Made by a program: the position numbers and the translations under genes. A model generated the notes under the pieces. That model saw only the letters and a list, made by a program, of their open reading frames with translations. It was not told the DNA's origin and searched no databases. Source: an uncultured Piscirickettsiaceae bacterium (lineage in GTDB: Bacteria; Pseudomonadota; Gammaproteobacteria; Methylococcales; Cycloclasticaceae). Taken from it: DNA of 64,000 nt. Positions 1-64,000 of this stretch are shown here, in pieces (the stretch's first letter is position 1; every line of letters begins with the position of its first letter). Where the stretch lies: contig CAJXSK010000001.1 of NCBI GenBank assembly GCA_913061075.1, positions 248,001-312,000 of the forward strand, in the 5' to 3' direction.

Positions 1-467
1 TCTGTTTGAAGATTATTGGTGATACAACAGCATTCTCTGTTTCTTTACAAAAGAGAATTATCAAGGCGCAAACGCTTACCGAAAACAATACTGGTTTGAC
101 ATTAGTCATTGCGGCTAATTACGGTGGCAAATGGGATGTAGAGCAAGCAGCACAAGCGATGCTTGATGCGTCTCATCATCAAAAGCTCGATCAGGCGCAA
201 TATGCTGATTTAAATATTAATGATTTTTTGAGTACGGCCGGTATTATTGAACCAGATTTATTTATTCGGACAGGTGGTGATCACCGAATCAGTAATTTCT
301 TATTATGGCAACTAGCGTATTGTGAATTATATTTCACGGATGTTTTATGGCCTGATTTTGATGAGAGTGAGTTTGATTTGGCTATTCAAGATTTTTCTAA
401 CAGGCAACGAAGGTTTGGCAAAACAGGTGAGCAAGTTACAGATAAAGCCACGTCTAATAAGTCGTAA
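1..467 (+). CDS. uppS: Isoprenyl (undecaprenyl diphosphate) transferase, 5'-truncated
   Basis: The C-terminal part of undecaprenyl diphosphate synthase, which condenses isopentenyl diphosphate onto farnesyl diphosphate to make the C55 carrier for peptidoglycan and O-antigen. The reading frame is open from base 3 with no start in the window, so the gene begins upstream. About 154 of the usual ~250 residues are present. The hallmark TGGDHRISNFLLWQ block and the ELYFTDVLWPDF and NRQRRFG segments match the conserved C-terminal half of cis-prenyltransferases. It leads the classical uppS-cdsA-dxr-rseP-bamA order, 42 bases ahead of cdsA. An internal TTG at base 6 is only an apparent start. Confidence 0.97.
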   Translation, partial: CLKIIGDTTAFSVSLQKRIIKAQTLTENNTGLTLVIAANYGGKWDVEQAAQAMLDASHHQKLDQAQYADLNINDFLSTAGIIEPDLFIRTGGDHRISNFLLWQLAYCELYFTDVLWPDFDESEFDLAIQDFSNRQRRFGKTGEQVTDKATSNKS

Positions 468-509
468 ACTAATTAGTATATAGTCACTAAATTTCTTTAA
501 AATAATATA

Positions 510-1331
510 ATGAATTCTTTAGTCAAAAGGTTAATAACGGCAGCACTTCTTATTCCTGTCGTTATTTGGCTGGTTTTATATTCAACTGACATTACCTTCT
601 TGAGTGTATTAAGTGTGATTGTTTTTATTGGCGCGTACGAATGGGCCTCACTATCTGGAATCAAAAATAGGTTATTAAAAGCACTCTACTCTGTTACATG
701 TTTGCTGATAGCGGTTGCGAGCGTTTATTTAAGTACTGAATCACATCAATTGATCATGTATCTTATGCTAGGGTTTTGGTTAATAACCGTTGCCATGCTT
801 ATTACTATCCCAAATGTGTTGATGGGGGTTAACGCTAACGTTGTAACACTATCTTTATTAGGTGCCGTTATAATTAGTTCGACTTGGCTTTCTTTGTATT
901 TACTTCGCATTAGCTTTACGGACGGTAATTCATTATTAATGTATCTATTATTGTTAATATGGATTGCGGATAGTGGTGCATACTTTGCTGGTAGGGCGTT
1001 TGGTAAACATAAGCTTGCACCTGCGATTAGTCCGGGGAAATCAATTGAAGGTGTTTTAGGCGGCCTAATAGCTTGTTTTATTTTTAGTTACTTTGCCTTG
1101 GAATATATAGGCTATTCTTCCTCAGTGGTTTTCTTAGCTATTTCTTTAACAGTTGCTTTTGTGTCAGTTTATGGTGATCTTTTTGAAAGTTTAATGAAAC
1201 GAAAAGCTGGTGTAAAAGATAGTGGTTCTATACTGCCGGGACATGGTGGTGTGCTAGATAGGCTCGATAGCCTCATCGCAGCGGGCCCTTTCTTTGTTGC
1301 ATGCCTTTACCTTTTTGTTCACCAATTATGA
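510..1331 (+). CDS. cdsA: Phosphatidate cytidylyltransferase
   Basis: Inner-membrane enzyme that makes CDP-diacylglycerol from CTP and phosphatidic acid, the branch point for phospholipid synthesis. The 273 residues are mostly hydrophobic, with about seven to eight predicted membrane segments. The CDP-alcohol signature lies near residues 227-254 (SLMKRK, then KDSGSILPGHGGVLDRLDS) and carries the conserved Lys, Asp, His and Asp residues. Length matches the family. The stop codon overlaps the dxr start by four bases (ATGA), which suggests translational coupling. Confidence 0.97.
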   Translation: MNSLVKRLITAALLIPVVIWLVLYSTDITFLSVLSVIVFIGAYEWASLSGIKNRLLKALYSVTCLLIAVASVYLSTESHQLIMYLMLGFWLITVAMLITIPNVLMGVNANVVTLSLLGAVIISSTWLSLYLLRISFTDGNSLLMYLLLLIWIADSGAYFAGRAFGKHKLAPAISPGKSIEGVLGGLIACFIFSYFALEYIGYSSSVVFLAISLTVAFVSVYGDLFESLMKRKAGVKDSGSILPGHGGVLDRLDSLIAAGPFFVACLYLFVHQL

Positions 1332-2503
1332 AAGGAGTCTGCATTTTAGGCTCTACCGGTTCTATTGGGGTTAGTACGTTAGACGTATTACGTTTAAACA
1401 AAGATTTATATGATGTAATCGCTTTAACGGCTCACAAAAACATAAATCGATTGTATCTTCAATGTATTGAATTCAACCCGTTATACGCTGTTATTTCAGA
1501 CGAGAACTTGGCAAAACAGCTGTCTATAAAACTAAAAGACGTTGCTTCTAGGACGACTGTATTATCTGGGCAACAAGCTTTATGTGATGTGGTGAAGTTG
1601 TCGGATGTAAATATTGTTGTCGCAGCCATTGTTGGCGCAGCAGGATTGTTGCCGTGCTTAAGTGCAGCTGAATCTGGAAAGAGAATCTTGTTAGCAAATA
1701 AAGAAGCCCTGGTCGTATCTGGTGAGCTTTTTATGGACACGGTTAAATCTAATGGCGCTGAGTTGTTGCCTCTGGATAGTGAACATAATGCGCTTTTTCA
1801 ATGTATGCCAAGTGGTTATTTAACAGGGCAAAAAGCGGACGGTGTTCAAAAGTTAATATTAACAGCATCTGGCGGGCCTTTTTTAAATACAAGTATTGAT
1901 GATTTGAAAAGTGTGACACCTGAACAAGCTTGTGCCCACCCAAATTGGTCAATGGGTAAAAAAATATCCGTAGATTCTGCAACGATGTTGAATAAGGGCC
2001 TTGAGGTCATTGAGGCAAGTTATTTATTTAATACGCCCGCAACTGACATTGATGTTGTCATTCACCCACAAAGCATTGTTCACTCGCTTGTCGATTATAA
2101 AGATGGGTCTGTATTAGCCCAGCTGGGGAATCCGGATATGAAGACACCCATAGCACATGCGCTTGCTTGGCCTAACCGCATCGCGAGTGGCGTAGCGCGG
2201 TTGGATTTGACTAAGCATGGAACATTAACATTTTGTGAGCCAGATTTAGAGCGATTTCCTTGTTTAAAAATGGCGTTTGATGCGCAAAACGCGGGAGGTG
2301 TTATGCCTGCGATACTTAATGCTGCCAATGAGGTTGCTGTTGATTCATTTCTACAAGGTAGGTTGTCGTTTACTAATATTTCAAACGTTATAGAGCGTGT
2401 TATGAACAGTATGGAAAATCAAACAGCAGATTCAATTGAAAAAATCCTACAAATTGATGGTTTGGCTCGCCATGAAGCATCAACGTTGGTTGAGGCTATT
2501 TAA
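1328..2503 (+). CDS. dxr: 1-deoxy-D-xylulose-5-phosphate reductoisomerase
   Basis: First committed step of the MEP isoprenoid pathway: NADPH-dependent conversion of DXP to MEP in the cytoplasm. With the ATG at 1328 the protein has 391 residues. The NADPH loop GSTGSIG is at residues 8-14. The metal-binding LDSEHNALFQ segment is near residues 148-157. The NWSMGKKISVDSATMLNKG block is near 205-225, followed by VIHPQSIVHSLVDY. The frame stays open nine codons further upstream to an in-frame ATG at 1301, but the start at 1328 overlaps the cdsA stop as ATGA and gives the usual N-terminus. ispD and ispF of the same pathway lie at about 20.8-22.0 kb. Confidence 0.97.
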   Translation: MKGVCILGSTGSIGVSTLDVLRLNKDLYDVIALTAHKNINRLYLQCIEFNPLYAVISDENLAKQLSIKLKDVASRTTVLSGQQALCDVVKLSDVNIVVAAIVGAAGLLPCLSAAESGKRILLANKEALVVSGELFMDTVKSNGAELLPLDSEHNALFQCMPSGYLTGQKADGVQKLILTASGGPFLNTSIDDLKSVTPEQACAHPNWSMGKKISVDSATMLNKGLEVIEASYLFNTPATDIDVVIHPQSIVHSLVDYKDGSVLAQLGNPDMKTPIAHALAWPNRIASGVARLDLTKHGTLTFCEPDLERFPCLKMAFDAQNAGGVMPAILNAANEVAVDSFLQGRLSFTNISNVIERVMNSMENQTADSIEKILQIDGLARHEASTLVEAI

Positions 2504-3861
2504 TGAGCATCATTATTTCAATCTTATCATTTGTGGTTGCATTGGGTATTTTGGTGACTGTCCATGAGTTTGGCCACTTTTGGGTGGCTAGACGATGTGG
2601 TGTGAAAGTTCTTCGTTTTTCTGTTGGTTTTGGTAAACCCCTTTTGAGCTTTTATAGAAAGAATGATCCAACAGAATATGTCATCGCGGGTATTCCATTG
2701 GGCGGTTATGTAAAAATGTTAGATGAGTCTGAGTCAACAGTAGAATCCCATGAGAAACATATGGCATTTAACAATAAAACCCTCACTCAAAGAATATTGG
2801 TGGTACTAGCTGGCCCAGCGTTTAATTTTATTTTTGCAATACTGGCTTTTTGGTTAATTTTAACGATGGGCGAAAACGGCTTAAGGCCGGTTATTGGAGA
2901 GCTGGATAAAGCAGGTATTGCAATAGAGTCTGGATTGGAAATTGGTGATGAAATTACAGCAGTAAATGATCATCCGGCAACTATTTGGCGTGTCGCTAAC
3001 GGACTAATCTTAAGTGAACTTTTAGATTCAGGTTCCGTAGAGATAACAGTGCTTAAACCGGGTGGGAATATTGAAAAAAGACGCTTATCTTTTGGTGACG
3101 ACTTTTCAATTGAGCCTGAATTGTTAAATAAACGTGTTGGAATAAGCCCGCAAGTTCCGGCTTTATTGCCTGTTTTAAACGAGGTGCTTAAAGGCGAAGC
3201 GGCTGATAAAGCAGGTTTGAAAAACGGTGATATGATTTTATCAGTTGGCGAAAAACCTGTTTCAAGTTGGGCTGATTGGGTAAAGGTAACTCGGTCTAGT
3301 CCAAACATTAAGTTACCCATTAAAGTTGAACGGAAAGGAATAGTCATTTCAACGGATGTAACGCCAGCTGAAGTTAAAGAAGGTGGTGAGGTTTTCGGAC
3401 GAATAGGTGCATCTGTGTATATCGACGAGTCCATTAATGAGCAATACACTACGGAGTATTCTTTAGGCCCTTTGGATGGAATTGTTGAAAGTGCTCGATT
3501 AACAACTCATTACTCTGTATTGACGCTAAAAATGATTGGTCGTATGTTGATTGGCACAGCATCCGTTGAAAACTTGAGTGGCCCAATTAGTATTGCTAAG
3601 TACGCAGGCCAAACAGCATCTTTTGGGTTGATTCCTTTTTTAAAATTTCTAGCTTTCGTCAGCATAAGTTTAGGTGTAATGAATCTTTTGCCTATCCCAA
3701 TGTTAGATGGTGGTCATTTGCTTTTTTATATTATTGAAGGTATTCGGGGTAAAGCGTTGTCCGAACAAGTCATGCAAATGTCTATGCGGGTAGGTATGTC
3801 AGTTCTGTTCGCTGTCATGATATTAGCGGTGTTTATTGATTTGAGCCGCTTTTTAACATAA
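2503..3861 (+). CDS. rseP: RIP metalloprotease RseP (site-2 protease)
   Basis: Intramembrane zinc protease that cleaves the anti-sigma factor RseA after the first periplasmic cut, releasing sigma-E. It has 452 residues. The HEFGH zinc motif is at residues 21-25 in the first membrane helix, and the second zinc-site motif LDGGH is at about 401-405. Two PDZ-like domains lie between them in the periplasmic region. The start overlaps the dxr stop by one base (TAATG). Its presumed substrate, RseA, is encoded in the same window at about 52.3 kb, so both halves of the sigma-E pathway are present. Confidence 0.96.
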   Translation: MSIIISILSFVVALGILVTVHEFGHFWVARRCGVKVLRFSVGFGKPLLSFYRKNDPTEYVIAGIPLGGYVKMLDESESTVESHEKHMAFNNKTLTQRILVVLAGPAFNFIFAILAFWLILTMGENGLRPVIGELDKAGIAIESGLEIGDEITAVNDHPATIWRVANGLILSELLDSGSVEITVLKPGGNIEKRRLSFGDDFSIEPELLNKRVGISPQVPALLPVLNEVLKGEAADKAGLKNGDMILSVGEKPVSSWADWVKVTRSSPNIKLPIKVERKGIVISTDVTPAEVKEGGEVFGRIGASVYIDESINEQYTTEYSLGPLDGIVESARLTTHYSVLTLKMIGRMLIGTASVENLSGPISIAKYAGQTASFGLIPFLKFLAFVSISLGVMNLLPIPMLDGGHLLFYIIEGIRGKALSEQVMQMSMRVGMSVLFAVMILAVFIDLSRFLT

Positions 3862-3948
3862 ATGCATATAAAAGATTGAGTAGGTGTGGTGATTTACTTA
3901 TACTTCACTATCTAGATTAAGTTATTTTTCTAAGGTATTCCAACTGTA

Positions 3949-6246
3949 ATGAAAAAAATCAGCGCGTTATTATTGTTTGCCGTTTTGCTATTCTCGAACG
4001 CAGCCCTAGCGATAGAGCCATTTATTGTTAAAGATGTAAAAGTTAATGGTTTGCAGCGTATAACTGCAGGTGCAGTATTTAACGCGTTAACAGTAAAAGT
4101 TGGTGAGCAATTTACAGATGCAAAGTCTGAAAATGTTATTCGAGACCTTTTTCGAATGGGTTTTTTTAAGAACGTTGAAGTCAGTGAAAACAATCAAACG
4201 TTAATCATTGATGTTGTTGAGCGTCCGGCCATTACCAGTATTGATATTGAAGGTAATGATGATATTGAATCCGAAACGTTGCTGGAAGCATTTAAAGATG
4301 TTGGGTTGGCTATCGGGCAAGTGTTTAACCCATTAGTGCTAGATAAAGTTAAAAACGAACTGTTAACCCAATATTATAATAACGGCAAATACTCTGCGAC
4401 AGTTGATGCTAAGGTTACTAAGTTAGAAAGAAACAGAGTGTCTGTATTACTAGAAGTAGAAGAAGGGTCTGCTGCGAGTATTAAAAAGATTAATGTGGTG
4501 GGTAATAAAGCGTATACAGATGAAGAAATTCTAAAAGATTTTGAGTTAACTGGTCCTACGCTTATTTCGTTTTATACCAACAGCAACCAATATTCAAAGC
4601 AAAAATTATCGGCGGATTTAGAACGCTTAAATTCTTTTTATCAAGATCGAGGTTATATTAATTTTAAAGTTGATTCTACTCAGGTTACTATCAGTCCTGA
4701 TAAGCAAGGTATTTTTATAACCATAAATGTCAATGAAGGTAACGTCCATACAGTAAATGAAGTTAAGTTAGCAGGTGAGCTTATTCTTGCGCCTGATAAA
4801 TTAATACCGTTTGTTCTTGTTCAACCAGGGGATGTGTTTTCTAGAAAGAAATCGACGGAGACATCCGAAAACATCTCTACGATCCTTGGTCATAATGGGT
4901 ATTCATTTGCGAACGTAAATATGATTCCTGAAATTGATGATAACGCATCAACGGTAAAGATTACTTTTTTTGTTGATCCTGGCAAAAAGGTCTATGTGCG
5001 CCGTGTCATTATGGAAGGTAATACAAAAACAAGAGATGAAGTATTGCGCCGTGAAATTAGACAAATGGAAGCGTCAGCGATATCAACACTTAGCGTTGAG
5101 CATTCAAAGGCAAGGTTATCACGATTAGGCCATTTTGATGACGTGGATGTTGAGACCCCCGCCGTTCCTGGAACAACGGATCAGGTGGATGTTAAGTATA
5201 CAGTCTCGGAAAAATCATCAGGTAATATACTGGCAGGTGCAGGTTTCTCGCAATCTCAAGGGCTCGTGTTAAACGCGAGTATTAGTCAGAATAACTTTTT
5301 GGGAACTGGCAAGCGTGTCAGCGCAAGTTTCAACAACAGTGCTGTAAACACTATCTATAGCCTTGGTTATACGAATCCATATTACACAGTAGATGGTGTT
5401 AGCCGTGGATACAATATAAGTTACAGAACAACTGATTCAGACGAGGCGAACACAGCATCTTATACAACGGATTCATTTAATGCGGGTGTTAACTTTGGTT
5501 TTCCGCTGAATGAAACAGATAAGATTGGATTAGGCATTGATCTCGAATTTACTGAAATAGACCTTGGCTTTACTCCGTTAGAAGCTAATAGGCTGATAAA
5601 TGGACAAATTGCCAATTTTGTTTTAGATAACGGTGATTCATATACGAATTTAAAAGTATCTGGTGCCTGGGGTACTGATAATAGAAATAGGGCTGTTTTT
5701 GCCACTCGAGGTGGTTCAAAGAGGTTGTCAGGCGTTGTTACTTTTCCAGGGTCAGACCTTGAGTTTTATAAGATTTCATACAACCAAAAACAATATATCC
5801 CGATTACAAAGCACACAACATTATATCTAAACGCTGACTTCGGTTTTGGTGATTCATATGGTGATGCTGAGTCACTACCATTCTTTGAAAATTATTTTGC
5901 AGGAGGCAAGGGGTCTGTTAGAGGGTTTACAGATAATACGCTAGGCCCTAGGGATATCTTTAATGACCCTGTTGGTGGTAGTGTTAAATTGGTCGGTAAT
6001 GCAGAGTATATTTTCCCTGTTCCTTTCGCAGCAGAAAGCAAAACAGTTAGATTGAGTGCATTTATTGATGCAGGTAATGTTTATGATGACGAAGTGGATT
6101 TAGGTGCGTTAAGATACTCAGCGGGTGTTTCAGCTAAATGGTTGTCACCATTTGGAGCACTGTCGTTTAGTTTAGCAACCGCTTTAAATGATGAAGAGAA
6201 TGATGAACTTCAGGCTTTCCAATTCTCATTTGGTTCGGGTATATAA
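3949..6246 (+). CDS. bamA: Outer membrane protein assembly factor BamA
   Basis: Core of the BAM complex, which folds beta-barrel proteins into the outer membrane. It has 765 residues. The signal peptide ends around residue 21 (ALA before IEPF). Tandem POTRA domains follow to about residue 420 (including the KKINVVGNKAYTDEEIL and RRVIMEGNTKTRDEVLRRE segments), then a C-terminal 16-strand Omp85 barrel. The conserved barrel motif VRGF sits at about residues 657-660. The last residues end in a phenylalanine-rich strand (FQFSFGSGI). It lies 87 bases after rseP; I could not fix a promoter in that gap. skp follows 24 bases later. Confidence 0.97.
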   Translation: MKKISALLLFAVLLFSNAALAIEPFIVKDVKVNGLQRITAGAVFNALTVKVGEQFTDAKSENVIRDLFRMGFFKNVEVSENNQTLIIDVVERPAITSIDIEGNDDIESETLLEAFKDVGLAIGQVFNPLVLDKVKNELLTQYYNNGKYSATVDAKVTKLERNRVSVLLEVEEGSAASIKKINVVGNKAYTDEEILKDFELTGPTLISFYTNSNQYSKQKLSADLERLNSFYQDRGYINFKVDSTQVTISPDKQGIFITINVNEGNVHTVNEVKLAGELILAPDKLIPFVLVQPGDVFSRKKSTETSENISTILGHNGYSFANVNMIPEIDDNASTVKITFFVDPGKKVYVRRVIMEGNTKTRDEVLRREIRQMEASAISTLSVEHSKARLSRLGHFDDVDVETPAVPGTTDQVDVKYTVSEKSSGNILAGAGFSQSQGLVLNASISQNNFLGTGKRVSASFNNSAVNTIYSLGYTNPYYTVDGVSRGYNISYRTTDSDEANTASYTTDSFNAGVNFGFPLNETDKIGLGIDLEFTEIDLGFTPLEANRLINGQIANFVLDNGDSYTNLKVSGAWGTDNRNRAVFATRGGSKRLSGVVTFPGSDLEFYKISYNQKQYIPITKHTTLYLNADFGFGDSYGDAESLPFFENYFAGGKGSVRGFTDNTLGPRDIFNDPVGGSVKLVGNAEYIFPVPFAAESKTVRLSAFIDAGNVYDDEVDLGALRYSAGVSAKWLSPFGALSFSLATALNDEENDELQAFQFSFGSGI

Positions 6247-6270
6247 GTTTTTATTGAATAGGAGATTAAA

Positions 6271-6774
6271 TTGAAAAAAGTAACATACATATTAGCCTTA
6301 AGTTTATTTATTGTTTTATTTACAAACTTATCAGTAGCGGCTGATATAAAAATTGGTGTTGTTAACAGCGCTAGAATTATGGCTAAAGCCCCACAAGCTG
6401 GTAAAGCAACCGCAGCATTAGAGAAAGAATTTGCGCCACGTCAAAAACGTTTAATTGCTACGCAAAAAGAGATTAAAAAGCTAGATGAAAAGTTAGCTAG
6501 AGACGCTCAGTTAATGAGCGAAACTGAGAGCCGAAAATTACAACGTACCGTTCTTGAGAAAAAACGTGATTTGAAACGTGACCAAGAAGAATTTCGTGAA
6601 GATTTTAATCTAAGAAGAAATGAAGAGCTCACAAAAATTCAACGGATTATTGGTGAAGCGATTAAAGCCTTAGCAGAAGCAGAAAAATACGACTTAGTTC
6701 TTGCAGATGGCGTTATTTTTGCGAGTAAAACAGTTGATATAACAGGAAAAGTATTACAACGTTTGTCTAAATAA
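6271..6774 (+). CDS. skp: Periplasmic chaperone Skp/OmpH family
   Basis: Holdase chaperone that escorts unfolded outer-membrane proteins across the periplasm to BamA. The protein has 167 residues and starts with TTG, preceded by a clear GGAG ribosome site about seven bases upstream (AGGAGATTAAA). A signal peptide is predicted to about residue 23 (SVA before ADIKIG). The GVVNSARIM block and the long charged helical region (about residues 45-125, coiled coil) match OmpH. The position between bamA and lpxD is the standard one. Confidence 0.95.
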   Translation: MKKVTYILALSLFIVLFTNLSVAADIKIGVVNSARIMAKAPQAGKATAALEKEFAPRQKRLIATQKEIKKLDEKLARDAQLMSETESRKLQRTVLEKKRDLKRDQEEFREDFNLRRNEELTKIQRIIGEAIKALAEAEKYDLVLADGVIFASKTVDITGKVLQRLSK

Positions 6775-6786
6775 TTAGCAAATAAA

Positions 6787-7806
6787 GTGTCGGTGGATAT
6801 TACACTCAAGGCGCTTTCTGAAGAAATAGGCGCGGAACTAAAAGGCGATGGTGGGCATATTGTTAATGGTTGTGCGACCTTGACTGATGCAAACAAACAG
6901 CAACTGTCTTTTATTTACAATAAAAAATATACACCTGCATTGTTATCTACCAATGCAGGTGTTGTTGTTTTATCTGAGGGTTATGCGAACGATTGCCCAA
7001 CTAATGCGTTGATTGTAGATAATCCTTATCTAGCTTACGCACAAGCAGCAACAATCTTACATTCTTCTATTGTTAATGAGCGGTCTGTTCACCCGACAGC
7101 TGTGATTGCTGAAACAAGTGTCATGCCAACATCTTGTTACATTGGCCCACATGTTATTATTGCTGATAATGTTCAAATCGGCGAAGGGTGTTCAATTGGA
7201 GCTGGGGTTATTATTGGAGAAGGCGTTAAAATTGGTGATGATGCTCAACTATTTGCTAATGTCACACTCTGTAACCAAGTTAATATTGGTCACCGGGTCA
7301 TTGTTCATCCAGGTGCCGTTATTGGCAGTGATGGATTTGGTTTGGCTCCCAAACCAAATAAACAAGGTTGGCAAAAAATCCCTCAAATTGGCTCAGTACT
7401 GATTGGCGACGATGTTGAAATAGGTGCGAATACAACCATTGATCGCGGCGCATTAGAAGATACAATTATTGGTAATGGCGTTAAAATAGACAATCAAGTA
7501 ATGATTGCACATAATGTAATTATTGGCGATCACACTGCTATTGCTGGTTGTGCTGGAATTGCTGGTAGCACGACCATAGGCAAGCATTGTACGCTGGCTG
7601 GTGGTGTGGGGCTTGTAGGGCATATTAGTATTGCTGATGGAGTGCATATAACCGGCATGACGATGGTGACGCATTCAATAAAAGAACCTGGAGCATATTC
7701 ATCAGGCACGCCTTTTCAAAAGAACAGTGATTGGTTGAAGAATGCAGTACGTTTTAAACAACTAGATAGATTGTCCAGAAAAATTAATCAAGTATTAAAA
7801 AAATAA
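6787..7806 (+). CDS. lpxD: UDP-3-O-(3-hydroxyacyl)glucosamine N-acyltransferase
   Basis: Third step of lipid A synthesis, transferring a second 3-hydroxyacyl chain from ACP. It has 339 residues: an N-terminal uridine-binding domain, then left-handed beta-helix hexapeptide repeats from about residue 100 to 310 (repeats such as [16 protein letters not shown]). The conserved TTIDRGAL and [11 protein letters not shown] segments hold the catalytic histidine region. The start is GTG at 6787; a second GTG at 6793 is possible. Neither has a strong ribosome site, so the exact start is uncertain by two codons. Confidence 0.96.
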
Positions 7807-7815
7807 AGGGTATAA

Positions 7816-8265
7816 ATGGAACACGATGATGTAAGAAGAGTAATGGAGTTCCTACCGCACCGTTATCCATTTTTGATGATTGATCGAATCGTAGAATTTG
7901 TGGAAGGGGAGCGCTTAATTGCTCTCAAGAATGTGACGTATAACGAACCTTTTTTTACGGGACACTTTCCGCATAACCCCATTATGCCAGGTGTTATGAT
8001 TTTAGAGGCCTTGGCGCAAGCTACGGGGTTGCTTTCGATGAAAACGCTAGATGCCCTAGGCAAGCCGTTTGGGGAATATTATTTAGTTGGTGTTGATAAT
8101 GCACGTTTCAAACGTTCCGTTGTGCCTGGGGATCAGCTCATGTTAGAAGCTGTTTTTAAAAAGAACCGGCGAAATATTTGGTCATTTAATGTACAAGCAA
8201 CGGTCGATGATCAACTTATTGTAACCGCAGATATAATGTGTGCATCAAAGGAGTCTACTAAATGA
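7816..8265 (+). CDS. fabZ: 3-hydroxyacyl-[acyl-carrier-protein] dehydratase FabZ
   Basis: Dehydrates 3-hydroxyacyl-ACP in fatty acid elongation and competes with LpxA/LpxD for the same substrate. It has 149 residues in a single hot-dog fold. The HRYPFLMIDR start, the catalytic His in GHFPHNPIMPG (about residue 50) and the Glu in LEALAQA (about residue 64) are intact. It lies nine bases after lpxD and overlaps lpxA by four bases, so the acyl-flux balance genes are translationally linked. Confidence 0.97.
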   Translation: MEHDDVRRVMEFLPHRYPFLMIDRIVEFVEGERLIALKNVTYNEPFFTGHFPHNPIMPGVMILEALAQATGLLSMKTLDALGKPFGEYYLVGVDNARFKRSVVPGDQLMLEAVFKKNRRNIWSFNVQATVDDQLIVTADIMCASKESTK

Positions 8266-9032
8266 TTCACAGTTCAGCGATTATTGATGCAACATCGAAT
8301 ATTGCAGATAATGTTACTATCGGGGCTTATACCGTTATTGGTGCTAATGTTTCTATTGATGAAGGGACTGTCATTGGCCCACACGTCACTATTAATGGGA
8401 CAACAACGATTGGTAAGAATAACCATATTTATCAATTTGCTTCTGTTGGTGAAGACCCACAGGATAAAAAATACGCGGGCGAGAAATCGTTTTTAGAAAT
8501 TGGTGATGAGAATATTATTCGTGAATTTACCACCATTAATCGCGGGACGATTCAGGATAAAAACACGACATCAATTGGCGACCGAAATCTATTAATGGCT
8601 TACTCTCATGTTGCTCATGATTGTGTTATTGCTAATGAAGTTATTTTGGCAAATGCCGCCTCATTAGGCGGGCATGTTCATATTGGTTCTTCAGTTATTC
8701 TAGGTGGTTTTTCAATCGTTCATCAATTTTGTCAGCTAGGTGAACACAGCTTTTCAGCGATGGGAAGTGCTATAACTAAGGACGTCCCTCCTTATGTAAT
8801 GGTTGGAGGCCGGCCCACTCAACCCCATGGTATTAATGTCGTTGGGCTTGAAAGAAGAGGTTTTTCTAAACAAGCAATTCTAGAAGTAAAACGAGCTTAT
8901 AAAATATTATATAAATCGGGTTTGAAGCTTTCAGTTGCAAGTGAACAACTAGAAGAAAAAGCCGAAAAAATACCTGAGCTGCAAGCTATGGTTGCATTTT
9001 TAAAGTCATCTAACCGCAGTATTCTTCGTTAA
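8262..9032 (+). CDS. lpxA: Acyl-ACP--UDP-N-acetylglucosamine O-acyltransferase
   Basis: First step of lipid A synthesis, in the cytoplasm. It has 256 residues. Hexapeptide repeats fill the first two thirds, followed by a helical C-terminal domain. The catalytic His lies in MAYSHVAHDCVI near residue 116-120. The GGHVHIG and VHQFCQLGEHSFSAMGSAI segments are typical. It overlaps fabZ by four bases. A 75-base gap to lpxB follows, containing a T-run but no convincing stem. Confidence 0.97.
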   Translation: MIHSSAIIDATSNIADNVTIGAYTVIGANVSIDEGTVIGPHVTINGTTTIGKNNHIYQFASVGEDPQDKKYAGEKSFLEIGDENIIREFTTINRGTIQDKNTTSIGDRNLLMAYSHVAHDCVIANEVILANAASLGGHVHIGSSVILGGFSIVHQFCQLGEHSFSAMGSAITKDVPPYVMVGGRPTQPHGINVVGLERRGFSKQAILEVKRAYKILYKSGLKLSVASEQLEEKAEKIPELQAMVAFLKSSNRSILR

Positions 9033-9107
9033 CATTCACATTAGGTTAGGTGTTTTTTTACTAGTTATATCCTTTCAAATGTTCACCCAAAAACATGGTG
9101 TGTTGTT

Positions 9108-10259
9108 ATGAAAATTGCAATTGTGGCGGGAGAGCATTCTGGTGATGTATTGGGTGCTGGGCTAATAATAGAATTACGAAAACGTTACCCCCTTGCAAGT
9201 TTTTATGGCATTGGTGGTTCAAAAATGTTGGCAGAAGGCTTTAGATCTCTTTATCCAATGCACCGGCTGTCTGTTTTTGGCTTATTTGAAGTCATTAAAC
9301 ATTTGCCTGGCTTGTTAACGTTACGAGCAGAATTAACAGCTACATTATTAAGCGATAAACCTGACGTTTTTATTGGTATTGATGCACCTGACTTTAATTT
9401 AAAACTAGAACGGACTTTACATAACCGTCAAATTAAAACAGTACATTATGTAAGTCCAACGGTTTGGGCTTGGCGCCCTAAAAGAATAAAAAAACTGGTA
9501 GGTGCACTTGATGCTTTATTGTGTATCTTCCCGTTCGAAGAAGGGTATTTTAAGGATAAAAACGTCCCAGCTTATTATATTGGTCACCCATTAGCAGATA
9601 AACTGAGTAAAGAAACTGTAACGTTTGATAGTCGCGAACGGTTCGGTCTGAAAAAAGAAGATACTGTTCTAACGTTAATGCCGGGTAGTCGTTTGGGTGA
9701 AATTCAAAAACACGGATTACTGTTTCTAGAGGCCGCCAAACAATGTCAACAAGCATTCGACAGCCTCAAAATTTTAGTGCCGATGTCAGATGACGCAACG
9801 GCGGATGCTTTTAGAGAGTGTTACGAACCTTATGCTGCGACGTTAGATGTCTCAATCCACGTAACCGGTGCCAGTGAGCTTATTACGGCTAGCGATGTTG
9901 TTTTGGTGGCATCTGGGACGGCCACATTGGAGATTATGTTGTTGAAGAAGCCGATGGTGGTGGCTTATAAAGTATCTACGATGACGGCTTGGGTAATAAA
10001 AACGTTTGAAATGCTCAACATTCAGTATGTATCAATGCCAAATTTAATTGCTGGCAAAGAAGTGGTTCCTGAATTTTTGCAAGAAGCGGCAACGCCAAAT
10101 AACTTATCAACACAATTAATTAAATTATTATCAAACCCTAAAATGACGAATGATATGTTAAATGAGTTTGCTAATTTGAAAGAACGGTTAACGTGTAATG
10201 CAGACTATCAAGCTGCAAAAGTTGTACATCATGTCATAGAAGGGTCCCTTGAAAAGTAA
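9108..10259 (+). CDS. lpxB: Lipid-A-disaccharide synthase
   Basis: Glycosyltransferase family 19 enzyme that joins UDP-diacylglucosamine and lipid X to form the lipid A disaccharide on the inner membrane. It has 383 residues. The N-terminal AGEHSGDVLGA motif, the YVSPTVWAWRPKRIKK block, the LMPGSRLGEI motif and the ASGTATLE motif are all present and ordered as in the family. Its last 11 bases overlap the rnhB start. Confidence 0.97.
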   Translation: MKIAIVAGEHSGDVLGAGLIIELRKRYPLASFYGIGGSKMLAEGFRSLYPMHRLSVFGLFEVIKHLPGLLTLRAELTATLLSDKPDVFIGIDAPDFNLKLERTLHNRQIKTVHYVSPTVWAWRPKRIKKLVGALDALLCIFPFEEGYFKDKNVPAYYIGHPLADKLSKETVTFDSRERFGLKKEDTVLTLMPGSRLGEIQKHGLLFLEAAKQCQQAFDSLKILVPMSDDATADAFRECYEPYAATLDVSIHVTGASELITASDVVLVASGTATLEIMLLKKPMVVAYKVSTMTAWVIKTFEMLNIQYVSMPNLIAGKEVVPEFLQEAATPNNLSTQLIKLLSNPKMTNDMLNEFANLKERLTCNADYQAAKVVHHVIEGSLEK

Positions 10260-10824
10260 CGCACTGATTGTAGGGCTTGATGAAGTCGGGCGCGGGTGTT
10301 TGTCTGGCCCCGTTATTGCCGCGGCTGTTATTTTAGATGAAAGTAAAAAAATTGATGGATTAGCTGATTCCAAAAAACTAACAAAATCAAAACGGGAAGC
10401 GTTGGATAAGTCTATAAGACGTGATGCGGTAGCATGGTCTATAGGTCGTGCTGAAGTCTTAGAAATAGACGAAATAAATATTTTAAATGCGAGTCTGTTA
10501 GCAATGAAAAGAGCCTATGAAGGTTTACTTATTAAAGCTGATTATGCGCGTGTGGATGGAATTTATTACCCGGAAATAGAGGTAGATGGTGAATGTATCA
10601 AAGGGGGCGATGATTTGTTTGAAGAAATTTCAGCAGCTTCCATTATTGCGAAAGTATATCGTGATGATCACATGAATACGTTAGACGCTTTTTACTCTGG
10701 TTATGGGTTTGCCCAACATAAAGGTTACCCGACTGCGGAGCATAATAAATTACTTAAAAGTAAGGGGGTGTCAAATGTACACCGCCGTTCTTTTTCTCCT
10801 GTGAAAAGGATGCTAAATGAATAG
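10249..10824 (+). CDS. rnhB: Ribonuclease HII
   Basis: Removes ribonucleotides and RNA from RNA-DNA hybrids. It has 191 residues. The catalytic Asp and Glu are at residues 11-12 in GLDEVGRG, a further Asp is near 103 (ARVDG), and the ASIIAKVYRD block carries the final Asp. The tail HRRSFSPVKRM is typical. The start is TTG at 10249, inside the lpxB end, preceded by AGAAGG at a suitable distance. It overlaps dnaE by eight bases. The lpxB-rnhB-dnaE order is conserved in gammaproteobacteria. Confidence 0.95.
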   Translation: MKSNALIVGLDEVGRGCLSGPVIAAAVILDESKKIDGLADSKKLTKSKREALDKSIRRDAVAWSIGRAEVLEIDEINILNASLLAMKRAYEGLLIKADYARVDGIYYPEIEVDGECIKGGDDLFEEISAASIIAKVYRDDHMNTLDAFYSGYGFAQHKGYPTAEHNKLLKSKGVSNVHRRSFSPVKRMLNE

Positions 10825-13800
10825 TAATACCCCGCAATTTATTCACCTAAAAAATCATACTGAATACTCATTAGTTGATGGGTTGATACGCGTTAATTCT
10901 TTAGTTAAAGAAGCGAAAAAATTGAACATGCCGGCTGTAGCTGTCACTGATCACACTAATTTGTTTGCAACGGTTAAGTTCTATCGTTCAGCGATCGGCT
11001 CAGGTGTTAAGCCTATAGTTGGGGCTGATGTGTTGATTAAAGATACGGCCGATCAAAAGACGCCTTATTTACTCACGTTGCTGGTGCAAAATAGGGAAGG
11101 CTATTTAGGGTTATCTGAATTGATTTCAGATGCGTACCTTGATGGGCAAGAAAAGGGTATTGCATATTTAACAAGTGAACAGGTTTTATCTAAAAACGCG
11201 GGGCTGATTGCCTTATCTGGCGCAATGGATGGAGAGATTGGCCAACATCTACTTGGTAATAACCAAGATGTGGCGAATAAGACACTTGAAAAATGGGTTG
11301 ATGCATTTGGAAATCGCTTTTACATTGAATTGCAACGCGTAGGAAAGCAAGGCGAACAGTCATATGTTCAACAAGCAATTGAATTGGCATCAAGATTTAC
11401 TGTTCCTGTCGTCGCAACGAACGGAAATTGTTTTATTCGTGCAGAAGAATTTGATGCTCATGAGGCTCGGGTTTGTATTAACCAAGGCCGTGTTCTGGGG
11501 GACCCGCGGCGTGTTAAAAACCATACGCCTCAACAATATTTTAAATCGGCCGAAGAAATGCAGGCGCTGTTTGAAGATTTACCTGAAGCAATAGAAAACA
11601 CAGTGCATATTGCTCAGCGATGCAATATAGAACTAACATTGGGAAAGAACTATTTGCCTGATTTCCCTATTCCGGCTGGCTTAACGATAGACCAATACAT
11701 CGGCAAGTTAGCTGAGGAGGGTTTGCAAAAAAGAATATCTGAAACAGCTGGTCGTATTGTTTTTGATGAAGTGACTACTCGAGTATATCAAGAGCGTTTA
11801 AAACGAGAATTAGATGTTATATGTCAGATGGGTTTTCCTGGTTACTTCCTGATTGTTGCAGACTTTATTCAATGGGCCAAAGATAATGCCGTACCAGTAG
11901 GGCCAGGTCGTGGTTCTGGAGCGGGTTCTATTGTTGCCTATGCGATGCGAATAACAGATATTGATCCTATCGAATTTGATTTATTGTTTGAACGGTTTTT
12001 GAACCCTGAGCGTGTGTCTATGCCAGACTTTGATATCGATTTTTGTATGGATGGTCGAGATCGCGTTATCGAATATGTTGGCGAAAAGTATGGCCATGAC
12101 AAAGTGTCTCAAATCATTACGTATGGGCGCATGGCAGCCAAAGCGGTTGTTAGGGATGTTGGCAGAGTGCTTTCTCACCCCTATGGGTTTGTAGATAGAC
12201 TGGCTAAGGCGGTTCCTTTTGAAATAGGTATGACGTTAACCAAGGCGCTTGAGCAAAGCCCTGATTTAAAAGAAGCATATGAGGATGAGGATGAGGTACG
12301 TGAGCTCATTGATTTAGCTTTAAAGCTGGAAGGTGTTGCTCGAAATGCCGGTAAACACGCTGGTGGCGTGGTTATTTCACCAAGCAAGTTAACTGATTTT
12401 TCTCCTTTGTATTGCGAAGAAGGTGGGGGTAGCCTCGTTACCCAATTCGATAAAGATGATATTGAAGCCGTTGGTTTGGTCAAGTTTGATTTCTTGGGAC
12501 TGCGTACCTTAACAATCATTGATTGGGCGCTACAAAACATCAATAAAAGCCTAAAAGGCAAAGGGCAAGAGCTCGTTAATATTGATTCGATACCAAGAGA
12601 CGACGAGTTAACGTACGATTTGTTTAAAAGTTATATGACGACAGCAGTTTTCCAGCTTGAATCCAAAGGTATGAAAGACCTGATTCGTCGTCTTCGACCA
12701 GATTGTTTTGAGGATATTATTGCGTTGGTTGCATTATTCCGTCCTGGTCCTCTTGAGTCTGGCATGGTCGATGATTACATCAATGTAAAGCATGGCCGCA
12801 AAAAAGCCGAGTATCCACACCCATCGCTGGAGTCAATTCTTAAACCTACCAATGGGGTTATTCTATATCAAGAGCAAGTAATGCAAATTGCCCAAGATCT
12901 GGCTGGATATACGTTAGGTGGGGCTGATTTATTGCGTCGCGCAATGGGTAAGAAAAAAGTCGAAGAAATGGCTAAGCAACGAGAGATGTTTACGAAAGGC
13001 GCCGTAGCCAATGATGTAGCGCTCGAAACTGCAACATATATTTTCGATTTAATGGAAAAGTTCGCGGGTTATGGTTTTAATAAATCACATTCTGCAGCAT
13101 ATGCTCTAATTGCCTATCAAACAGCCTGGTTGAAAGCGCATTTCCCATCTGATTTTATGGCTGCTGTTTTGTCGTCAGATATGGACAACACGGATAAGGT
13201 CGTGATGCTCATTGATGAATGTAAGGAAATGGACTTAATTATTTTGCCGCCAGACATTAATCAATCAGAGTATCGTTTTACGACAAATGATGAAGGTGAA
13301 ATATTATATGGCCTTGGCGCTATCAAAGGTGTTGGTGAGGCGGCCATTGAGTCAATAATTGAAGAAAGGGCATCTTTAAACGCATACAAAAACCACGAAG
13401 GTTTTGCCAAAAGCATTGATATAAGAAAAGCCAACAAACGTGTTCAAGAGGCTTTGATTAAATCAGGTGCATTGGATTGTTTTGATAAAAACCGCGCAAG
13501 GTTAATGCATAATTTGCCGAATGTTTTACAAGTTGCGGAACAGCAAAATAAAATTGATTCAGCAGGTCAAAATGATATCTTTGGCTTATCAACAATTGAT
13601 GTAAGCTCTAGATTACAGATAGATGATGTCGAAGAGTGGTCAGAAGACGTTCGGCTCAAAGCTGAAAAAGAAACGTTGGGCTTATACCTAACAGGGCATC
13701 CATTTGATTCAGTTAAAGAGGAGATGTCTGCAATCGTATCGGGCAAGTTATCTAAATTAGTGGAAATGGATTTAGGTACGCCGCAAGGTGGCAATAAATT

Positions 13801-14326
13801 TCGGTCTAAAGGCAAGCCAGTTACAATTGCAGGTTTGATTTTAGAGGTAAGAATCCGTTTAACTAAACGAGGGTCTAAAATCGCAACGATTATTTTGGAT
13901 GATGGCAGTGCAAGGCTAGAACTGGTAGCTTATACAGAGGTTTACGAACAATATAGAGAAATGCTTTTAGCTGAACACATTGTGGTTATTTCAGGCGGAC
14001 TATCGTTTGATGATTTCGCGGGACAAAACAGGGTGAGCATTGAGACTGTTTTGACTGTTGAACAAGCACGTGAAAAGTTTGCTAAAAATATTTTGGTAGA
14101 ATTGACTGAACATTCCGACCTAACAACTGATAACGTTGTTAACCAATTACATAAAACAATAGCAATGTATAAGGGCGGCGAATGCCCAATCAAGATAAAG
14201 TATGCTTCAAACAATGCATCGACAGCGATTGGTTTATCCGAAGATTGGTCTGTTTATCCTAAAGACGCGTTGATTGAAGAATTAAAGAAAATGTTACCAG
14301 AACAGAATAAATTTGTTCGTTTTTAA
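10817..14326 (+). CDS. dnaE: DNA polymerase III subunit alpha
   Basis: Catalytic subunit of the replicative polymerase. It has 1169 residues, close to the E. coli protein. An N-terminal PHP domain starts at LKNHTEYSLVDGL and includes VTDHTNLFA. The palm domain carries PDFDIDFCMDGRD near residues 402-412 with two of the three catalytic aspartates. The finger region includes GYGFNKSHSAAYALIAYQTAWLKAHFP. An OB-fold follows near residue 1000 (VTIAGLILEVRIRLTKRGSKIA). I see no intein or frameshift. The start overlaps rnhB, with AAGGA upstream. Confidence 0.98.
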   Translation: MNSNTPQFIHLKNHTEYSLVDGLIRVNSLVKEAKKLNMPAVAVTDHTNLFATVKFYRSAIGSGVKPIVGADVLIKDTADQKTPYLLTLLVQNREGYLGLSELISDAYLDGQEKGIAYLTSEQVLSKNAGLIALSGAMDGEIGQHLLGNNQDVANKTLEKWVDAFGNRFYIELQRVGKQGEQSYVQQAIELASRFTVPVVATNGNCFIRAEEFDAHEARVCINQGRVLGDPRRVKNHTPQQYFKSAEEMQALFEDLPEAIENTVHIAQRCNIELTLGKNYLPDFPIPAGLTIDQYIGKLAEEGLQKRISETAGRIVFDEVTTRVYQERLKRELDVICQMGFPGYFLIVADFIQWAKDNAVPVGPGRGSGAGSIVAYAMRITDIDPIEFDLLFERFLNPERVSMPDFDIDFCMDGRDRVIEYVGEKYGHDKVSQIITYGRMAAKAVVRDVGRVLSHPYGFVDRLAKAVPFEIGMTLTKALEQSPDLKEAYEDEDEVRELIDLALKLEGVARNAGKHAGGVVISPSKLTDFSPLYCEEGGGSLVTQFDKDDIEAVGLVKFDFLGLRTLTIIDWALQNINKSLKGKGQELVNIDSIPRDDELTYDLFKSYMTTAVFQLESKGMKDLIRRLRPDCFEDIIALVALFRPGPLESGMVDDYINVKHGRKKAEYPHPSLESILKPTNGVILYQEQVMQIAQDLAGYTLGGADLLRRAMGKKKVEEMAKQREMFTKGAVANDVALETATYIFDLMEKFAGYGFNKSHSAAYALIAYQTAWLKAHFPSDFMAAVLSSDMDNTDKVVMLIDECKEMDLIILPPDINQSEYRFTTNDEGEILYGLGAIKGVGEAAIESIIEERASLNAYKNHEGFAKSIDIRKANKRVQEALIKSGALDCFDKNRARLMHNLPNVLQVAEQQNKIDSAGQNDIFGLSTIDVSSRLQIDDVEEWSEDVRLKAEKETLGLYLTGHPFDSVKEEMSAIVSGKLSKLVEMDLGTPQGGNKFRSKGKPVTIAGLILEVRIRLTKRGSKIATIILDDGSARLELVAYTEVYEQYREMLLAEHIVVISGGLSFDDFAGQNRVSIETVLTVEQAREKFAKNILVELTEHSDLTTDNVVNQLHKTIAMYKGGECPIKIKYASNNASTAIGLSEDWSVYPKDALIEELKKMLPEQNKFVRF

Positions 14327-14369
14327 ATAGTCATCGACGCAAGCCACATACTCACGATAAAATAACCAC

Positions 14370-15329
14370 ATGAATATAAATTACTTAGATTTTGAACAGC
14401 CGATTGTTGATCTTGAAGAAAAGATTGAAGAGTTAAGGCGCGTTGGCGATGACAACGAGATTAACCTTCAAAAAGAGATAGAACGCTTGCAAGAAAAATG
14501 CAAAGGATTGACTGAAACCGTTTTTTCGAAACTATCTGACTGGCAGATTTCACAATTATCAAGACACCCTTTGCGTCCTTACTCTTTGGATTATATTGAA
14601 CAAATATTCGATGGTTTTGTTGAATTGCATGGAGACAGGCACTTCTCAGACGATGAGGCAATTGTTGGTGGGCTAACACGTTTAGATGGCCAGCCTGTGA
14701 TGTTAATTGGACATCAAAAAGGTAGGGATACTAAAGAAAAAATAAAACGTAATTTTGGCATGCCTAGACCAGAGGGTTATAGGAAAGCATTGCGTTTGAT
14801 GAAAATGGCAGAACGCTTTAATGTGCCTATCGTTACCTTTATCGATACGCCTGGTGCCTACCCTGGTGTTGGTGCAGAAGAACGCGGCCAAAGCGAAGCG
14901 ATTGCACGTAATTTACTAGAAATGTCTACGCTAAAAACGCCTATTATCAGTTTGGTTATTGGTGAAGGTGGCTCTGGTGGTGCGCTTGCCCTTGGTGTTT
15001 GTGATCGTTTGTACCTTCTAAAATACAGTACATACTCCGTTATTTCTCCTGAAGGCTGTGCGTCCATCTTATGGAAAAGTGCAGAGAAAGCATCACAAGC
15101 GGCTGAGGCAATGGCGATTACATCTACTAAGTTATTGGCTAATGGCTTAATTGATGGTGTTGTTGATGAGCCTCTTGGTGGCGCTCATAGAAATGTAGAG
15201 CAGACTGCGCAAGGTATTAAAAGCGTATTGCTTCAGCAACTTTCAGAATTGAAAAGCAAACCTGCAGAGACGCTTGTTTCAGAACGCTATAAGAAATTGA
15301 TGCGTTATGGACAATTCGAGGAATCATAA
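14370..15329 (+). CDS. accA: Acetyl-CoA carboxylase carboxyltransferase subunit alpha
   Basis: Alpha half of the carboxyltransferase that transfers CO2 from biotin to acetyl-CoA to give malonyl-CoA. It has 319 residues. The N-terminal helical region begins [19 protein letters not shown]. The core contains [38 protein letters not shown] and the glycine-rich oxyanion segment [12 protein letters not shown] near residue 198. Length matches the E. coli protein. The dnaE-accA-tilS order is standard. Confidence 0.98.
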
Positions 15330-15359
15330 CTCTAACACATTGAGTTGTTTGGGTTTACG

Positions 15360-16694
15360 GTGAAACGTTTTCTTCAAAGCCTTAATGCAGCACTCAAACT
15401 AACGCCAGGCTGTGAAACGTTACTAGTTGCATACAGTGGCGGGATAGACTCACACGTGCTGTTGCATGCGTGTAGTGAGCTTCAAGAAAAACAACCCTCT
15501 TTAAATGTAGAAGCTGTTTATATTGATCATGGTTTACATCAAGACTCCGACAAATGGAGGCTGCATTGTAACGCCGTATCTCAACAACTCTCCATACGTT
15601 TTAATTCTATAAAGGTTGATGCGCGCGATGTGAATAACGATGGCCCTGAACAAGCTGCAAGAAAAGCTCGCTATGGCGCGTTTGAAAAACTTGTAAATCA
15701 GGGGGTGGTTTTGTTTACGGCTCAGCATCAAGACGATCAGGCTGAGACGCTGATGTTGCAACTCCTTAGGGGTTGTGGCATTGATGGTTTGGCCGCCATG
15801 CCAAAAGTTGATACCTTTTCAAAAGGCCATTTAGTTAGACCATTTCTTGAATTAGATAAAGCGTCTATCATAGCCTATGCTGAGCATTACAACTTATCTT
15901 GGATCGAAGACCCAAGCAACAAAGAGCTCAACTACAACCGAAATTACCTACGGCACAATGTTATTCCAACAATAAAAGAACGTTGGCCGGCCTTTGCAAG
16001 AACGACCGCTAGAACAGCTAGTCATTGTGCTGAGTCATCTGATGTATTAGACAACTATTTAGCTCAATATATTAATGCGCAAGAACCTCGAATATTAGAT
16101 ATTAGTTCATTAGTACTAAAAGATGGCGCTGAACAAAGAGCTATCTACCGCTATTGGTTAAAATGTAATGACGTAACAATGCCATCATCAAAAATTCTTA
16201 ATGAGATAGTAGAAGGCGTTGTGAATGCAATTGATGATAAATCCCCAATTTTGCAGTGGAATGATGTCGAGGTTAGACGTCATCAGCAATGCTTATACCT
16301 ATTAAATAAATTGTCAGCTATTCCTGCTGGGGATATTATTGACTGGAAAGGCGATAAATGCTCTTTACCTCACTCCCTAGGTGACTTGATGCTAATGCCA
16401 ACAGATGGAGAGGGGATCTCTAAAGATATTTGGACGTCATCGCTTATTACGATCAAATTCAGGCAGGGTGGAGAAAAACTAAAAATTGAAGGTAGGGAAG
16501 GAACGAAACAAGTTAAAAAGCTTTTGAATGAGCGAGCAGTGCCCGTATGGATTAGGCAACGTGTTCCTTTGGTTTATATCAATGATGAGTTAGCTGCGGT
16601 AGCGGGTTATTGGATTAATGCATCGTTTATAGCAAAACCAAATCAACAAGGCTATCAGATTAAATGGCAACAACCGGATTTTTTGATTAACTGA
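15360..16694 (+). CDS. tilS: tRNA(Ile)-lysidine synthetase
   Basis: Modifies C34 of tRNA-Ile(CAU) to lysidine so that it reads AUA. With the GTG start at 15360 the protein has 444 residues, and the PP-loop SGGIDS is at residues 26-31. The C-terminal substrate-binding domains include FRQGGEKLK and the WIRQRVPLVY segment. The frame is open from a TTG at 15345, giving five more residues, but neither start has a good ribosome site. I prefer GTG because it gives the usual short N-terminus before the PP-loop. Confidence 0.93.
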   Translation: MKRFLQSLNAALKLTPGCETLLVAYSGGIDSHVLLHACSELQEKQPSLNVEAVYIDHGLHQDSDKWRLHCNAVSQQLSIRFNSIKVDARDVNNDGPEQAARKARYGAFEKLVNQGVVLFTAQHQDDQAETLMLQLLRGCGIDGLAAMPKVDTFSKGHLVRPFLELDKASIIAYAEHYNLSWIEDPSNKELNYNRNYLRHNVIPTIKERWPAFARTTARTASHCAESSDVLDNYLAQYINAQEPRILDISSLVLKDGAEQRAIYRYWLKCNDVTMPSSKILNEIVEGVVNAIDDKSPILQWNDVEVRRHQQCLYLLNKLSAIPAGDIIDWKGDKCSLPHSLGDLMLMPTDGEGISKDIWTSSLITIKFRQGGEKLKIEGREGTKQVKKLLNERAVPVWIRQRVPLVYINDELAAVAGYWINASFIAKPNQQGYQIKWQQPDFLIN

Positions 16695-16711
16695 GTTTTA
16701 CTAAACTTTTT
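16694..16711 (+). terminator. Weak terminator-like hairpin after tilS
   Basis: AGTTT and AAACT form a five-base-pair stem with a four-base TACT loop, followed directly by a run of five T. It starts on the last base of the tilS stop codon. The AT-rich stem is weak, so termination here is uncertain. Confidence 0.3.
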
Positions 16712-16749
16712 GCTAGTCGTCGTAATCTTTCTAACGGATTGACGTATAA

Positions 16750-18417
<1,668 letters not shown>

Positions 18418-18429
18418 CAGGGAATATTA

Positions 18430-19263
18430 ATGAATGTTTGTGGATTTAATGTAGGTATAGATCAGCCCTTTTTCTTAATTGCGGGCACTTGTGTTGTTGA
18501 AAGCGAGCAGATGACGTTGGATACCGCCGGCGCGTTAAAAGAAATGACAGATGAGCTGGGTATCAACTTTATATATAAGTCATCATTTGATAAAGCTAAC
18601 CGCTCATCTGTGGATAGTTTTAGAGGCCCTGGGATTGAAGAAGGCTTAAGGGTATTGCAAGCAGTTAAGGATCAACTAGGTGTGCCTGTTATTACGGATG
18701 TTCATGAGGACACGCCGATGGACGAGGTGGCTTCAGTAGTCGATATGCTACAAACGCCGGCATTTTTATGTAGACAAACTAATTACATCACGCGCGTGGC
18801 TGAAACTGGCTTACCGGTAAATATTAAAAAAGGTCAATTTCTTGCTCCGTGGGATATGAAACACGTGGTTGATAAAGCGCGTTCGACAGGCAATAAAAAT
18901 ATTATGGTGTGTGAACGTGGCGCGTCGTTTGGATATAACAATTTAGTATCCGATATGCGTTCGGTAACTATTATGCGTGAGACGGGTGCACCGGTTGTAT
19001 TTGATGCAACGCATTCAGTTCAATTACCCGGTGGGCAAGGTAGCACATCAGGCGGACAGCGTGAGTTTGTTCCAACCTTGGCGCGTGCTGCTATAGCTGC
19101 CGGCGTGTCGGGCGTATTTATGGAAACACACCCTGATCCAGAAAAAGCCCTTAGTGATGGCCCAAATTCTGTACCGTTGGATAAGATGAAAGATTTATTA
19201 AGTGTAATGAAACAAATAGATGATGCTGTCAAAAATGCTGGCATTATGCGTGGTGATTTTTAA
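18430..19263 (+). CDS. kdsA: 3-deoxy-8-phosphooctulonate (KDO-8-P) synthase
   Basis: Condenses phosphoenolpyruvate with arabinose 5-phosphate to give KDO-8-phosphate, needed for the LPS inner core. It has 277 residues in a TIM barrel. The [43 protein letters not shown] and [11 protein letters not shown] blocks match the family. It sits between pyrG and eno, as in E. coli relatives and pseudomonads; enolase supplies its PEP substrate. AGGGAA lies upstream of the ATG. Confidence 0.97.
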
Positions 19264-19269
19264 ATTTAA

Positions 19270-20840
<1,571 letters not shown>

Positions 20841-20841
20841 T

Positions 20842-21546
20842 GTGACTAGCAAGAACATTCGCATATGCTGTATTGTTCCTGCCGCTGGCATAGGTGAACG
20901 TATGAAAACGAACGTGCCTAAACAGTATTTACCGTTTCGTTTGTCAACCGTTCTAGATCATACGCTTGAGCGCCTGTTATCTTGTGCACGCATCGAAAAA
21001 ATCATTGTGGTAATAAACAAAGATGACAGTTATTGGCCCTCGTCTGGATTTTTTAAAGACCCACGGATAACACAAGTTGTCGGTGGGAGGGAACGTTCAG
21101 ATTCAGTTCTCAATGGCTTGGTTGTTGCCGAAGAAACGTATGGGGAAGATGCCTGGGTATTAGTCCATGATGCTGCTCGCCCTTGCATAATGGCAAGTGA
21201 TATTGATTTATTAATTGAAGATGCGGTTGCTACAGACCAAGGCACTATATTAGCCGCGCCTGTCCACGACACGGTAAAAAAAGTCTCAAAATCAAGTTTG
21301 GAAACATTAAATAGAAAAATAATATTTCGTGCGCTGACGCCACAAATGTTTCAACTTGGCCAATTAAAAAACGCTATTGCAAATGCAAGCGCTACAAGAA
21401 AACCGGTAACAGATGAAGCGCATGCGGTTGAACTAATGGGCGGTTCTATTGGATTTGTTGAAGGCCGAACAGACAACATTAAAATCACCACGTCATCTGA
21501 CTTATCATTAGCAGATTACTACGTAGAGAAGCAGGAGAATTCATAA
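20842..21546 (+). CDS. ispD: 2-C-methyl-D-erythritol 4-phosphate cytidylyltransferase
   Basis: MEP pathway enzyme that makes CDP-methylerythritol. It has 234 residues. The nucleotide-binding [12 protein letters not shown] loop and PKQYLPF lie at the N-terminus; VHDAARPCI and the LTPQMFQL blocks follow. The GTG start at 20842 lies one base after the ftsB stop. The stop overlaps the ispF ATG by one base. It works with dxr (1.3 kb) and the adjacent ispF. Confidence 0.97.
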
Positions 21547-22019
21547 TGCGAATAGGGCATGGTTACGACGCACACCGATTTGTTGCAGATAAACAATTAG
21601 TTCTAGGCGGCGTTGATATTCCATATGAATTTGGCTTGTTAGCGCACTCAGATGGTGACGTTGTGTTACACGCACTGTGTGATGCGTTATTGGGGGCTAC
21701 AGGGTTAGGAGATATAGGACAGCATTTTCCAGACACTGATGCTAATTATGAGAATATAGATAGCAGGATCTTATTAAGGCGTGTTGCAGCTTTACTAGAT
21801 GAGAAGAAAGTATCTTTGCTCAATGCGGACATCACTATTATCGCCCAAGCACCTAAATTAGCCAGTTACCTAGCGACAATGGCAAACAATATCGCATCGG
21901 ATCTAAAGGCAGAAAGTGGCTTAATTAACTTGAAAGCAACAACGACCGAAGGGATGGGGTTTGCTGGCCGTAAAGAAGGTATAGAGGTTCATGCGGTTGT
22001 TTTGCTAAAGAACACATAA
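21546..22019 (+). CDS. ispF: 2-C-methyl-D-erythritol 2,4-cyclodiphosphate synthase
   Basis: Forms the cyclic diphosphate of the MEP pathway. It has 157 residues and is a trimeric zinc enzyme. The DAHRF zinc ligands near residues 8-12, the [21 protein letters not shown] segment and [11 protein letters not shown] are all present. The [15 protein letters not shown] tail is conserved. It is translationally coupled to ispD (TAATG). Confidence 0.98.
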
Positions 22020-22028
22020 ATCACTATT

Positions 22029-23102
22029 TTGTTAGATTCAAAACCATCGCCTTCTGAAGAGTTCACTCATCACGTGCCACAATTATCATTTTCTAATGAT
22101 GGGGCCTTAGGCTCAGGGGCTTTTCGTTGTACACCTGAAGATTTTATTGTTAATGAACGGCTTTCATTTGAACCAAGTGGGGAAGGTGAGCATGTATTTC
22201 TATCAATCGAAAAAACAGCATTAAATACAGATGATGTTGCGCAGATGTTAGCAAAATTTTCATCTGTTAAAAGACGTGATGTTGCGTACGCAGGAATGAA
22301 AGATCGCCATGCTGTTACGACACAAACGTTCAGTGTACATCTCCCTGGTAAAAGCGCGCCTGACTGGAGCGAACTTAATTCAGATAATATAAACATAATA
22401 GGCGTTTCACGACATAAAAAAAAGCTTAGAACAGGGGCAATTAAAAATAATGCATTTACAATTACCATTAAGAATTGCGCTGTAGATGAAGAATCGTTTC
22501 ACAAGACTTTTTTAACTATCAAAAATGACGGTGTTCCAAACTACTTTATGGAGCAACGTTTTGGCCGCAATGGGCATAACTTATTGATGGCGTATGATAT
22601 TTTTTCGAAAGGTGATGTTTTTAAAAGTAAACGTGTGAAAGGCCTATTGTTGTCTGCCGTGCGTTCTTATTTATTTAATTTGGTCCTATCGCAGCGTGTT
22701 AATGATGGAACGTGGAATAAAGGGTTAACGGGCGATGCGTTTGTATTGGCAGGCACACGGCAGTTTTTTGTTGAAGAGAGTATTACTGAAGACATAATTG
22801 ATAGATTAGAGTCCCATGATATTCATCCTTCTGGTCCGTTGTACGGCGTTGGAGCAGCAACTACTCATAGTGTTGTGGAAGATATTGAACAGTTGATTTT
22901 AAAAGAGCATGCTGTTTTTTGTGATGGACTTTTAAGAGAAAAGGTCGCCTATTCGCGTCGAGCATTAAGGGTGCTTCCCAAGAAAATGTGTATTAAAGAT
23001 ATTGATGAAACGACTAAACAGCTTTCTTTTGAACTGCCTTCTGGAAGTTATGCGACAGCAGTATTAAGAGAGTTGTTTATTTTAAAGAACGGAGCAAGAT
23101 AA
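22029..23102 (+). CDS. truD: tRNA pseudouridine(13) synthase
   Basis: Makes pseudouridine 13 in tRNA-Glu. It has 357 residues and starts with TTG at 22029. The catalytic Asp is in AGMKDRHAVTTQ near residue 91. The NYFMEQRFGRNGHNL block is the family hallmark, and the PLYGVG and AYSRRALRVLP segments follow. The TTG lacks a strong ribosome site. It sits between ispF and uppP; in E. coli truD is followed directly by surE. Confidence 0.95.
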   Translation: MLDSKPSPSEEFTHHVPQLSFSNDGALGSGAFRCTPEDFIVNERLSFEPSGEGEHVFLSIEKTALNTDDVAQMLAKFSSVKRRDVAYAGMKDRHAVTTQTFSVHLPGKSAPDWSELNSDNINIIGVSRHKKKLRTGAIKNNAFTITIKNCAVDEESFHKTFLTIKNDGVPNYFMEQRFGRNGHNLLMAYDIFSKGDVFKSKRVKGLLLSAVRSYLFNLVLSQRVNDGTWNKGLTGDAFVLAGTRQFFVEESITEDIIDRLESHDIHPSGPLYGVGAATTHSVVEDIEQLILKEHAVFCDGLLREKVAYSRRALRVLPKKMCIKDIDETTKQLSFELPSGSYATAVLRELFILKNGAR

Positions 23103-23903
23103 ATGGATTTTGAACAAATTTTAAGCTTAGGGTTGTTGCAGGGGCTGACTGAATTTTTACCAGTGTCGAGCTCAGCTCACTTAATTTTATTGCCATTACT
23201 GCTGGGTTGGGAAGACCAAGGGCTGGCTTTTGATGTAGCGGTTCATGTGGGTACATTAACGGCGGTTGTCAGTTATTTTAAAAAAGATATCGTTCGTTTA
23301 ATAAAAGCTTGGTTTAGTTCTGTTTTTCAGAGACAACACTCCACTGATAGTAAGTTGGCTTGGTATGTCATATTAGCAACGATACCCGTTGGTGTGTTCG
23401 GGTTGTTGTTCGGCGACTTTGTTGAAAGCACGCTCCGGTCGCCGGTTGTTATTGCCGTAGCAACGATTGTTTTTGGGTTGTTATTGTGGTGGTCAGACGC
23501 TGTGGGGAAACGCGTTAGAGTCGAGTATCAATTGAATGCTAAAGATGCCATTACTATTGGTTTTTTTCAGGTGTTAGCTTTAATACCGGGTACGTCAAGA
23601 TCAGGTATAACGATGACTGGTGGGTTGTTTCTAGGGCTCACGCGTGAAGCGTGTGCAAGATTTTCATTCCTGCTATCGGTGCCATTAATATTTTTAGCTG
23701 GAAGTTTAAAAACGGTCGAGTTAGTTAATAGTACATTAACGATTGATTGGTTTGCCATCATATCTGGTACCGTCATTTCAGCAATTAGTGCGTTTATCTG
23801 TATCGCGTTGTTTTTAAAAACGCTTGAAAAAATGGGTATGTGGCCCTTTGTTGCGTATCGTTTAGTATTAGGTACATATTTGTTAGTTGTTTATGCGTTT
23901 TAA
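23103..23903 (+). CDS. uppP: Undecaprenyl-diphosphatase UppP (BacA family)
   Basis: Integral membrane phosphatase that recycles undecaprenyl diphosphate to the monophosphate carrier. Bacitracin resistance is a known effect of overproduction in the family. It has 266 residues with about eight hydrophobic segments. The two family motifs, GLTEFLPVSSSAHLIL near the N-terminus and PGTSRSGITMT in the middle, are intact. It begins directly after the truD stop codon. A terminator-like hairpin overlaps its 3' end. Confidence 0.96.
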   Translation: MDFEQILSLGLLQGLTEFLPVSSSAHLILLPLLLGWEDQGLAFDVAVHVGTLTAVVSYFKKDIVRLIKAWFSSVFQRQHSTDSKLAWYVILATIPVGVFGLLFGDFVESTLRSPVVIAVATIVFGLLLWWSDAVGKRVRVEYQLNAKDAITIGFFQVLALIPGTSRSGITMTGGLFLGLTREACARFSFLLSVPLIFLAGSLKTVELVNSTLTIDWFAIISGTVISAISAFICIALFLKTLEKMGMWPFVAYRLVLGTYLLVVYAF

Positions 23904-23927
23904 TACCGGCTAACGCATCATTTTTTT
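23893..23927 (+). terminator. Rho-independent terminator of uppP
   Basis: ATGCGTT (23893-23899) and AACGCAT (23912-23918) form a perfect seven-base-pair stem with a 12-base loop, followed by CA and seven T (23921-23927). The stem spans the uppP stop codon. The T-run encodes the final two lysines of the opposing smr gene, and the right arm enters its stop codon. Confidence 0.6.
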
Positions 23928-24454
23928 AACAATACATATACGGCACCTGTTCCACCGTCATGTTGAATCGCTGAGGTAAAAGCAATAACATCGGGGTGCG
24001 AACTAAGAAGATTGACGGTGAGGTTTTTTAAGACTGGGTATTTCTTATTACTGCCGTGGCCTTTGCCGTGAACAATCATGATGTATCGGTTAGAGTGATC
24101 ATGGTTCAATGTTATGAATTGGTTAATAGTGTTCTTTGCAGTTTTTTCAGTTAGCCCGTGTAAGTCTAAACAATCAGCAATCTGAATATCGCCTCGCTTG
24201 ATTCGTTTGGATGTTTTGCCATCGACACCTTCGCGGCTAAAAAACACACTCTCGTTTCCTTCAACTGTCTGTTCATACGTAATTTTATGTTCTACAGGGT
24301 GCTGCTGTCTTATATTAACTTGCTTATTAGACTTGGATGAAAGTGGGCTTGGCGTTAGTTTGTCAGACTGTATTCGCTTTATTTCACCTACTGAGCTTCT
24401 GAACAGTTGAGAATCGTCGTTTGAAGTTAGATGTTTTATTTTGTCTTCTGTCAT
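23918..24454 (-). CDS. smrA: Smr/MutS2-type endonuclease domain protein
   Basis: A stand-alone Smr-domain protein of 178 residues, on the minus strand. The N-terminal half is polar and poorly conserved. The C-terminal Smr domain begins at about residue 95 with LDLHGLTEKTAKNTINQF, then IMIVHGKGHGS and ends GGTGAVYVLLKK, which are the defining DLHG, HGKG and GGTGAV motifs. Smr proteins are nucleases acting on DNA or RNA; the substrate here is unknown. It is the only reversed gene between truD and surE. The symbol is by similarity to E. coli SmrA/SmrB-type proteins and is tentative. Confidence 0.88.
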   Translation of the reverse strand: MTEDKIKHLTSNDDSQLFRSSVGEIKRIQSDKLTPSPLSSKSNKQVNIRQQHPVEHKITYEQTVEGNESVFFSREGVDGKTSKRIKRGDIQIADCLDLHGLTEKTAKNTINQFITLNHDHSNRYIMIVHGKGHGSNKKYPVLKNLTVNLLSSHPDVIAFTSAIQHDGGTGAVYVLLKK

Positions 24455-24489
24455 AATAGTATTTTAGCAAATAAAAACAGACGTTAATA

Positions 24490-25239
24490 ATGCACATTTT
24501 AATCAGTAATGATGATGGATATCTCGCGCCGGGAATCACTTATTTATCAGACGCTTTAAAACAACAGGCTGAGGTGACAGTTGTCGCACCTGACCGAAAT
24601 AGAAGTGCAGCCAGTAATTCTTTAACCTTAGAACTACCTTTGCGCGTTCATCAGCAAGACAATGGTTTTTATAGTGTTGATGGCACGCCCACAGATTGTG
24701 TTCATTTGGCCTTAACAGGTTTGTTAGATAAAGAACCAGATGTTGTTTTCTCAGGCATCAATAATGGTGAAAATATGGGAGACGATGTTCTGTATTCGGG
24801 TACTGTCGCTGCTGCTACTGAGGGGCGGTTTTTAGGTTTGCCATCGGTCGCTATTTCAATATCATCGAGTGCCCCAAAACATTTTGATACAGCCGCTCAT
24901 GTGGCAACATTAATATGTAAACAACTTCATAATAAAACACTTCCATCAGATACCATTTTGAATATTAATGTGCCTGATGTGGCTATGGGTGATATTCTAG
25001 GATATAAAGCAACAAGGCTTGGGCAACGCCACCGTGCAGAACCGGTTATTGAATCTAGGGACCCTAGAAATAAAAAAATATTTTGGGTTGGTCCGCCAGG
25101 AAAAGAACAGGATGCTGGTGAAGGAACTGATTTTTATGCCGTCTCTAATAATTTTGTTTCTATTACACCGTTAAAGATTGATCTTACTAATCATGGTTTA
25201 TTGAATGACTTATCCGAATGGATTGAAGGCTTTCAGTGA
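24490..25239 (+). CDS. surE: 5'/3'-nucleotidase SurE
   Basis: Metal-dependent nucleoside monophosphatase and survival protein. It has 249 residues. The [12 protein letters not shown] start carries the metal ligands Asp8 and Asp9, then [39 protein letters not shown] and ITPLKIDLT follow. It begins the surE-pcm-(DedA-like)-nlpD-rpoS cluster and overlaps pcm by four bases. A 35-base gap separates it from the divergent smr gene, so any promoter must be short or internal. Confidence 0.97.
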
Positions 25240-25898
25240 CACAATCTAGGCACCAAGGTATTGGGATGACGTCTCAACGAACGCGAGACAGGCTCGTTGA
25301 CCAACTCCGACAATTAGGTATTAAAGACCAGCGTGTATTGGCGGCTATCAGTAAAGTGCCTAGGCATTTATTCATTGCTGAAGCATTGTCTAGCAGAGCC
25401 TACGAAAACACCTCGTTACCTATTGGCATGGGGCAAACAATTTCGCAACCTTATATGGTGGCGCGTATGACGGAACTGTTGATAGAAGATGGTATGCCGG
25501 AAAACGTTCTAGAAGTTGGTACAGGCTCTGGTTATCAATCTGCGGTGTTGGCTTGCTTAATACCCCGAGTGTTTTCTGTGGAACGTATCAGGCCTTTGCA
25601 AGATAAAGCTAAGGATGTGTTAGAAGATATAGGGTATAGAAATATTAGCTTCCGTCACTCAGATGGTGGGTGGGGTTGGAACGCATGTGGTCCATACCAA
25701 GGAATATTGGCGGCGGCGGCGCCTGCTGAAATTCCAAGGAAATTGTTAGAGCAGCTTGAGATTGGATCAAAACTAGTCATACCTATTGGTGTAGAAGGTA
25801 AGCAAGAATTACAAAGAATAACCCGAACAGCTTCAGCCTACGAGGTAGAAGTTATTGAGCCCGTTAGTTTTGTTCCCTTTCTTAAAGGAAGAGTGTAA
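25236..25898 (+). CDS. pcm: Protein-L-isoaspartate O-methyltransferase
   Basis: Repairs isoaspartyl residues in damaged proteins using S-adenosylmethionine. It has 220 residues from the GTG at 25236, which overlaps the surE stop (GTGA). An ATG ten codons later (25266) is an alternative start. The [24 protein letters not shown] and SAM-binding [16 protein letters not shown] motifs are conserved. It is coupled to surE, as in E. coli. Confidence 0.96.
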
Positions 25899-25914
25899 AT
25901 AGGATTGAGTTGTT

Positions 25915-26496
25915 ATGTTTAAAAATCTTTATAACCAAGTATTAGGATGGGCTGAACATAAGTTTGCTAGCCGGTACTTATTTTTATTGAGTTTGGCAGA
26001 ATCTTCGTTTTTTCCGATTCCCCCCGACGTCATGCTAGCGCCGATGTGTTTGGCTAAGCCTAAAAAAAGTTTTCACTTTGCTCTTATAACAACGATCGGT
26101 TCTGTTGTCGGTGGCATCATTGGTTATTTGATTGGTTATTTTTCTTTTGACTTACTTGAACCGTTTATAGAAACAGTGGGCTATACAGAAAAATTTGAAG
26201 TTGTTAAGCAGTGGTTTGTTGATTGGGGGTTCTGGGCAATACTGATTGCTGGATTTTCACCTATTCCCTATAAGGTGTTTACTGTCACCGCAGGTTTGTT
26301 AAATATGTTTATCGTACCGTTTATATTAGCGTCAATTTTAGGGCGTGGTGCTAGATTCTTTCTCGTTGCCTATCTGGTGAAGTTGGGAGGGGATGACTTA
26401 AGAAACGGTTTAAGCAAGCATATTGAACGCATCGGTTGGTTGGTTACCATCATACTTATAATTGGCGTTGCAGTTTATAAATTTAAATTAATATAA
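25915..26496 (+). CDS. DedA/YqaA family (SNARE-associated/VTT) membrane protein
   Basis: Inner-membrane protein of 193 residues with about five hydrophobic segments. The AESSFFPIPPDVMLAP block and GFSPIPYKVFTVTAGLLNM are typical of the YqaA branch of the DedA/VTT superfamily, which includes lipid scramblases and flippases. The exact substrate cannot be read from sequence. It is inserted between pcm and nlpD, and a homologue in this position is common in gammaproteobacteria. Confidence 0.85.
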   Translation: MFKNLYNQVLGWAEHKFASRYLFLLSLAESSFFPIPPDVMLAPMCLAKPKKSFHFALITTIGSVVGGIIGYLIGYFSFDLLEPFIETVGYTEKFEVVKQWFVDWGFWAILIAGFSPIPYKVFTVTAGLLNMFIVPFILASILGRGARFFLVAYLVKLGGDDLRNGLSKHIERIGWLVTIILIIGVAVYKFKLI

Positions 26497-26527
26497 ATAT
26501 AAACCGTTGTTTAGGCTTTTATTCCAT

Positions 26528-27247
26528 ATGGATAAATTAAAAATACTGTATGTGCTGTTAGGTTTAATTCTAAGTTCATGCAGCACAAACAATATTCAGG
26601 CTCCTGTTCTTAATCAAAACAACAGCATAAGTACACATGCAGTTTCATATGTTGTTAAACCAAATGACACCTTGTATTCCATCGCCTGGAAAAGCGGAAA
26701 AGACTATAAAGATCTAGCTGCGTGGAATGGCATCTCAACACCGTTCACTATTTTTAGTGGTCAGAAACTTAGGCTTTTACCGAAAAAACAGTCAAAAAAG
26801 ACTAAAAATAAAATAAATAATAAGAAGAAGTTATATAAAAAACATAAGGTTAAAGGCGTAACTTCAAATGATTATAAAAAAACATTAAAGTTAAAATGGC
26901 GGTGGCCGATAAAGGTTAGGCAGATAGAAAAGAATGATGGTAATACAGGTGTAACGCTGGTTGGTAAAAGAAACGAACTAGTCCGTAGTGGAGAAAGCGG
27001 CAAAGTGGTTTACGCAGGTAGTGGCTTAAAAGGGTATGGGAACCTTTTGATCATAAAGCACAATGAAGAATTTTTAAGTGCATACGGGTTTAATAAACGT
27101 TTATTGGTCAAAGAAGGGGCTTTTATAAAGAGAGGGCAAGCAATTGCCGAAATAGGTTTGGATTATAAAAAACGCTCAATTGTGTTTTTTGAAATTAGAC
27201 GTAGAGGAAAATCGGTATCTGTAACGAGGTACTTACCAACACTTTAA
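26528..27247 (+). CDS. nlpD: NlpD-type LysM/M23 lipoprotein (amidase activator)
   Basis: Outer-membrane lipoprotein that activates the cell-separation amidase in the family. From the ATG at 26528 it has 239 residues, and a lipobox (LILSSC) ends at Cys18. A LysM domain lies at about residues 40-84 (YVVKPNDTLYSIAWKS). A basic linker follows, then a C-terminal LytM/M23 domain. The zinc-ligand positions are degenerate: SAYGF instead of YAHL, and FFEIR instead of HLHFE. It is therefore an activator rather than an active peptidase, as in E. coli NlpD. An upstream in-frame TTG at 26507 would add seven residues and spoil the signal peptide. Confidence 0.93.
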   Translation: MDKLKILYVLLGLILSSCSTNNIQAPVLNQNNSISTHAVSYVVKPNDTLYSIAWKSGKDYKDLAAWNGISTPFTIFSGQKLRLLPKKQSKKTKNKINNKKKLYKKHKVKGVTSNDYKKTLKLKWRWPIKVRQIEKNDGNTGVTLVGKRNELVRSGESGKVVYAGSGLKGYGNLLIIKHNEEFLSAYGFNKRLLVKEGAFIKRGQAIAEIGLDYKKRSIVFFEIRRRGKSVSVTRYLPTL

Positions 27248-27259
27248 GAGGGGATAACA

Positions 27260-28198
27260 ATGCAAAAAAACAATATGGAAATGATAGACAATAATGCCGC
27301 ATTAGATTATGAGCAAAAAACTAAGCTGGCAGCGACGACAGCAGCTGCTAAAAAAGCTGAGAAAATTGTTGATCCTATTCAAATTTATTTAAATGAACTC
27401 AGTAAATCTGTCCTGTTAACAGCGGCAGAAGAAATCACGTTGGGCCGACTTGTACAAAAAGGCGACCAACCTGCAAGACAGCGAATGATAGAAAGCAACT
27501 TAAGATTGGTTGTTAAAATTTCACGCCGCTATATGAAACGTGGTTTACCGCTTCTAGATATTATAGAAGAAGGTAACCTTGGGTTGATTAGAGCGGTTGA
27601 AAAGTTTGATCCTGAAAAAGGTTTCCGCTTTTCTACCTATGCAACATGGTGGATACGCCAAACAATTGAACGTGCCATTATGAATCAAACAAGAACGATA
27701 CGTTTGCCGATTCATATCATTAAAGAAATGAATATTTATTTGAAAAAGGCGCGTGAATTAAGTCAACTATACGATACGGAAGCGACTGCAGAAGATGTGG
27801 CGCATGAATTAGGTAAACCTGTTGCGGATGTAGAAAAAATGTTCCGTTTACATGCTGAGAATGTCACCTCTATAGATGTGACAGCTGGCAAAGATTCAGA
27901 ACAACAATTATTAGATACTGTGTCTGACGATTCAGCACAAGAACCAGCAGATATTTTACAAAGTGAAGCAGTTAAAGAAAACTTAGGTGAATGGCTTGAT
28001 CAATTAACGGATAAGCAAAGTGAAGTAATTGCTAGACGCTTTGGTATCAGAGGGCACCATCCTTCTACATTAGAAAATGTTGCGCATGAAATGGGTGTAA
28101 CACGCGAGCGTGTTAGACAAATTCAAATGGGCGCACTTAAATCGACAAAAGTTATTCTTGAAAATGAAGGCTTTTCACAGTCGGCGCTTATTCATTAA
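27260..28198 (+). CDS. rpoS: RNA polymerase sigma factor RpoS
   Basis: Stationary-phase and general stress sigma factor of 312 residues. Region 1.2 starts at [18 protein letters not shown]. Region 2 contains [55 protein letters not shown]. Region 4 ends with the helix-turn-helix [28 protein letters not shown] precedes the ATG. In E. coli a major rpoS promoter lies inside nlpD; I did not locate one here. A strong inverted repeat lies downstream. Confidence 0.97.
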
Positions 28199-28212
28199 TT
28201 AAACAGAAGGCA

Positions 28213-28231
28213 ATTTGCTTTTATGGCAAAT
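28213..28231 (+). repeat. Small hairpin downstream of rpoS
   Basis: ATTTGC (28213-28218) and GCAAAT (28226-28231) pair around a seven-base loop, 15 bases after the rpoS stop. There is no T-run. It lies just upstream of the larger terminator hairpin and may be only a 3'-end structure. Confidence 0.35.
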
Positions 28232-28252
28232 GTCTTAAACGTAATTTAAAAG

Positions 28253-28299
28253 GCTCTATTGAATAGTCGTATCATTATGCCTATTCAATAGAGCATTTT
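28253..28299 (+). terminator. Perfect 14-bp inverted repeat, probable rpoS terminator
   Basis: The arms GCTCTATTGAATAG (28253-28266) and CTATTCAATAGAGC (28281-28294) are exact reverse complements around a 14-base loop, followed by ATTTT. The other flank is preceded by AAAA on the plus strand, so the hairpin could also act in reverse. It lies about 55 bases after rpoS in a 186-base gap and is the strongest stem in the window. Confidence 0.6.
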
Positions 28300-28313
28300 A
28301 GGTTACATTTATA

Positions 28314-28342
28314 TTGACAGTTAAAATCCACATGGGTAATGT
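28314..28342 (+). promoter_or_regulatory. Possible promoter for the aminotransferase gene
   Basis: A perfect -35 hexamer TTGACA at 28314-28319 is followed after 17 bases by TAATGT (28337-28342), a poor -10. It lies 43 bases before the ATG at 28385. Only the -35 element is convincing. Confidence 0.3.
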
Positions 28343-28384
28343 AACGCGCTCATTATTACCTTCTGCTGAAATAAAAATACGCAC

Positions 28385-29566
28385 ATGCATGAGTTCTCCA
28401 GAATCAAACGTTTACCACCGTATGTCTTTAATATTGTTAATGACCTAAAGGCGCAAGCGAGGGCAGCTGGTGAAGATATTATCGACTTTGGGATGGGTAA
28501 TCCTGATCAACCCACGCCAAAGCATATAGTTGATAAATTAACTGAAGCAGCACAACGTGGCGACACACACCGTTATTCAGTATCCCGAGGAATCCCAAGA
28601 TTAAGAAAAGCTATTTGTGGCTGGTATAAGTCCAAATATGACGTTGATCTTGATTATGATACTGAAGCGATAGTTACTATTGGTTCAAAAGAGGGCCTTG
28701 CCCATTTAGCCTTGGCTACATTAGGTCCTGGGGATGCGGTATTGGTTCCTAACCCTGCATATCCTATACATCCCTATGGTTTCGTTATTGCCGGTGCTGA
28801 TATACGACATGTGCCTATCAGCCCAGAGGTGGATTTCTTTTCTGAACTAGAAAAAGCAATCAAAACATCCTATCCAAAACCAAAAATGTTGGTTCTTAAT
28901 TTTCCGGGAAACCCAACAACACAATGTGTTGATTTGGAGTTTTTCGAAAAAGTTATCAAAATGGCTAAAGAGCATGATATTTGGGTGGTGCACGATAATG
29001 CCTATGCTGAAATAGTATTTGATGGCTACAAAGCGCCATCAATTCTTGAAGTGCCTGGTGCGAAAGATATTGCCGTTGAATTTTATTCCTTATCTAAAAC
29101 CTACAATATGCCAGGCTGGCGTGTTGGCTTTATGTGTGGAAATAAAGAACTCGTTGGCGCATTAGCGCGTATAAAATCCTATTTAGATTACGGCATGTTC
29201 ACACCAATCCAAGTAGCGGCTATTGCTGCGCTGGAAGGCCCGCAAGATTGTGTTGATGAAATTCGCGCGCTCTATAAAAAACGCAGAGATGTTTTATGTG
29301 AAGGGCTAAATGGAATTGGTTGGGAGGTTGAAAAACCAAAAGCAACCATGTTTGTTTGGGCAAAAATACCTCAAGAATTTCGTGAGATGGGTTCATTAGA
29401 GTTTTCGAAAAAACTACTTAAAGAAGCGAAAGTAGCCGTTTCACCAGGCATTGGTTTTGGTGATTTTGGTGACGAATACGTCCGTTTTGGTCTAATTGAA
29501 AATAGCCATAGAACGCGCCAAGCAGTGCGTGGTATTAAGCAAATGTTTAAGGCGAATAGTAAATAA
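28385..29566 (+). CDS. alaC: Alanine-type PLP aminotransferase (AlaC/YfdZ family)
   Basis: Class I/II PLP-dependent aminotransferase of 393 residues. [45 protein letters not shown] and the Schiff-base Lys near residue 237 in [16 protein letters not shown] match the AlaC branch, which makes alanine from glutamate and pyruvate. It is immediately upstream of hom and thrC, an arrangement seen in many beta- and gammaproteobacteria. The natural substrate could be a related amino acid, so the symbol is tentative. Confidence 0.88.
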
Positions 29567-29595
29567 CGCGCTTTTTTAAAGACCATGAGTTCCTG

Positions 29596-29625
29596 TATAA
29601 TCTCGCCCTTAATCTAACATTAGGG
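29596..29625 (+). promoter_or_regulatory. hom promoter -10 candidate and ribosome-site hairpin
   Basis: TATAAT at 29596-29601 is a perfect -10 hexamer, but no good -35 lies 16-18 bases upstream. Just after it, CCCTTAAT (29606-29613) can pair with ATTAGGG (29619-29625) with one bulged T and a five-base loop. The right arm contains the AGGG ribosome site of hom. Stem and promoter are both inferred. Confidence 0.35.
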
Positions 29626-29632
29626 AAATCAA

Positions 29633-30943
29633 TTGAACGTTGTAAAAGTTGGCTTATTGGGCCTTGGTACTGTTGGCGGCGGAACCGTTAATGTCTTAGC
29701 TAAAAATAGCAATGATATTTCTCGGCGAACGGGTTGCCAAGTAATTGTAACCAAGGCGAGCGCGCGTGATATTACACGGCCACGTATTTGCGATACCGAT
29801 GGTATTAAACTAACAACAAACCCTGACGAAATTATCAACGATCCTGACATTCAGATAGTTATTGAATTAATGGGTGGTGAAGAGCCAGCAAAATCGCTTA
29901 TTATTGCAGCGCTTGAGCAGGGTAAACATGTCATTACAGCGAATAAAGCATTGATAGCTAATTACGGTAATGAGTTGTTTGCTATTGCGACTAAAAACAA
30001 CGTAACACTCGCTTACGAAGCGGCGATTGCTGGTGGTATTCCCATTGTTAAAGCAATGCGCGAAGGTTTAAGTGCAAACAGTATTGAATGGTTAGCCGGT
30101 ATTATTAATGGTACGGGTAACTTTATCCTTACTGAAATGCGTGATAAAGGTAGCGATTTTGCTGACGTTCTAAAAGAAGCTCAAGAACTTGGTTATGCTG
30201 AAGCTGATCCTGAATATGACGTAGAAGGCATTGATGCTGCACATAAATTGTGCATACTGGCTTCGTTGGCTTTTGGTATGCCACTAAACTTTGAAAAAGT
30301 ATATACCGAAGGTATTTCAAAGGTCACACCGTTAGACGTTACTTACGCAGAAGAGTTAGGCTACCGTATTAAACACTTAGGTGTTGCCAGAAAAACTGAT
30401 TCAGGTGTGGAAATGCGTGTACATCCGACATTAATTCCTGAAAAAAGGCTCATTGCGAATGTCGATGGCGTGATGAATGCCGTTGTAGTGAATGGTAATG
30501 CTGTTGGCTCAACGCTTTATTATGGCCCTGGTGCAGGTGCTGACGCTACCGCATCGGCAGTTGTTGCGGATATTGTGGATATTTGTCGTGTGTTAGATGT
30601 GCCTTCTCAACATTATGTGCCAGCACTTGGCTTTGCGCCGGATAAATTGCAAGAATTACCTATTCTTTCAATTGAAAACGTTACTACAGCCTTTTATTTA
30701 CGTTTATCAGTTAAAGATAAGCCCGGTGTAATGGCTGCAATAACAACTATTTTAGCTGATAATGGTATCAGCATTGAAGCGGTTCAGCAAAAAGAACCAG
30801 CGAAACGTGGTGCAAACGCCCAAGTGATTTTACTAACAGACTGTGTTGTGGAAAAATCATTACTGGCTGCATTAACTGATATTGAGTCATTGGATTCAAT
30901 CAACGAACCGGCGATTCGCATTCGTGTCGAATCATTAGAATAG
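29633..30943 (+). CDS. hom: Homoserine dehydrogenase
   Basis: Reduces aspartate semialdehyde to homoserine with NAD(P)H, on the route to threonine and methionine. It has 436 residues and is a stand-alone enzyme, not fused to aspartokinase. The Rossmann loop GLGTVGGGT is near residues 10-17. AYEAAIAGGIPIVKAMREGL and the ELGYAEADPEYDVEGIDAAHKL signature follow. A C-terminal ACT domain from about residue 350 (SVKDKPGVMAAI) suggests feedback control by threonine. The TTG start at 29633 has AGGG nine bases upstream. Confidence 0.96.
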   Translation: MNVVKVGLLGLGTVGGGTVNVLAKNSNDISRRTGCQVIVTKASARDITRPRICDTDGIKLTTNPDEIINDPDIQIVIELMGGEEPAKSLIIAALEQGKHVITANKALIANYGNELFAIATKNNVTLAYEAAIAGGIPIVKAMREGLSANSIEWLAGIINGTGNFILTEMRDKGSDFADVLKEAQELGYAEADPEYDVEGIDAAHKLCILASLAFGMPLNFEKVYTEGISKVTPLDVTYAEELGYRIKHLGVARKTDSGVEMRVHPTLIPEKRLIANVDGVMNAVVVNGNAVGSTLYYGPGAGADATASAVVADIVDICRVLDVPSQHYVPALGFAPDKLQELPILSIENVTTAFYLRLSVKDKPGVMAAITTILADNGISIEAVQQKEPAKRGANAQVILLTDCVVEKSLLAALTDIESLDSINEPAIRIRVESLE

Positions 30944-30951
30944 GAATAATC

Positions 30952-32094
30952 ATGGCATCAGGTAATCGTTACATCGGTCTTATCAATAAATTTAAAGCTG
31001 TTTTACCGGTTTCAGATAACACGCGCCTTATCAGTCTTGGTGAAGGCAATACACCACTTATTCAACTTCAAAACATACCCGCGCTTATCGGCAAAAATGT
31101 TGATATTTACGTTAAATATGAAGGGTTAAACCCAACCGGATCTTTTAAAGACCGTGGTATGACGATGGCGGTAACTAAAGCGGTAGAAGAGGGCAGTAAA
31201 GCGATTATTTGCGCTTCTACGGGTAATACGTCTGCTTCAGCTGCTGCGTATGCAGCGCGCGCTGGTATCAAAGCATTTGTACTTATTCCAGAAGGAAAAA
31301 TTGCGTTAGGTAAACTAGCGCAAGCAATGATGCACGGCGCAGAGATTATTCAAATTAAAGGTAATTTTGACCACGGTATGCAATTGGTTAAAGAAGTGGC
31401 TGAGCATGCGCCGGTTACTATCGTAAACTCAATCAACCCATATCGTTTGCAAGGCCAGAAGACAGCGGCTTACGAAATTGTAGAAGCCTTGGGTAAAGCA
31501 CCGGACTACCATTGTTTACCCGTTGGTAATGCTGGGAATATTACTGCGCATTGGATTGGCTACAGCGAAATGGCTCAACCGAAAGATTGTCATGTAACGG
31601 ATGCTTGTGCATTTTGTGATGGTGGTTGTCAATTCGACCGTTCTAAATTTACAGCTGATAAACGGCCCATTATGGTCGGCTATCAAGCAACTGGTGCAGC
31701 ACCTTTCTTGAAAGGTGAAATGATTGATGATCCAGAAACAGTGGCAACAGCCATTCGTATTGGCCACCCTCAGTCATGGAATCAAGCTTGGGCAGCGCAA
31801 AAAGAATCAGGAGGTTGGTTTGACTTATTGTCTGATGAGGACATTCTAGCCACTCAAAAACTACTCACAGAAAAAGAAGGTATTTTCTGCGAACCTGCGT
31901 CAGCTGCATCTGTTGGCGGCGCTATTCGAGATATTAATAATGGTAAAATTCCTGAAGGCAGCACGATTGTTTGTACGCTAACAGGGCATGGTCTTAAAGA
32001 CCCTGATACCGCAATTTCTCAGTGTGCGGTTAATCCACAAGCTATTGATGCTTCATTGGATGCTGTTAAAGCAGCGATATTGGATAAACTATAA
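30952..32094 (+). CDS. thrC: Threonine synthase with a cysteine-rich insertion
   Basis: PLP enzyme that converts O-phosphohomoserine to threonine. It has 380 residues. The PLP Lys66 is in NPTGSFKDRGMT, followed by the STGNTSASAAAYAARAG phosphate loop and LPVGNAGNITAHWIGY. The GYQATGAAPFLKGE block is intact. Between GNAGNITAHWIGY and PIMVGYQ there is an unusual stretch with four cysteines at 213, 219, 222 and 226 (CX5CX2CX3C), where the short family members I know have a shorter loop. It lies eight bases after hom and six bases before recJ. Confidence 0.94.
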   Translation: MASGNRYIGLINKFKAVLPVSDNTRLISLGEGNTPLIQLQNIPALIGKNVDIYVKYEGLNPTGSFKDRGMTMAVTKAVEEGSKAIICASTGNTSASAAAYAARAGIKAFVLIPEGKIALGKLAQAMMHGAEIIQIKGNFDHGMQLVKEVAEHAPVTIVNSINPYRLQGQKTAAYEIVEALGKAPDYHCLPVGNAGNITAHWIGYSEMAQPKDCHVTDACAFCDGGCQFDRSKFTADKRPIMVGYQATGAAPFLKGEMIDDPETVATAIRIGHPQSWNQAWAAQKESGGWFDLLSDEDILATQKLLTEKEGIFCEPASAASVGGAIRDINNGKIPEGSTIVCTLTGHGLKDPDTAISQCAVNPQAIDASLDAVKAAILDKL

Positions 32095-32100
32095 ACTCGG

Positions 32101-33834
32101 GTGAACTCGCGCAGCAGTAACGTTGTAGTAAATACGCGCAAGCCTTTAACTCTTGAAGACAATCTTTCATCAGACGTGCACCCGGTTTTGCGTCGGGTGT
32201 ATTTGAATCGAGGTATTACTAATAATGAGCAACTAGACCGTTCATTAAATAAGCTGCCTTCTTTTGACTCTTTGTTGGGTATTGATAAAGCGGTTGATTT
32301 AATAATTGAAACGATTCAAGACAATAAAAAAATTCTTATCGTTGCGGATTTTGATGCTGATGGAGCGACCAGCTGTGCTGTTGCAGTAAGAGGTTTGCGG
32401 TTATTAGGTGCAAAACACGTTGATTATGTCGTTCCAGACCGTTTCAAATTTGGTTATGGATTGACGACTGAAATAGCCGCCGTCGCTTTACAGCAAAACT
32501 CTGATTTAATTATTACAGTTGATAACGGCATATCGAGCATTGAAGGTGTCGCTTATGCAATATCTAAAGGTTGCAGGGTTATTGTTACAGATCATCATTT
32601 ACCCCCAGTAGAGTTACCCATAGCCAATGCAATTGTAAACCCGCAACTTAAAGGTGACGGTTTCCCCAGTAAAGCGTTAGCCGGTGTTGGGGTTATGTTT
32701 TATGTTTTATTGGCACTGCGGTCTAAATATAAATCCTTAGGGCAATATAAAGCTCAACCAGCGCCTAACCTGGCCAATCTATTAGATATTGTGGCCCTTG
32801 GAACAGTGGCTGATGTTGTACCTCTTGACGATGTGAATAGACGGCTAGTTCAGCAGGGCTTGTTACGTATCCAACAAGGCAAGTGTGTACCGGGCATTCG
32901 TGCCTTATTGAAGCTGGCCAAAAGAGAGCTAAAAAGTACATTTTCGAGTGATTTAGGCTTTGCAGTGGGCCCTCGTTTAAATGCTGCGGGGCGGTTAGAT
33001 GATATGTCTCTAGGAATTGAGTGTTTGCTGACTGATGATGAGTCTAGAGCAATGCAAATCGCTGAACAGTTAGATTTATTGAACGAAGAACGTCGTTCAA
33101 TAGAAGAAGACATGAAACTAGATGCATACAAAATTCTTGAAAAACTAAACATAGAAGAAACTGACACGAGTCAATGGGGTGTTTGTTTGTACGATGATCA
33201 ATGGCATCAAGGTGTGATTGGTATATTGGCTTCTAGAATTAAAGAAAAATTAAACAGACCTGTGATTGCTTTTGCGAAAGCAAATGATGGCGAAGTAAAA
33301 GGTTCAGCGCGTTCAATAAAGGGCCTACATATCCGTGATACCTTGGATGATATTGCTTGTCAGCACCCAGAAATGTTGAAGAAATTTGGTGGCCATGCAA
33401 TGGCTGCTGGAATGAGTTTGTTAGAACGTGACTTAGAAGAGTTCACTTTATTATTTAACGAGGCGGTTAAAAAACGTTTAGATAATAAAGAACCAGAAAA
33501 CGTGTTTTTAGTGGATGGAGAAATCCCCGATAACGACATTAACTTAAATTTAGCCGAATTGCTAAGGCAAGGCGGCCCTTGGGGGCAATCCTTTGAAGAG
33601 CCATTATTTGTAGGGACGTTCTCAGTAAAAAACGCACGAATTCTAGGTCAAAAACACGTTAAATTTGATTTAGAAACCATGTCATCCGGCAGAAGGTTAG
33701 ATGCAATATATTTTAATGTAGATAATCCAGATAGCTTAGTTGGTCAGGCTGAAATGACGCTGGTTTATCAGTTGGATGTGAATACATACCTAGGGCATTC
33801 TAAAGTTCAGTTGATGGTCAGGCATGTTCTTTAA
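32101..33834 (+). CDS. recJ: Single-stranded-DNA-specific exonuclease RecJ
   Basis: 5'-3' exonuclease for recombination and repair. It has 577 residues and starts with GTG at 32101. The DHH-family motifs are present: VADFDADGATS near residue 83, TVDNGISS, VTDHHLPP near 163 and the FGGHAMAAGMSL motif of DHHA1. A C-terminal OB-like domain follows. In E. coli recJ is directly followed by prfB and lysS; here about 7 kb separate them. Confidence 0.97.
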   Translation: MNSRSSNVVVNTRKPLTLEDNLSSDVHPVLRRVYLNRGITNNEQLDRSLNKLPSFDSLLGIDKAVDLIIETIQDNKKILIVADFDADGATSCAVAVRGLRLLGAKHVDYVVPDRFKFGYGLTTEIAAVALQQNSDLIITVDNGISSIEGVAYAISKGCRVIVTDHHLPPVELPIANAIVNPQLKGDGFPSKALAGVGVMFYVLLALRSKYKSLGQYKAQPAPNLANLLDIVALGTVADVVPLDDVNRRLVQQGLLRIQQGKCVPGIRALLKLAKRELKSTFSSDLGFAVGPRLNAAGRLDDMSLGIECLLTDDESRAMQIAEQLDLLNEERRSIEEDMKLDAYKILEKLNIEETDTSQWGVCLYDDQWHQGVIGILASRIKEKLNRPVIAFAKANDGEVKGSARSIKGLHIRDTLDDIACQHPEMLKKFGGHAMAAGMSLLERDLEEFTLLFNEAVKKRLDNKEPENVFLVDGEIPDNDINLNLAELLRQGGPWGQSFEEPLFVGTFSVKNARILGQKHVKFDLETMSSGRRLDAIYFNVDNPDSLVGQAEMTLVYQLDVNTYLGHSKVQLMVRHVL

Positions 33835-33855
33835 ACCTATTAAGTTAGATAGGTT
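33834..33855 (+). repeat. Hairpin at the recJ stop codon
   Basis: AACCTAT (33834-33840) and ATAGGTT (33849-33855) form a perfect seven-base-pair stem with an eight-base loop, starting on the last base of the recJ stop. It lacks a T-run, so it is not a canonical terminator; it may affect mRNA stability. Confidence 0.4.
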
Positions 33856-33871
33856 CCAAAGGTAATTCACA

Positions 33872-34453
33872 ATGACCAAAGAAGCGCTAAGTATCTTGGC
33901 CATTGCATTAACCTTTTATGGTTTTTATCCCTATATTCGCTCCATTAGATTGGGCGAATTCAAACCGCATATGTTTTCGTGGATAATTTGGGCGACCACT
34001 ACATTTATCGTATTTTTCGCACAAATTGAAGGCGGTGGTGGAGCAGGGGCTTGGCCAACAGGTGTATCGGCCATCATCACCTGCTATGTTGCGTACCTTG
34101 CCTACAAAAACATAGGTGATATAAAAATCACGCGGCTGGATTGGGTGTTTTTTCTAACAGCCATGTCATCTATACCGTTTTGGTATGTCACTGCAGACCC
34201 GTTATGGGCGGTTATTATCTTAACAACTGTGGATGTGTTTGGGTTGGCGCCAACACTACGCAAGGCATATTCATTTCCCAATGAAGAAAGTATCCATTTT
34301 TATTCAATCATCTTGTTAAGAAATATTATTTCATTGGTAGCATTAGAGTTGTATTCAGTAACGACAATGCTCTTTCCAGCGGCTGTTAGTGTGTTCTGTT
34401 TAATACTGATTATGATGATTGTTTATCGACGTCGTATCTTAAATAAAGCATGA
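33872..34453 (+). CDS. Conserved-type integral membrane protein of unknown function
   Basis: I do not recognise a definite family. The 193 residues form six or seven predicted membrane helices (about 4-22, 36-52, 62-80, 91-106, 108-125, 143-161, 163-185). Two stretches resemble each other: FYPYIRSIRLGEFKPHMFSW and the later LAPTLRKAYSFPNEESIHFY both have a P-x-[IL]-R-[SK] turn leading into a helix. This resembles PQ-loop/SemiSWEET-like repeats, but that is only an inference. There is a glycine-rich loop (EGGGGAGAWPTG). It lies 37 bases after recJ, and its function cannot be read from the neighbours. Confidence 0.75.
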   Translation: MTKEALSILAIALTFYGFYPYIRSIRLGEFKPHMFSWIIWATTTFIVFFAQIEGGGGAGAWPTGVSAIITCYVAYLAYKNIGDIKITRLDWVFFLTAMSSIPFWYVTADPLWAVIILTTVDVFGLAPTLRKAYSFPNEESIHFYSIILLRNIISLVALELYSVTTMLFPAAVSVFCLILIMMIVYRRRILNKA

Positions 34454-34494
34454 AGGCTGATATGATGTGGTTTGTTCATTATTTTATTTAAACA

Positions 34495-34716
34495 ATGCAA
34501 TCTATAGAAATATCAAAAGAACCGGTCGAGTTATACAAAATATTAAAGTTCGAAGGGCTAGTGCCAAGCGGTGGTGAAGCAAAGCTTGTTATCTCGAATG
34601 GTATGGTGCTTTTAAATGGAAAAGTTGAAACGCAAAAAAGGAAAAAGATAATATCCGGCGATATTATTGAATTTGCAAATGAAAAATTCCGTATTAATCT
34701 TGTTGGTGCTCCTTAA
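34495..34716 (+). CDS. Small S4-domain RNA-binding protein (YbcJ-like)
   Basis: A 73-residue protein made almost entirely of one S4 domain. LYKILKFEGLVPSGGEAKLVISNGMVLLNGKVE and the KKIISGDIIEF segment match the YbcJ/YlmL-type small S4 proteins, which bind structured RNA. The target is unknown. It lies 41 bases after the membrane protein gene and six bases before the DksA-like gene. Confidence 0.85.
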   Translation: MQSIEISKEPVELYKILKFEGLVPSGGEAKLVISNGMVLLNGKVETQKRKKIISGDIIEFANEKFRINLVGAP

Positions 34717-34722
34717 CGTTAT

Positions 34723-35049
34723 ATGGATGAGAGACGCATCAAAAAATCATTGCTTAGCTTAAAAGCTGAATTGCAAACTCAAGAAGATGCATTTCAAGAA
34801 ACGAATAAACCATTAGAGTTAGATCAGGCGCGTTTAGGTCGGCTATCACGTATGGATGCAATGCAAGTACAAGAAATGGAACTTGAAACATCTAGGCGCC
34901 GAGTGCTTCACATAACTAAAATTGACGGTGCTCTTATACGCTTAAAAGAAGGTGAGTATGGCTATTGTTATGTTTGTGGAGAAGAACTTGATGAGCGCCG
35001 CCTAAAAATTGATCCGACCACCACGCGTTGTTTACCTTGTGCGGATTAA
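34723..35049 (+). CDS. TraR/DksA family zinc-finger protein
   Basis: A 108-residue DksA-like protein. The N-terminal two thirds are helical and charged (coiled coil). The C-terminal zinc finger has four cysteines: CYVC in GEYGYCYVCGEELDERRL, and CLPC near the end. This matches the short TraR/DksA proteins rather than the full DksA (about 150 residues). Full DksA binds the RNA polymerase secondary channel and works with ppGpp. Whether this short member does so is unknown. Confidence 0.87.
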   Translation: MDERRIKKSLLSLKAELQTQEDAFQETNKPLELDQARLGRLSRMDAMQVQEMELETSRRRVLHITKIDGALIRLKEGEYGYCYVCGEELDERRLKIDPTTTRCLPCAD

Positions 35050-35099
35050 TATAATGTTTTTCAGTTTCAGTTTTAAATTACAGTTCATGCCATATTATA

Positions 35100-35159
35100 T
35101 AAAGGGTAGCGACCCCTTAATGTAAATCGAGGACAGACCCCAATTAACAACCCCCTTTA
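35100..35159. repeat. Palindromic repeat-like intergenic element
   Basis: A stretch bounded by TAAAGGG (35100-35106) and its reverse complement CCCTTTA (35153-35159). Inside, AAGGG and CCCTT pair around TAGCGAC (a GTAG-containing hairpin), and a second GACCCC-type motif (GGACAGACCCC) follows. This resembles REP-type or IS200-like (RAYT) flanking repeats, in which GTAG and GACCCC motifs recur. There is no transposase in the window. Copy number cannot be tested here. Confidence 0.4.
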
Positions 35160-35182
35160 CACTCTAATTCATCAATCCTTTA

Positions 35183-35211
35183 TTTACACTGAACTAATAT
35201 AGTACTAAAAT
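35183..35211 (+). promoter_or_regulatory. Sigma-70 type promoter of the suf operon
   Basis: TTTACA at 35183-35188 (five of six to TTGACA) is separated by 17 bases from TAAAAT at 35206-35211 (five of six to TATAAT). Transcription would begin near 35218, leaving a short leader before the sufR ATG at 35233. An AGAGGA ribosome site lies at 35224-35229. Confidence 0.65.
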
Positions 35212-35221
35212 AGTCCTATAT
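35197..35221. promoter_or_regulatory. IscR/SufR-type operator over the suf -10 box
   Basis: A near-perfect palindrome: ATATAGTACT (35197-35206), five-base spacer AAAAT, AGTCCTATAT (35212-35221). The arms match at nine of ten positions. The ACT-N5-AGT core and ATA/TAT ends match the known [2Fe-2S] type 1 motif of IscR-type Rrf2 regulators. It covers the -10 element, so binding would block RNA polymerase. This predicts autorepression by the first gene, sufR. Confidence 0.6.
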
Positions 35222-35232
35222 AAGAGGATTGT

Positions 35233-35703
35233 ATGCTTAGAGTTAGTAAATTAACAGATTATGCGACGGTAATATTAACGCATATTGCTCATCAGCCTGA
35301 TGAGTTGCACGCTGCGTCTGATATTACGCAGGATACTGGCGTTGCGTTACCGACGGTGAGTAAAGTATTAAAACTACTCGCTAAAGCCAATATTCTTATT
35401 TCATATCGTGGGTCAAAAGGCGGCTATGCGTTGGCCAATAAACCCAATGAAACGAATGTTGCCGAGGTGATTACGGCTATTGAAGGGCCTATTGGCATGA
35501 CGGAATGCACTACAAGTGACGGCACGTGTGAGCAAGAGTCTTCGTGTGAGATTAAAGGTAATTGGAATTTAATTAATAGGGCAGTGTATACGGCATTAGA
35601 GGCGGTTACATTGGCGGATATGGTGGCGCCTGTGCGTCAACAAGCAGTTACTGTTGGACTACCTACGGTAACAAAATCAAACGATTTAAACGTGGAGAAC
35701 TAG
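35233..35703 (+). CDS. sufR: Rrf2-family SUF system regulator
   Basis: First gene of the suf operon, a 156-residue Rrf2/IscR-like transcription factor. The N-terminal winged helix includes LRVSKLTDYATVILTHIA, and the TGVALPTVSKVLKLLAKANIL recognition helix follows. Three cysteines at 92, 99 and 105 (CX6CX5C) are the putative Fe-S ligands; E. coli IscR has Cys92, 98 and 104. It likely binds the palindrome overlapping its own promoter. It is the type known as SUF system Fe-S cluster assembly regulator and is distinct from the cyanobacterial SufR. The stop is directly followed by the sufB ATG. Confidence 0.88.
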   Translation: MLRVSKLTDYATVILTHIAHQPDELHAASDITQDTGVALPTVSKVLKLLAKANILISYRGSKGGYALANKPNETNVAEVITAIEGPIGMTECTTSDGTCEQESSCEIKGNWNLINRAVYTALEAVTLADMVAPVRQQAVTVGLPTVTKSNDLNVEN

Positions 35704-37152
35704 ATGTCAGCATCTAATGAAAATTTAAAGGACATGATTGGTCAAGAGTACAAAGATGGTTTTGTGACTGATATTGAGTCAGATTCTTTCGAGTCGGGCT
35801 TAAACGAAGATGTAATACGAAAACTGTCTGCGATTAAGGAAGAACCAGAGTTTTTGCTTGAATGGCGTTTGGAAGCGTATCGCCACTGGTTAACGATGGA
35901 GCACCCTGAATGGTCGTTTGTTGAGTTCCCAAAAATTGATTTCCAAGATATAAGCTATTATTCCGCACCAAAAAGCATGGCTGATGGCCCGAAAAGCTTA
36001 GATGAGGTTGATCCAGAGCTTATTAGCACCTACAACAAGTTAGGTATTCCGTTAGAAGAGCAAATGCGTTTAGCGGGTGTGGCGGTTGATGCGGTATTTG
36101 ATAGTGTATCTGTTGCGACTACGTTTAAAGATAAGTTATATGAAGCAGGTGTAATTTTCTGCTCGTTCTCTGAAGCGGTTAAAGAGCACCCAGAACTGAT
36201 TAAACAGTATTTAGGTACGGTGGTTTCTCAATACGATAATTTCTATGCTGCATTGAATGCGGCTGTGTTCAGTGATGGCTCGTTTGTGTACATTCCTAAA
36301 GGCGTACGTTGCCCTATGGAGCTTTCAACGTACTTTCGTATTAATGCGGCAAACACAGGTCAATTTGAACGGACACTGATTGTTGCTGAAGAAGGCAGCC
36401 ATGTTAGTTATTTGGAAGGCTGTACAGCACCAATGCGAGATGAAAACCAACTTCATGCGGCGGTAGTTGAATTGGTGATTTTGAAGGATGCAGAGATTAA
36501 ATACTCAACCGTACAAAACTGGTACCCCGGTGATGAAAACGGCGTAGGCGGTATTTACAACTTCGTAACAAAGCGTGCTGAATGTCGAGGCGACAACGCA
36601 AAAGTGTCTTGGACACAAGTTGAAACGGGCTCTGCCATTACATGGAAATACCCAAGTGTTGTTTTGAAGGGTGATAATTCAATTGGTGAGTTTTATTCAG
36701 TGGCACTAACCAATAATTACCAGCAAGCGGATACGGGTACAAAAATGATCCACCACGGTAAAAACACCAGCAGTACTATTATTTCTAAAGGTATTTCTGC
36801 GGGCAAAGGTCAAAACACTTACCGCGGCTTAGTTAAGATTGGTCGTAAGGCAGAAAATGCACGTAATTACACACAGTGTGACTCACTATTAATGGGTGAC
36901 CAATGTGGAGCACACACGTTCCCGTACATTGAAACAAAAAACCCGAGTGCGACGATTGAGCACGAAGCGTCCACATCTAAAATCAGTGAAGACCAATTGT
37001 TCTACTGCATGCAGCGCGGCATATCAGCAGAAGATGCGGTATCAATGATTGTTAATGGCTTCTGTAAGGAAGTGTTTAAAGAATTACCCATGGAGTTTGC
37101 CGTTGAAGCACAAGCTCTATTAGGCATTAGCCTTGAAGGTAGTGTCGGATAA
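35704..37152 (+). CDS. sufB: Fe-S cluster assembly protein SufB
   Basis: Scaffold subunit of the SufBCD complex where new Fe-S clusters are built. It has 482 residues. The beta-helix core has [38 protein letters not shown] and the C-terminal [17 protein letters not shown] block; these match SufB rather than SufD. It follows sufR directly and precedes sufC by 49 bases. Confidence 0.97.
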
Positions 37153-37201
37153 GGAACTCATGCCCAAGGGCATAAATTAAACGTTATTTAGGAATAAGAA
37201 C

Positions 37202-37954
37202 ATGTTAAAAATTGAAAACTTGCACGTTAGTGTCGAAGGTAAAGAGATTTTAAAAGGTATCAACTTAGAAATTGGCACGGGCGAAGTACACGCGATTATG
37301 GGACCAAATGGTTCAGGTAAAAGTACTTTGTCGTACATTCTTGCAGGCCGTGAAGGCTATGATGTGACGGAAGGTCGTGTGCTATTTAACGGCAAAGATT
37401 TGTTAGAAATGAGTGTTGAAGAACGCGCCTGGGCTGGTGTTTTCTTAGCATTTCAATACCCAGTAGAAGTACCGGGTGTGAGCAATATCTATTTTCTAAA
37501 AGCAGCATTGAATGGTATTCGTAAATTCCAAGGCTTATCTGAGTTAGACGCAATGGACTTTATTGGAACAGTAAAAAGCAAAATGAAAGACTTGGAGATG
37601 GATGAGAAGTTCTTATACCGAGCTGTCAATGAAGGCTTTTCAGGTGGTGAAAAAAAACGCAATGAAATTCTTCAAATGTCGGTGCTTGAACCTTCGCTTT
37701 GTTTATTAGATGAAACTGATTCAGGTTTGGATATTGATGCGTTGCAAATTGTTGCAGAAGGCGTTAATCGTTTACGTGACCCTAAGCGCTCGTTCGTATT
37801 GATTACACATTACCAACGTTTGCTGGACTACATTAAACCTGACCATGTGCATGTACTAGCACACGGCAAAGTTGTTAAATCGGGCGGCCCTGAATTAGCT
37901 TTAGAGCTAGAAGAGCAAGGTTATGCTTGGATTGATGAAAAATTAGCGAGTTAA
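37202..37954 (+). CDS. sufC: Fe-S cluster assembly ATPase SufC
   Basis: ABC-type ATPase of the SufBCD scaffold. It has 250 residues. The Walker A motif GPNGSGKST is near residues 34-42. The SufC-type signature FSGGEKKRNEILQM and the Walker B region (LCLLDETDSGLDIDAL) are intact. A GGAA-type ribosome site (TTTAGGAATAAGAAC) precedes the ATG. sufD follows after two bases. Confidence 0.97.
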   Translation: MLKIENLHVSVEGKEILKGINLEIGTGEVHAIMGPNGSGKSTLSYILAGREGYDVTEGRVLFNGKDLLEMSVEERAWAGVFLAFQYPVEVPGVSNIYFLKAALNGIRKFQGLSELDAMDFIGTVKSKMKDLEMDEKFLYRAVNEGFSGGEKKRNEILQMSVLEPSLCLLDETDSGLDIDALQIVAEGVNRLRDPKRSFVLITHYQRLLDYIKPDHVHVLAHGKVVKSGGPELALELEEQGYAWIDEKLAS

Positions 37955-37956
37955 TT

Positions 37957-39285
37957 ATGTCTGTTACACATTTACCTACAGCGCATTTTGAGACGTTAAT
38001 TGCTAAAGAGAAATCACTGTGCGGCAGCGACTTAAATTGGCTTAATAGTTTACGCAAAAAAGCCGTTGATGAGTTTAAAGGAACTGGGTTTCCCTCACCG
38101 CGTGAAGAAGAGTGGCGTTATACAAATATCACACCAATTGAAAAAAGCCAATTTGGTTTAAACAAAAAGGCCGGTAATGTTGATGCTGAATTTCTAAAAA
38201 CAGTATTGATAGATGATTGCCATCACCTTGTGTTCGTTGATGGCTTTTATCAGGCTGAATTGTCATCTGTAGAAACGCTGGCAGAGGGTGTTGTGGTTTC
38301 GTCAGTTAGCGAAGGCTTAGCGGATAACGAAGCACTCATCAAATCGTTGCTTGATTCTGTGGTCGAAACACCTGCATTAGGGTTTGTTAACTTTAATACA
38401 GCCCTGTTTACTGATGGCGCAGTTATTTCAATTGAAGAAAATACAGTCATTGAAAAACCTATTCAAGTCGCCTTTGTTTCTACAAAAAAAAGTGCGCTGA
38501 GTATTTCTAACTGCCGTAATTTAATATTGGCGAAGGCATCATCTAAAGCAACTATTATTGAGAGTTATCATGGTATTGATGATAGCTGTTACTTAAGTAA
38601 TGTCATCTCGGAAATTGTTGTTGAGTCGAATGCGCACTTATCACATAACCGATTACAAGTTGAATCGTTAAAGGCATATCACATCGCTGGTGTTTATTCG
38701 CGCCTAGAAAAAGATGCCATATTTAAACAATATAACTACACATTTGGTGGCATCTTATCGCGTGCTGAAATCCATGCTGAATTAGGCACAGCGTCTGATT
38801 GCAGTTTAGATGGCTTGTATATTGCTGAAGATCACCAACATATGGACAACCATACGAGATTAAACCATGCGCAACCGCATGCGATTAGTAACGAGACGTA
38901 TAAAGGTATTATGAATGACCGTTCGCGGGGTGTTTTTCAAGGGCGAATTATTGTGGCTCAAGATGCGCAAAAAACAGATGCGAAAATGAATAACCGTAAT
39001 TTGTTGTTATCAGATACTGCGGAAGCTGACACGAAACCACAACTTGAAATTTATGCGGACGATGTTAAATGTGCGCACGGTGTGACCGTAGGGCAATTAG
39101 ATGATGCAGCTATTTTCTACTTACGTTCACGTGGTGCTGATGAAGCGATGGCAAAAAACATGCTGACGTTTGCGTTTGCCAATGAAATGGTCGAACGAAT
39201 CGACTACCAACCCTTACGCCTTAAAGTGTTAGAAGAGCTTGTAAAACGTTTCCCACAGCAAGGCATGAAATTAGAGTGGCTATGA
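37957..39285 (+). CDS. sufD: Fe-S cluster assembly protein SufD
   Basis: SufB paralogue and partner in the SufBCD complex. It has 442 residues. EEEWRYTNITPIEK near the N-terminus and the C-terminal IYADDVKCAHGVTVGQLDDAAIFYLRSRGADEAMAKNML block are the family marks; the latter holds the conserved Cys and His. It lies two bases after sufC and overlaps sufS by four bases (ATGA). Confidence 0.96.
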   Translation: MSVTHLPTAHFETLIAKEKSLCGSDLNWLNSLRKKAVDEFKGTGFPSPREEEWRYTNITPIEKSQFGLNKKAGNVDAEFLKTVLIDDCHHLVFVDGFYQAELSSVETLAEGVVVSSVSEGLADNEALIKSLLDSVVETPALGFVNFNTALFTDGAVISIEENTVIEKPIQVAFVSTKKSALSISNCRNLILAKASSKATIIESYHGIDDSCYLSNVISEIVVESNAHLSHNRLQVESLKAYHIAGVYSRLEKDAIFKQYNYTFGGILSRAEIHAELGTASDCSLDGLYIAEDHQHMDNHTRLNHAQPHAISNETYKGIMNDRSRGVFQGRIIVAQDAQKTDAKMNNRNLLLSDTAEADTKPQLEIYADDVKCAHGVTVGQLDDAAIFYLRSRGADEAMAKNMLTFAFANEMVERIDYQPLRLKVLEELVKRFPQQGMKLEWL

Positions 39286-40523
39286 ATCAAGTAGTAACAA
39301 ATATTGATGGTTACGATGTAGAGCGTATACGCCAAGATTTCCCCGTGCTTGACCAAGAAATACGTGGCAAGAAATTGGTGTATTTAGATAATGCGGCGAC
39401 CAGTCAAAAACCTAAAACGGTTATAGATAGCATTGTTAATTATTACGAAAACGACAATGCCAACATTCACCGTGGTGTGCATACATTAAGCGAGCGTGCG
39501 ACGCTTTCTTACGAAAATGCGCGTAAGACGGTGGCGAAGTTTATGAATGCTGAGTCGGAAAAAGAAATCGTATTTACGCGCGGCGCAACTGAAGCAATTA
39601 ATCTCATTGCAAACGCATTTGCAGAGAAACTTTCTGCGGGTGACGAGGTGCTTATTACTGCGATGGAACATCACTCGAACATTGTGCCTTGGCAAATGTT
39701 GTGCGAAAAAACAGGTGCTGTATTAAAAGTAGCGCCAATAAACGAGCGGGGTGAATTAATACTTGAATCGTTTGAGGCGCTCGTCAGTAAAAAAACAAAG
39801 TTTGCTGCTATTTCGCATATGTCGAATGCCTTGGGAACGATTAACCCCATTAAGCAAATGATTGATTTGCTGCATCAGTTTGATGTGCCTGTGTTAATAG
39901 ATGGTGCGCAGGCGATTCCACACATTACAGTTGATGTGCAAGCGTTAGATTGTGAGTTTTATGTGTTCTCTGGTCACAAGCTATATGCCCCAACGGGTAT
40001 TGGTGCACTGTATGGCAAGATGGAGCAGTTGGAACAAATGGCGCCGTATCAAGCTGGTGGTGACATGATAAGTGTTGTCACGTTTGATAAGACGGTTTAC
40101 AACAAAGTGCCGTATAAATTTGAAGCCGGCACACCGAATATTGTTGGAACAATTGGCTTAGGCGCAGCTATTGATTACGTAACAAATATTGGCGTAGATG
40201 CAATAGCGGCCCACGAAAATAGTTTGCTTGAATATGCAGTAGAGCAATCAAAAAAAATCGACAAATTGCGAATTATTGGCACAGCTGAAAACAAAGGTGC
40301 GATTATGTCATTCGTATTGGATGGTATTCATCCGCACGATATTGGCACCATGATGGATCACCAAGGTATAGCAGTACGGGCAGGGCATCATTGTGCGATG
40401 CCTGTGATGGATTTCTTCGGTGTGCCGGCAACGGCCAGAGCGTCGTTTGCTATGTATAACACGCACGAAGAAGTGGACGCGTTAATGGCTGGAATTGAAA
40501 ACTTAATTGAGATGTTTGGCTAA
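39282..40523 (+). CDS. sufS: Cysteine desulfurase SufS
   Basis: PLP enzyme that supplies persulfide sulfur from cysteine. With the ATG at 39282 it has 413 residues. VYLDNAATSQKPKTVIDSI, NIHRGVHTLSERATLSYENAR, the PLP Lys in FSGHKLYAPTGIG and the active Cys371 in AGHHCAMPVM are intact. A GTG two codons upstream (39276) is also open but lies inside sufD. No sufE is present; the adjacent sufU likely receives the sulfur. Confidence 0.96.
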   Translation: MNQVVTNIDGYDVERIRQDFPVLDQEIRGKKLVYLDNAATSQKPKTVIDSIVNYYENDNANIHRGVHTLSERATLSYENARKTVAKFMNAESEKEIVFTRGATEAINLIANAFAEKLSAGDEVLITAMEHHSNIVPWQMLCEKTGAVLKVAPINERGELILESFEALVSKKTKFAAISHMSNALGTINPIKQMIDLLHQFDVPVLIDGAQAIPHITVDVQALDCEFYVFSGHKLYAPTGIGALYGKMEQLEQMAPYQAGGDMISVVTFDKTVYNKVPYKFEAGTPNIVGTIGLGAAIDYVTNIGVDAIAAHENSLLEYAVEQSKKIDKLRIIGTAENKGAIMSFVLDGIHPHDIGTMMDHQGIAVRAGHHCAMPVMDFFGVPATARASFAMYNTHEEVDALMAGIENLIEMFG

Positions 40524-40969
40524 TGTTAGATGATTTAAGAGACCTGTATCAAGAAGTTATTTTTGACCACAATAGAAACCCTAGAAACTTTCGTGCAATG
40601 GACGATGCAGACCGTCAAATAGATGGTTTTAATCCACTGTGCGGTGATCGTATAACGTTGTTTATAAAGCTAACGGGTAACAAAATTAGCGATGCAAGTT
40701 TTCAAGGCCAAGGCTGTGCTATTTCAACGGCATCAGCCTCATTAATGACGGATATCGTTAAAGGCCAAACAGAAGATGAAGCACAAAATTTGTTTTCACT
40801 GTTTCATAAAATGGCAACAGGCGAGCACGTCGAAATGGACGACTTAGGAAAATTGGCTGTATTAGCTGGCGTTTGTGAATACCCAGCACGTGTAAAGTGT
40901 GCAACGTTGCCGTGGCACACATTGGATGCTTTGTTGAAAGGCGCTGAAGAACCCGTTACAACAGAGTAA
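40523..40969 (+). CDS. sufU: SufU-type Fe-S scaffold/sulfurtransferase
   Basis: IscU-like protein of 148 residues, of the SufU branch. The metal ligands are visible: Cys40 and Asp42 in NPLCGD, Cys65 in GQGCAIS and Cys126 in VKCATLPW. An insertion near residues 70-95 distinguishes SufU from IscU. In Gram-positive relatives SufU is a zinc-dependent sulfur acceptor for SufS. Adjacency to sufS, with a one-base overlap (TAATG), and the lack of sufE support that role. No other suf gene follows; prfB starts 12 bases later. Confidence 0.93.
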   Translation: MLDDLRDLYQEVIFDHNRNPRNFRAMDDADRQIDGFNPLCGDRITLFIKLTGNKISDASFQGQGCAISTASASLMTDIVKGQTEDEAQNLFSLFHKMATGEHVEMDDLGKLAVLAGVCEYPARVKCATLPWHTLDALLKGAEEPVTTE

Positions 40970-40980
40970 CCTTTACGATA

Positions 40981-42079
40981 ATGCGTGAGCTAAACCCGAT
41001 TACCAATAAAATATCAGACCTTAAAGAGCGGACGATTTCGCTTAGGGGGTACCTTTGACTTTGAAACGAAACATGAGCGTCTTACTGAAGTTTTAAGAGA
41101 ACTTGAAGACCCTGCGGCCTGGAATGATCCTGCTAGAGCGCAAGCTTTGGGTAAGGAACGAGGTCAGCTGGAATTGGTTGTCGATACGATAACTGAATTA
41201 ACATCTGGGCTCGACGACGTAAACGATTTACTAGAGATGGCCGTTGAAGATAATGACGATGAAACGGTCGGCACCCTTGATGATGAGCTGACTGTTTACG
41301 AAAAAAAAGTAGCCAATCTTGAGTTTCAACGGATGTTCTCTGGTGATATGGACGCGAACAGTGCATTCTTAGATATTCAGTCAGGTTCTGGTGGAACTGA
41401 AGCTCAAGATTGGGCAGAAATGATATTGCGCATGTACCTTCGTTGGGCTGAACAGCACGACTTTAAAACAGAGTTAATTGAAGTGTCGTCGGGTGATGTG
41501 GCAGGCATTAAAAGCGCTACTATTTCAATTCAAGGTGATTATGTATACGGCTGGTTACGGACTGAAATTGGCGTACACCGCCTAGTTCGTAAATCTCCAT
41601 TCGATTCAGGTAGTCGTCGTCATACCTCTTTCGCCGCCGTTTTCGTATCACCAGAAATAGACGATGATATTGAAATTGATATCAACCCTGCTGATTTGAG
41701 AATTGACGTGTATCGCGCTAGTGGCGCGGGTGGCCAGCACGTGAATAAAACTGAATCTGCGGTGCGTATCACCCATGAGCCAACAAACACAGTGGTTCAA
41801 TGCCAGAATGATCGTTCTCAACACAAAAATAAAGCCACGGCGATGAAACAGTTAAAAGCCAAGTTGTACGAGTTAGAAATGCAGAAGAAAATGGCAGACC
41901 AGCAAACCCAAGAAGAAGGTAAGTCGGATATTGGGTGGGGAAGTCAGATACGTTCGTACGTACTGGATCAATCCAGAATTAAAGATTTACGCACCGGTGT
42001 AGAAACCGGTAATACACAGGCCGTGCTTGATGGAGCATTGGATCAATTTATTGAAGCTAGTTTAAAAAGTGGAATTTAA
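40981..42079 (+). CDS. prfB: Peptide chain release factor 2, programmed +1 frameshift
   Basis: Recognises UGA and UAA stop codons. Codons 1-25 run from the ATG at 40981 to CTT at 41053-41055. An in-frame TGA follows at 41056. Skipping the T at 41056 continues as Asp (GAC at 41057) to the stop at 42079, giving 365 residues, the E. coli length. The shift site CTT TGA C is preceded by AGGGGG (41044-41049), the internal Shine-Dalgarno-like stimulator. Downstream, RKSPFDSG (the tripeptide SPF motif) and [16 protein letters not shown] (GGQ) are intact. Autoregulation by low RF2 is well established for this layout. It lies 12 bases after sufU and three bases before lysS. Confidence 0.97.
41044..41059 (+). 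promoter_or_regulatory. prfB recoding site
   Basis: AGG GGG TAC CTT TGA C: a Shine-Dalgarno-like AGGGGG lies six bases before the slippery CTT and its TGA. It is the standard RF2 autoregulatory frameshift signal, here fully conserved. Confidence 0.95.
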
Positions 42080-42082
42080 GAC

Positions 42083-43588
42083 ATGAGTGATCAAAAAGAA
42101 CAAGCACCGCAAGATGAAAATAAATTAATCGCTGTTCGACGCGAAAAATTGGCTGAAATTAAAAAACAGGGTAATGCTTACCCGAATGATTTTAGACGCG
42201 AGAATTTTTCTGAAGCCTTGCACGCCGAGTACGACCAATTTGATAAAGAAACGTTAGCTGAAAAAGACATTAGTGTGTCATTGGCGGGTCGGCTTATGGC
42301 CAAACGTGTGATGGGTAAAGCGAGTTTTGCCCACGTGCAAGACATGACAGGGCGGATGCAGTTATTCGTACAACGAGATACCTTACCAGAAGGCCATTAC
42401 CAAACATTTAAAGGCTGGGATATTGGTGACATTATTTCAGTTGAAGGCGTGTTATTTAAAACCAAAACAGATGAATTGTCCGTTCGCGTCTCATCAATTA
42501 ATTTACTGACTAAATCGTTACAGCCATTGCCTGAAAAGTTCCATGGTTTAACGGACCAAGAACAACGTTACCGCCAGCGTTATGTTGATTTAATCATGAA
42601 CGATGACTCGCGTAAGGTATTCCAAATTCGTAGCAAAGTGGTTAGCTTTATTCGTCATTACTTGGTGGATAACAATTTCATGGAAGTGGAAACACCGATG
42701 ATGCACGTTATACCTGGTGGAGCGACAGCTAAGCCATTTGCTACGCATCATAATGCCTTGGATATGGAGTTATTTTTACGTGTCGCTCCAGAGCTTTACC
42801 TTAAACGCCTAGTCGTCGGTGGCTTTGAACGTGTATTTGAAATAAACCGCAGTTTTAGGAACGAAGGCTTATCAACGCGTCATAACCCCGAATTCACCAT
42901 GCTTGAATTCTATCAAGCCTATGCGGATTACAAGGACTTGATGGATTTAACTGAAGATATGCTGCGCACATTAGCACAATCTGTTTTGGGTTCAATGACA
43001 GTGCATTATCAAGGTGTTGATTACGATTTAGCAAAACCATTTAGACGCATGAGCGTGATTGAATCAATATTGCATTACAACGCAGATATCACCGAAGAGA
43101 ACTTAGCGACGAAAGAAGCGGCTACTGAAGTGGCTGAGCGTTTATATATTCCGCTAGAAGCTGGTTATGGATTGGGTAAAATCCAAATAGAAATATTTGA
43201 GAAAACAGTGGAAGAAAAACTTCATGAACCAACGTTTATTACGGAATACCCAACCGAAGTATCGCCATTAGCGCGTAGAAGTGATGCGAACCCGTTTGTT
43301 ACTGATCGTTTTGAATTTTTTGTAGGTGGCCGCGAAGTGGCGAATGGTTTCTCTGAGTTAAATGATTCAGAAGATCAAGCAGAACGCTTTAAACAACAGG
43401 TTGAAGACAAAGAAGCCGGTGATGATGAAGCCATGCATTATGATGCTGATTATATTCGCGCGTTAGAAATTGGCTTGCCGCCAACAGCAGGCGAGGGCAT
43501 TGGAATTGACCGTTTAGTGATGTTTTTAACCGACTCAGCCTCAATTCGTGATGTTATCTTATTTCCACACATGCGACCTGAACAGTAA
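42083..43588 (+). CDS. lysS: Lysyl-tRNA synthetase (class II)
   Basis: Charges tRNA-Lys. It has 501 residues. The N-terminal OB-fold anticodon domain includes [30 protein letters not shown]. Class II motif 1 lies around VEVETPMM, motif 2 around [20 protein letters not shown], and motif 3 near [24 protein letters not shown]. It is directly coupled to prfB, the conserved prfB-lysS pair. Confidence 0.98.
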
Positions 43589-43608
43589 CGTATTACAGTT
43601 AATTAGCT

Positions 43609-44439
43609 ATGTCTGTCACCGAGTTTTTGACACCTTGGGAGTTCTCTCCCATGTTGGTTTTGTTTTTGGGTGTGTTAGGTGCGTTGTACTTTTTTGGGCA
43701 GCGTCGCACGCCTGAAGCTGAAAAGGGAGCCAAGTATTACTGGCAAGCAATAAGCTTCTATACGGGTTTAATCTCAATTTATATCGTCTCGCATACTTAT
43801 TTGGATTATCTCTCGCAATACATGTTTTGGGTTCATCGCTTTCAACATTTGGTGCTTCACCATCTAGCGCCCTTATTAATGGTGCTTGGTGGTATGGAAT
43901 TAATAAGAAGAGCATTACCTAATGCTGGGCAGCATTGGACGTCAATACCTGTTATTTTACGGTTACCCGTTGAACTGACTTACCGGTTAATCCAGCACCC
44001 TGTAGTAGCCCCGATTATATTTGTCGGTTTGATTTATCTTTGGTTGATTCCAGACATTCATTTTGCAGCAATGCTTAGTCAAAAGCTGTACTACATTATG
44101 AATTGGTCAATGCTTTTAGATGGCATGCTTTTTTGGTGGTTAGTGCTGGGGCCAGATTGGCAAGGGGAGTCGAAAGGTTTTGCCGTTAGACTTGTGATGC
44201 TAATAGTTGTTGTAGTGCCTCAGCAATTACTTGGTGCTTATTTAACGCTCACCAATTCAGTTGTTTATGATGTCTATGAGGTTTGTGGACGTGCTTGGCC
44301 AATCAGCCCGTTGGCTGATCAAATATATGGCGGTGTTATTACGTGGATACCCGCGAGCATGATGAGCGTACTAGGCTTAGTGCTAGTATTACAACGTCGT
44401 TTTAAATATCAGAAGAGACAAGAAAATGAAATTAATTAA
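43609..44439 (+). CDS. ctaG: CtaG-type (caa3) cytochrome c oxidase assembly membrane protein
   Basis: Polytopic membrane protein of 276 residues with about seven helices. HRFQHLVLHHLAPLLMVLGG, MNWSMLLDGMLFWWLVLGP and the QLLGAYLTL segment carry conserved histidines typical of the caa3_CtaG family. These proteins are thought to help copper insertion into cytochrome oxidase. It overlaps the sco gene by 14 bases. No oxidase subunit genes are in the window. The symbol follows the Bacillus-type CtaG, which is not related to the Cox11 type of the same name. Confidence 0.85.
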   Translation: MSVTEFLTPWEFSPMLVLFLGVLGALYFFGQRRTPEAEKGAKYYWQAISFYTGLISIYIVSHTYLDYLSQYMFWVHRFQHLVLHHLAPLLMVLGGMELIRRALPNAGQHWTSIPVILRLPVELTYRLIQHPVVAPIIFVGLIYLWLIPDIHFAAMLSQKLYYIMNWSMLLDGMLFWWLVLGPDWQGESKGFAVRLVMLIVVVVPQQLLGAYLTLTNSVVYDVYEVCGRAWPISPLADQIYGGVITWIPASMMSVLGLVLVLQRRFKYQKRQENEIN

Positions 44440-45007
44440 GGTTTTAATCGTATTATTCGTGCTGTTGGTTTTGGAGGCTTGTGCAAAAACAGAACCAACC
44501 AAATTGACAAATATTACAGGGCTTATTCCTGATTTGGAGTTTGAATTAACAGATGAAAATAATAAGCAGGTGACAGCAAAAGATTACCTAGGATCTACGG
44601 TTGCTATCTTTTTTGGGTTTACCAGTTGCCCAGAAATTTGCCCAACAACGATGCACCAATGGTCAACCATTATAAAAAAAATTGGTGAGCCGGCTAAATC
44701 AGTGAACGTGTTATTTATATCTGTAGATCCGCAGCGTGATTCAGCTGAAAAGTTAAAAAAATACACGGAAGCATTTGGCTCGGCCTTTATTGGGCTTCGT
44801 GGAGATGATGCCATCATAAAAGAGATGACCAAGCGTTACCGGGTTACGTTTGGTTATGGCGAAGAAGATGAGAAAGGTGACTATGATGTGTCACACAGTG
44901 GTGCGGTTTTTGTATTTGATAAGTTCGGGAAAGCTCGGTTATTAGCGACACAGTCATCGCTAACAGATGATATTACACAAGATTTATCGGCGTTGTTGAA
45001 TCAATAA
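44426..45007 (+). CDS. SCO1/SenC family copper chaperone lipoprotein
   Basis: A thioredoxin-fold copper chaperone of 193 residues. The N-terminus is a signal peptide with a possible lipobox LEAC ending at Cys19. The copper site is CPEIC (Cys68 and Cys72) plus His157 in DVSHSG. FISVDPQRDSAEKLKKYTEAFG is typical of SCO proteins. It overlaps the CtaG gene by 14 bases; together they form a small copper-delivery pair for the CuA site of a cytochrome oxidase encoded elsewhere. Confidence 0.92.
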   Translation: MKLIKVLIVLFVLLVLEACAKTEPTKLTNITGLIPDLEFELTDENNKQVTAKDYLGSTVAIFFGFTSCPEICPTTMHQWSTIIKKIGEPAKSVNVLFISVDPQRDSAEKLKKYTEAFGSAFIGLRGDDAIIKEMTKRYRVTFGYGEEDEKGDYDVSHSGAVFVFDKFGKARLLATQSSLTDDITQDLSALLNQ

Positions 45008-45027
45008 AACAACACCGAAACAATCCC

Positions 45028-45903
45028 TTATGAGTTTAATGAGTAGGGCGGCGGGTTAATGGATATTTTTCCAAACTCATCACTATTAATTGTAGCTTGG
45101 TCAAAATAATTATTTTTAATAATAACTGTACCAGAGTAACCCGAGTCAACATGTTGGATACAGTTGACAATGGTGCCAATGCTATTCTTGTCATCTGCTG
45201 TAAGAATGTCTATTCCCGGAGGGATGACAATATCGCTCTCAAATGAGAAAAGCCGACGTTTTACCGTTCCTTTGTAATGTAGGCGTGCAATAACTTCTTG
45301 ACCTGTGTAACAACCTTTTTGAAAACTAATGCCATCAAGTGCGTCTAAATTAAGCATTTGAGGGATAAAAAGCTCACTGGTAGCCGGTGTTATTTCTGGC
45401 AAACAGGCATCTGTTAGGGCTCTGTCCCATTCTATTGTGTCTTGAGTTATAGAGAGTGCATTACTTTCTATGGCGAGTTTTAATGACATGTTTTCAATGA
45501 GGGTTAAACTCACAATGGTTTGAGCTCCGTACATGACGGTTGCAAACGAGTCGATAGTGTCATCCGTTTTTTGAATAGATGTATTGATATCACCTAAAAT
45601 AGTATATTGCTCGGAAACATCTTTGATTTGAACGTCAGATCTGAATTTGTACATTTGTAATCGGTCTATTATGAGCTTAGATAAGCCACTATTAAGCACC
45701 ATAAAATAGGTATCAGCTTGTTTTATGAGGTGGAATAAACAAATCACACGGCCTTTAGGGTTGCATAAGGCACCCATTGTTCCTCCATTGTTTTCAATAT
45801 CTGCAACATCACAGGTCACTTGTCCCTGTAAAAAATTTTCAGCATCGTTGCCATTGAATGAAATAACGGATTTTTTGTTGTTTAGATCGTAAAAACTGCT
45901 CAT
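45028..45903 (-). CDS. ygfZ: YgfZ/GcvT-domain Fe-S protein maintenance factor
   Basis: Folate-dependent GcvT-like protein of 291 residues on the minus strand. The family signature KGCYTGQEVIARLHYKG is present, with Cys198 being the conserved Cys. In E. coli YgfZ supports Fe-S enzymes such as MiaB. The N-terminal half includes FLQGQVTCDV and LCNPKGRVICLFHL, both typical. It is convergent with the sco gene and divergent from the sdh operon. SDH itself is an Fe-S enzyme, but functional linkage is an inference. Confidence 0.93.
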   Translation of the reverse strand: MSSFYDLNNKKSVISFNGNDAENFLQGQVTCDVADIENNGGTMGALCNPKGRVICLFHLIKQADTYFMVLNSGLSKLIIDRLQMYKFRSDVQIKDVSEQYTILGDINTSIQKTDDTIDSFATVMYGAQTIVSLTLIENMSLKLAIESNALSITQDTIEWDRALTDACLPEITPATSELFIPQMLNLDALDGISFQKGCYTGQEVIARLHYKGTVKRRLFSFESDIVIPPGIDILTADDKNSIGTIVNCIQHVDSGYSGTVIIKNNYFDQATINSDEFGKISINPPPYSLNS

Positions 45904-45990
45904 TAGACGTTAGTATATATTGTTGTATATCGTTGCCTTATTTTAGCGCTATCATACTTATGTTGCAGCACAAAAAACAGAAACTTATTC

Positions 45991-46019
45991 TTGAATAAAA
46001 ACCATGTATGTTTTAATCT
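45991..46019 (+). promoter_or_regulatory. Possible promoter of the sdh operon
   Basis: TTGAAT at 45991-45996 and TTTAAT at 46012-46017 are separated by 15 bases (TAATCT at 46014 is an alternative -10). It lies about 26 bases before the first small gene. Spacing and match are modest, so this is a weak call. Confidence 0.3.
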
Positions 46020-46044
46020 TACTCTTTTGTGCGTAGGGGGAATT

Positions 46045-46209
46045 ATGGAAGAAAGTAAAAAAGATAAAGTTAAAGAAAAATCGAGTTCTTTACTTCATGA
46101 AACCGACTCTAAACCCACAATAAAATCAAAAGAGTTAAACGGTCGGAAAGGGTTAGAGCCAACACGTTATGGCGACTGGGAAAAAAACGGCCGTTGCATA
46201 GATTTCTGA
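46045..46209 (+). CDS. Succinate dehydrogenase assembly factor 4-like (DUF1674)
   Basis: A 54-residue protein. The C-terminal GRKGLEPTRYGDWEKNGRCIDF is the SdhAF4/DUF1674 signature. In eukaryotes and some bacteria SdhAF4 promotes assembly of the flavoprotein SdhA. The ATG at 46045 has a strong GGGGGA ribosome site six bases upstream. An earlier in-frame ATG at 45991 is open, but the upstream codons (hydrophobic) look spurious. It lies 32 bases before sdhC, at the front of the sdh operon, which supports the assignment. Confidence 0.85.
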   Translation: MEESKKDKVKEKSSSLLHETDSKPTIKSKELNGRKGLEPTRYGDWEKNGRCIDF

Positions 46210-46241
46210 AACATTACATTATTTAAACTTAGAGGTTTTAT

Positions 46242-46637
46242 ATGAGTAGCAACAACAGACCACTGTCTCCACATTTGGATGTATACAGTTTGCCTTTGTC
46301 GGCATTGATTTCCATTGTGCATCGTGGAACAGGAGCGTTTTTATCAATAGGCTCAATTGTTCTAGTGTGGTGGTTAATGGCACTTGCTGGTGGTGAAGAA
46401 GCATTTATGTCAGCTCAATCGTTTATGGGCAGTTTTTTTGGCCGGCTTATTTTATTTGGATGGTCATTTGCTTTGTTTTTTCATTTGGCTAATGGTATTC
46501 GACATTTGATTTGGGATGCAGGCTACGGCTTTGAAAAAGAAGCGGTCGAAAAATCATCTTTAATTGTTATTGGTGCAGCAGGGTTCTTAACCTTCTTTGT
46601 TTGGGTTATAGCCTTTTCATTCGGTATAGGAGCATAA
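46242..46637 (+). CDS. sdhC: Succinate dehydrogenase cytochrome b556 subunit
   Basis: Membrane anchor subunit of succinate dehydrogenase, 131 residues with three helices. RPLSPHLDVYSLPLSALISIVHRGTGAFL holds the conserved Ser and Arg near the quinone site. The HLANGIRHLIWD segment holds the haem-ligand His. It lies one base before the sdhD gene. Confidence 0.95.
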   Translation: MSSNNRPLSPHLDVYSLPLSALISIVHRGTGAFLSIGSIVLVWWLMALAGGEEAFMSAQSFMGSFFGRLILFGWSFALFFHLANGIRHLIWDAGYGFEKEAVEKSSLIVIGAAGFLTFFVWVIAFSFGIGA

Positions 46638-46638
46638 G

Positions 46639-47019
46639 ATGAGTTTAAAATCACCCTTGGGCCAGGCCAAAGGCCTTGGTTCAGCGAAAGATGGCTTACA
46701 TCACTGGTGGGCACAACGTGTTACAGCAATTGCATTAATACCATTAACAATATGGTTTGCTTTCAAAGTAGCAATATTAAGTATGTCAGATTATCAAACA
46801 GTGCTTGAATCTATAGGTTCACCGTGGTCTGCAGCGCTTATTGTGTCTTTAGTTGTTGCTGCTTTCTACCATGCAGCTCTTGGCATGCAAGTTATTTTTG
46901 AAGACTATATTAGCCACAAGGCAGCTCGAATTATTGCCATTATGAGCACTAATTTATTAATGTTTTTATTAGGTGCAGCCGCTGTTATTGCGGTTGTTCG
47001 TATTGCCCTTGGAGGCTAG
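46639..47019 (+). CDS. sdhD: Succinate dehydrogenase hydrophobic anchor subunit
   Basis: Second membrane anchor of succinate dehydrogenase, 126 residues with three helices. AKDGLHHWWAQRVTAIALIPLTIWF and FYHAALGMQVIFEDYI are typical, the latter with the haem/quinone region His and Asp-Tyr. It lies one base after sdhC. Confidence 0.94.
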   Translation: MSLKSPLGQAKGLGSAKDGLHHWWAQRVTAIALIPLTIWFAFKVAILSMSDYQTVLESIGSPWSAALIVSLVVAAFYHAALGMQVIFEDYISHKAARIIAIMSTNLLMFLLGAAAVIAVVRIALGG

Positions 47020-47025
47020 AGTTTG

Positions 47026-48819
47026 ATGGATATTAAAGATTACAAGATTACCGAACATAAATATGACGTTGTAGTGGTCGGTGCTGGTGGTGCTGGTTTA
47101 CGCGCCACGTTTGGTATGGCTCAAAAAGGCCTTAAAACAGCGTGTATTACTAAAGTCTTCCCAACACGTAGCCATACCGTTGCTGCACAAGGTGGCATTA
47201 GTGCTGCGTTAGGAAATATGGGTAAAGATGATTGGCGTTGGCATATGTATGACACCGTCAAAGGCTCTGATTGGTTAGGTGACCAAGACGCGATTGAGTA
47301 CATGTGCCGTGAGGCGATTCCTGCGATTGTAGAATTAGAGCATTACGGTGTGCCATTTTCTCGTACTGAAGAAGGTAAAATTTACCAACGCCCATTCGGT
47401 GGCATGACAACTAATTACGGTGAAGGTACTGCGCAACGTACTTGTGCGGCGGCTGATAGAACAGGTCACGCGATTCTTCATACCTTATATCAACAATCTT
47501 TAAAGCACGATGCTGAGTTTTTTATTGAGTACTTCGCGCTTGATATGATTATGGATGACGATGGCGTTTGCCGTGGCGTGCTAGCCCTTAAAATGGATGA
47601 TGGAACATTGCATTTGTTCCGTTCACACATGGCGGTGATGGCAACCGGTGGTTACGGTCGTTCATTCTTCTCTTGTACATCAGCCCACACGTGTACTGGT
47701 GACGGTAATGCAATGGCGTTACGGGCCGGTTTGCCTTTACAAGACATGGAGTTCGTTCAATTTCACCCAACCGGCATTTATGGCTCGGGCTGTTTGATTA
47801 CTGAAGGTGTGCGTGGAGAGGGTGGTTATTTAACTAACTCTAAAGGCGAACGCTTTATGGAACGTTATGCGCCAAATGCTAAAGATTTAGCATCGCGTGA
47901 CGTGGTCAGTCGTTCTATGACCATTGAAATAAATGAAGGTCGTGGTGTTGGCCCAGATGGCGATCATATTTTCCTTCACCTTGAGCATTTAGGCCCAGAA
48001 GTAATTGAAGAGCGTCTACCGGGTATTGCTGAAAGTGCGAAAATATTTGCTGGTGTTGATGTAAGTAAGGAGCCAATTCCCGTACTACCTACTGTGCATT
48101 ACAATATGGGTGGTATACCAACTAATTACAAAGGCGAAGTGGTTACGCTGAAAGGAAAAGATCCGGATACCATCGTTGAAGGCCTTATGGCTATTGGTGA
48201 AGCGGCCTGTGTGTCTGTACACGGTGCTAACCGCCTTGGCTCTAACTCACTGCTTGATTTGGTTGTATTTGGTCGCTCAGCAGCGATTAGAGCTGCAGAA
48301 GTTGTAGAAGCGGGCGCTGATCATAAAGAGTTGGATGAGAATGCCTGCGATAAGGCATTAACTCGATTAGACAAGTACAGAAATGCAGACGGTTCTAAGA
48401 AAACATCTGAGGTTCGTTTAGATATGCAAAAAACCATGCAAATGCATGCTGCCGTATTTAGAACGGGTGACTCCATGAAAGAAGGCGTTAAAAAACTGAA
48501 AGGCGTTATCAAATCATTTGAAGATGTATCGGTGTCAGATCGTTCGCTTATATGGAACACAGACCTTATTGAAACACTTGAGTTAGACAACTTGTTATCT
48601 CAAGCTGCTGTAACGATTGAAGGTGCGTTAAACCGCGAAGAAAGCCGTGGTGGTCATGCGCGTGAAGATTTCCCAGATCGTGATGATGAAAAATGGCATA
48701 AGCATTCAATTATGTGGTTTGACGAAAAGAATAAAGTAAAAATTAAGTACCGCCCTGTGCATATGTACACATTGTCGGATGATGTGGACGTTGTTCCGCC
48801 TAAAAAGCGTGTCTATTAA
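47026..48819 (+). CDS. sdhA: Succinate dehydrogenase flavoprotein subunit
   Basis: Catalytic FAD subunit that oxidises succinate. From the ATG at 47026 it has 597 residues. [21 protein letters not shown] binds [13 protein letters not shown] carries the covalent-FAD His; [22 protein letters not shown] and [17 protein letters not shown]-type blocks follow (here [18 protein letters not shown]). GGAGG lies ten bases upstream; a TTG at 47023 would add one residue. SdhE (49.6 kb) is the flavinylation factor for this protein. Confidence 0.97.
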
Positions 48820-48839
48820 GACTTAACGAGGATAAATAA

Positions 48840-49625
48840 ATGGCTGAATTTACACTTCCAAAGAACTCGGTAGTACAAGAGGGTATAACTTACCCAGCAC
48901 CAGAAGGTGCTACGAATGTACAAGAAGTACATGTGTATCGCTGGGATCCCGATAGTGGTGAGAACCCACGTGTTGATATTTATAATCTTGATTTAGATAC
49001 TTGTGGGCCGATGGTGTTAGATGCGATTATCAAAATTAAAAACGAAGTTGACTCAACGTTAACGTTCCGTCGCTCATGCCGCGAAGGTATTTGCGGCTCA
49101 TGTTCGATGAATATCAATGGTAAAAACACATTGGCTTGTACAAAGGATATCGGTGATATCGATGGGCCAATTAAAATTTACCCATTGCCACATCTGCCAG
49201 TGGTTAAAGATGTTGTGCCTGATTTAACGCATTTCTATGCGCAATACACATCCATTAAACCTTGGATTCAAACAGATACACCGCCGCCATCAGATCGTGA
49301 GCATCTTCAGTCAAAAGAAGACCGTTCAAAATTAGATGGTCTGTACGAATGTATTCTATGTGCCTGCTGTTCAACATCTTGCCCTAGTTACTGGTGGAAT
49401 GGTGACCGTTATTTAGGCCCAGCCATCTTATTGCAAGCTTATCGTTGGTTAGCTGATTCACGTGATGAAAATGCGGGCGAACGCTTGGATGAATTAGAAG
49501 ATCCCTTTAAGTTGTATCGTTGTCATACCATCATGAACTGTACTGAAACATGTCCTAAAGGCTTAAACCCAGCGAAAGCAATTGCAGAAATTAAGAAATT
49601 ATTAGTTGAACGTAAAATAGCCTAA
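48840..49625 (+). CDS. sdhB: Succinate dehydrogenase iron-sulfur subunit
   Basis: Electron-transfer subunit with three Fe-S clusters. It has 261 residues, about 20 more than E. coli SdhB, mostly an N-terminal extension. [21 protein letters not shown] binds [2Fe-2S]; the [16 protein letters not shown] and [17 protein letters not shown] motifs bind [4Fe-4S] and [3Fe-4S]. It overlaps sdhE by one base. Confidence 0.97.
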
Positions 49626-49861
49626 TGTCCGAAAAATCAAAGCTCCTTTGGCGTTGCCGACGTGGCGTAAAGGAGCTTGATGTTGTGTTTACAAAATTTG
49701 TAGATTCATTCTATGATGAATTAAATACACAACAGAAACAAGCGTTCACAAAGTTGCTTGATATAGAGGACCCAGAGATTTTAAGTTATATGTTGCGTCA
49801 AACTGAGCCAAGCGATGCTGAGATAGCTGGCATTGTTGAGATGGTCAGAAATAACCTTTAG
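49625..49861 (+). CDS. sdhE: FAD assembly factor SdhE
   Basis: Small protein of 78 residues that promotes covalent FAD attachment to SdhA. The RGxxE motif (RRGVKELD) near residues 12-19 is present, along with the LLDIEDPEILSYML segment. It overlaps the sdhB stop by one base, as in an sdhCDAB-E operon. Confidence 0.94.
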   Translation: MSEKSKLLWRCRRGVKELDVVFTKFVDSFYDELNTQQKQAFTKLLDIEDPEILSYMLRQTEPSDAEIAGIVEMVRNNL

Positions 49862-49900
49862 TGTGCCTTTACTGTGTGTCGCTGAACGACTAGTACCATG

Positions 49901-51502
49901 TTACTTTGGGGTTAGTATAGTGTCACGCTTAAAGTTTTTATCATCTGTATTTGGGTAATCTAAGGTGTAGTGTAAACCCCGGCTTTCTTTTCGTTCTAAG
50001 GCGCTATCAATAATCAGTTCGGCTGTTGTTAATAGATTTCTAAGTTCGAGGAAATCACTGGTGACATGGAAGCTACTGTAATATTCAGACACCTCTTTTT
50101 TTAATAGTTCAACTCTGTGTTTGGCACGTTGTAGACGTTTGGTCGTTCTAACAATGCCAACATAATCCCACATAAATTGTCTGAGTTCAGCCCAGTTATG
50201 GGAAACAACAATGGCTTCGTCAGAGCTTATAACCCGAGAATCATCCCACTTTTTTATGTCAGGTAGTTTTGTTTCTTGACTAAATGACTCGGTAATATGC
50301 TTACATGCTTGTCGGGCAAAAACGAGGCACTCTAAAATTGAGTTGCTTGCTAAGCGGTTGGCACCATGTAAGCCAGTAAATGCGGTTTCGCCTATAGCGT
50401 ACAGTCCCTTAATGTCAGTGCAGCCATTCTCATCCGTCATTACGCCGCCACAAGTATAGTGAGCTGCGGGAACAACGGGGATTGGCTCTTTGGCCATATC
50501 AAATCCAAATTCAAGGCAACGTTTATGTAACATCGGAAAATGATTTTTGGTAAATTTTGATGTACGGTGACTCATATCCAAAAAGACAGAATCAATCCCT
50601 AAGCGTTTTATCTCATGGTCAATGGCTCGAGCAACAGTATCCCGAGGGGCGAGCTCTGCTCTTTTGTCAAAGCCGGGCATAAAACGTGAGCCATCGGGCA
50701 ATGTTAATAAACCACCTTCACCACGAACCGCCTCACTGATTAGAAATGATTTTGCCTCAGGGTGAAATAAACACGTTGGATGAAATTGCATAAACTCCAT
50801 ATTGGCTACCCGTGAGCCAGCACGCCATGCCATTGCTATTCCATCGCCGGTTGAAACATCCGGGTTACTTGTATATAAATAAACCTTGCTTGCACCACCG
50901 GTTGCTAACGTAACGCAGGGTGCTTGCATGCTAATAACGGTGTCTTTTTTCGTGTCGAGTACATAACACCCATTAATATGCTTTTGGTCATTTTGTTTAT
51001 GATGATAGGTGACTAAATCAATCACATTGTGATGTTCGAAGATTTTAATGTTCTTTTTTTGAACAGTTAAGTCGCTCAATGATGTTTGTACTTCTTTGCC
51101 TGTTGAATCGTTAGCATGAACAACACGTCTATGTGAATGCCCACCTTCGCGCGATAGGTGTAGTTTCTCTTGCCCTTTAGACGGTTGATCAACTGAAAAT
51201 GCAACATTGTTTTCAATAAGCCAATCAATACTTGCCTTACCGTTTTCTACAACGAGCTCAACAATGGATTCATTTGATAAGCCTGCTCCAGCAATTAACG
51301 TGTCTTTGATATGCGACTGAATAGAATCTTTTTTATCTAAAACAGCTGATATACCGCCTTGTGCATAAAAAGTATTTCCTTCGTTCATGTCGAGCTTTGA
51401 AAGAACAGCAATGTTTAAATGTTCTGGAAGAGATAGGGCCAAGCCGAGTCCGGCGGCACCACTGCCAATTATAATGACATCAAAAGATAACGATTTCTGC
51501 AT
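49901..51502 (-). CDS. nadB: L-aspartate oxidase
   Basis: First enzyme of de novo NAD synthesis, oxidising aspartate to iminoaspartate. It has 533 residues on the minus strand. IIIGSGAAGLGLALSLPE binds FAD; EGNTFYAQGGISAVLD, MEFMQFHPTCLFHP and HGANRLASNSILECLVFARQA follow. It is a paralogue of SdhA, so the SdhA-like blocks are expected. It sits divergent from the rpoE operon, a conserved arrangement in pseudomonads and relatives. The 39-base gap to sdhE has no clear terminator. Confidence 0.96.
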   Translation of the reverse strand: MQKSLSFDVIIIGSGAAGLGLALSLPEHLNIAVLSKLDMNEGNTFYAQGGISAVLDKKDSIQSHIKDTLIAGAGLSNESIVELVVENGKASIDWLIENNVAFSVDQPSKGQEKLHLSREGGHSHRRVVHANDSTGKEVQTSLSDLTVQKKNIKIFEHHNVIDLVTYHHKQNDQKHINGCYVLDTKKDTVISMQAPCVTLATGGASKVYLYTSNPDVSTGDGIAMAWRAGSRVANMEFMQFHPTCLFHPEAKSFLISEAVRGEGGLLTLPDGSRFMPGFDKRAELAPRDTVARAIDHEIKRLGIDSVFLDMSHRTSKFTKNHFPMLHKRCLEFGFDMAKEPIPVVPAAHYTCGGVMTDENGCTDIKGLYAIGETAFTGLHGANRLASNSILECLVFARQACKHITESFSQETKLPDIKKWDDSRVISSDEAIVVSHNWAELRQFMWDYVGIVRTTKRLQRAKHRVELLKKEVSEYYSSFHVTSDFLELRNLLTTAELIIDSALERKESRGLHYTLDYPNTDDKNFKRDTILTPK

Positions 51503-51599
51503 GTTAAATAAGTTGTTGGGGTTAAATATTGCGATGATAATACCAAGCTTGAAGAGATATATTCACGATTTTATTTATAAAAGCATAACAAAACCATTT

Positions 51600-51627
51600 G
51601 TAACTTTTAAACTTAAGGCTAATCTAG
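51600..51627 (+). promoter_or_regulatory. Possible sigma-E autoregulated promoter of rpoE
   Basis: gTAACTT at 51600-51606, followed after 16 bases by TCTAG at 51623-51627, resembles the sigma-E consensus (GGAACTT, then TCTGA/TCTAA). Transcription would begin near 51633, at the first open ATG, which favours translation from the second ATG at 51673. The match to the -35 is partial. Confidence 0.45.
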
Positions 51628-51672
51628 TTTAGAATGAGTTCAAATTCACTAAAATCGACAACACTATTTGCA

Positions 51673-52245
51673 ATGACTAATGAAGATGACCAATTATTGG
51701 TGGAATTAGTCCAGCAAGGAAACAAGAAGGCGTTTGACAAGCTTGTTTTACGCCATCAACAAAAAGTTTTACAGTTAGTCATGCGTTATGTGAAAGACCC
51801 CTCAGAAGCGCAAGATGTTGCTCAAGAGGCGTTTATTAAAACATATCGTGCACTACCGAACTTTAGAGGTGATAGTGCGTTTTATACATGGCTTTATAGA
51901 ATTGCCGTGAATACAGCAAAGAATTATTTAGTATCAAGAGCTAGACGTTTCGTTAATAGTGAAGTCGATGCTGAAGAAGCAGAAACTTATGATGGTGCGT
52001 ATTTGTTAACAGAAGCTGATTCACCAGAACATTTGTTATTAACTGAAGAAATCCGTCTAAAAATTCAGCAAACGATTGAACAATTACCTGATGATTTAAA
52101 AACTGCGATTAGATTAAGGGAGCTAGAAGGGCTTAGTTATGATGAAATTGCCGTTAAAATGGATTGCCCTGTTGGTACTGTTAGATCACGAATATTTAGA
52201 GCACGTGAAGCAATTGATAAAATAATTGAACCTTTATTAAATTAG
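51673..52245 (+). CDS. rpoE: RNA polymerase sigma factor RpoE (AlgU-type)
   Basis: ECF sigma factor for envelope stress. From the ATG at 51673 it has 190 residues, matching E. coli RpoE (191) and AlgU (193), with DDQLLVELVQQGNKKAFDKLVLRHQQKV at the N-terminus. Region 2 includes DPSEAQDVAQEAFIKTYRALPNFRGDSAFYTWLYRIAVNTAKN; region 4 ends with EGLSYDEIAVKMDCPVGTVRSRIFRAREAI. An upstream ATG at 51634 would add 13 residues. It is followed by its anti-sigma operon. Confidence 0.95.
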   Translation: MTNEDDQLLVELVQQGNKKAFDKLVLRHQQKVLQLVMRYVKDPSEAQDVAQEAFIKTYRALPNFRGDSAFYTWLYRIAVNTAKNYLVSRARRFVNSEVDAEEAETYDGAYLLTEADSPEHLLLTEEIRLKIQQTIEQLPDDLKTAIRLRELEGLSYDEIAVKMDCPVGTVRSRIFRAREAIDKIIEPLLN

Positions 52246-52262
52246 CCGGTCTATTTACGCAT

Positions 52263-52769
52263 ATGAAAGAAAAACACTTACAACATGTATCTTCACTACT
52301 AGATGGTGAATTGGGCCCAGAAAATTCCGAACAAACAATTGAAACACTGTGCGATGAAGGTCAAGCTGGCAAAAAATTGGATCGTTATGCGCTTATTGGC
52401 AGTGCGTTACGAGATGAAACAGTTGTTGTTTATGAAGAAGGTTTTTTAGCAAAAGTTCAAAAAGCCCTAGAAGAAGAGCCTGCAGTACTGGCACCTATTC
52501 ATGTTAAAAAGGCGAATAACAAGCCTTATATTGGCGTGGCTGTTGCAGCCTCATTTGCGTTTATTTCGATGATTTTATTTAATGTTTTCCCTGGCCCATC
52601 TAATACTGACTCATTGTCGCCTTATGCTGAAGGCATTCAAATTGAAGACACTCAGGTCGCATTTGAAGATGAGCCTAATAATATAGAATTAGAAGAATAT
52701 CTTAATGCTCAGCGTGATGTTGAACAAAGCTTGAGACCCAAAACACGCTTAGTGGACTTTGAAAAATAA
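52263..52769 (+). CDS. rseA: Anti-sigma-E factor RseA (MucA-like)
   Basis: Inner-membrane anti-sigma factor of 168 residues. The N-terminal domain (KEKHLQHVSSLLDGELGPENSEQTIETL) binds the sigma factor; a single membrane helix lies at about residues 88-108; the C-terminal periplasmic part is acidic. Regulated proteolysis by DegS-type proteases and RseP releases sigma-E. It lies 17 bases after rpoE. Confidence 0.9.
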   Translation: MKEKHLQHVSSLLDGELGPENSEQTIETLCDEGQAGKKLDRYALIGSALRDETVVVYEEGFLAKVQKALEEEPAVLAPIHVKKANNKPYIGVAVAASFAFISMILFNVFPGPSNTDSLSPYAEGIQIEDTQVAFEDEPNNIELEEYLNAQRDVEQSLRPKTRLVDFEK

Positions 52770-52773
52770 CAAC

Positions 52774-52806
52774 AACCTGTTATTCTTTTTACTTCATAGG
52801 TTTTTT
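52774..52806 (+). terminator. Weak terminator-like hairpin between rseA and rseB
   Basis: AACCTGT (52774-52780) pairs with ATAGGTT (52796-52802) including one G-T pair, around a 15-base loop, and runs into six T (52801-52806). It could lower expression of rseB relative to rseA, but it is weak. Confidence 0.35.
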
Positions 52807-52824
52807 ATTTAAGTAACGCTAAGT

Positions 52825-53775
52825 ATGGGTAATAGTCGTTTTCGAAACGCACCTTTTTTTCTTTTTTTTCTTGTCATGTTTGTCTCTTCAGCTGCTCCGG
52901 CTGAAACTTCTCCAAAAAAACTTATAAACAACATATTTCAACCGTCTACACCGAACGACTATTACGCCAGCTATGTAAATATCCGCCCATCAGGGATGCA
53001 GTTTTCAGATGTTTATAGTGGCGTTGTAAATAAAAGGCGGTATAAACGAACTGTTTTATCAGGTGACGTGGATGTTGAGGTGGTCAATTCGCCAATGGCA
53101 GTCAGTTACTACGATGCTAAGACAGAGCAGAAGATTTCTTACCCAAAAGAGTTTCTCAATTCACAACTAGAACTGCTTTCTTCAAGCCTAGAAAAAGCAC
53201 GTAATTATTATTCAATACAGGTCGTTGAAAATGCCGAACGAGTTGCAGAACGTGAGACGTATAGGTTGTCGGTGATGGCTAAATTGCCAGGTCGATACAG
53301 TCGGGTATATTGGATTGATAAAAGCAATTTTATTATATTGAGAGTAGATGTGTTGGATACGGATGGTCAATTAATTGAACGAATAAAGTGCACGTCTCTA
53401 GTCTTTAAAGAGCAAGAGAAACATAAGCTGATAGTATCAAAAGACAAAGAACAATTTTATGAATTAGATGTTCAACTTAAGCCCTTGAGTGAGCGAATAA
53501 AATTAGGGTGGTTGCCAGATGAATACGAAATTGTTAACAGTATCGACGTACTAAATGGCGACGCAATTGAAACGCAGTTTATGTTGAGTGATGGGTTTTC
53601 TAAGATTACAGTGATGATTAACCCTCATCATGCTGTCAGTAGTACTATAGAAGCTAATCATGAGCGTGATGCATGGCAAAAATATGTTATTAATTCTGAT
53701 GGTCAACAGGTGGTTGTTAGTGGGGATGTGCCATTAGCTATTGTTAAAAAAATTGCGACTAATATATCTCGGTAA
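52825..53775 (+). CDS. rseB: Sigma-E regulatory protein RseB (MucB)
   Basis: Periplasmic protein that binds RseA and protects it from cleavage. It has 316 residues. The signal peptide ends near residue 26 (APA before ETSP). The N-terminal domain resembles the LolA/LppX fold (VVNSPMAVSYYDAKTEQKI region), with a C-terminal MucB/RseB domain (LSDGFSKITVMI segment). It lies 55 bases after rseA and five bases before rseC. Confidence 0.92.
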   Translation: MGNSRFRNAPFFLFFLVMFVSSAAPAETSPKKLINNIFQPSTPNDYYASYVNIRPSGMQFSDVYSGVVNKRRYKRTVLSGDVDVEVVNSPMAVSYYDAKTEQKISYPKEFLNSQLELLSSSLEKARNYYSIQVVENAERVAERETYRLSVMAKLPGRYSRVYWIDKSNFIILRVDVLDTDGQLIERIKCTSLVFKEQEKHKLIVSKDKEQFYELDVQLKPLSERIKLGWLPDEYEIVNSIDVLNGDAIETQFMLSDGFSKITVMINPHHAVSSTIEANHERDAWQKYVINSDGQQVVVSGDVPLAIVKKIATNISR

Positions 53776-53780
53776 ATTTT

Positions 53781-54224
53781 ATGATTGAAGAAAATGCAAC
53801 AGTACAGGATATCAATAAGGGAGTTGTTACACTTCAAACAATTAAAAGCAGTGCTTGTGGGGGATGTAAAGAATCTGACACATGCTCGACATCGATTCTT
53901 TCTAAATACTTCGCCAATAAAAGTATCGAATTGAATTTAGATACTGACTTGCCAGTAAAAATTGGTGATTATGTAACAGTTGGACTTGAGGAGCAGGCGC
54001 TTGTTAGGTTAACGGTGCTCATTTATTTTATACCCATTATTGTCATGTTTGTGTTTGCAATATTGGGTACGTTCATTACAGATTATTTGAACATCACGAA
54101 CGAGCTGTTGATTATAGCGTTTGCTTTAATAGGCTTGGGTGGTTCGTTTATAGGCTTGAAAAAATTTGGTAGTTACTTTTTTAATCTAGATAAACTTAAC
54201 CCCGTTGTGTTGAAAATCAATTAA
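53781..54224 (+). CDS. rseC: SoxR-reducing system protein RseC (MucC)
   Basis: Inner-membrane protein of 147 residues. The N-terminal part has the cysteine cluster SACGGCKESDTCS; two membrane helices lie at about 73-96 and 102-124. The RseC/MucC family modulates sigma-E in some bacteria and reduces SoxR in others. It is in its usual place between rseB and mucD. Confidence 0.93.
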   Translation: MIEENATVQDINKGVVTLQTIKSSACGGCKESDTCSTSILSKYFANKSIELNLDTDLPVKIGDYVTVGLEEQALVRLTVLIYFIPIIVMFVFAILGTFITDYLNITNELLIIAFALIGLGGSFIGLKKFGSYFFNLDKLNPVVLKIN

Positions 54225-54273
54225 GCGACCCCATTTATTTTTAATGAGACTTATAAGTATGGAGAGCAATTTA

Positions 54274-55689
54274 ATGTTTAAACAGTTAAAAAATAGTTAC
54301 CTTCTGGTCGTAATGTCACTTTTGTTTGTGGTAAATACAAGTATAGCTAATGGTTTGCCAGACTTTACAACATTGGTTGAAAATCATAGTAATGCCGTTG
54401 TGAACATTAGTACTACAGAAAAACCAAAGAATGTTCGCAGTTCTGTACCGCCTAATGGACTACAGTTGCCAGAAAATGGCCAATATAATGATCTGTTTAA
54501 GCACTTTTTCGGGGCACCAGGGCAACAAAGAAGACCCCAGCGTGAGGCACATTCATTAGGGTCAGGTTTTATTATTTCTGAAGATGGTTATTTGTTAACT
54601 AATCATCATGTTGTAAAAAATGCAGATGAAATTATTGTGCGTTTCCAAGATCGTCGTGAACTTAAAGCAACGTTAATTGGTAGTGATGAGCGTACAGATG
54701 TTGCATTATTAAAAGTTGAGGCGAAGGGTTTACCGGTTTTAAAATTCGGTTCATCAAAAAACCTTAAAGTTGGTGAGTGGGTATTTGCAATAGGCTCGCC
54801 TTTTGGTTTTGATAGTAGCGTTACTGCGGGCATTGTTAGTGCGAAAGGGCGTAGTTTACCGCAAGAAAATTACGTGCCTTTTATTCAAACGGATGTGGCT
54901 ATAAACCCTGGAAATTCTGGTGGCCCTTTATTTAATTTAAAAGGTGAAGTGGTCGGTATTAATTCACAAATATATAGCCGATCGGGTGGCTTTATGGGCT
55001 TGTCTTTTGCCATACCGATTGATGTTGCTATGAATGTCAGCAATCAGCTTAAACAATCTGGCCGTGTTAATCGAGGTTGGCTTGGCGTACGGATTCAAGA
55101 TGTGACACGTGAATTAGCCGAGTCATTTGATATGGACAAGCCTCATGGTGCTTTGATTTCTCAAATTATCCCTAATAGCCCAGCAGAAAAAGCAGGGCTA
55201 TTAACAGGCGATATTATTATCGAATTTAATGGAAATGTTGTTAACAGGTCTTCTTCATTACCGCCACTCGTTGGTTCTACCAATATTTCAGATAAAGCGC
55301 GTGTCAAAATTATCAGAAATAAAAAAACCAAAAAAATAAACGTTAAATTAGAAAGTTTGCCAGATGATAATGTTGCTGAACCCACAATACCAGCACCTGT
55401 GAAAAAGAAATCAGATAACTTGTTAGGCATGTCTGTTATTGATTTAACAGATAAAATGCGCAGTCAATTTGATATCAAACGTTTTGGTGTTCTAGTAAAG
55501 CAGACTGAAAAAGGGGCTGGTGAGAAGGCAGGGATTCGACGTGGCGATCTTATTATGCAATTTAACGGTGTGAACGTAAAAGATGTTAAACACCTAAGTA
55601 AATTAGTTAAAAAAGCTGCAAATTCTAAGTATGTGCCGGTTTTAATTCATAGGCAAGGTAATCCAATATTTCTCGCGTTGAAAAAATAA
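54274..55689 (+). CDS. mucD: Periplasmic serine protease DegP/MucD
   Basis: Trypsin-like HtrA protease/chaperone. From the ATG at 54274 it has 471 residues; GGAGAG lies seven bases upstream, better than for the ATGs at 54244 and 54259. The signal peptide ends near residue 25. The catalytic triad His is near 110 (LLTNHHVV), Asp near 140 (DERTDVALL), Ser near 214 (NPGNSGGPLF). Two PDZ domains follow, from about 255 and 385. It closes the rpoE-mucABCD-type operon before lepA. Confidence 0.95.
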   Translation: MFKQLKNSYLLVVMSLLFVVNTSIANGLPDFTTLVENHSNAVVNISTTEKPKNVRSSVPPNGLQLPENGQYNDLFKHFFGAPGQQRRPQREAHSLGSGFIISEDGYLLTNHHVVKNADEIIVRFQDRRELKATLIGSDERTDVALLKVEAKGLPVLKFGSSKNLKVGEWVFAIGSPFGFDSSVTAGIVSAKGRSLPQENYVPFIQTDVAINPGNSGGPLFNLKGEVVGINSQIYSRSGGFMGLSFAIPIDVAMNVSNQLKQSGRVNRGWLGVRIQDVTRELAESFDMDKPHGALISQIIPNSPAEKAGLLTGDIIIEFNGNVVNRSSSLPPLVGSTNISDKARVKIIRNKKTKKINVKLESLPDDNVAEPTIPAPVKKKSDNLLGMSVIDLTDKMRSQFDIKRFGVLVKQTEKGAGEKAGIRRGDLIMQFNGVNVKDVKHLSKLVKKAANSKYVPVLIHRQGNPIFLALKK

Positions 55690-55713
55690 AGGGTACAATA
55701 GCGGCATAAAAAT

Positions 55714-55737
55714 AAACGCCTCATTTGAGGCGTTTTT
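55714..55737 (+). terminator. Strong hairpin just before lepA
   Basis: AAACGCCTC (55714-55722) pairs with GAGGCGTTT (55727-55735) around an ATTT loop and is followed by two further T. It is a classic rho-independent terminator and ends the mucD operon. The T-run ends five bases before the lepA ATG at 55743. Confidence 0.75.
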
Positions 55738-55742
55738 AATTG

Positions 55743-57557
55743 ATGAGAATTACTGTGCCAGATATTAATTTAACAAGAAATTTTTCAATTATTGCACATA
55801 TTGATCATGGTAAATCTACACTTGCAGATCGTTTGATTCATATGTGTGGCGGTTTAAGTGATCGTGAAATGGAAGAACAAGTACTTGATTCCATGGATAT
55901 TGAGCGTGAACGTGGCATTACCATTAAGGCGCAAAGTGTCACACTAAATTACACGGCTGAAGATGGGTTGATCTATAGGTTGAATTTTATTGACACACCG
56001 GGCCATGTCGATTTTTCTTACGAAGTATCACGTTCTTTAGCTGCTTGTGAAGGTGCGCTGTTAGTCGTGGATGCAGCGCAAGGTGTGGAAGCCCAGAGTG
56101 TTGCTAATTGTTATACCGCTATAGAGTTAGGGCTAGAAGTTTTACCTATTCTAAATAAGATTGATTTACCTTCAGCCGAACCGGATCGCGTTGCCGAAGA
56201 AATTGAAGAAATTATAGGAATTGAAGCCCTCGAAGCGCCACATATTAGTGCTAAAACAGGCGTTGGTGTAGATCTCGTTTTAGAACAAATAGTTAAACAT
56301 GTTCCTGCGCCGGTTGGTAATCCTGATGCGCCATTACAGGCACTTATTATTGACTCATGGTTTGATAATTACTTAGGTGTTGTTTCTTTGATTCGAGTGG
56401 TTAATGGCACGATTAAAAAGAAACAAAAAATTAAAATGATGTCTTCTAATGATATTCACTTAGTTGACCAAGTCGGTGTGTTTAATCCTAAACGAGAAGT
56501 TCTTGATGCTCTATACCCAGGTGATGTTGGGTTTATGGTGGCAGGCATTAAAGATATATACGGGGCGCCAGTAGGGGACACCATAACGTTGTCTAATAAT
56601 CCAGCTGATGCATCTTTAGCGGGATTTAAAAAAGTACAAGCACGTGTTTTTGCTGGATTGTTTCCATCCAGTTCCGTTGATTATGAGAATCTCCGTGAAG
56701 CACTGAATAAGTTAAAACTCAATGATGCGTCCTTAAATTATGAACCTGAAACATCAGATGCATTAGGGTTTGGCTTTCGGTGCGGTTTTTTGGGGATGCT
56801 GCATATGGAGATTATTCAAGAACGCTTAGAACGTGAATACGATTTAGATTTAATTACAACGGCACCGACTGTTATTTATCAGGTGCTAACCCATAAGGGG
56901 GACTTGGTGGAAGTAGATAATCCAGCCAAACTTCCTGATATTTCAACCGTTAATGAAATACGCGAGCCAATTATTGAGGCACATATTCTCGTTCCTCAAG
57001 AATATTTGGGAAATGTGATTACTTTATGTACGGAAAAACGTGGCGTTCAAACAAAATTGCAATATATGGGTAAGCAAGTATCACTCAGTTATGAAATGCC
57101 AATGAGTGAAGTTGTTCTAGACTTTTTTGATCGATTGAAGTCAGTGAGCAGAGGCTATGCATCTTTTGAATATGAATTTAGGCGTTTTCAGCATGAGCCT
57201 TTGGTTAAATTAGATATATTAATTAATGGTGATCGAGTAGATGCCTTATCGTTGATTGTTCATCAAGATATCAGCCAAAATAGAGGCAGGGAGTTAGTTG
57301 AAAAAATGAAAGAACTGATTCCACGGCAAATGTTTGAAATAGCAATTCAAGCGGCGATAGGCTCGAAAATTATTGCGCGCTCTACCGTTAAAGCACTTAG
57401 GAAAAATGTGACAGCTAAATGTTACGGTGGTGATATTTCAAGAAAACGAAAATTACTTGAGAAACAAAAAGCAGGTAAAAAACGTATGAAGCAGGTGGGC
57501 AATGTTGAAATTCCACAAGATGCATTCTTGGCTGTTTTAAAACTAGGTAGTGATTAA
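55743..57557 (+). CDS. lepA: Elongation factor 4 (LepA)
   Basis: Translational GTPase of 604 residues. Switch and P-loop motifs: [27 protein letters not shown] and ILNKIDLP. The C-terminal domain includes [13 protein letters not shown] and the unique tail with [36 protein letters not shown]. The ATG at 55743 (or GTG at 55755) lies almost directly after the hairpin, so no ribosome site is seen. A TTG at 55740 is also open. Confidence 0.97.
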
Positions 57558-57568
57558 AGGAGTTTACA

Positions 57569-58336
57569 ATGCATTTTGATTTTTCAGCGGCGTTAACGCT
57601 AGCGACATTTGTAACCGGTATTATATCGGGCGTATATTTGTTGTTGCAGATAAAAAATAAAGACGTCTTAGATGAACGTAAAGAACCTTTATTAGTTGAG
57701 TATTCAAAGTCTTTTTTCCCTGTTTTGTTGTTTGTTCTAGTGCTACGCTCGTTTATTGTTGAGCCGTTTAAAATCCCTTCTAGTTCTATGATGCCAAGTT
57801 TATTGATTGGTGATTTCATCTTGGTAAATAAATTTACTTACGGTGTTCGTTTGCCCGTCATTAATACCAAAGTGACTGAAGGCAGTTTGCCAAAAAGAGG
57901 CGATGTTATGGTGTTTCGCTATCCAAAAGATGAATCGTTAGATTACATAAAGAGGGTGATAGGCTTACCTGGCGACAAAGTTGCTTATTTTGATAAATAC
58001 ATCTATATCAATGGTGAGAAATTCAACCAAGACGATTTAGGGTTGTACCAAGGTGTTGGGCAAGGGTCGAATATGACGAATGCTTTGCATAAACTGGAAA
58101 AAATGCCAAACCTTGAACATGAAATATTGGTAATGGATGAGCGCCCATCTATTGAAGGTGAGACGGTTGTGCCTGAAGGGGAGTACTTCATGATGGGTGA
58201 TAATAGAGATAACAGTAACGATAGCCGTTATTGGGGAACAGTGCCTGAAGCTAATATTGTTGGTAAGGCTTTTATGATATGGATGAATTGGGATGGTGGT
58301 ATAAGTTGGTCAAGGTTAGGTACATCAATCAAGTAA
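57569..58336 (+). CDS. lepB: Signal peptidase I
   Basis: Inner-membrane serine-lysine protease that removes signal peptides. It has 255 residues. Two N-terminal membrane helices are followed by the catalytic Ser near 72 (IPSSSMMPSLLIGD) and Lys near 127 (LDYIKRVIGLPGD). The GDNRDNSNDSRYWG motif is intact. AAAGGAG precedes the ATG. It is in the conserved lepA-lepB-rnc-era order. Confidence 0.96.
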   Translation: MHFDFSAALTLATFVTGIISGVYLLLQIKNKDVLDERKEPLLVEYSKSFFPVLLFVLVLRSFIVEPFKIPSSSMMPSLLIGDFILVNKFTYGVRLPVINTKVTEGSLPKRGDVMVFRYPKDESLDYIKRVIGLPGDKVAYFDKYIYINGEKFNQDDLGLYQGVGQGSNMTNALHKLEKMPNLEHEILVMDERPSIEGETVVPEGEYFMMGDNRDNSNDSRYWGTVPEANIVGKAFMIWMNWDGGISWSRLGTSIK

Positions 58337-58385
58337 GCTATACTGTTATTGGTGTAACTGTATTTAATTAATAAATGGATAGAAT

Positions 58386-58754
58386 ATGAAACAGAACAAA
58401 CAACAAGGGTTCACGTTTATCGGCTTGGTTATCGTTTTAGGTTTTGTGGGCATGGTGGTATTTAGTGTGCTTAAGGTTTTTCCTATCTATATGGAACACT
58501 TGTCGGTTAAGAAAGCATTAGAATCGTTAGAAACTGACCCGGCCATTAGATCAATGTCTACCGCGGCGATAAAAGATAAACTAGAGAAAAAGTTTAATGT
58601 AAACCAAGTGACCAGCGTTGACCGTAAAACGATTAAAGTTCAACGAGGCACGGGAGATTTAAAAGTTGATGTTACCTATGAAGTGCGTGAAGACTACATG
58701 GGGAATGTGGATATCGTCTTATCGTTTAGTGATAACTTTATTGTTAACTTATAA
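58386..58754 (+). CDS. DUF4845 family membrane-anchored protein
   Basis: A 122-residue protein with one N-terminal helix starting QGFTFIGLVIVLGFVGMVVF, like a type IV pilin start (Gly-Phe-Thr). The rest is a small periplasmic domain. DUF4845 members lie between lepB and rnc in many gammaproteobacteria. Function unknown. Whether it is processed by prepilin peptidase is not shown. Confidence 0.85.
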   Translation: MKQNKQQGFTFIGLVIVLGFVGMVVFSVLKVFPIYMEHLSVKKALESLETDPAIRSMSTAAIKDKLEKKFNVNQVTSVDRKTIKVQRGTGDLKVDVTYEVREDYMGNVDIVLSFSDNFIVNL

Positions 58755-58767
58755 GCATTAAAATACA

Positions 58768-59442
58768 TTGAGTTTTAATTCAGATCGTCTTCAACAAAAA
58801 CTCGGTATTAAGTTTGGCCGTACAGATTTTTTGGAGCAGGCATTAACACATCGTAGTGTTGGCCACAGTAATAATGAGCGCCTTGAGTTTTTAGGTGATT
58901 CAATATTAGGGTTTGTTATAGCTGAAAAAATATATCAACAATTCCCCAACGCTGACGAAGGCGTTTTAAGTAGGCTTCGGGCCAGTTTGGTTAATGGTGA
59001 AACGCTAGCTGAGTTAGCTACGGAGCACCAGGTTGGTGAAGAATTAGTGCTTGGGCAAGGGGAGCTAAAAAGTGGCGGGCGTCGTAGAAAGTCAATATTA
59101 TCTGATGCATTTGAAGCGATTATTGGGGCGCTTTATTTAGACCAAGGCTTTGCTAACACTAAAACTTGGCTTTTATCTGTGTTTGAAAAAAAGCTAGATA
59201 ACTTATCGGTTGAAACAGCAGATAAAGACCCTAAAACTAAACTTCAAGAACACCTACAATCGTGTGGACTAAGCGTACCAGCGTATACAGTTATTTCTAC
59301 AACAGGTGCAGACCACGATCAAATTTTTCAAATAAAATGTGTTGTTTCTGGTATTAAAGAGCCTATATTTTCTAAGGCTAATTCCCGGAAAAAAGCAGAA
59401 CAAAAGACGGCCTTAAAAGCCCTTAAAATACTCAATGTCTAA
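58768..59442 (+). CDS. rnc: Ribonuclease III
   Basis: Double-stranded RNA endonuclease of 224 residues that processes rRNA and mRNA. The signature NERLEFLGDSILGFVIAE holds the catalytic acidic residues, and a second acidic site follows in LSDAFEAIIGALYLDQG. A C-terminal double-stranded RNA-binding domain (DPKTKLQEHLQSCGL to KKAEQKTALKAL) is present. The start is TTG at 58768. It overlaps era by eight bases. Confidence 0.97.
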   Translation: MSFNSDRLQQKLGIKFGRTDFLEQALTHRSVGHSNNERLEFLGDSILGFVIAEKIYQQFPNADEGVLSRLRASLVNGETLAELATEHQVGEELVLGQGELKSGGRRRKSILSDAFEAIIGALYLDQGFANTKTWLLSVFEKKLDNLSVETADKDPKTKLQEHLQSCGLSVPAYTVISTTGADHDQIFQIKCVVSGIKEPIFSKANSRKKAEQKTALKALKILNV

Positions 59443-60334
59443 TTCTTCATATAAAAGTGGCTATGTGGCCTTAATTGGTGCGCCGAATGCAGGCAAATCG
59501 ACCTTACTTAATTACTTACTGGGGCAGAAGGTTAGTATCACCTCGCGCAAGCCACAAACGACTCGCCACCGAATATTAGGCATTAAATCGGAAGAAACAT
59601 CACAGGTTGTTTATGTTGATACCCCCGGTATGCACTTAGGTGGTAAGAAAGCGTTAAATAAATACCTAAACAGAACAGCTGATGCCAGTATGCTGGGCGT
59701 TGATGTCATTGTTTGGTTGAAAGATGACATAAGATGGGATGACATTGACGATGCAATATTAAAAAAGCTTAAAGAGGCTGGTACGCCAGTTGTATTAGCA
59801 TTAAATAAAGTTGATAAAGTATCTGATAAATCAAAGCTATTGCCTTTTATAGAAAGGATTAGTGAGCAATATGATTTTAAATCAATTATTCCTATCTCAG
59901 CTTTAACGGGCAAACAGTTAGTTGAGTTTGAGAAACTTATTTTGGATTTATTACCAGAAGGAACGCCGTTATTTCCAGAAGAGCAAATAACGGATAAGTC
60001 TGAACGTTTTATGGCGTCCGAAATCATACGTGAAAAACTCACTCGTCGATTAGGGCAAGAGTTGCCTCACTCATTAAGTATTAGCGTTGAACAGTTTAAA
60101 GTTGAAGAAAAAATTGTTCGAATATATGCGACTGTTTGGGTGGAACGTAAGGGTCAGAAAAACATAGTGATTGGCCCTAAAGGTGCCGGTTTAAAAGATA
60201 CAGGCATGAAAGCACGTATTGACCTTGAAGAAATGTTAGATAGTAAGGTTTATTTAAGTCTATGGGTAAAGGTTAAAAAAGGCTGGTCAGAAAATGAAAG
60301 AGAGATAGCCAGTCTCGGTTACGTGGATTCGTAA
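59435..60334 (+). CDS. era: GTPase Era
   Basis: Ras-like GTPase for 30S ribosome maturation. It has 299 residues. G1 is GAPNAGKSTLLN; G2 is in PQTTRHRILG; G3 is DTPGMH; G4 is NKVDK; G5 is SALTG. The C-terminal KH domain includes VIGPKGAGLKDTGMKAR. It is coupled to rnc. Confidence 0.98.
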   Translation: MSNSSYKSGYVALIGAPNAGKSTLLNYLLGQKVSITSRKPQTTRHRILGIKSEETSQVVYVDTPGMHLGGKKALNKYLNRTADASMLGVDVIVWLKDDIRWDDIDDAILKKLKEAGTPVVLALNKVDKVSDKSKLLPFIERISEQYDFKSIIPISALTGKQLVEFEKLILDLLPEGTPLFPEEQITDKSERFMASEIIREKLTRRLGQELPHSLSISVEQFKVEEKIVRIYATVWVERKGQKNIVIGPKGAGLKDTGMKARIDLEEMLDSKVYLSLWVKVKKGWSENEREIASLGYVDS

Positions 60335-60353
60335 TTCACAGATTATTAGTTAA

Positions 60354-61049
60354 ATGAATCGTGTTGAGCATCAGCAGGCATTTATTCTAAAAAGCCAAAG
60401 CTACAAAGAAAACAGCGTTATTCACCAGATGTTTTCTATTGATTATGGTGTTGTTTCAATTATCTCTAAAGGGTCCAAAGCAAAAATATCTAAAATTGGT
60501 TCGGTATTGCACCCGTTTAGGCAGCTGGCCGTGTCTTGGGTTGGGAAATCAGACCTTAAAACATTAACATCCTCGGAACAATTAGGTGAATTAAATACAT
60601 TAAAAGGCAATGGGCTTTATTGTGGGTTTTACGTTAATGAGTTGATTCTAAACCTGCTACATAAGTTTGACGGCCATCCGGTGTTATTTACAGCGTATCA
60701 ACAAGTGATGTACCAATTGGCCAGCAATGAAAACCTTCAAAATCATCTGAGAGAATTTGAAAAAATATTGCTGCAAGAGATAGGATACGGTTTGCAACTG
60801 GATCATGTGGCAAACAGTGACGCTCCAATCGACGCGGACTTAGATTACACTTATGTTATTGGTAAAGGAGTTGTCGAATCATCTTTTTCATCTAACGAGC
60901 AGCGCATATCTGGTTCTACGTTACATAACTTAAGGGACAATTGCTTGGCGACCAAGCAGGAGCTGATTCAAGCAAAAAAACTAATGCGCCGTTTAATAGA
61001 TTATCAATTGGATGGTAAAATCTTAAAAAGCCGAGAATTATTTTTATAA
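60354..61049 (+). CDS. recO: DNA repair protein RecO
   Basis: RecFOR mediator that loads RecA on SSB-coated DNA. It has 231 residues. The N-terminal OB-fold starts with [37 protein letters not shown]. The [18 protein letters not shown] segment is typical. No zinc-finger cysteines are seen, as in E. coli. It lies 19 bases after era. Confidence 0.95.
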
Positions 61050-61053
61050 AACA

Positions 61054-61797
61054 ATGAATAAAAAACCCATATTGCTAGGCGTAAACATTGATCATGTGGC
61101 GACACTAAGAAATGCTCGTGGTACAGATTACCCATCACCATTGGATGCAGCTTTTATTGCGGAAAGGGCAGGAGCTGATGGCATTACTGTTCATTTGCGT
61201 GAAGACCGTAGGCATATTGTAGATGCTGACGTATATGCCCTACGCAAATACATGCATACTAGAATGAACCTCGAGCTGGCTGTTACCGACGAAATGATTG
61301 ATATTGCTTGTGATGTTAAACCTGTTTCATGTTGTTTGGTGCCTGAAAAAAGAGAAGAGTTAACTACTGAAGGTGGTTTGAATGTTGCTGATAATTTTAA
61401 GAATATTCAGTCAGCTTGTCAGCAATTGTCAAAAGAAGGTATTTTAGTATCACCATTTGTCGATCCTGATGAACAACAAATAACAGCGGTTAAAGAAGCA
61501 GGGGCCACCATGCTAGAGCTTCATACGGGATGTTATGCCGATGCTAAAAATGAAAAGGATCAACAGTTCGAATTAGAGCGCATTCAACACGCAGCGCGTT
61601 ATGCTGACCAATTAGGCCTACAAGTTAATGCCGGCCATGGCTTGCATTACCATAATGTTAAAAGTATCGCTAACATTCCTGATATTGTAGAATTGAATAT
61701 AGGTCACTCTATTGTTGCGAGAGCCGTTATTGCTGGTTTAGATCTTGCGGTGCGTGATATGAAACAGTTAATGCATTCAGCACGTACTGCTAGTTAG
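61054..61797 (+). CDS. pdxJ: Pyridoxine 5'-phosphate synthase
   Basis: Final ring-closing enzyme of vitamin B6 synthesis, using DXP and 3-amino-1-hydroxyacetone phosphate. It has 247 residues. [38 protein letters not shown] and [10 protein letters not shown] are family motifs. The DXP substrate is shared with dxr. It lies four bases after recO. Confidence 0.97.
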
Positions 61798-61805
61798 AGT
61801 TTGTC

Positions 61806-62630
61806 GTGAAAATTGCGTTAGGCATAGAATACGATGGCAGTCGTTATCACGGTTGGCAACGCCAAAAAAGCACAGAGCTAACTGTTCAAGAAAAAGTAGA
61901 AGATGGATTGGCTAAGCTCGCTAATCATGAGGTGCGCATTGTTTGTGCAGGGCGTACCGATGCAGGTGTTCATGCCTTCGAACAAGTTGCTCATTTTGAA
62001 ACAGAAAAAGTTCGTTCAGCACATGAGTGGGTATTTGGTTGTAATGCCAGTTTACCTGATGATATAAGGGTTATTTGGCATAAAAATGTAGAAGATGATT
62101 TTCACGCACGTTTCTCAGCCGTGGCTCGTTATTATCGATACGAAATCCTTAATCGCCCTATAAAATCGGCACTACATCGAAATCATGTGACGACTATTCA
62201 TTTACCATTAGATGAGCAGCTGATGCAAACTGCTGCGAATACCTTGGTTGGTACGCATGACTTTACGTCTTTTCGAGCTCAAAACTGCCAGGCTAAAAGC
62301 CCCGTTAAACAGCTACATTGGATAAATATTAAACGGTATAATGACAAAGTAATTATAGACGTGATAGCCAATGCGTTTTTGCACCATATGGTTCGCAATA
62401 TAGTGGGCTCTTTACTGCCTATTGGATTGGGTAAAAAGGAGCCGAATTGGTTGACTGAGGTGCTTCACGCTAAAGACCGTAAAGCTGCTGGTGCAACAGC
62501 ACGGCCCACGGGCTTGTATTTTAAAGGGGTGTATTACCCTAAGTACTTTGGGCTGCCTATTCACCGTGCATTTGAACCATTTGGCGAACGAATTGACCCC
62601 ACACTTTCAACTATTAATAAACTAATTTAG
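61806..62630 (+). CDS. truA: tRNA pseudouridine(38-40) synthase TruA
   Basis: Makes pseudouridine in the anticodon arm of tRNAs. It has 274 residues and starts with GTG at 61806. LGIEYDGSRYHGWQRQ, the catalytic Asp in CAGRTDAGVHAFEQVAHF and the FLHHMVRNIVGSLL segment are conserved. It is directly followed by trpF. Confidence 0.97.
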   Translation: MKIALGIEYDGSRYHGWQRQKSTELTVQEKVEDGLAKLANHEVRIVCAGRTDAGVHAFEQVAHFETEKVRSAHEWVFGCNASLPDDIRVIWHKNVEDDFHARFSAVARYYRYEILNRPIKSALHRNHVTTIHLPLDEQLMQTAANTLVGTHDFTSFRAQNCQAKSPVKQLHWINIKRYNDKVIIDVIANAFLHHMVRNIVGSLLPIGLGKKEPNWLTEVLHAKDRKAAGATARPTGLYFKGVYYPKYFGLPIHRAFEPFGERIDPTLSTINKLI

Positions 62631-63254
62631 ATGAGAACACGCGTTAAAATTTGTGGTATTACTTGTTATGACGATGCAAAAGCAGCCATTAGTGAAGGCG
62701 CTGATGCACTTGGTTTTGTTTTCTATGAACCCAGCCCTCGTTATATATCAGTTGAAGAAACAGAATTAATATTTAATAAAATTCCTCCATTTATCAATAC
62801 AGTAGGGCTTTTTGTTAATGCTAAATATGAGTTTGTTTTAAACGCATCTAACGCCCTTAATATTAATTTATTACAGTTCCATGGTGATGAAGATGAGGCA
62901 TATTGTTCTTCGTTTGGTAAACCGTATATAAAAGCAATTAGAATTCAAGAAACCACCAACTTGCTAGACGTGAGTCGTCAATTTCACAGCGCTTCTGGGT
63001 TGCTGATAGACGCATTTGATAAAGATAAGTTTGGCGGAACAGGCGAAACGTTTGATTGGGACTTATTGCAAACAACGTGTGAGCTTCCGATTATTCTTGC
63101 TGGAGGTTTATCGCCAGATAATATCTCTGATGCTATTAAACAAACACGCCCCTATGCAGTTGATGTTAGTAGTGGTGTAGAAAAAAGTAAAGGTGTGAAA
63201 AGCCACCCATTAATTAAACAATTTATGAAAGAGGTTAAATGTGCCGATGAATGA
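62631..63254 (+). CDS. trpF: Phosphoribosylanthranilate isomerase
   Basis: Amadori rearrangement step of tryptophan synthesis. It has 207 residues in a TIM barrel. [27 protein letters not shown] with the catalytic Cys, LLQFHGDE and [13 protein letters not shown] are present. It begins directly after truA and overlaps the trpB start by 14 bases. Confidence 0.97.
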
Positions 63255-64000
63255 TTCGGAGAAACAAGCAGCGATAGAGGATTACAATTTACCTGATGAT
63301 ACAGGGCACTTTGGTCCTTATGGCGGTGTTTTTGTTGCAGAATCTTTAATGGAATCCATTGAAGAACTTAATAATGCCTACAAAAAATACATGCAAGACC
63401 CTTTGTTTCTAAAGGAATTAGACGCTGATTTACAAAATTATGTTGGGCGCCCTTCGCCGGTTTATCATGCCGAACGATTAAGTGTGGAAAATGGCGGCGC
63501 ACAAATTTATTTGAAGCGTGAAGACTTAAACCATACGGGTGCGCATAAGATAAACAATACGATAGGCCAGGCATTATTGGCCAAACGTATGGGTAAAACA
63601 CGAATCATAGCTGAAACGGGTGCAGGCCAACACGGTGTGGCTACGGCCACTGTAGCGGCTCGCCTTGGTTTGGAATGTGTTGTGTATATGGGGGCAGAGG
63701 ACATTCAACGCCAAGCACCCAATGTTTATAGAATGAAATTATTGGGTGCAGAAGTGGTATCCGTTACATCGGGTTCGCAAACATTAAAAGATGCGTTGAA
63801 TGAAGCGATGCGTGATTGGGTGACTAATATAGATACGACATACTACATTATTGGAACTGTGGCTGGCCCACACCCATATCCAGCGATGGTTAGAGACTTT
63901 CAAACCATTATTGGTCGTGAAGGCCGTCAGCAGATGCTTGATAAAACAGGGCACCTTCCTGATGCTCTAGTTGCTTGCGTTGGCGGTGGTTCAAATGCTA
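63241..64000 (+). CDS. trpB: Tryptophan synthase beta chain, 3'-truncated
   Basis: PLP enzyme that joins indole and serine. The window holds about the first 253 residues; the gene runs past the end in frame. [37 protein letters not shown] with the PLP Lys, [16 protein letters not shown] and the final CVGGGSNA are intact. The GTG at 63241 has GAGG six bases upstream; the ATG at 63247 is an alternative. The trpF-trpB order is usual; trpA is expected next. Confidence 0.96.

Follow-up and report, generated by a model that had tools for sequence, protein, structure and literature searches.

A conserved palindrome over the -10 hexamer of the suf promoter in Methylococcales, a putative operator of the Rrf2 regulator SufR

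The window analysed here is a stretch of 64,000 nucleotides from an uncultured Piscirickettsiaceae bacterium whose genome (the host genome) has a size of 2.26 Mb. Its forward strand carries a predicted operon in the order sufR-sufB-sufC-sufD-sufS-sufU (35233-40969). The first gene, sufR (35233-35703), had been described from the sequence alone as encoding an Rrf2 regulator with cysteines at 92, 99 and 105, and so it does: the protein matches TIGR02944 over profile positions 1-130 of 130 (163.1 bits, cut-off 110.65), and Cys92 (35506-35508), Cys99 (35527-35529) and Cys105 (35545-35547) are accompanied by Asp9 (35257-35259) and Lys108 (35554-35556). The stop codon of sufR directly abuts the ATG of sufB (35704-37152; NF008773, 923.5 bits), which is followed by sufC (37202-37954; TIGR01978, 364.5 bits), sufD (37957-39285; TIGR01981, 268.2 bits), sufS (39276-40523; TIGR01979, 597.4 bits) and sufU (40523-40969; TIGR01994, 164.3 bits). 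SufU is the sole NifU_N-type match in the host genome. No IscS over the cut-off was found there (an IscS-like desulfurase reaches 346.9 bits), nor any IscR, the single TIGR02010 match being SufR itself, and no IscU was found in Cycloclasticus. No free-standing Rrf2 protein besides SufR was found in the host genome; the other Rrf2 match (locus L002, 33 bits) corresponds to the C-terminal portion of a 449-residue ORF that resembles a membrane protein as judged by eye. With no IscR or IscU found, SufR is probably the only Rrf2-type control of the sole Fe-S assembly operon in Cycloclasticus. Its closest named relatives (L171-L176, 73-89% identity) come from Cycloclasticus in five of six cases and from Methylococcaceae bacterium UBA975 in the sixth, and the next ones are mostly from methanotrophs of the Methylococcales; on this footing the host is taken to be a Cycloclasticus. 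Around the operon, no RNA element reached the Rfam gathering level in 34500-36000, and a 193-residue protein without a Pfam match (33872-34453) has long hydrophobic stretches by eye. For a prfB-like ORF (40981-42079), the only listed start is a TTG at 41147; further upstream lie an ATG at 40981 and CTTAGGGGGTACCTTTGAC, an arrangement that resembles the programmed frameshift usual for RF2 genes.

Upstream of sufR, TTTACA (-35; 35183-35188) and TAAAAT (-10; 35206-35211) can be read directly, 17 bases apart as the sequence-only reading had stated, and together they match the consensus at 10 of 12 positions. The 25-base near-palindrome with an ACT-N5-AGT core that the same reading had placed over the -10 hexamer is likewise present, as ATATAGTACT-AAAAT-AGTCCTATAT (35197-35221, forward strand; referred to here as the putative SufR operator), with 9 of 10 arm pairs and with its end 11 bases 5' of sufR. 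The left arm reads GTACT in the window, against GGACT order-wide. From general promoter geometry, transcription would be expected to start about 7 bases past the -10 hexamer (35217-35219), and a Shine-Dalgarno-like AGAGGA follows at 35223-35228. But what is the symmetry worth? The window holds three palindromes of equal quality (arms of 10+10, N5, at least 9 pairs), and ten first-order Markov shuffles of it hold 3.6 on average; promoter-like matches in 34500-41500 number 17 against 16.1 in shuffles. Since symmetry and hexamers are at chance level, by themselves they are insufficient to establish an operator; the significance of the candidate site lies in its position and its conservation, and conservation is decisive. 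Nowhere else in the window is the 25-mer matched, even with three mismatches allowed. Two smaller repeats lie nearby: TTTACACT is present twice (35156 and 35183, 27 bases apart), with the correct -10 spacing for the second copy only, and a partial second ACT-N5-AGT (AACT-AATAT-AGTAC, 35191-35206), found in only 3 of 15 promoters of the genus, overlaps the left arm of the operator.

Is the palindrome kept in relatives? This was the check named beforehand, and the palindrome came through it well, both in the order and in the class. Among 61 Methylococcales genomes, host genome included, 58 have a TIGR02944 match, 57 of them over the cut-off, and all 57 of these loci, once fetched, have the palindrome upstream of sufR (of the duplicate pair L001 and L032 only L032 was kept, with the right-hand one of its two overlapping matches; for L018, whose gene starts within the operator, the stretch read was extended by 30 bases of coding sequence). 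The sites were picked with an expression that fixes or limits positions 8-18, so that the expression itself accounts for part of the conservation there; at positions 1-7 and 19-25, which it left free, the outer arm bases are kept (A5 in 52, G6 in 53, C19 in 50 and C20 in 56 of the 57 promoters). The majority operator is AAATAGGACTAAAATAGTCCTAAAT in the 42 sites outside Cycloclasticus and ATATAGTACTAAAATAGTCCTATAT in the 15 sites within it, 11 of which have exactly the window sequence. Arm pairing reaches 9-10 of 10 in all 15 sites of the genus, and 5-8 in 41 of the 42 elsewhere, the remaining one having 9. The -35 hexamer varies inside the genus (TTTACA, TGTACA, TATACA). In L018 (genome G016), the start codon of sufR lies within the right arm of the operator, 8 bases past the -10 hexamer, and the sufR mRNA may be leaderless.

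A model of the operator sequence alone recovered it in 57 of the 61 genomes, always on the strand of sufR and at a distance of -1 to 29 bases from where the gene match begins; the four genomes lacking it (G003, G006, G010, G045) are those with no TIGR02944 match over the cut-off. As the model was built from these same sites, the new information is the scarcity of others: one weaker extra match was found across the 61 genomes (G016, E 0.037), and the search of the host genome returned the window operator and one further match at E 0.54, with at most 128-150 prefiltered candidates scored per genome, so that weak sites may be missed. A large SufR regulon was considered and rejected, as a half-pattern scan allowing one mismatch gave 22+13 matches against 34+31 in the reversed control, and in the model search the operator was near-unique per genome at the thresholds used.

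Across the wider class, TIGR02944 exceeds its cut-off in 78 of 276 gammaproteobacterial genomes searched. From these, 68 new loci were taken (the eight weakest were left out, and G000 and G020 were already included), and 67 were scored, since L087 duplicates L040. The operator score lies above the 99th percentile of shuffled controls in 63 of the 67 and above the maximum of all 1,340 controls in 54; L073, L075, L086 and L124 fall under the 99% level, and some of the weak matches sit 100-200 bases upstream. At the loci of named SufR relatives, 64 of which are outside the 57, a weight-matrix scan of both strands of 200 bases, as also used for the class loci, found an operator above 14 bits, a threshold derived from the class-locus scan, in 80 of 80.

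How would such a site work? As the palindrome is conserved, tied to sufR and laid over the -10 hexamer, its best reading is direct autorepression by the three-cysteine Rrf2 protein, as the sequence-only reading had predicted. We infer the binding, the sign of the regulation and the role of the cluster. In the simplest reading, a SufR dimer carrying an Fe-S cluster would bind the operator, cover the -10 hexamer and block RNA polymerase; when clusters become scarce or damaged, apo-SufR would release the operator, and the operon, sufR included, would be derepressed. We give this explanation as a whole a probability of about 0.83. Against the operator reading, the central AAAAT could be retained for the -10 hexamer alone.

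Might SufR bind here and activate instead, or repress as the apo form? The sign of regulation is unreadable from the sequence, but the site is placed on the -10 hexamer, where an activator is not expected to bind. Apo-IscR of Rhodobacter sphaeroides acts as an activator at some genes and as a repressor at one promoter (PMC4618611, PMC6956336), whereas the close precedent, RisR of Myxococcus xanthus, represses as the holo protein (PMC9973013), and we consider either variant improbable. More improbable still is a conserved promoter with accidental symmetry and no operator: the chance-level palindrome count in the window would suit it, as would the strong conservation of both hexamers in the order (TTTAC in all 21 genera when each is sampled at one site), but in the same 21-genus sample, where spacer positions -7, -6 and -4 are variable (0.16-0.42 bits), free bases outside the hexamers are kept (A1 in 21, A5 in 19, G6 in 20, C19 in 18 and C20 in 21 genera), and the operator also occurs in class loci with a different -35.

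The palindrome had also been labelled an IscR type 1 site, and this label does not stand. The E. coli consensus is ATASYYGACTRWWWYAGTCRRSTAT (PMC6599224), and the window operator agrees with it at 18 of 25 positions, including the ACT-N5-AGT core and the ATA/TAT ends. At the YY (5-6) and RR (20-21) positions of type 1 sites, however, the window has AG/CT, as do most SufR operators, and neither YY nor RR occurs in any of the 57 order sites (0/57 each), from which we conclude that the operator is not of IscR type 1. Nor do the genomes favour binding by IscR as at the E. coli isc promoter: besides its absence among the proteins found in the host genome, the operator persists in 18 genomes in which IscR was not detected, and 22 of the 29 isc promoters examined in IscR-bearing relatives carry a different site, TTGAC-N10-GG, which has the spacing TT-N13-GG. 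IscR was counted as present at 190 bits or more on TIGR02010 (38 of the 61 order genomes); 30 of the 38 had loci for the isc promoter set, and one start was not found. Taken together, a type 1 operator bound by IscR is very improbable.

The protein tells the same regulators apart. SufR scores 68.3 bits on the IscR model TIGR02010 (cut-off 207.55) and 49.9 bits on the NsrR model NF008240 (cut-off 182). In an alignment of 124 SufR and 13 IscR sequences (the latter from 13 of the 38 IscR-bearing genomes of the order), position 9 is Asp in 124 of 124 SufR and Arg in all 12 IscR having that residue, and Cys92, Cys99 and Cys105 are invariant in SufR, bar one sequence that ends at residue 93. The place of His107 in IscR, occupied by Lys108 here, is His in 13 of 13 IscR and in 0 of the 122 SufR with a residue there. 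The recognition residues Ser40, Glu43 and Gln44, present in 13 of 13 IscR, are replaced by Pro40, Ser43 and Lys44 in the SufR of the window (115, 99 and all 124 of the aligned SufR, respectively). With a score below the cut-off, no His at the His107 place and none of the three recognition residues, SufR was rejected as an IscR. Which residues, then, would hold the cluster? The [4Fe-4S] cluster of Streptomyces coelicolor NsrR has as ligands three cysteines and, from the partner subunit, Asp8; the same source names Cys104 and His107 for IscR (PMC5411485). SufR Asp9 aligns with that Asp8 (37.6 bits to the solved chain). These correspondences suggest, with less certainty, that the predicted ligands are the three cysteines and Asp9, as in [4Fe-4S] NsrR and not as in the Cys3-His [2Fe-2S] IscR, and the cluster of this NsrR-like site would perhaps be [4Fe-4S]. 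The structure model of SufR (pLDDT 72.8, with the cluster loop, residues 88-108, below 50) confirms the Rrf2 fold.

A second palindrome appears in relatives. Conserved bases upstream of the -35 hexamer are seen in the per-genus promoter profile, and in many Methylococcales the hexamer is embedded in AACCWAG-N7-CTWGG(TT), as it is in L016, L029 and L036 (with AACCAAGTGCTTTACTTGGTT in the last). The E. coli IscR type 2 motif, xxWWWWCCxYAxxxxxxxTRxGGWWWWxx (PMC4055776), shares with it the spacing CC-N13-GG; the bases beside CC and GG differ. Is it linked to IscR? Under a register and a criterion chosen after viewing the promoters, three or all four of the CC/GG bases are present in 34 of the 37 genomes that have both IscR and sufR, in both of the two whose iscR frames are broken and in none of the 18 without IscR; for strict CC-N13-GG, counted by hand, the figures are 17 of 37, 2 of 2 and 0 of 18. 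The IscR genomes under 3 of 4 are G044 and G058, of one genus, and G036, where CC-N13-GG stands one base out of register. In genomes with IscR, pairing averages 4.1 of 8 in register and 1.2-2.4 at slid positions; in those without IscR the averages are 2.4 and 1.7-3.1. Among the new named loci, 49 of 64 have at least 3 of the 4 bases. In three Methylococcales loci, L202, L207 and L246, the palindrome seems to have decayed. The 18 genomes without IscR amount to few events, being 15 Cycloclasticus, two of family f3 (85 and 91% complete) and Crenothrix polyspora (G055, L230). In the SufR tree, family f7 (G023) is sister to the six Cycloclasticus included with support 99, deeper nodes being weaker; the other f7 genome, G029, has IscR as well as a copy of the element that departs at one base (AACATAG-N7-CTAGGTT), which makes a loss in Cycloclasticus plausible. 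In G025 and G031 (family f2), the iscR frames look broken by an internal stop or a split and the palindrome is kept; this could be a recent loss or an assembly error.

The element is not conserved class-wide, where it is found in 2 of 19 loci with IscR and 4 of 34 lacking it; tolerating a one-base shift raises these figures to 4 of 19 and 9 of 34. For this count, 14 of the 67 loci were dropped for an operator score under 14 or for lying too near an end. L090, of another family, has AACCTAG-N7-CTTGGTT in a different register. Genome-wide, the pattern gave 98 forward matches against 104 for the reversed control, summed by hand over 61 genomes; with no enrichment, the palindrome is claimed in place only. 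A tentative reading, to which we would give slightly less than even odds as a whole, is that the Methylococcales suf promoter is a two-input switch, with SufR (Asp and three Cys, probably [4Fe-4S]) sitting on the -10 hexamer and IscR ([2Fe-2S]) on the -35 hexamer, at AACCWAG-N7-CTWGG with type 2 geometry. The isc promoters would keep TT-N13-GG as a type 1-like site, and lineages without IscR (Cycloclasticus, f3, Crenothrix polyspora) lack the -35 operator and keep the -10 one, which in Cycloclasticus may have been sharpened to its 9-10 pairs. If true, one promoter would respond to two kinds of cluster by way of two sister regulators, and these lineages would be natural loss experiments.

The type of circuit is already known. 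Its closest tested case is RisR of M. xanthus, which footprints T(t/g)GAC-N7-GTCC(t/a) over the hexamers of the isc and suf promoters and represses both; mutation of the palindrome raises expression 3- to 4-fold, and a [4Fe-4S] cluster has been suggested (PMC9973013). Set beside the published description of RisR, SufR is likewise a three-cysteine Rrf2 protein with, as we infer here, negative feedback on suf. The order consensus of its operator, GGAC-N7-GTCC, fits the GAC-N7-GTC palindrome of RisR, with AT-rich flanks over promoter hexamers, and the window operator has TAC-N7-GTC. RisR controls isc and suf, whereas here there is one target and no isc was found. S. coelicolor NsrR shares the three cysteines and the N-terminal Asp (Asp8 there, Asp9 here) and differs in being an NO sensor with other targets (PMC5411485). 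The cyanobacterial and mycobacterial SufR has the same name and is also an Fe-S repressor of suf, but its helix-turn-helix is ArsR-like, not Rrf2 (PMC9973013). E. coli IscR shares with SufR the Rrf2 fold, the three cysteines, the ACT-N5-AGT core and the position as first gene of an Fe-S assembly operon; it differs in the YY/RR bases, in His107 and Ser40/Glu43/Gln44, and in heading isc instead of suf. The IscR of Xanthomonas campestris, reportedly studied by Fuangthong in 2015, presumably belongs to the same TIGR02944 family, to judge from the family name. X. campestris is a gammaproteobacterium with a SUF system only, and an IscR site is cited for it (PMC6599224; the IscR study is also cited in PMC8593673); as far as these citations tell, it resembles the present case in having an Rrf2 regulator. 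IscR controls isc-suf operons in Caulobacter (PMC11475020) and Rhodobacter (PMC4618611, PMC6956336), where the regulator gene, iscR, is first in an operon under its own control, as predicted here; the Caulobacter protein has retained Cys3-His and governs a broad regulon, that of Rhodobacter has a single cysteine, and their operators differ from that of SufR. The earlier remark that such a circuit is less well known for suf than for isc is thus right in part, given these IscR-run isc-suf operons and the cited X. campestris site. In the literature searched, which largely left out subscription papers, there was no mention of the accession TIGR02944, no study of this operator in Methylococcales, and no description of the operator variant, the Asp-bearing family or the two-operator promoter.

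Three features, namely the conserved operator, Asp9 as a likely ligand and the second palindrome linked to IscR, offer direct tests of how sister regulators may split the sensing of [4Fe-4S] and [2Fe-2S] clusters, and the same features would also test what befalls a promoter after the loss of one regulator.
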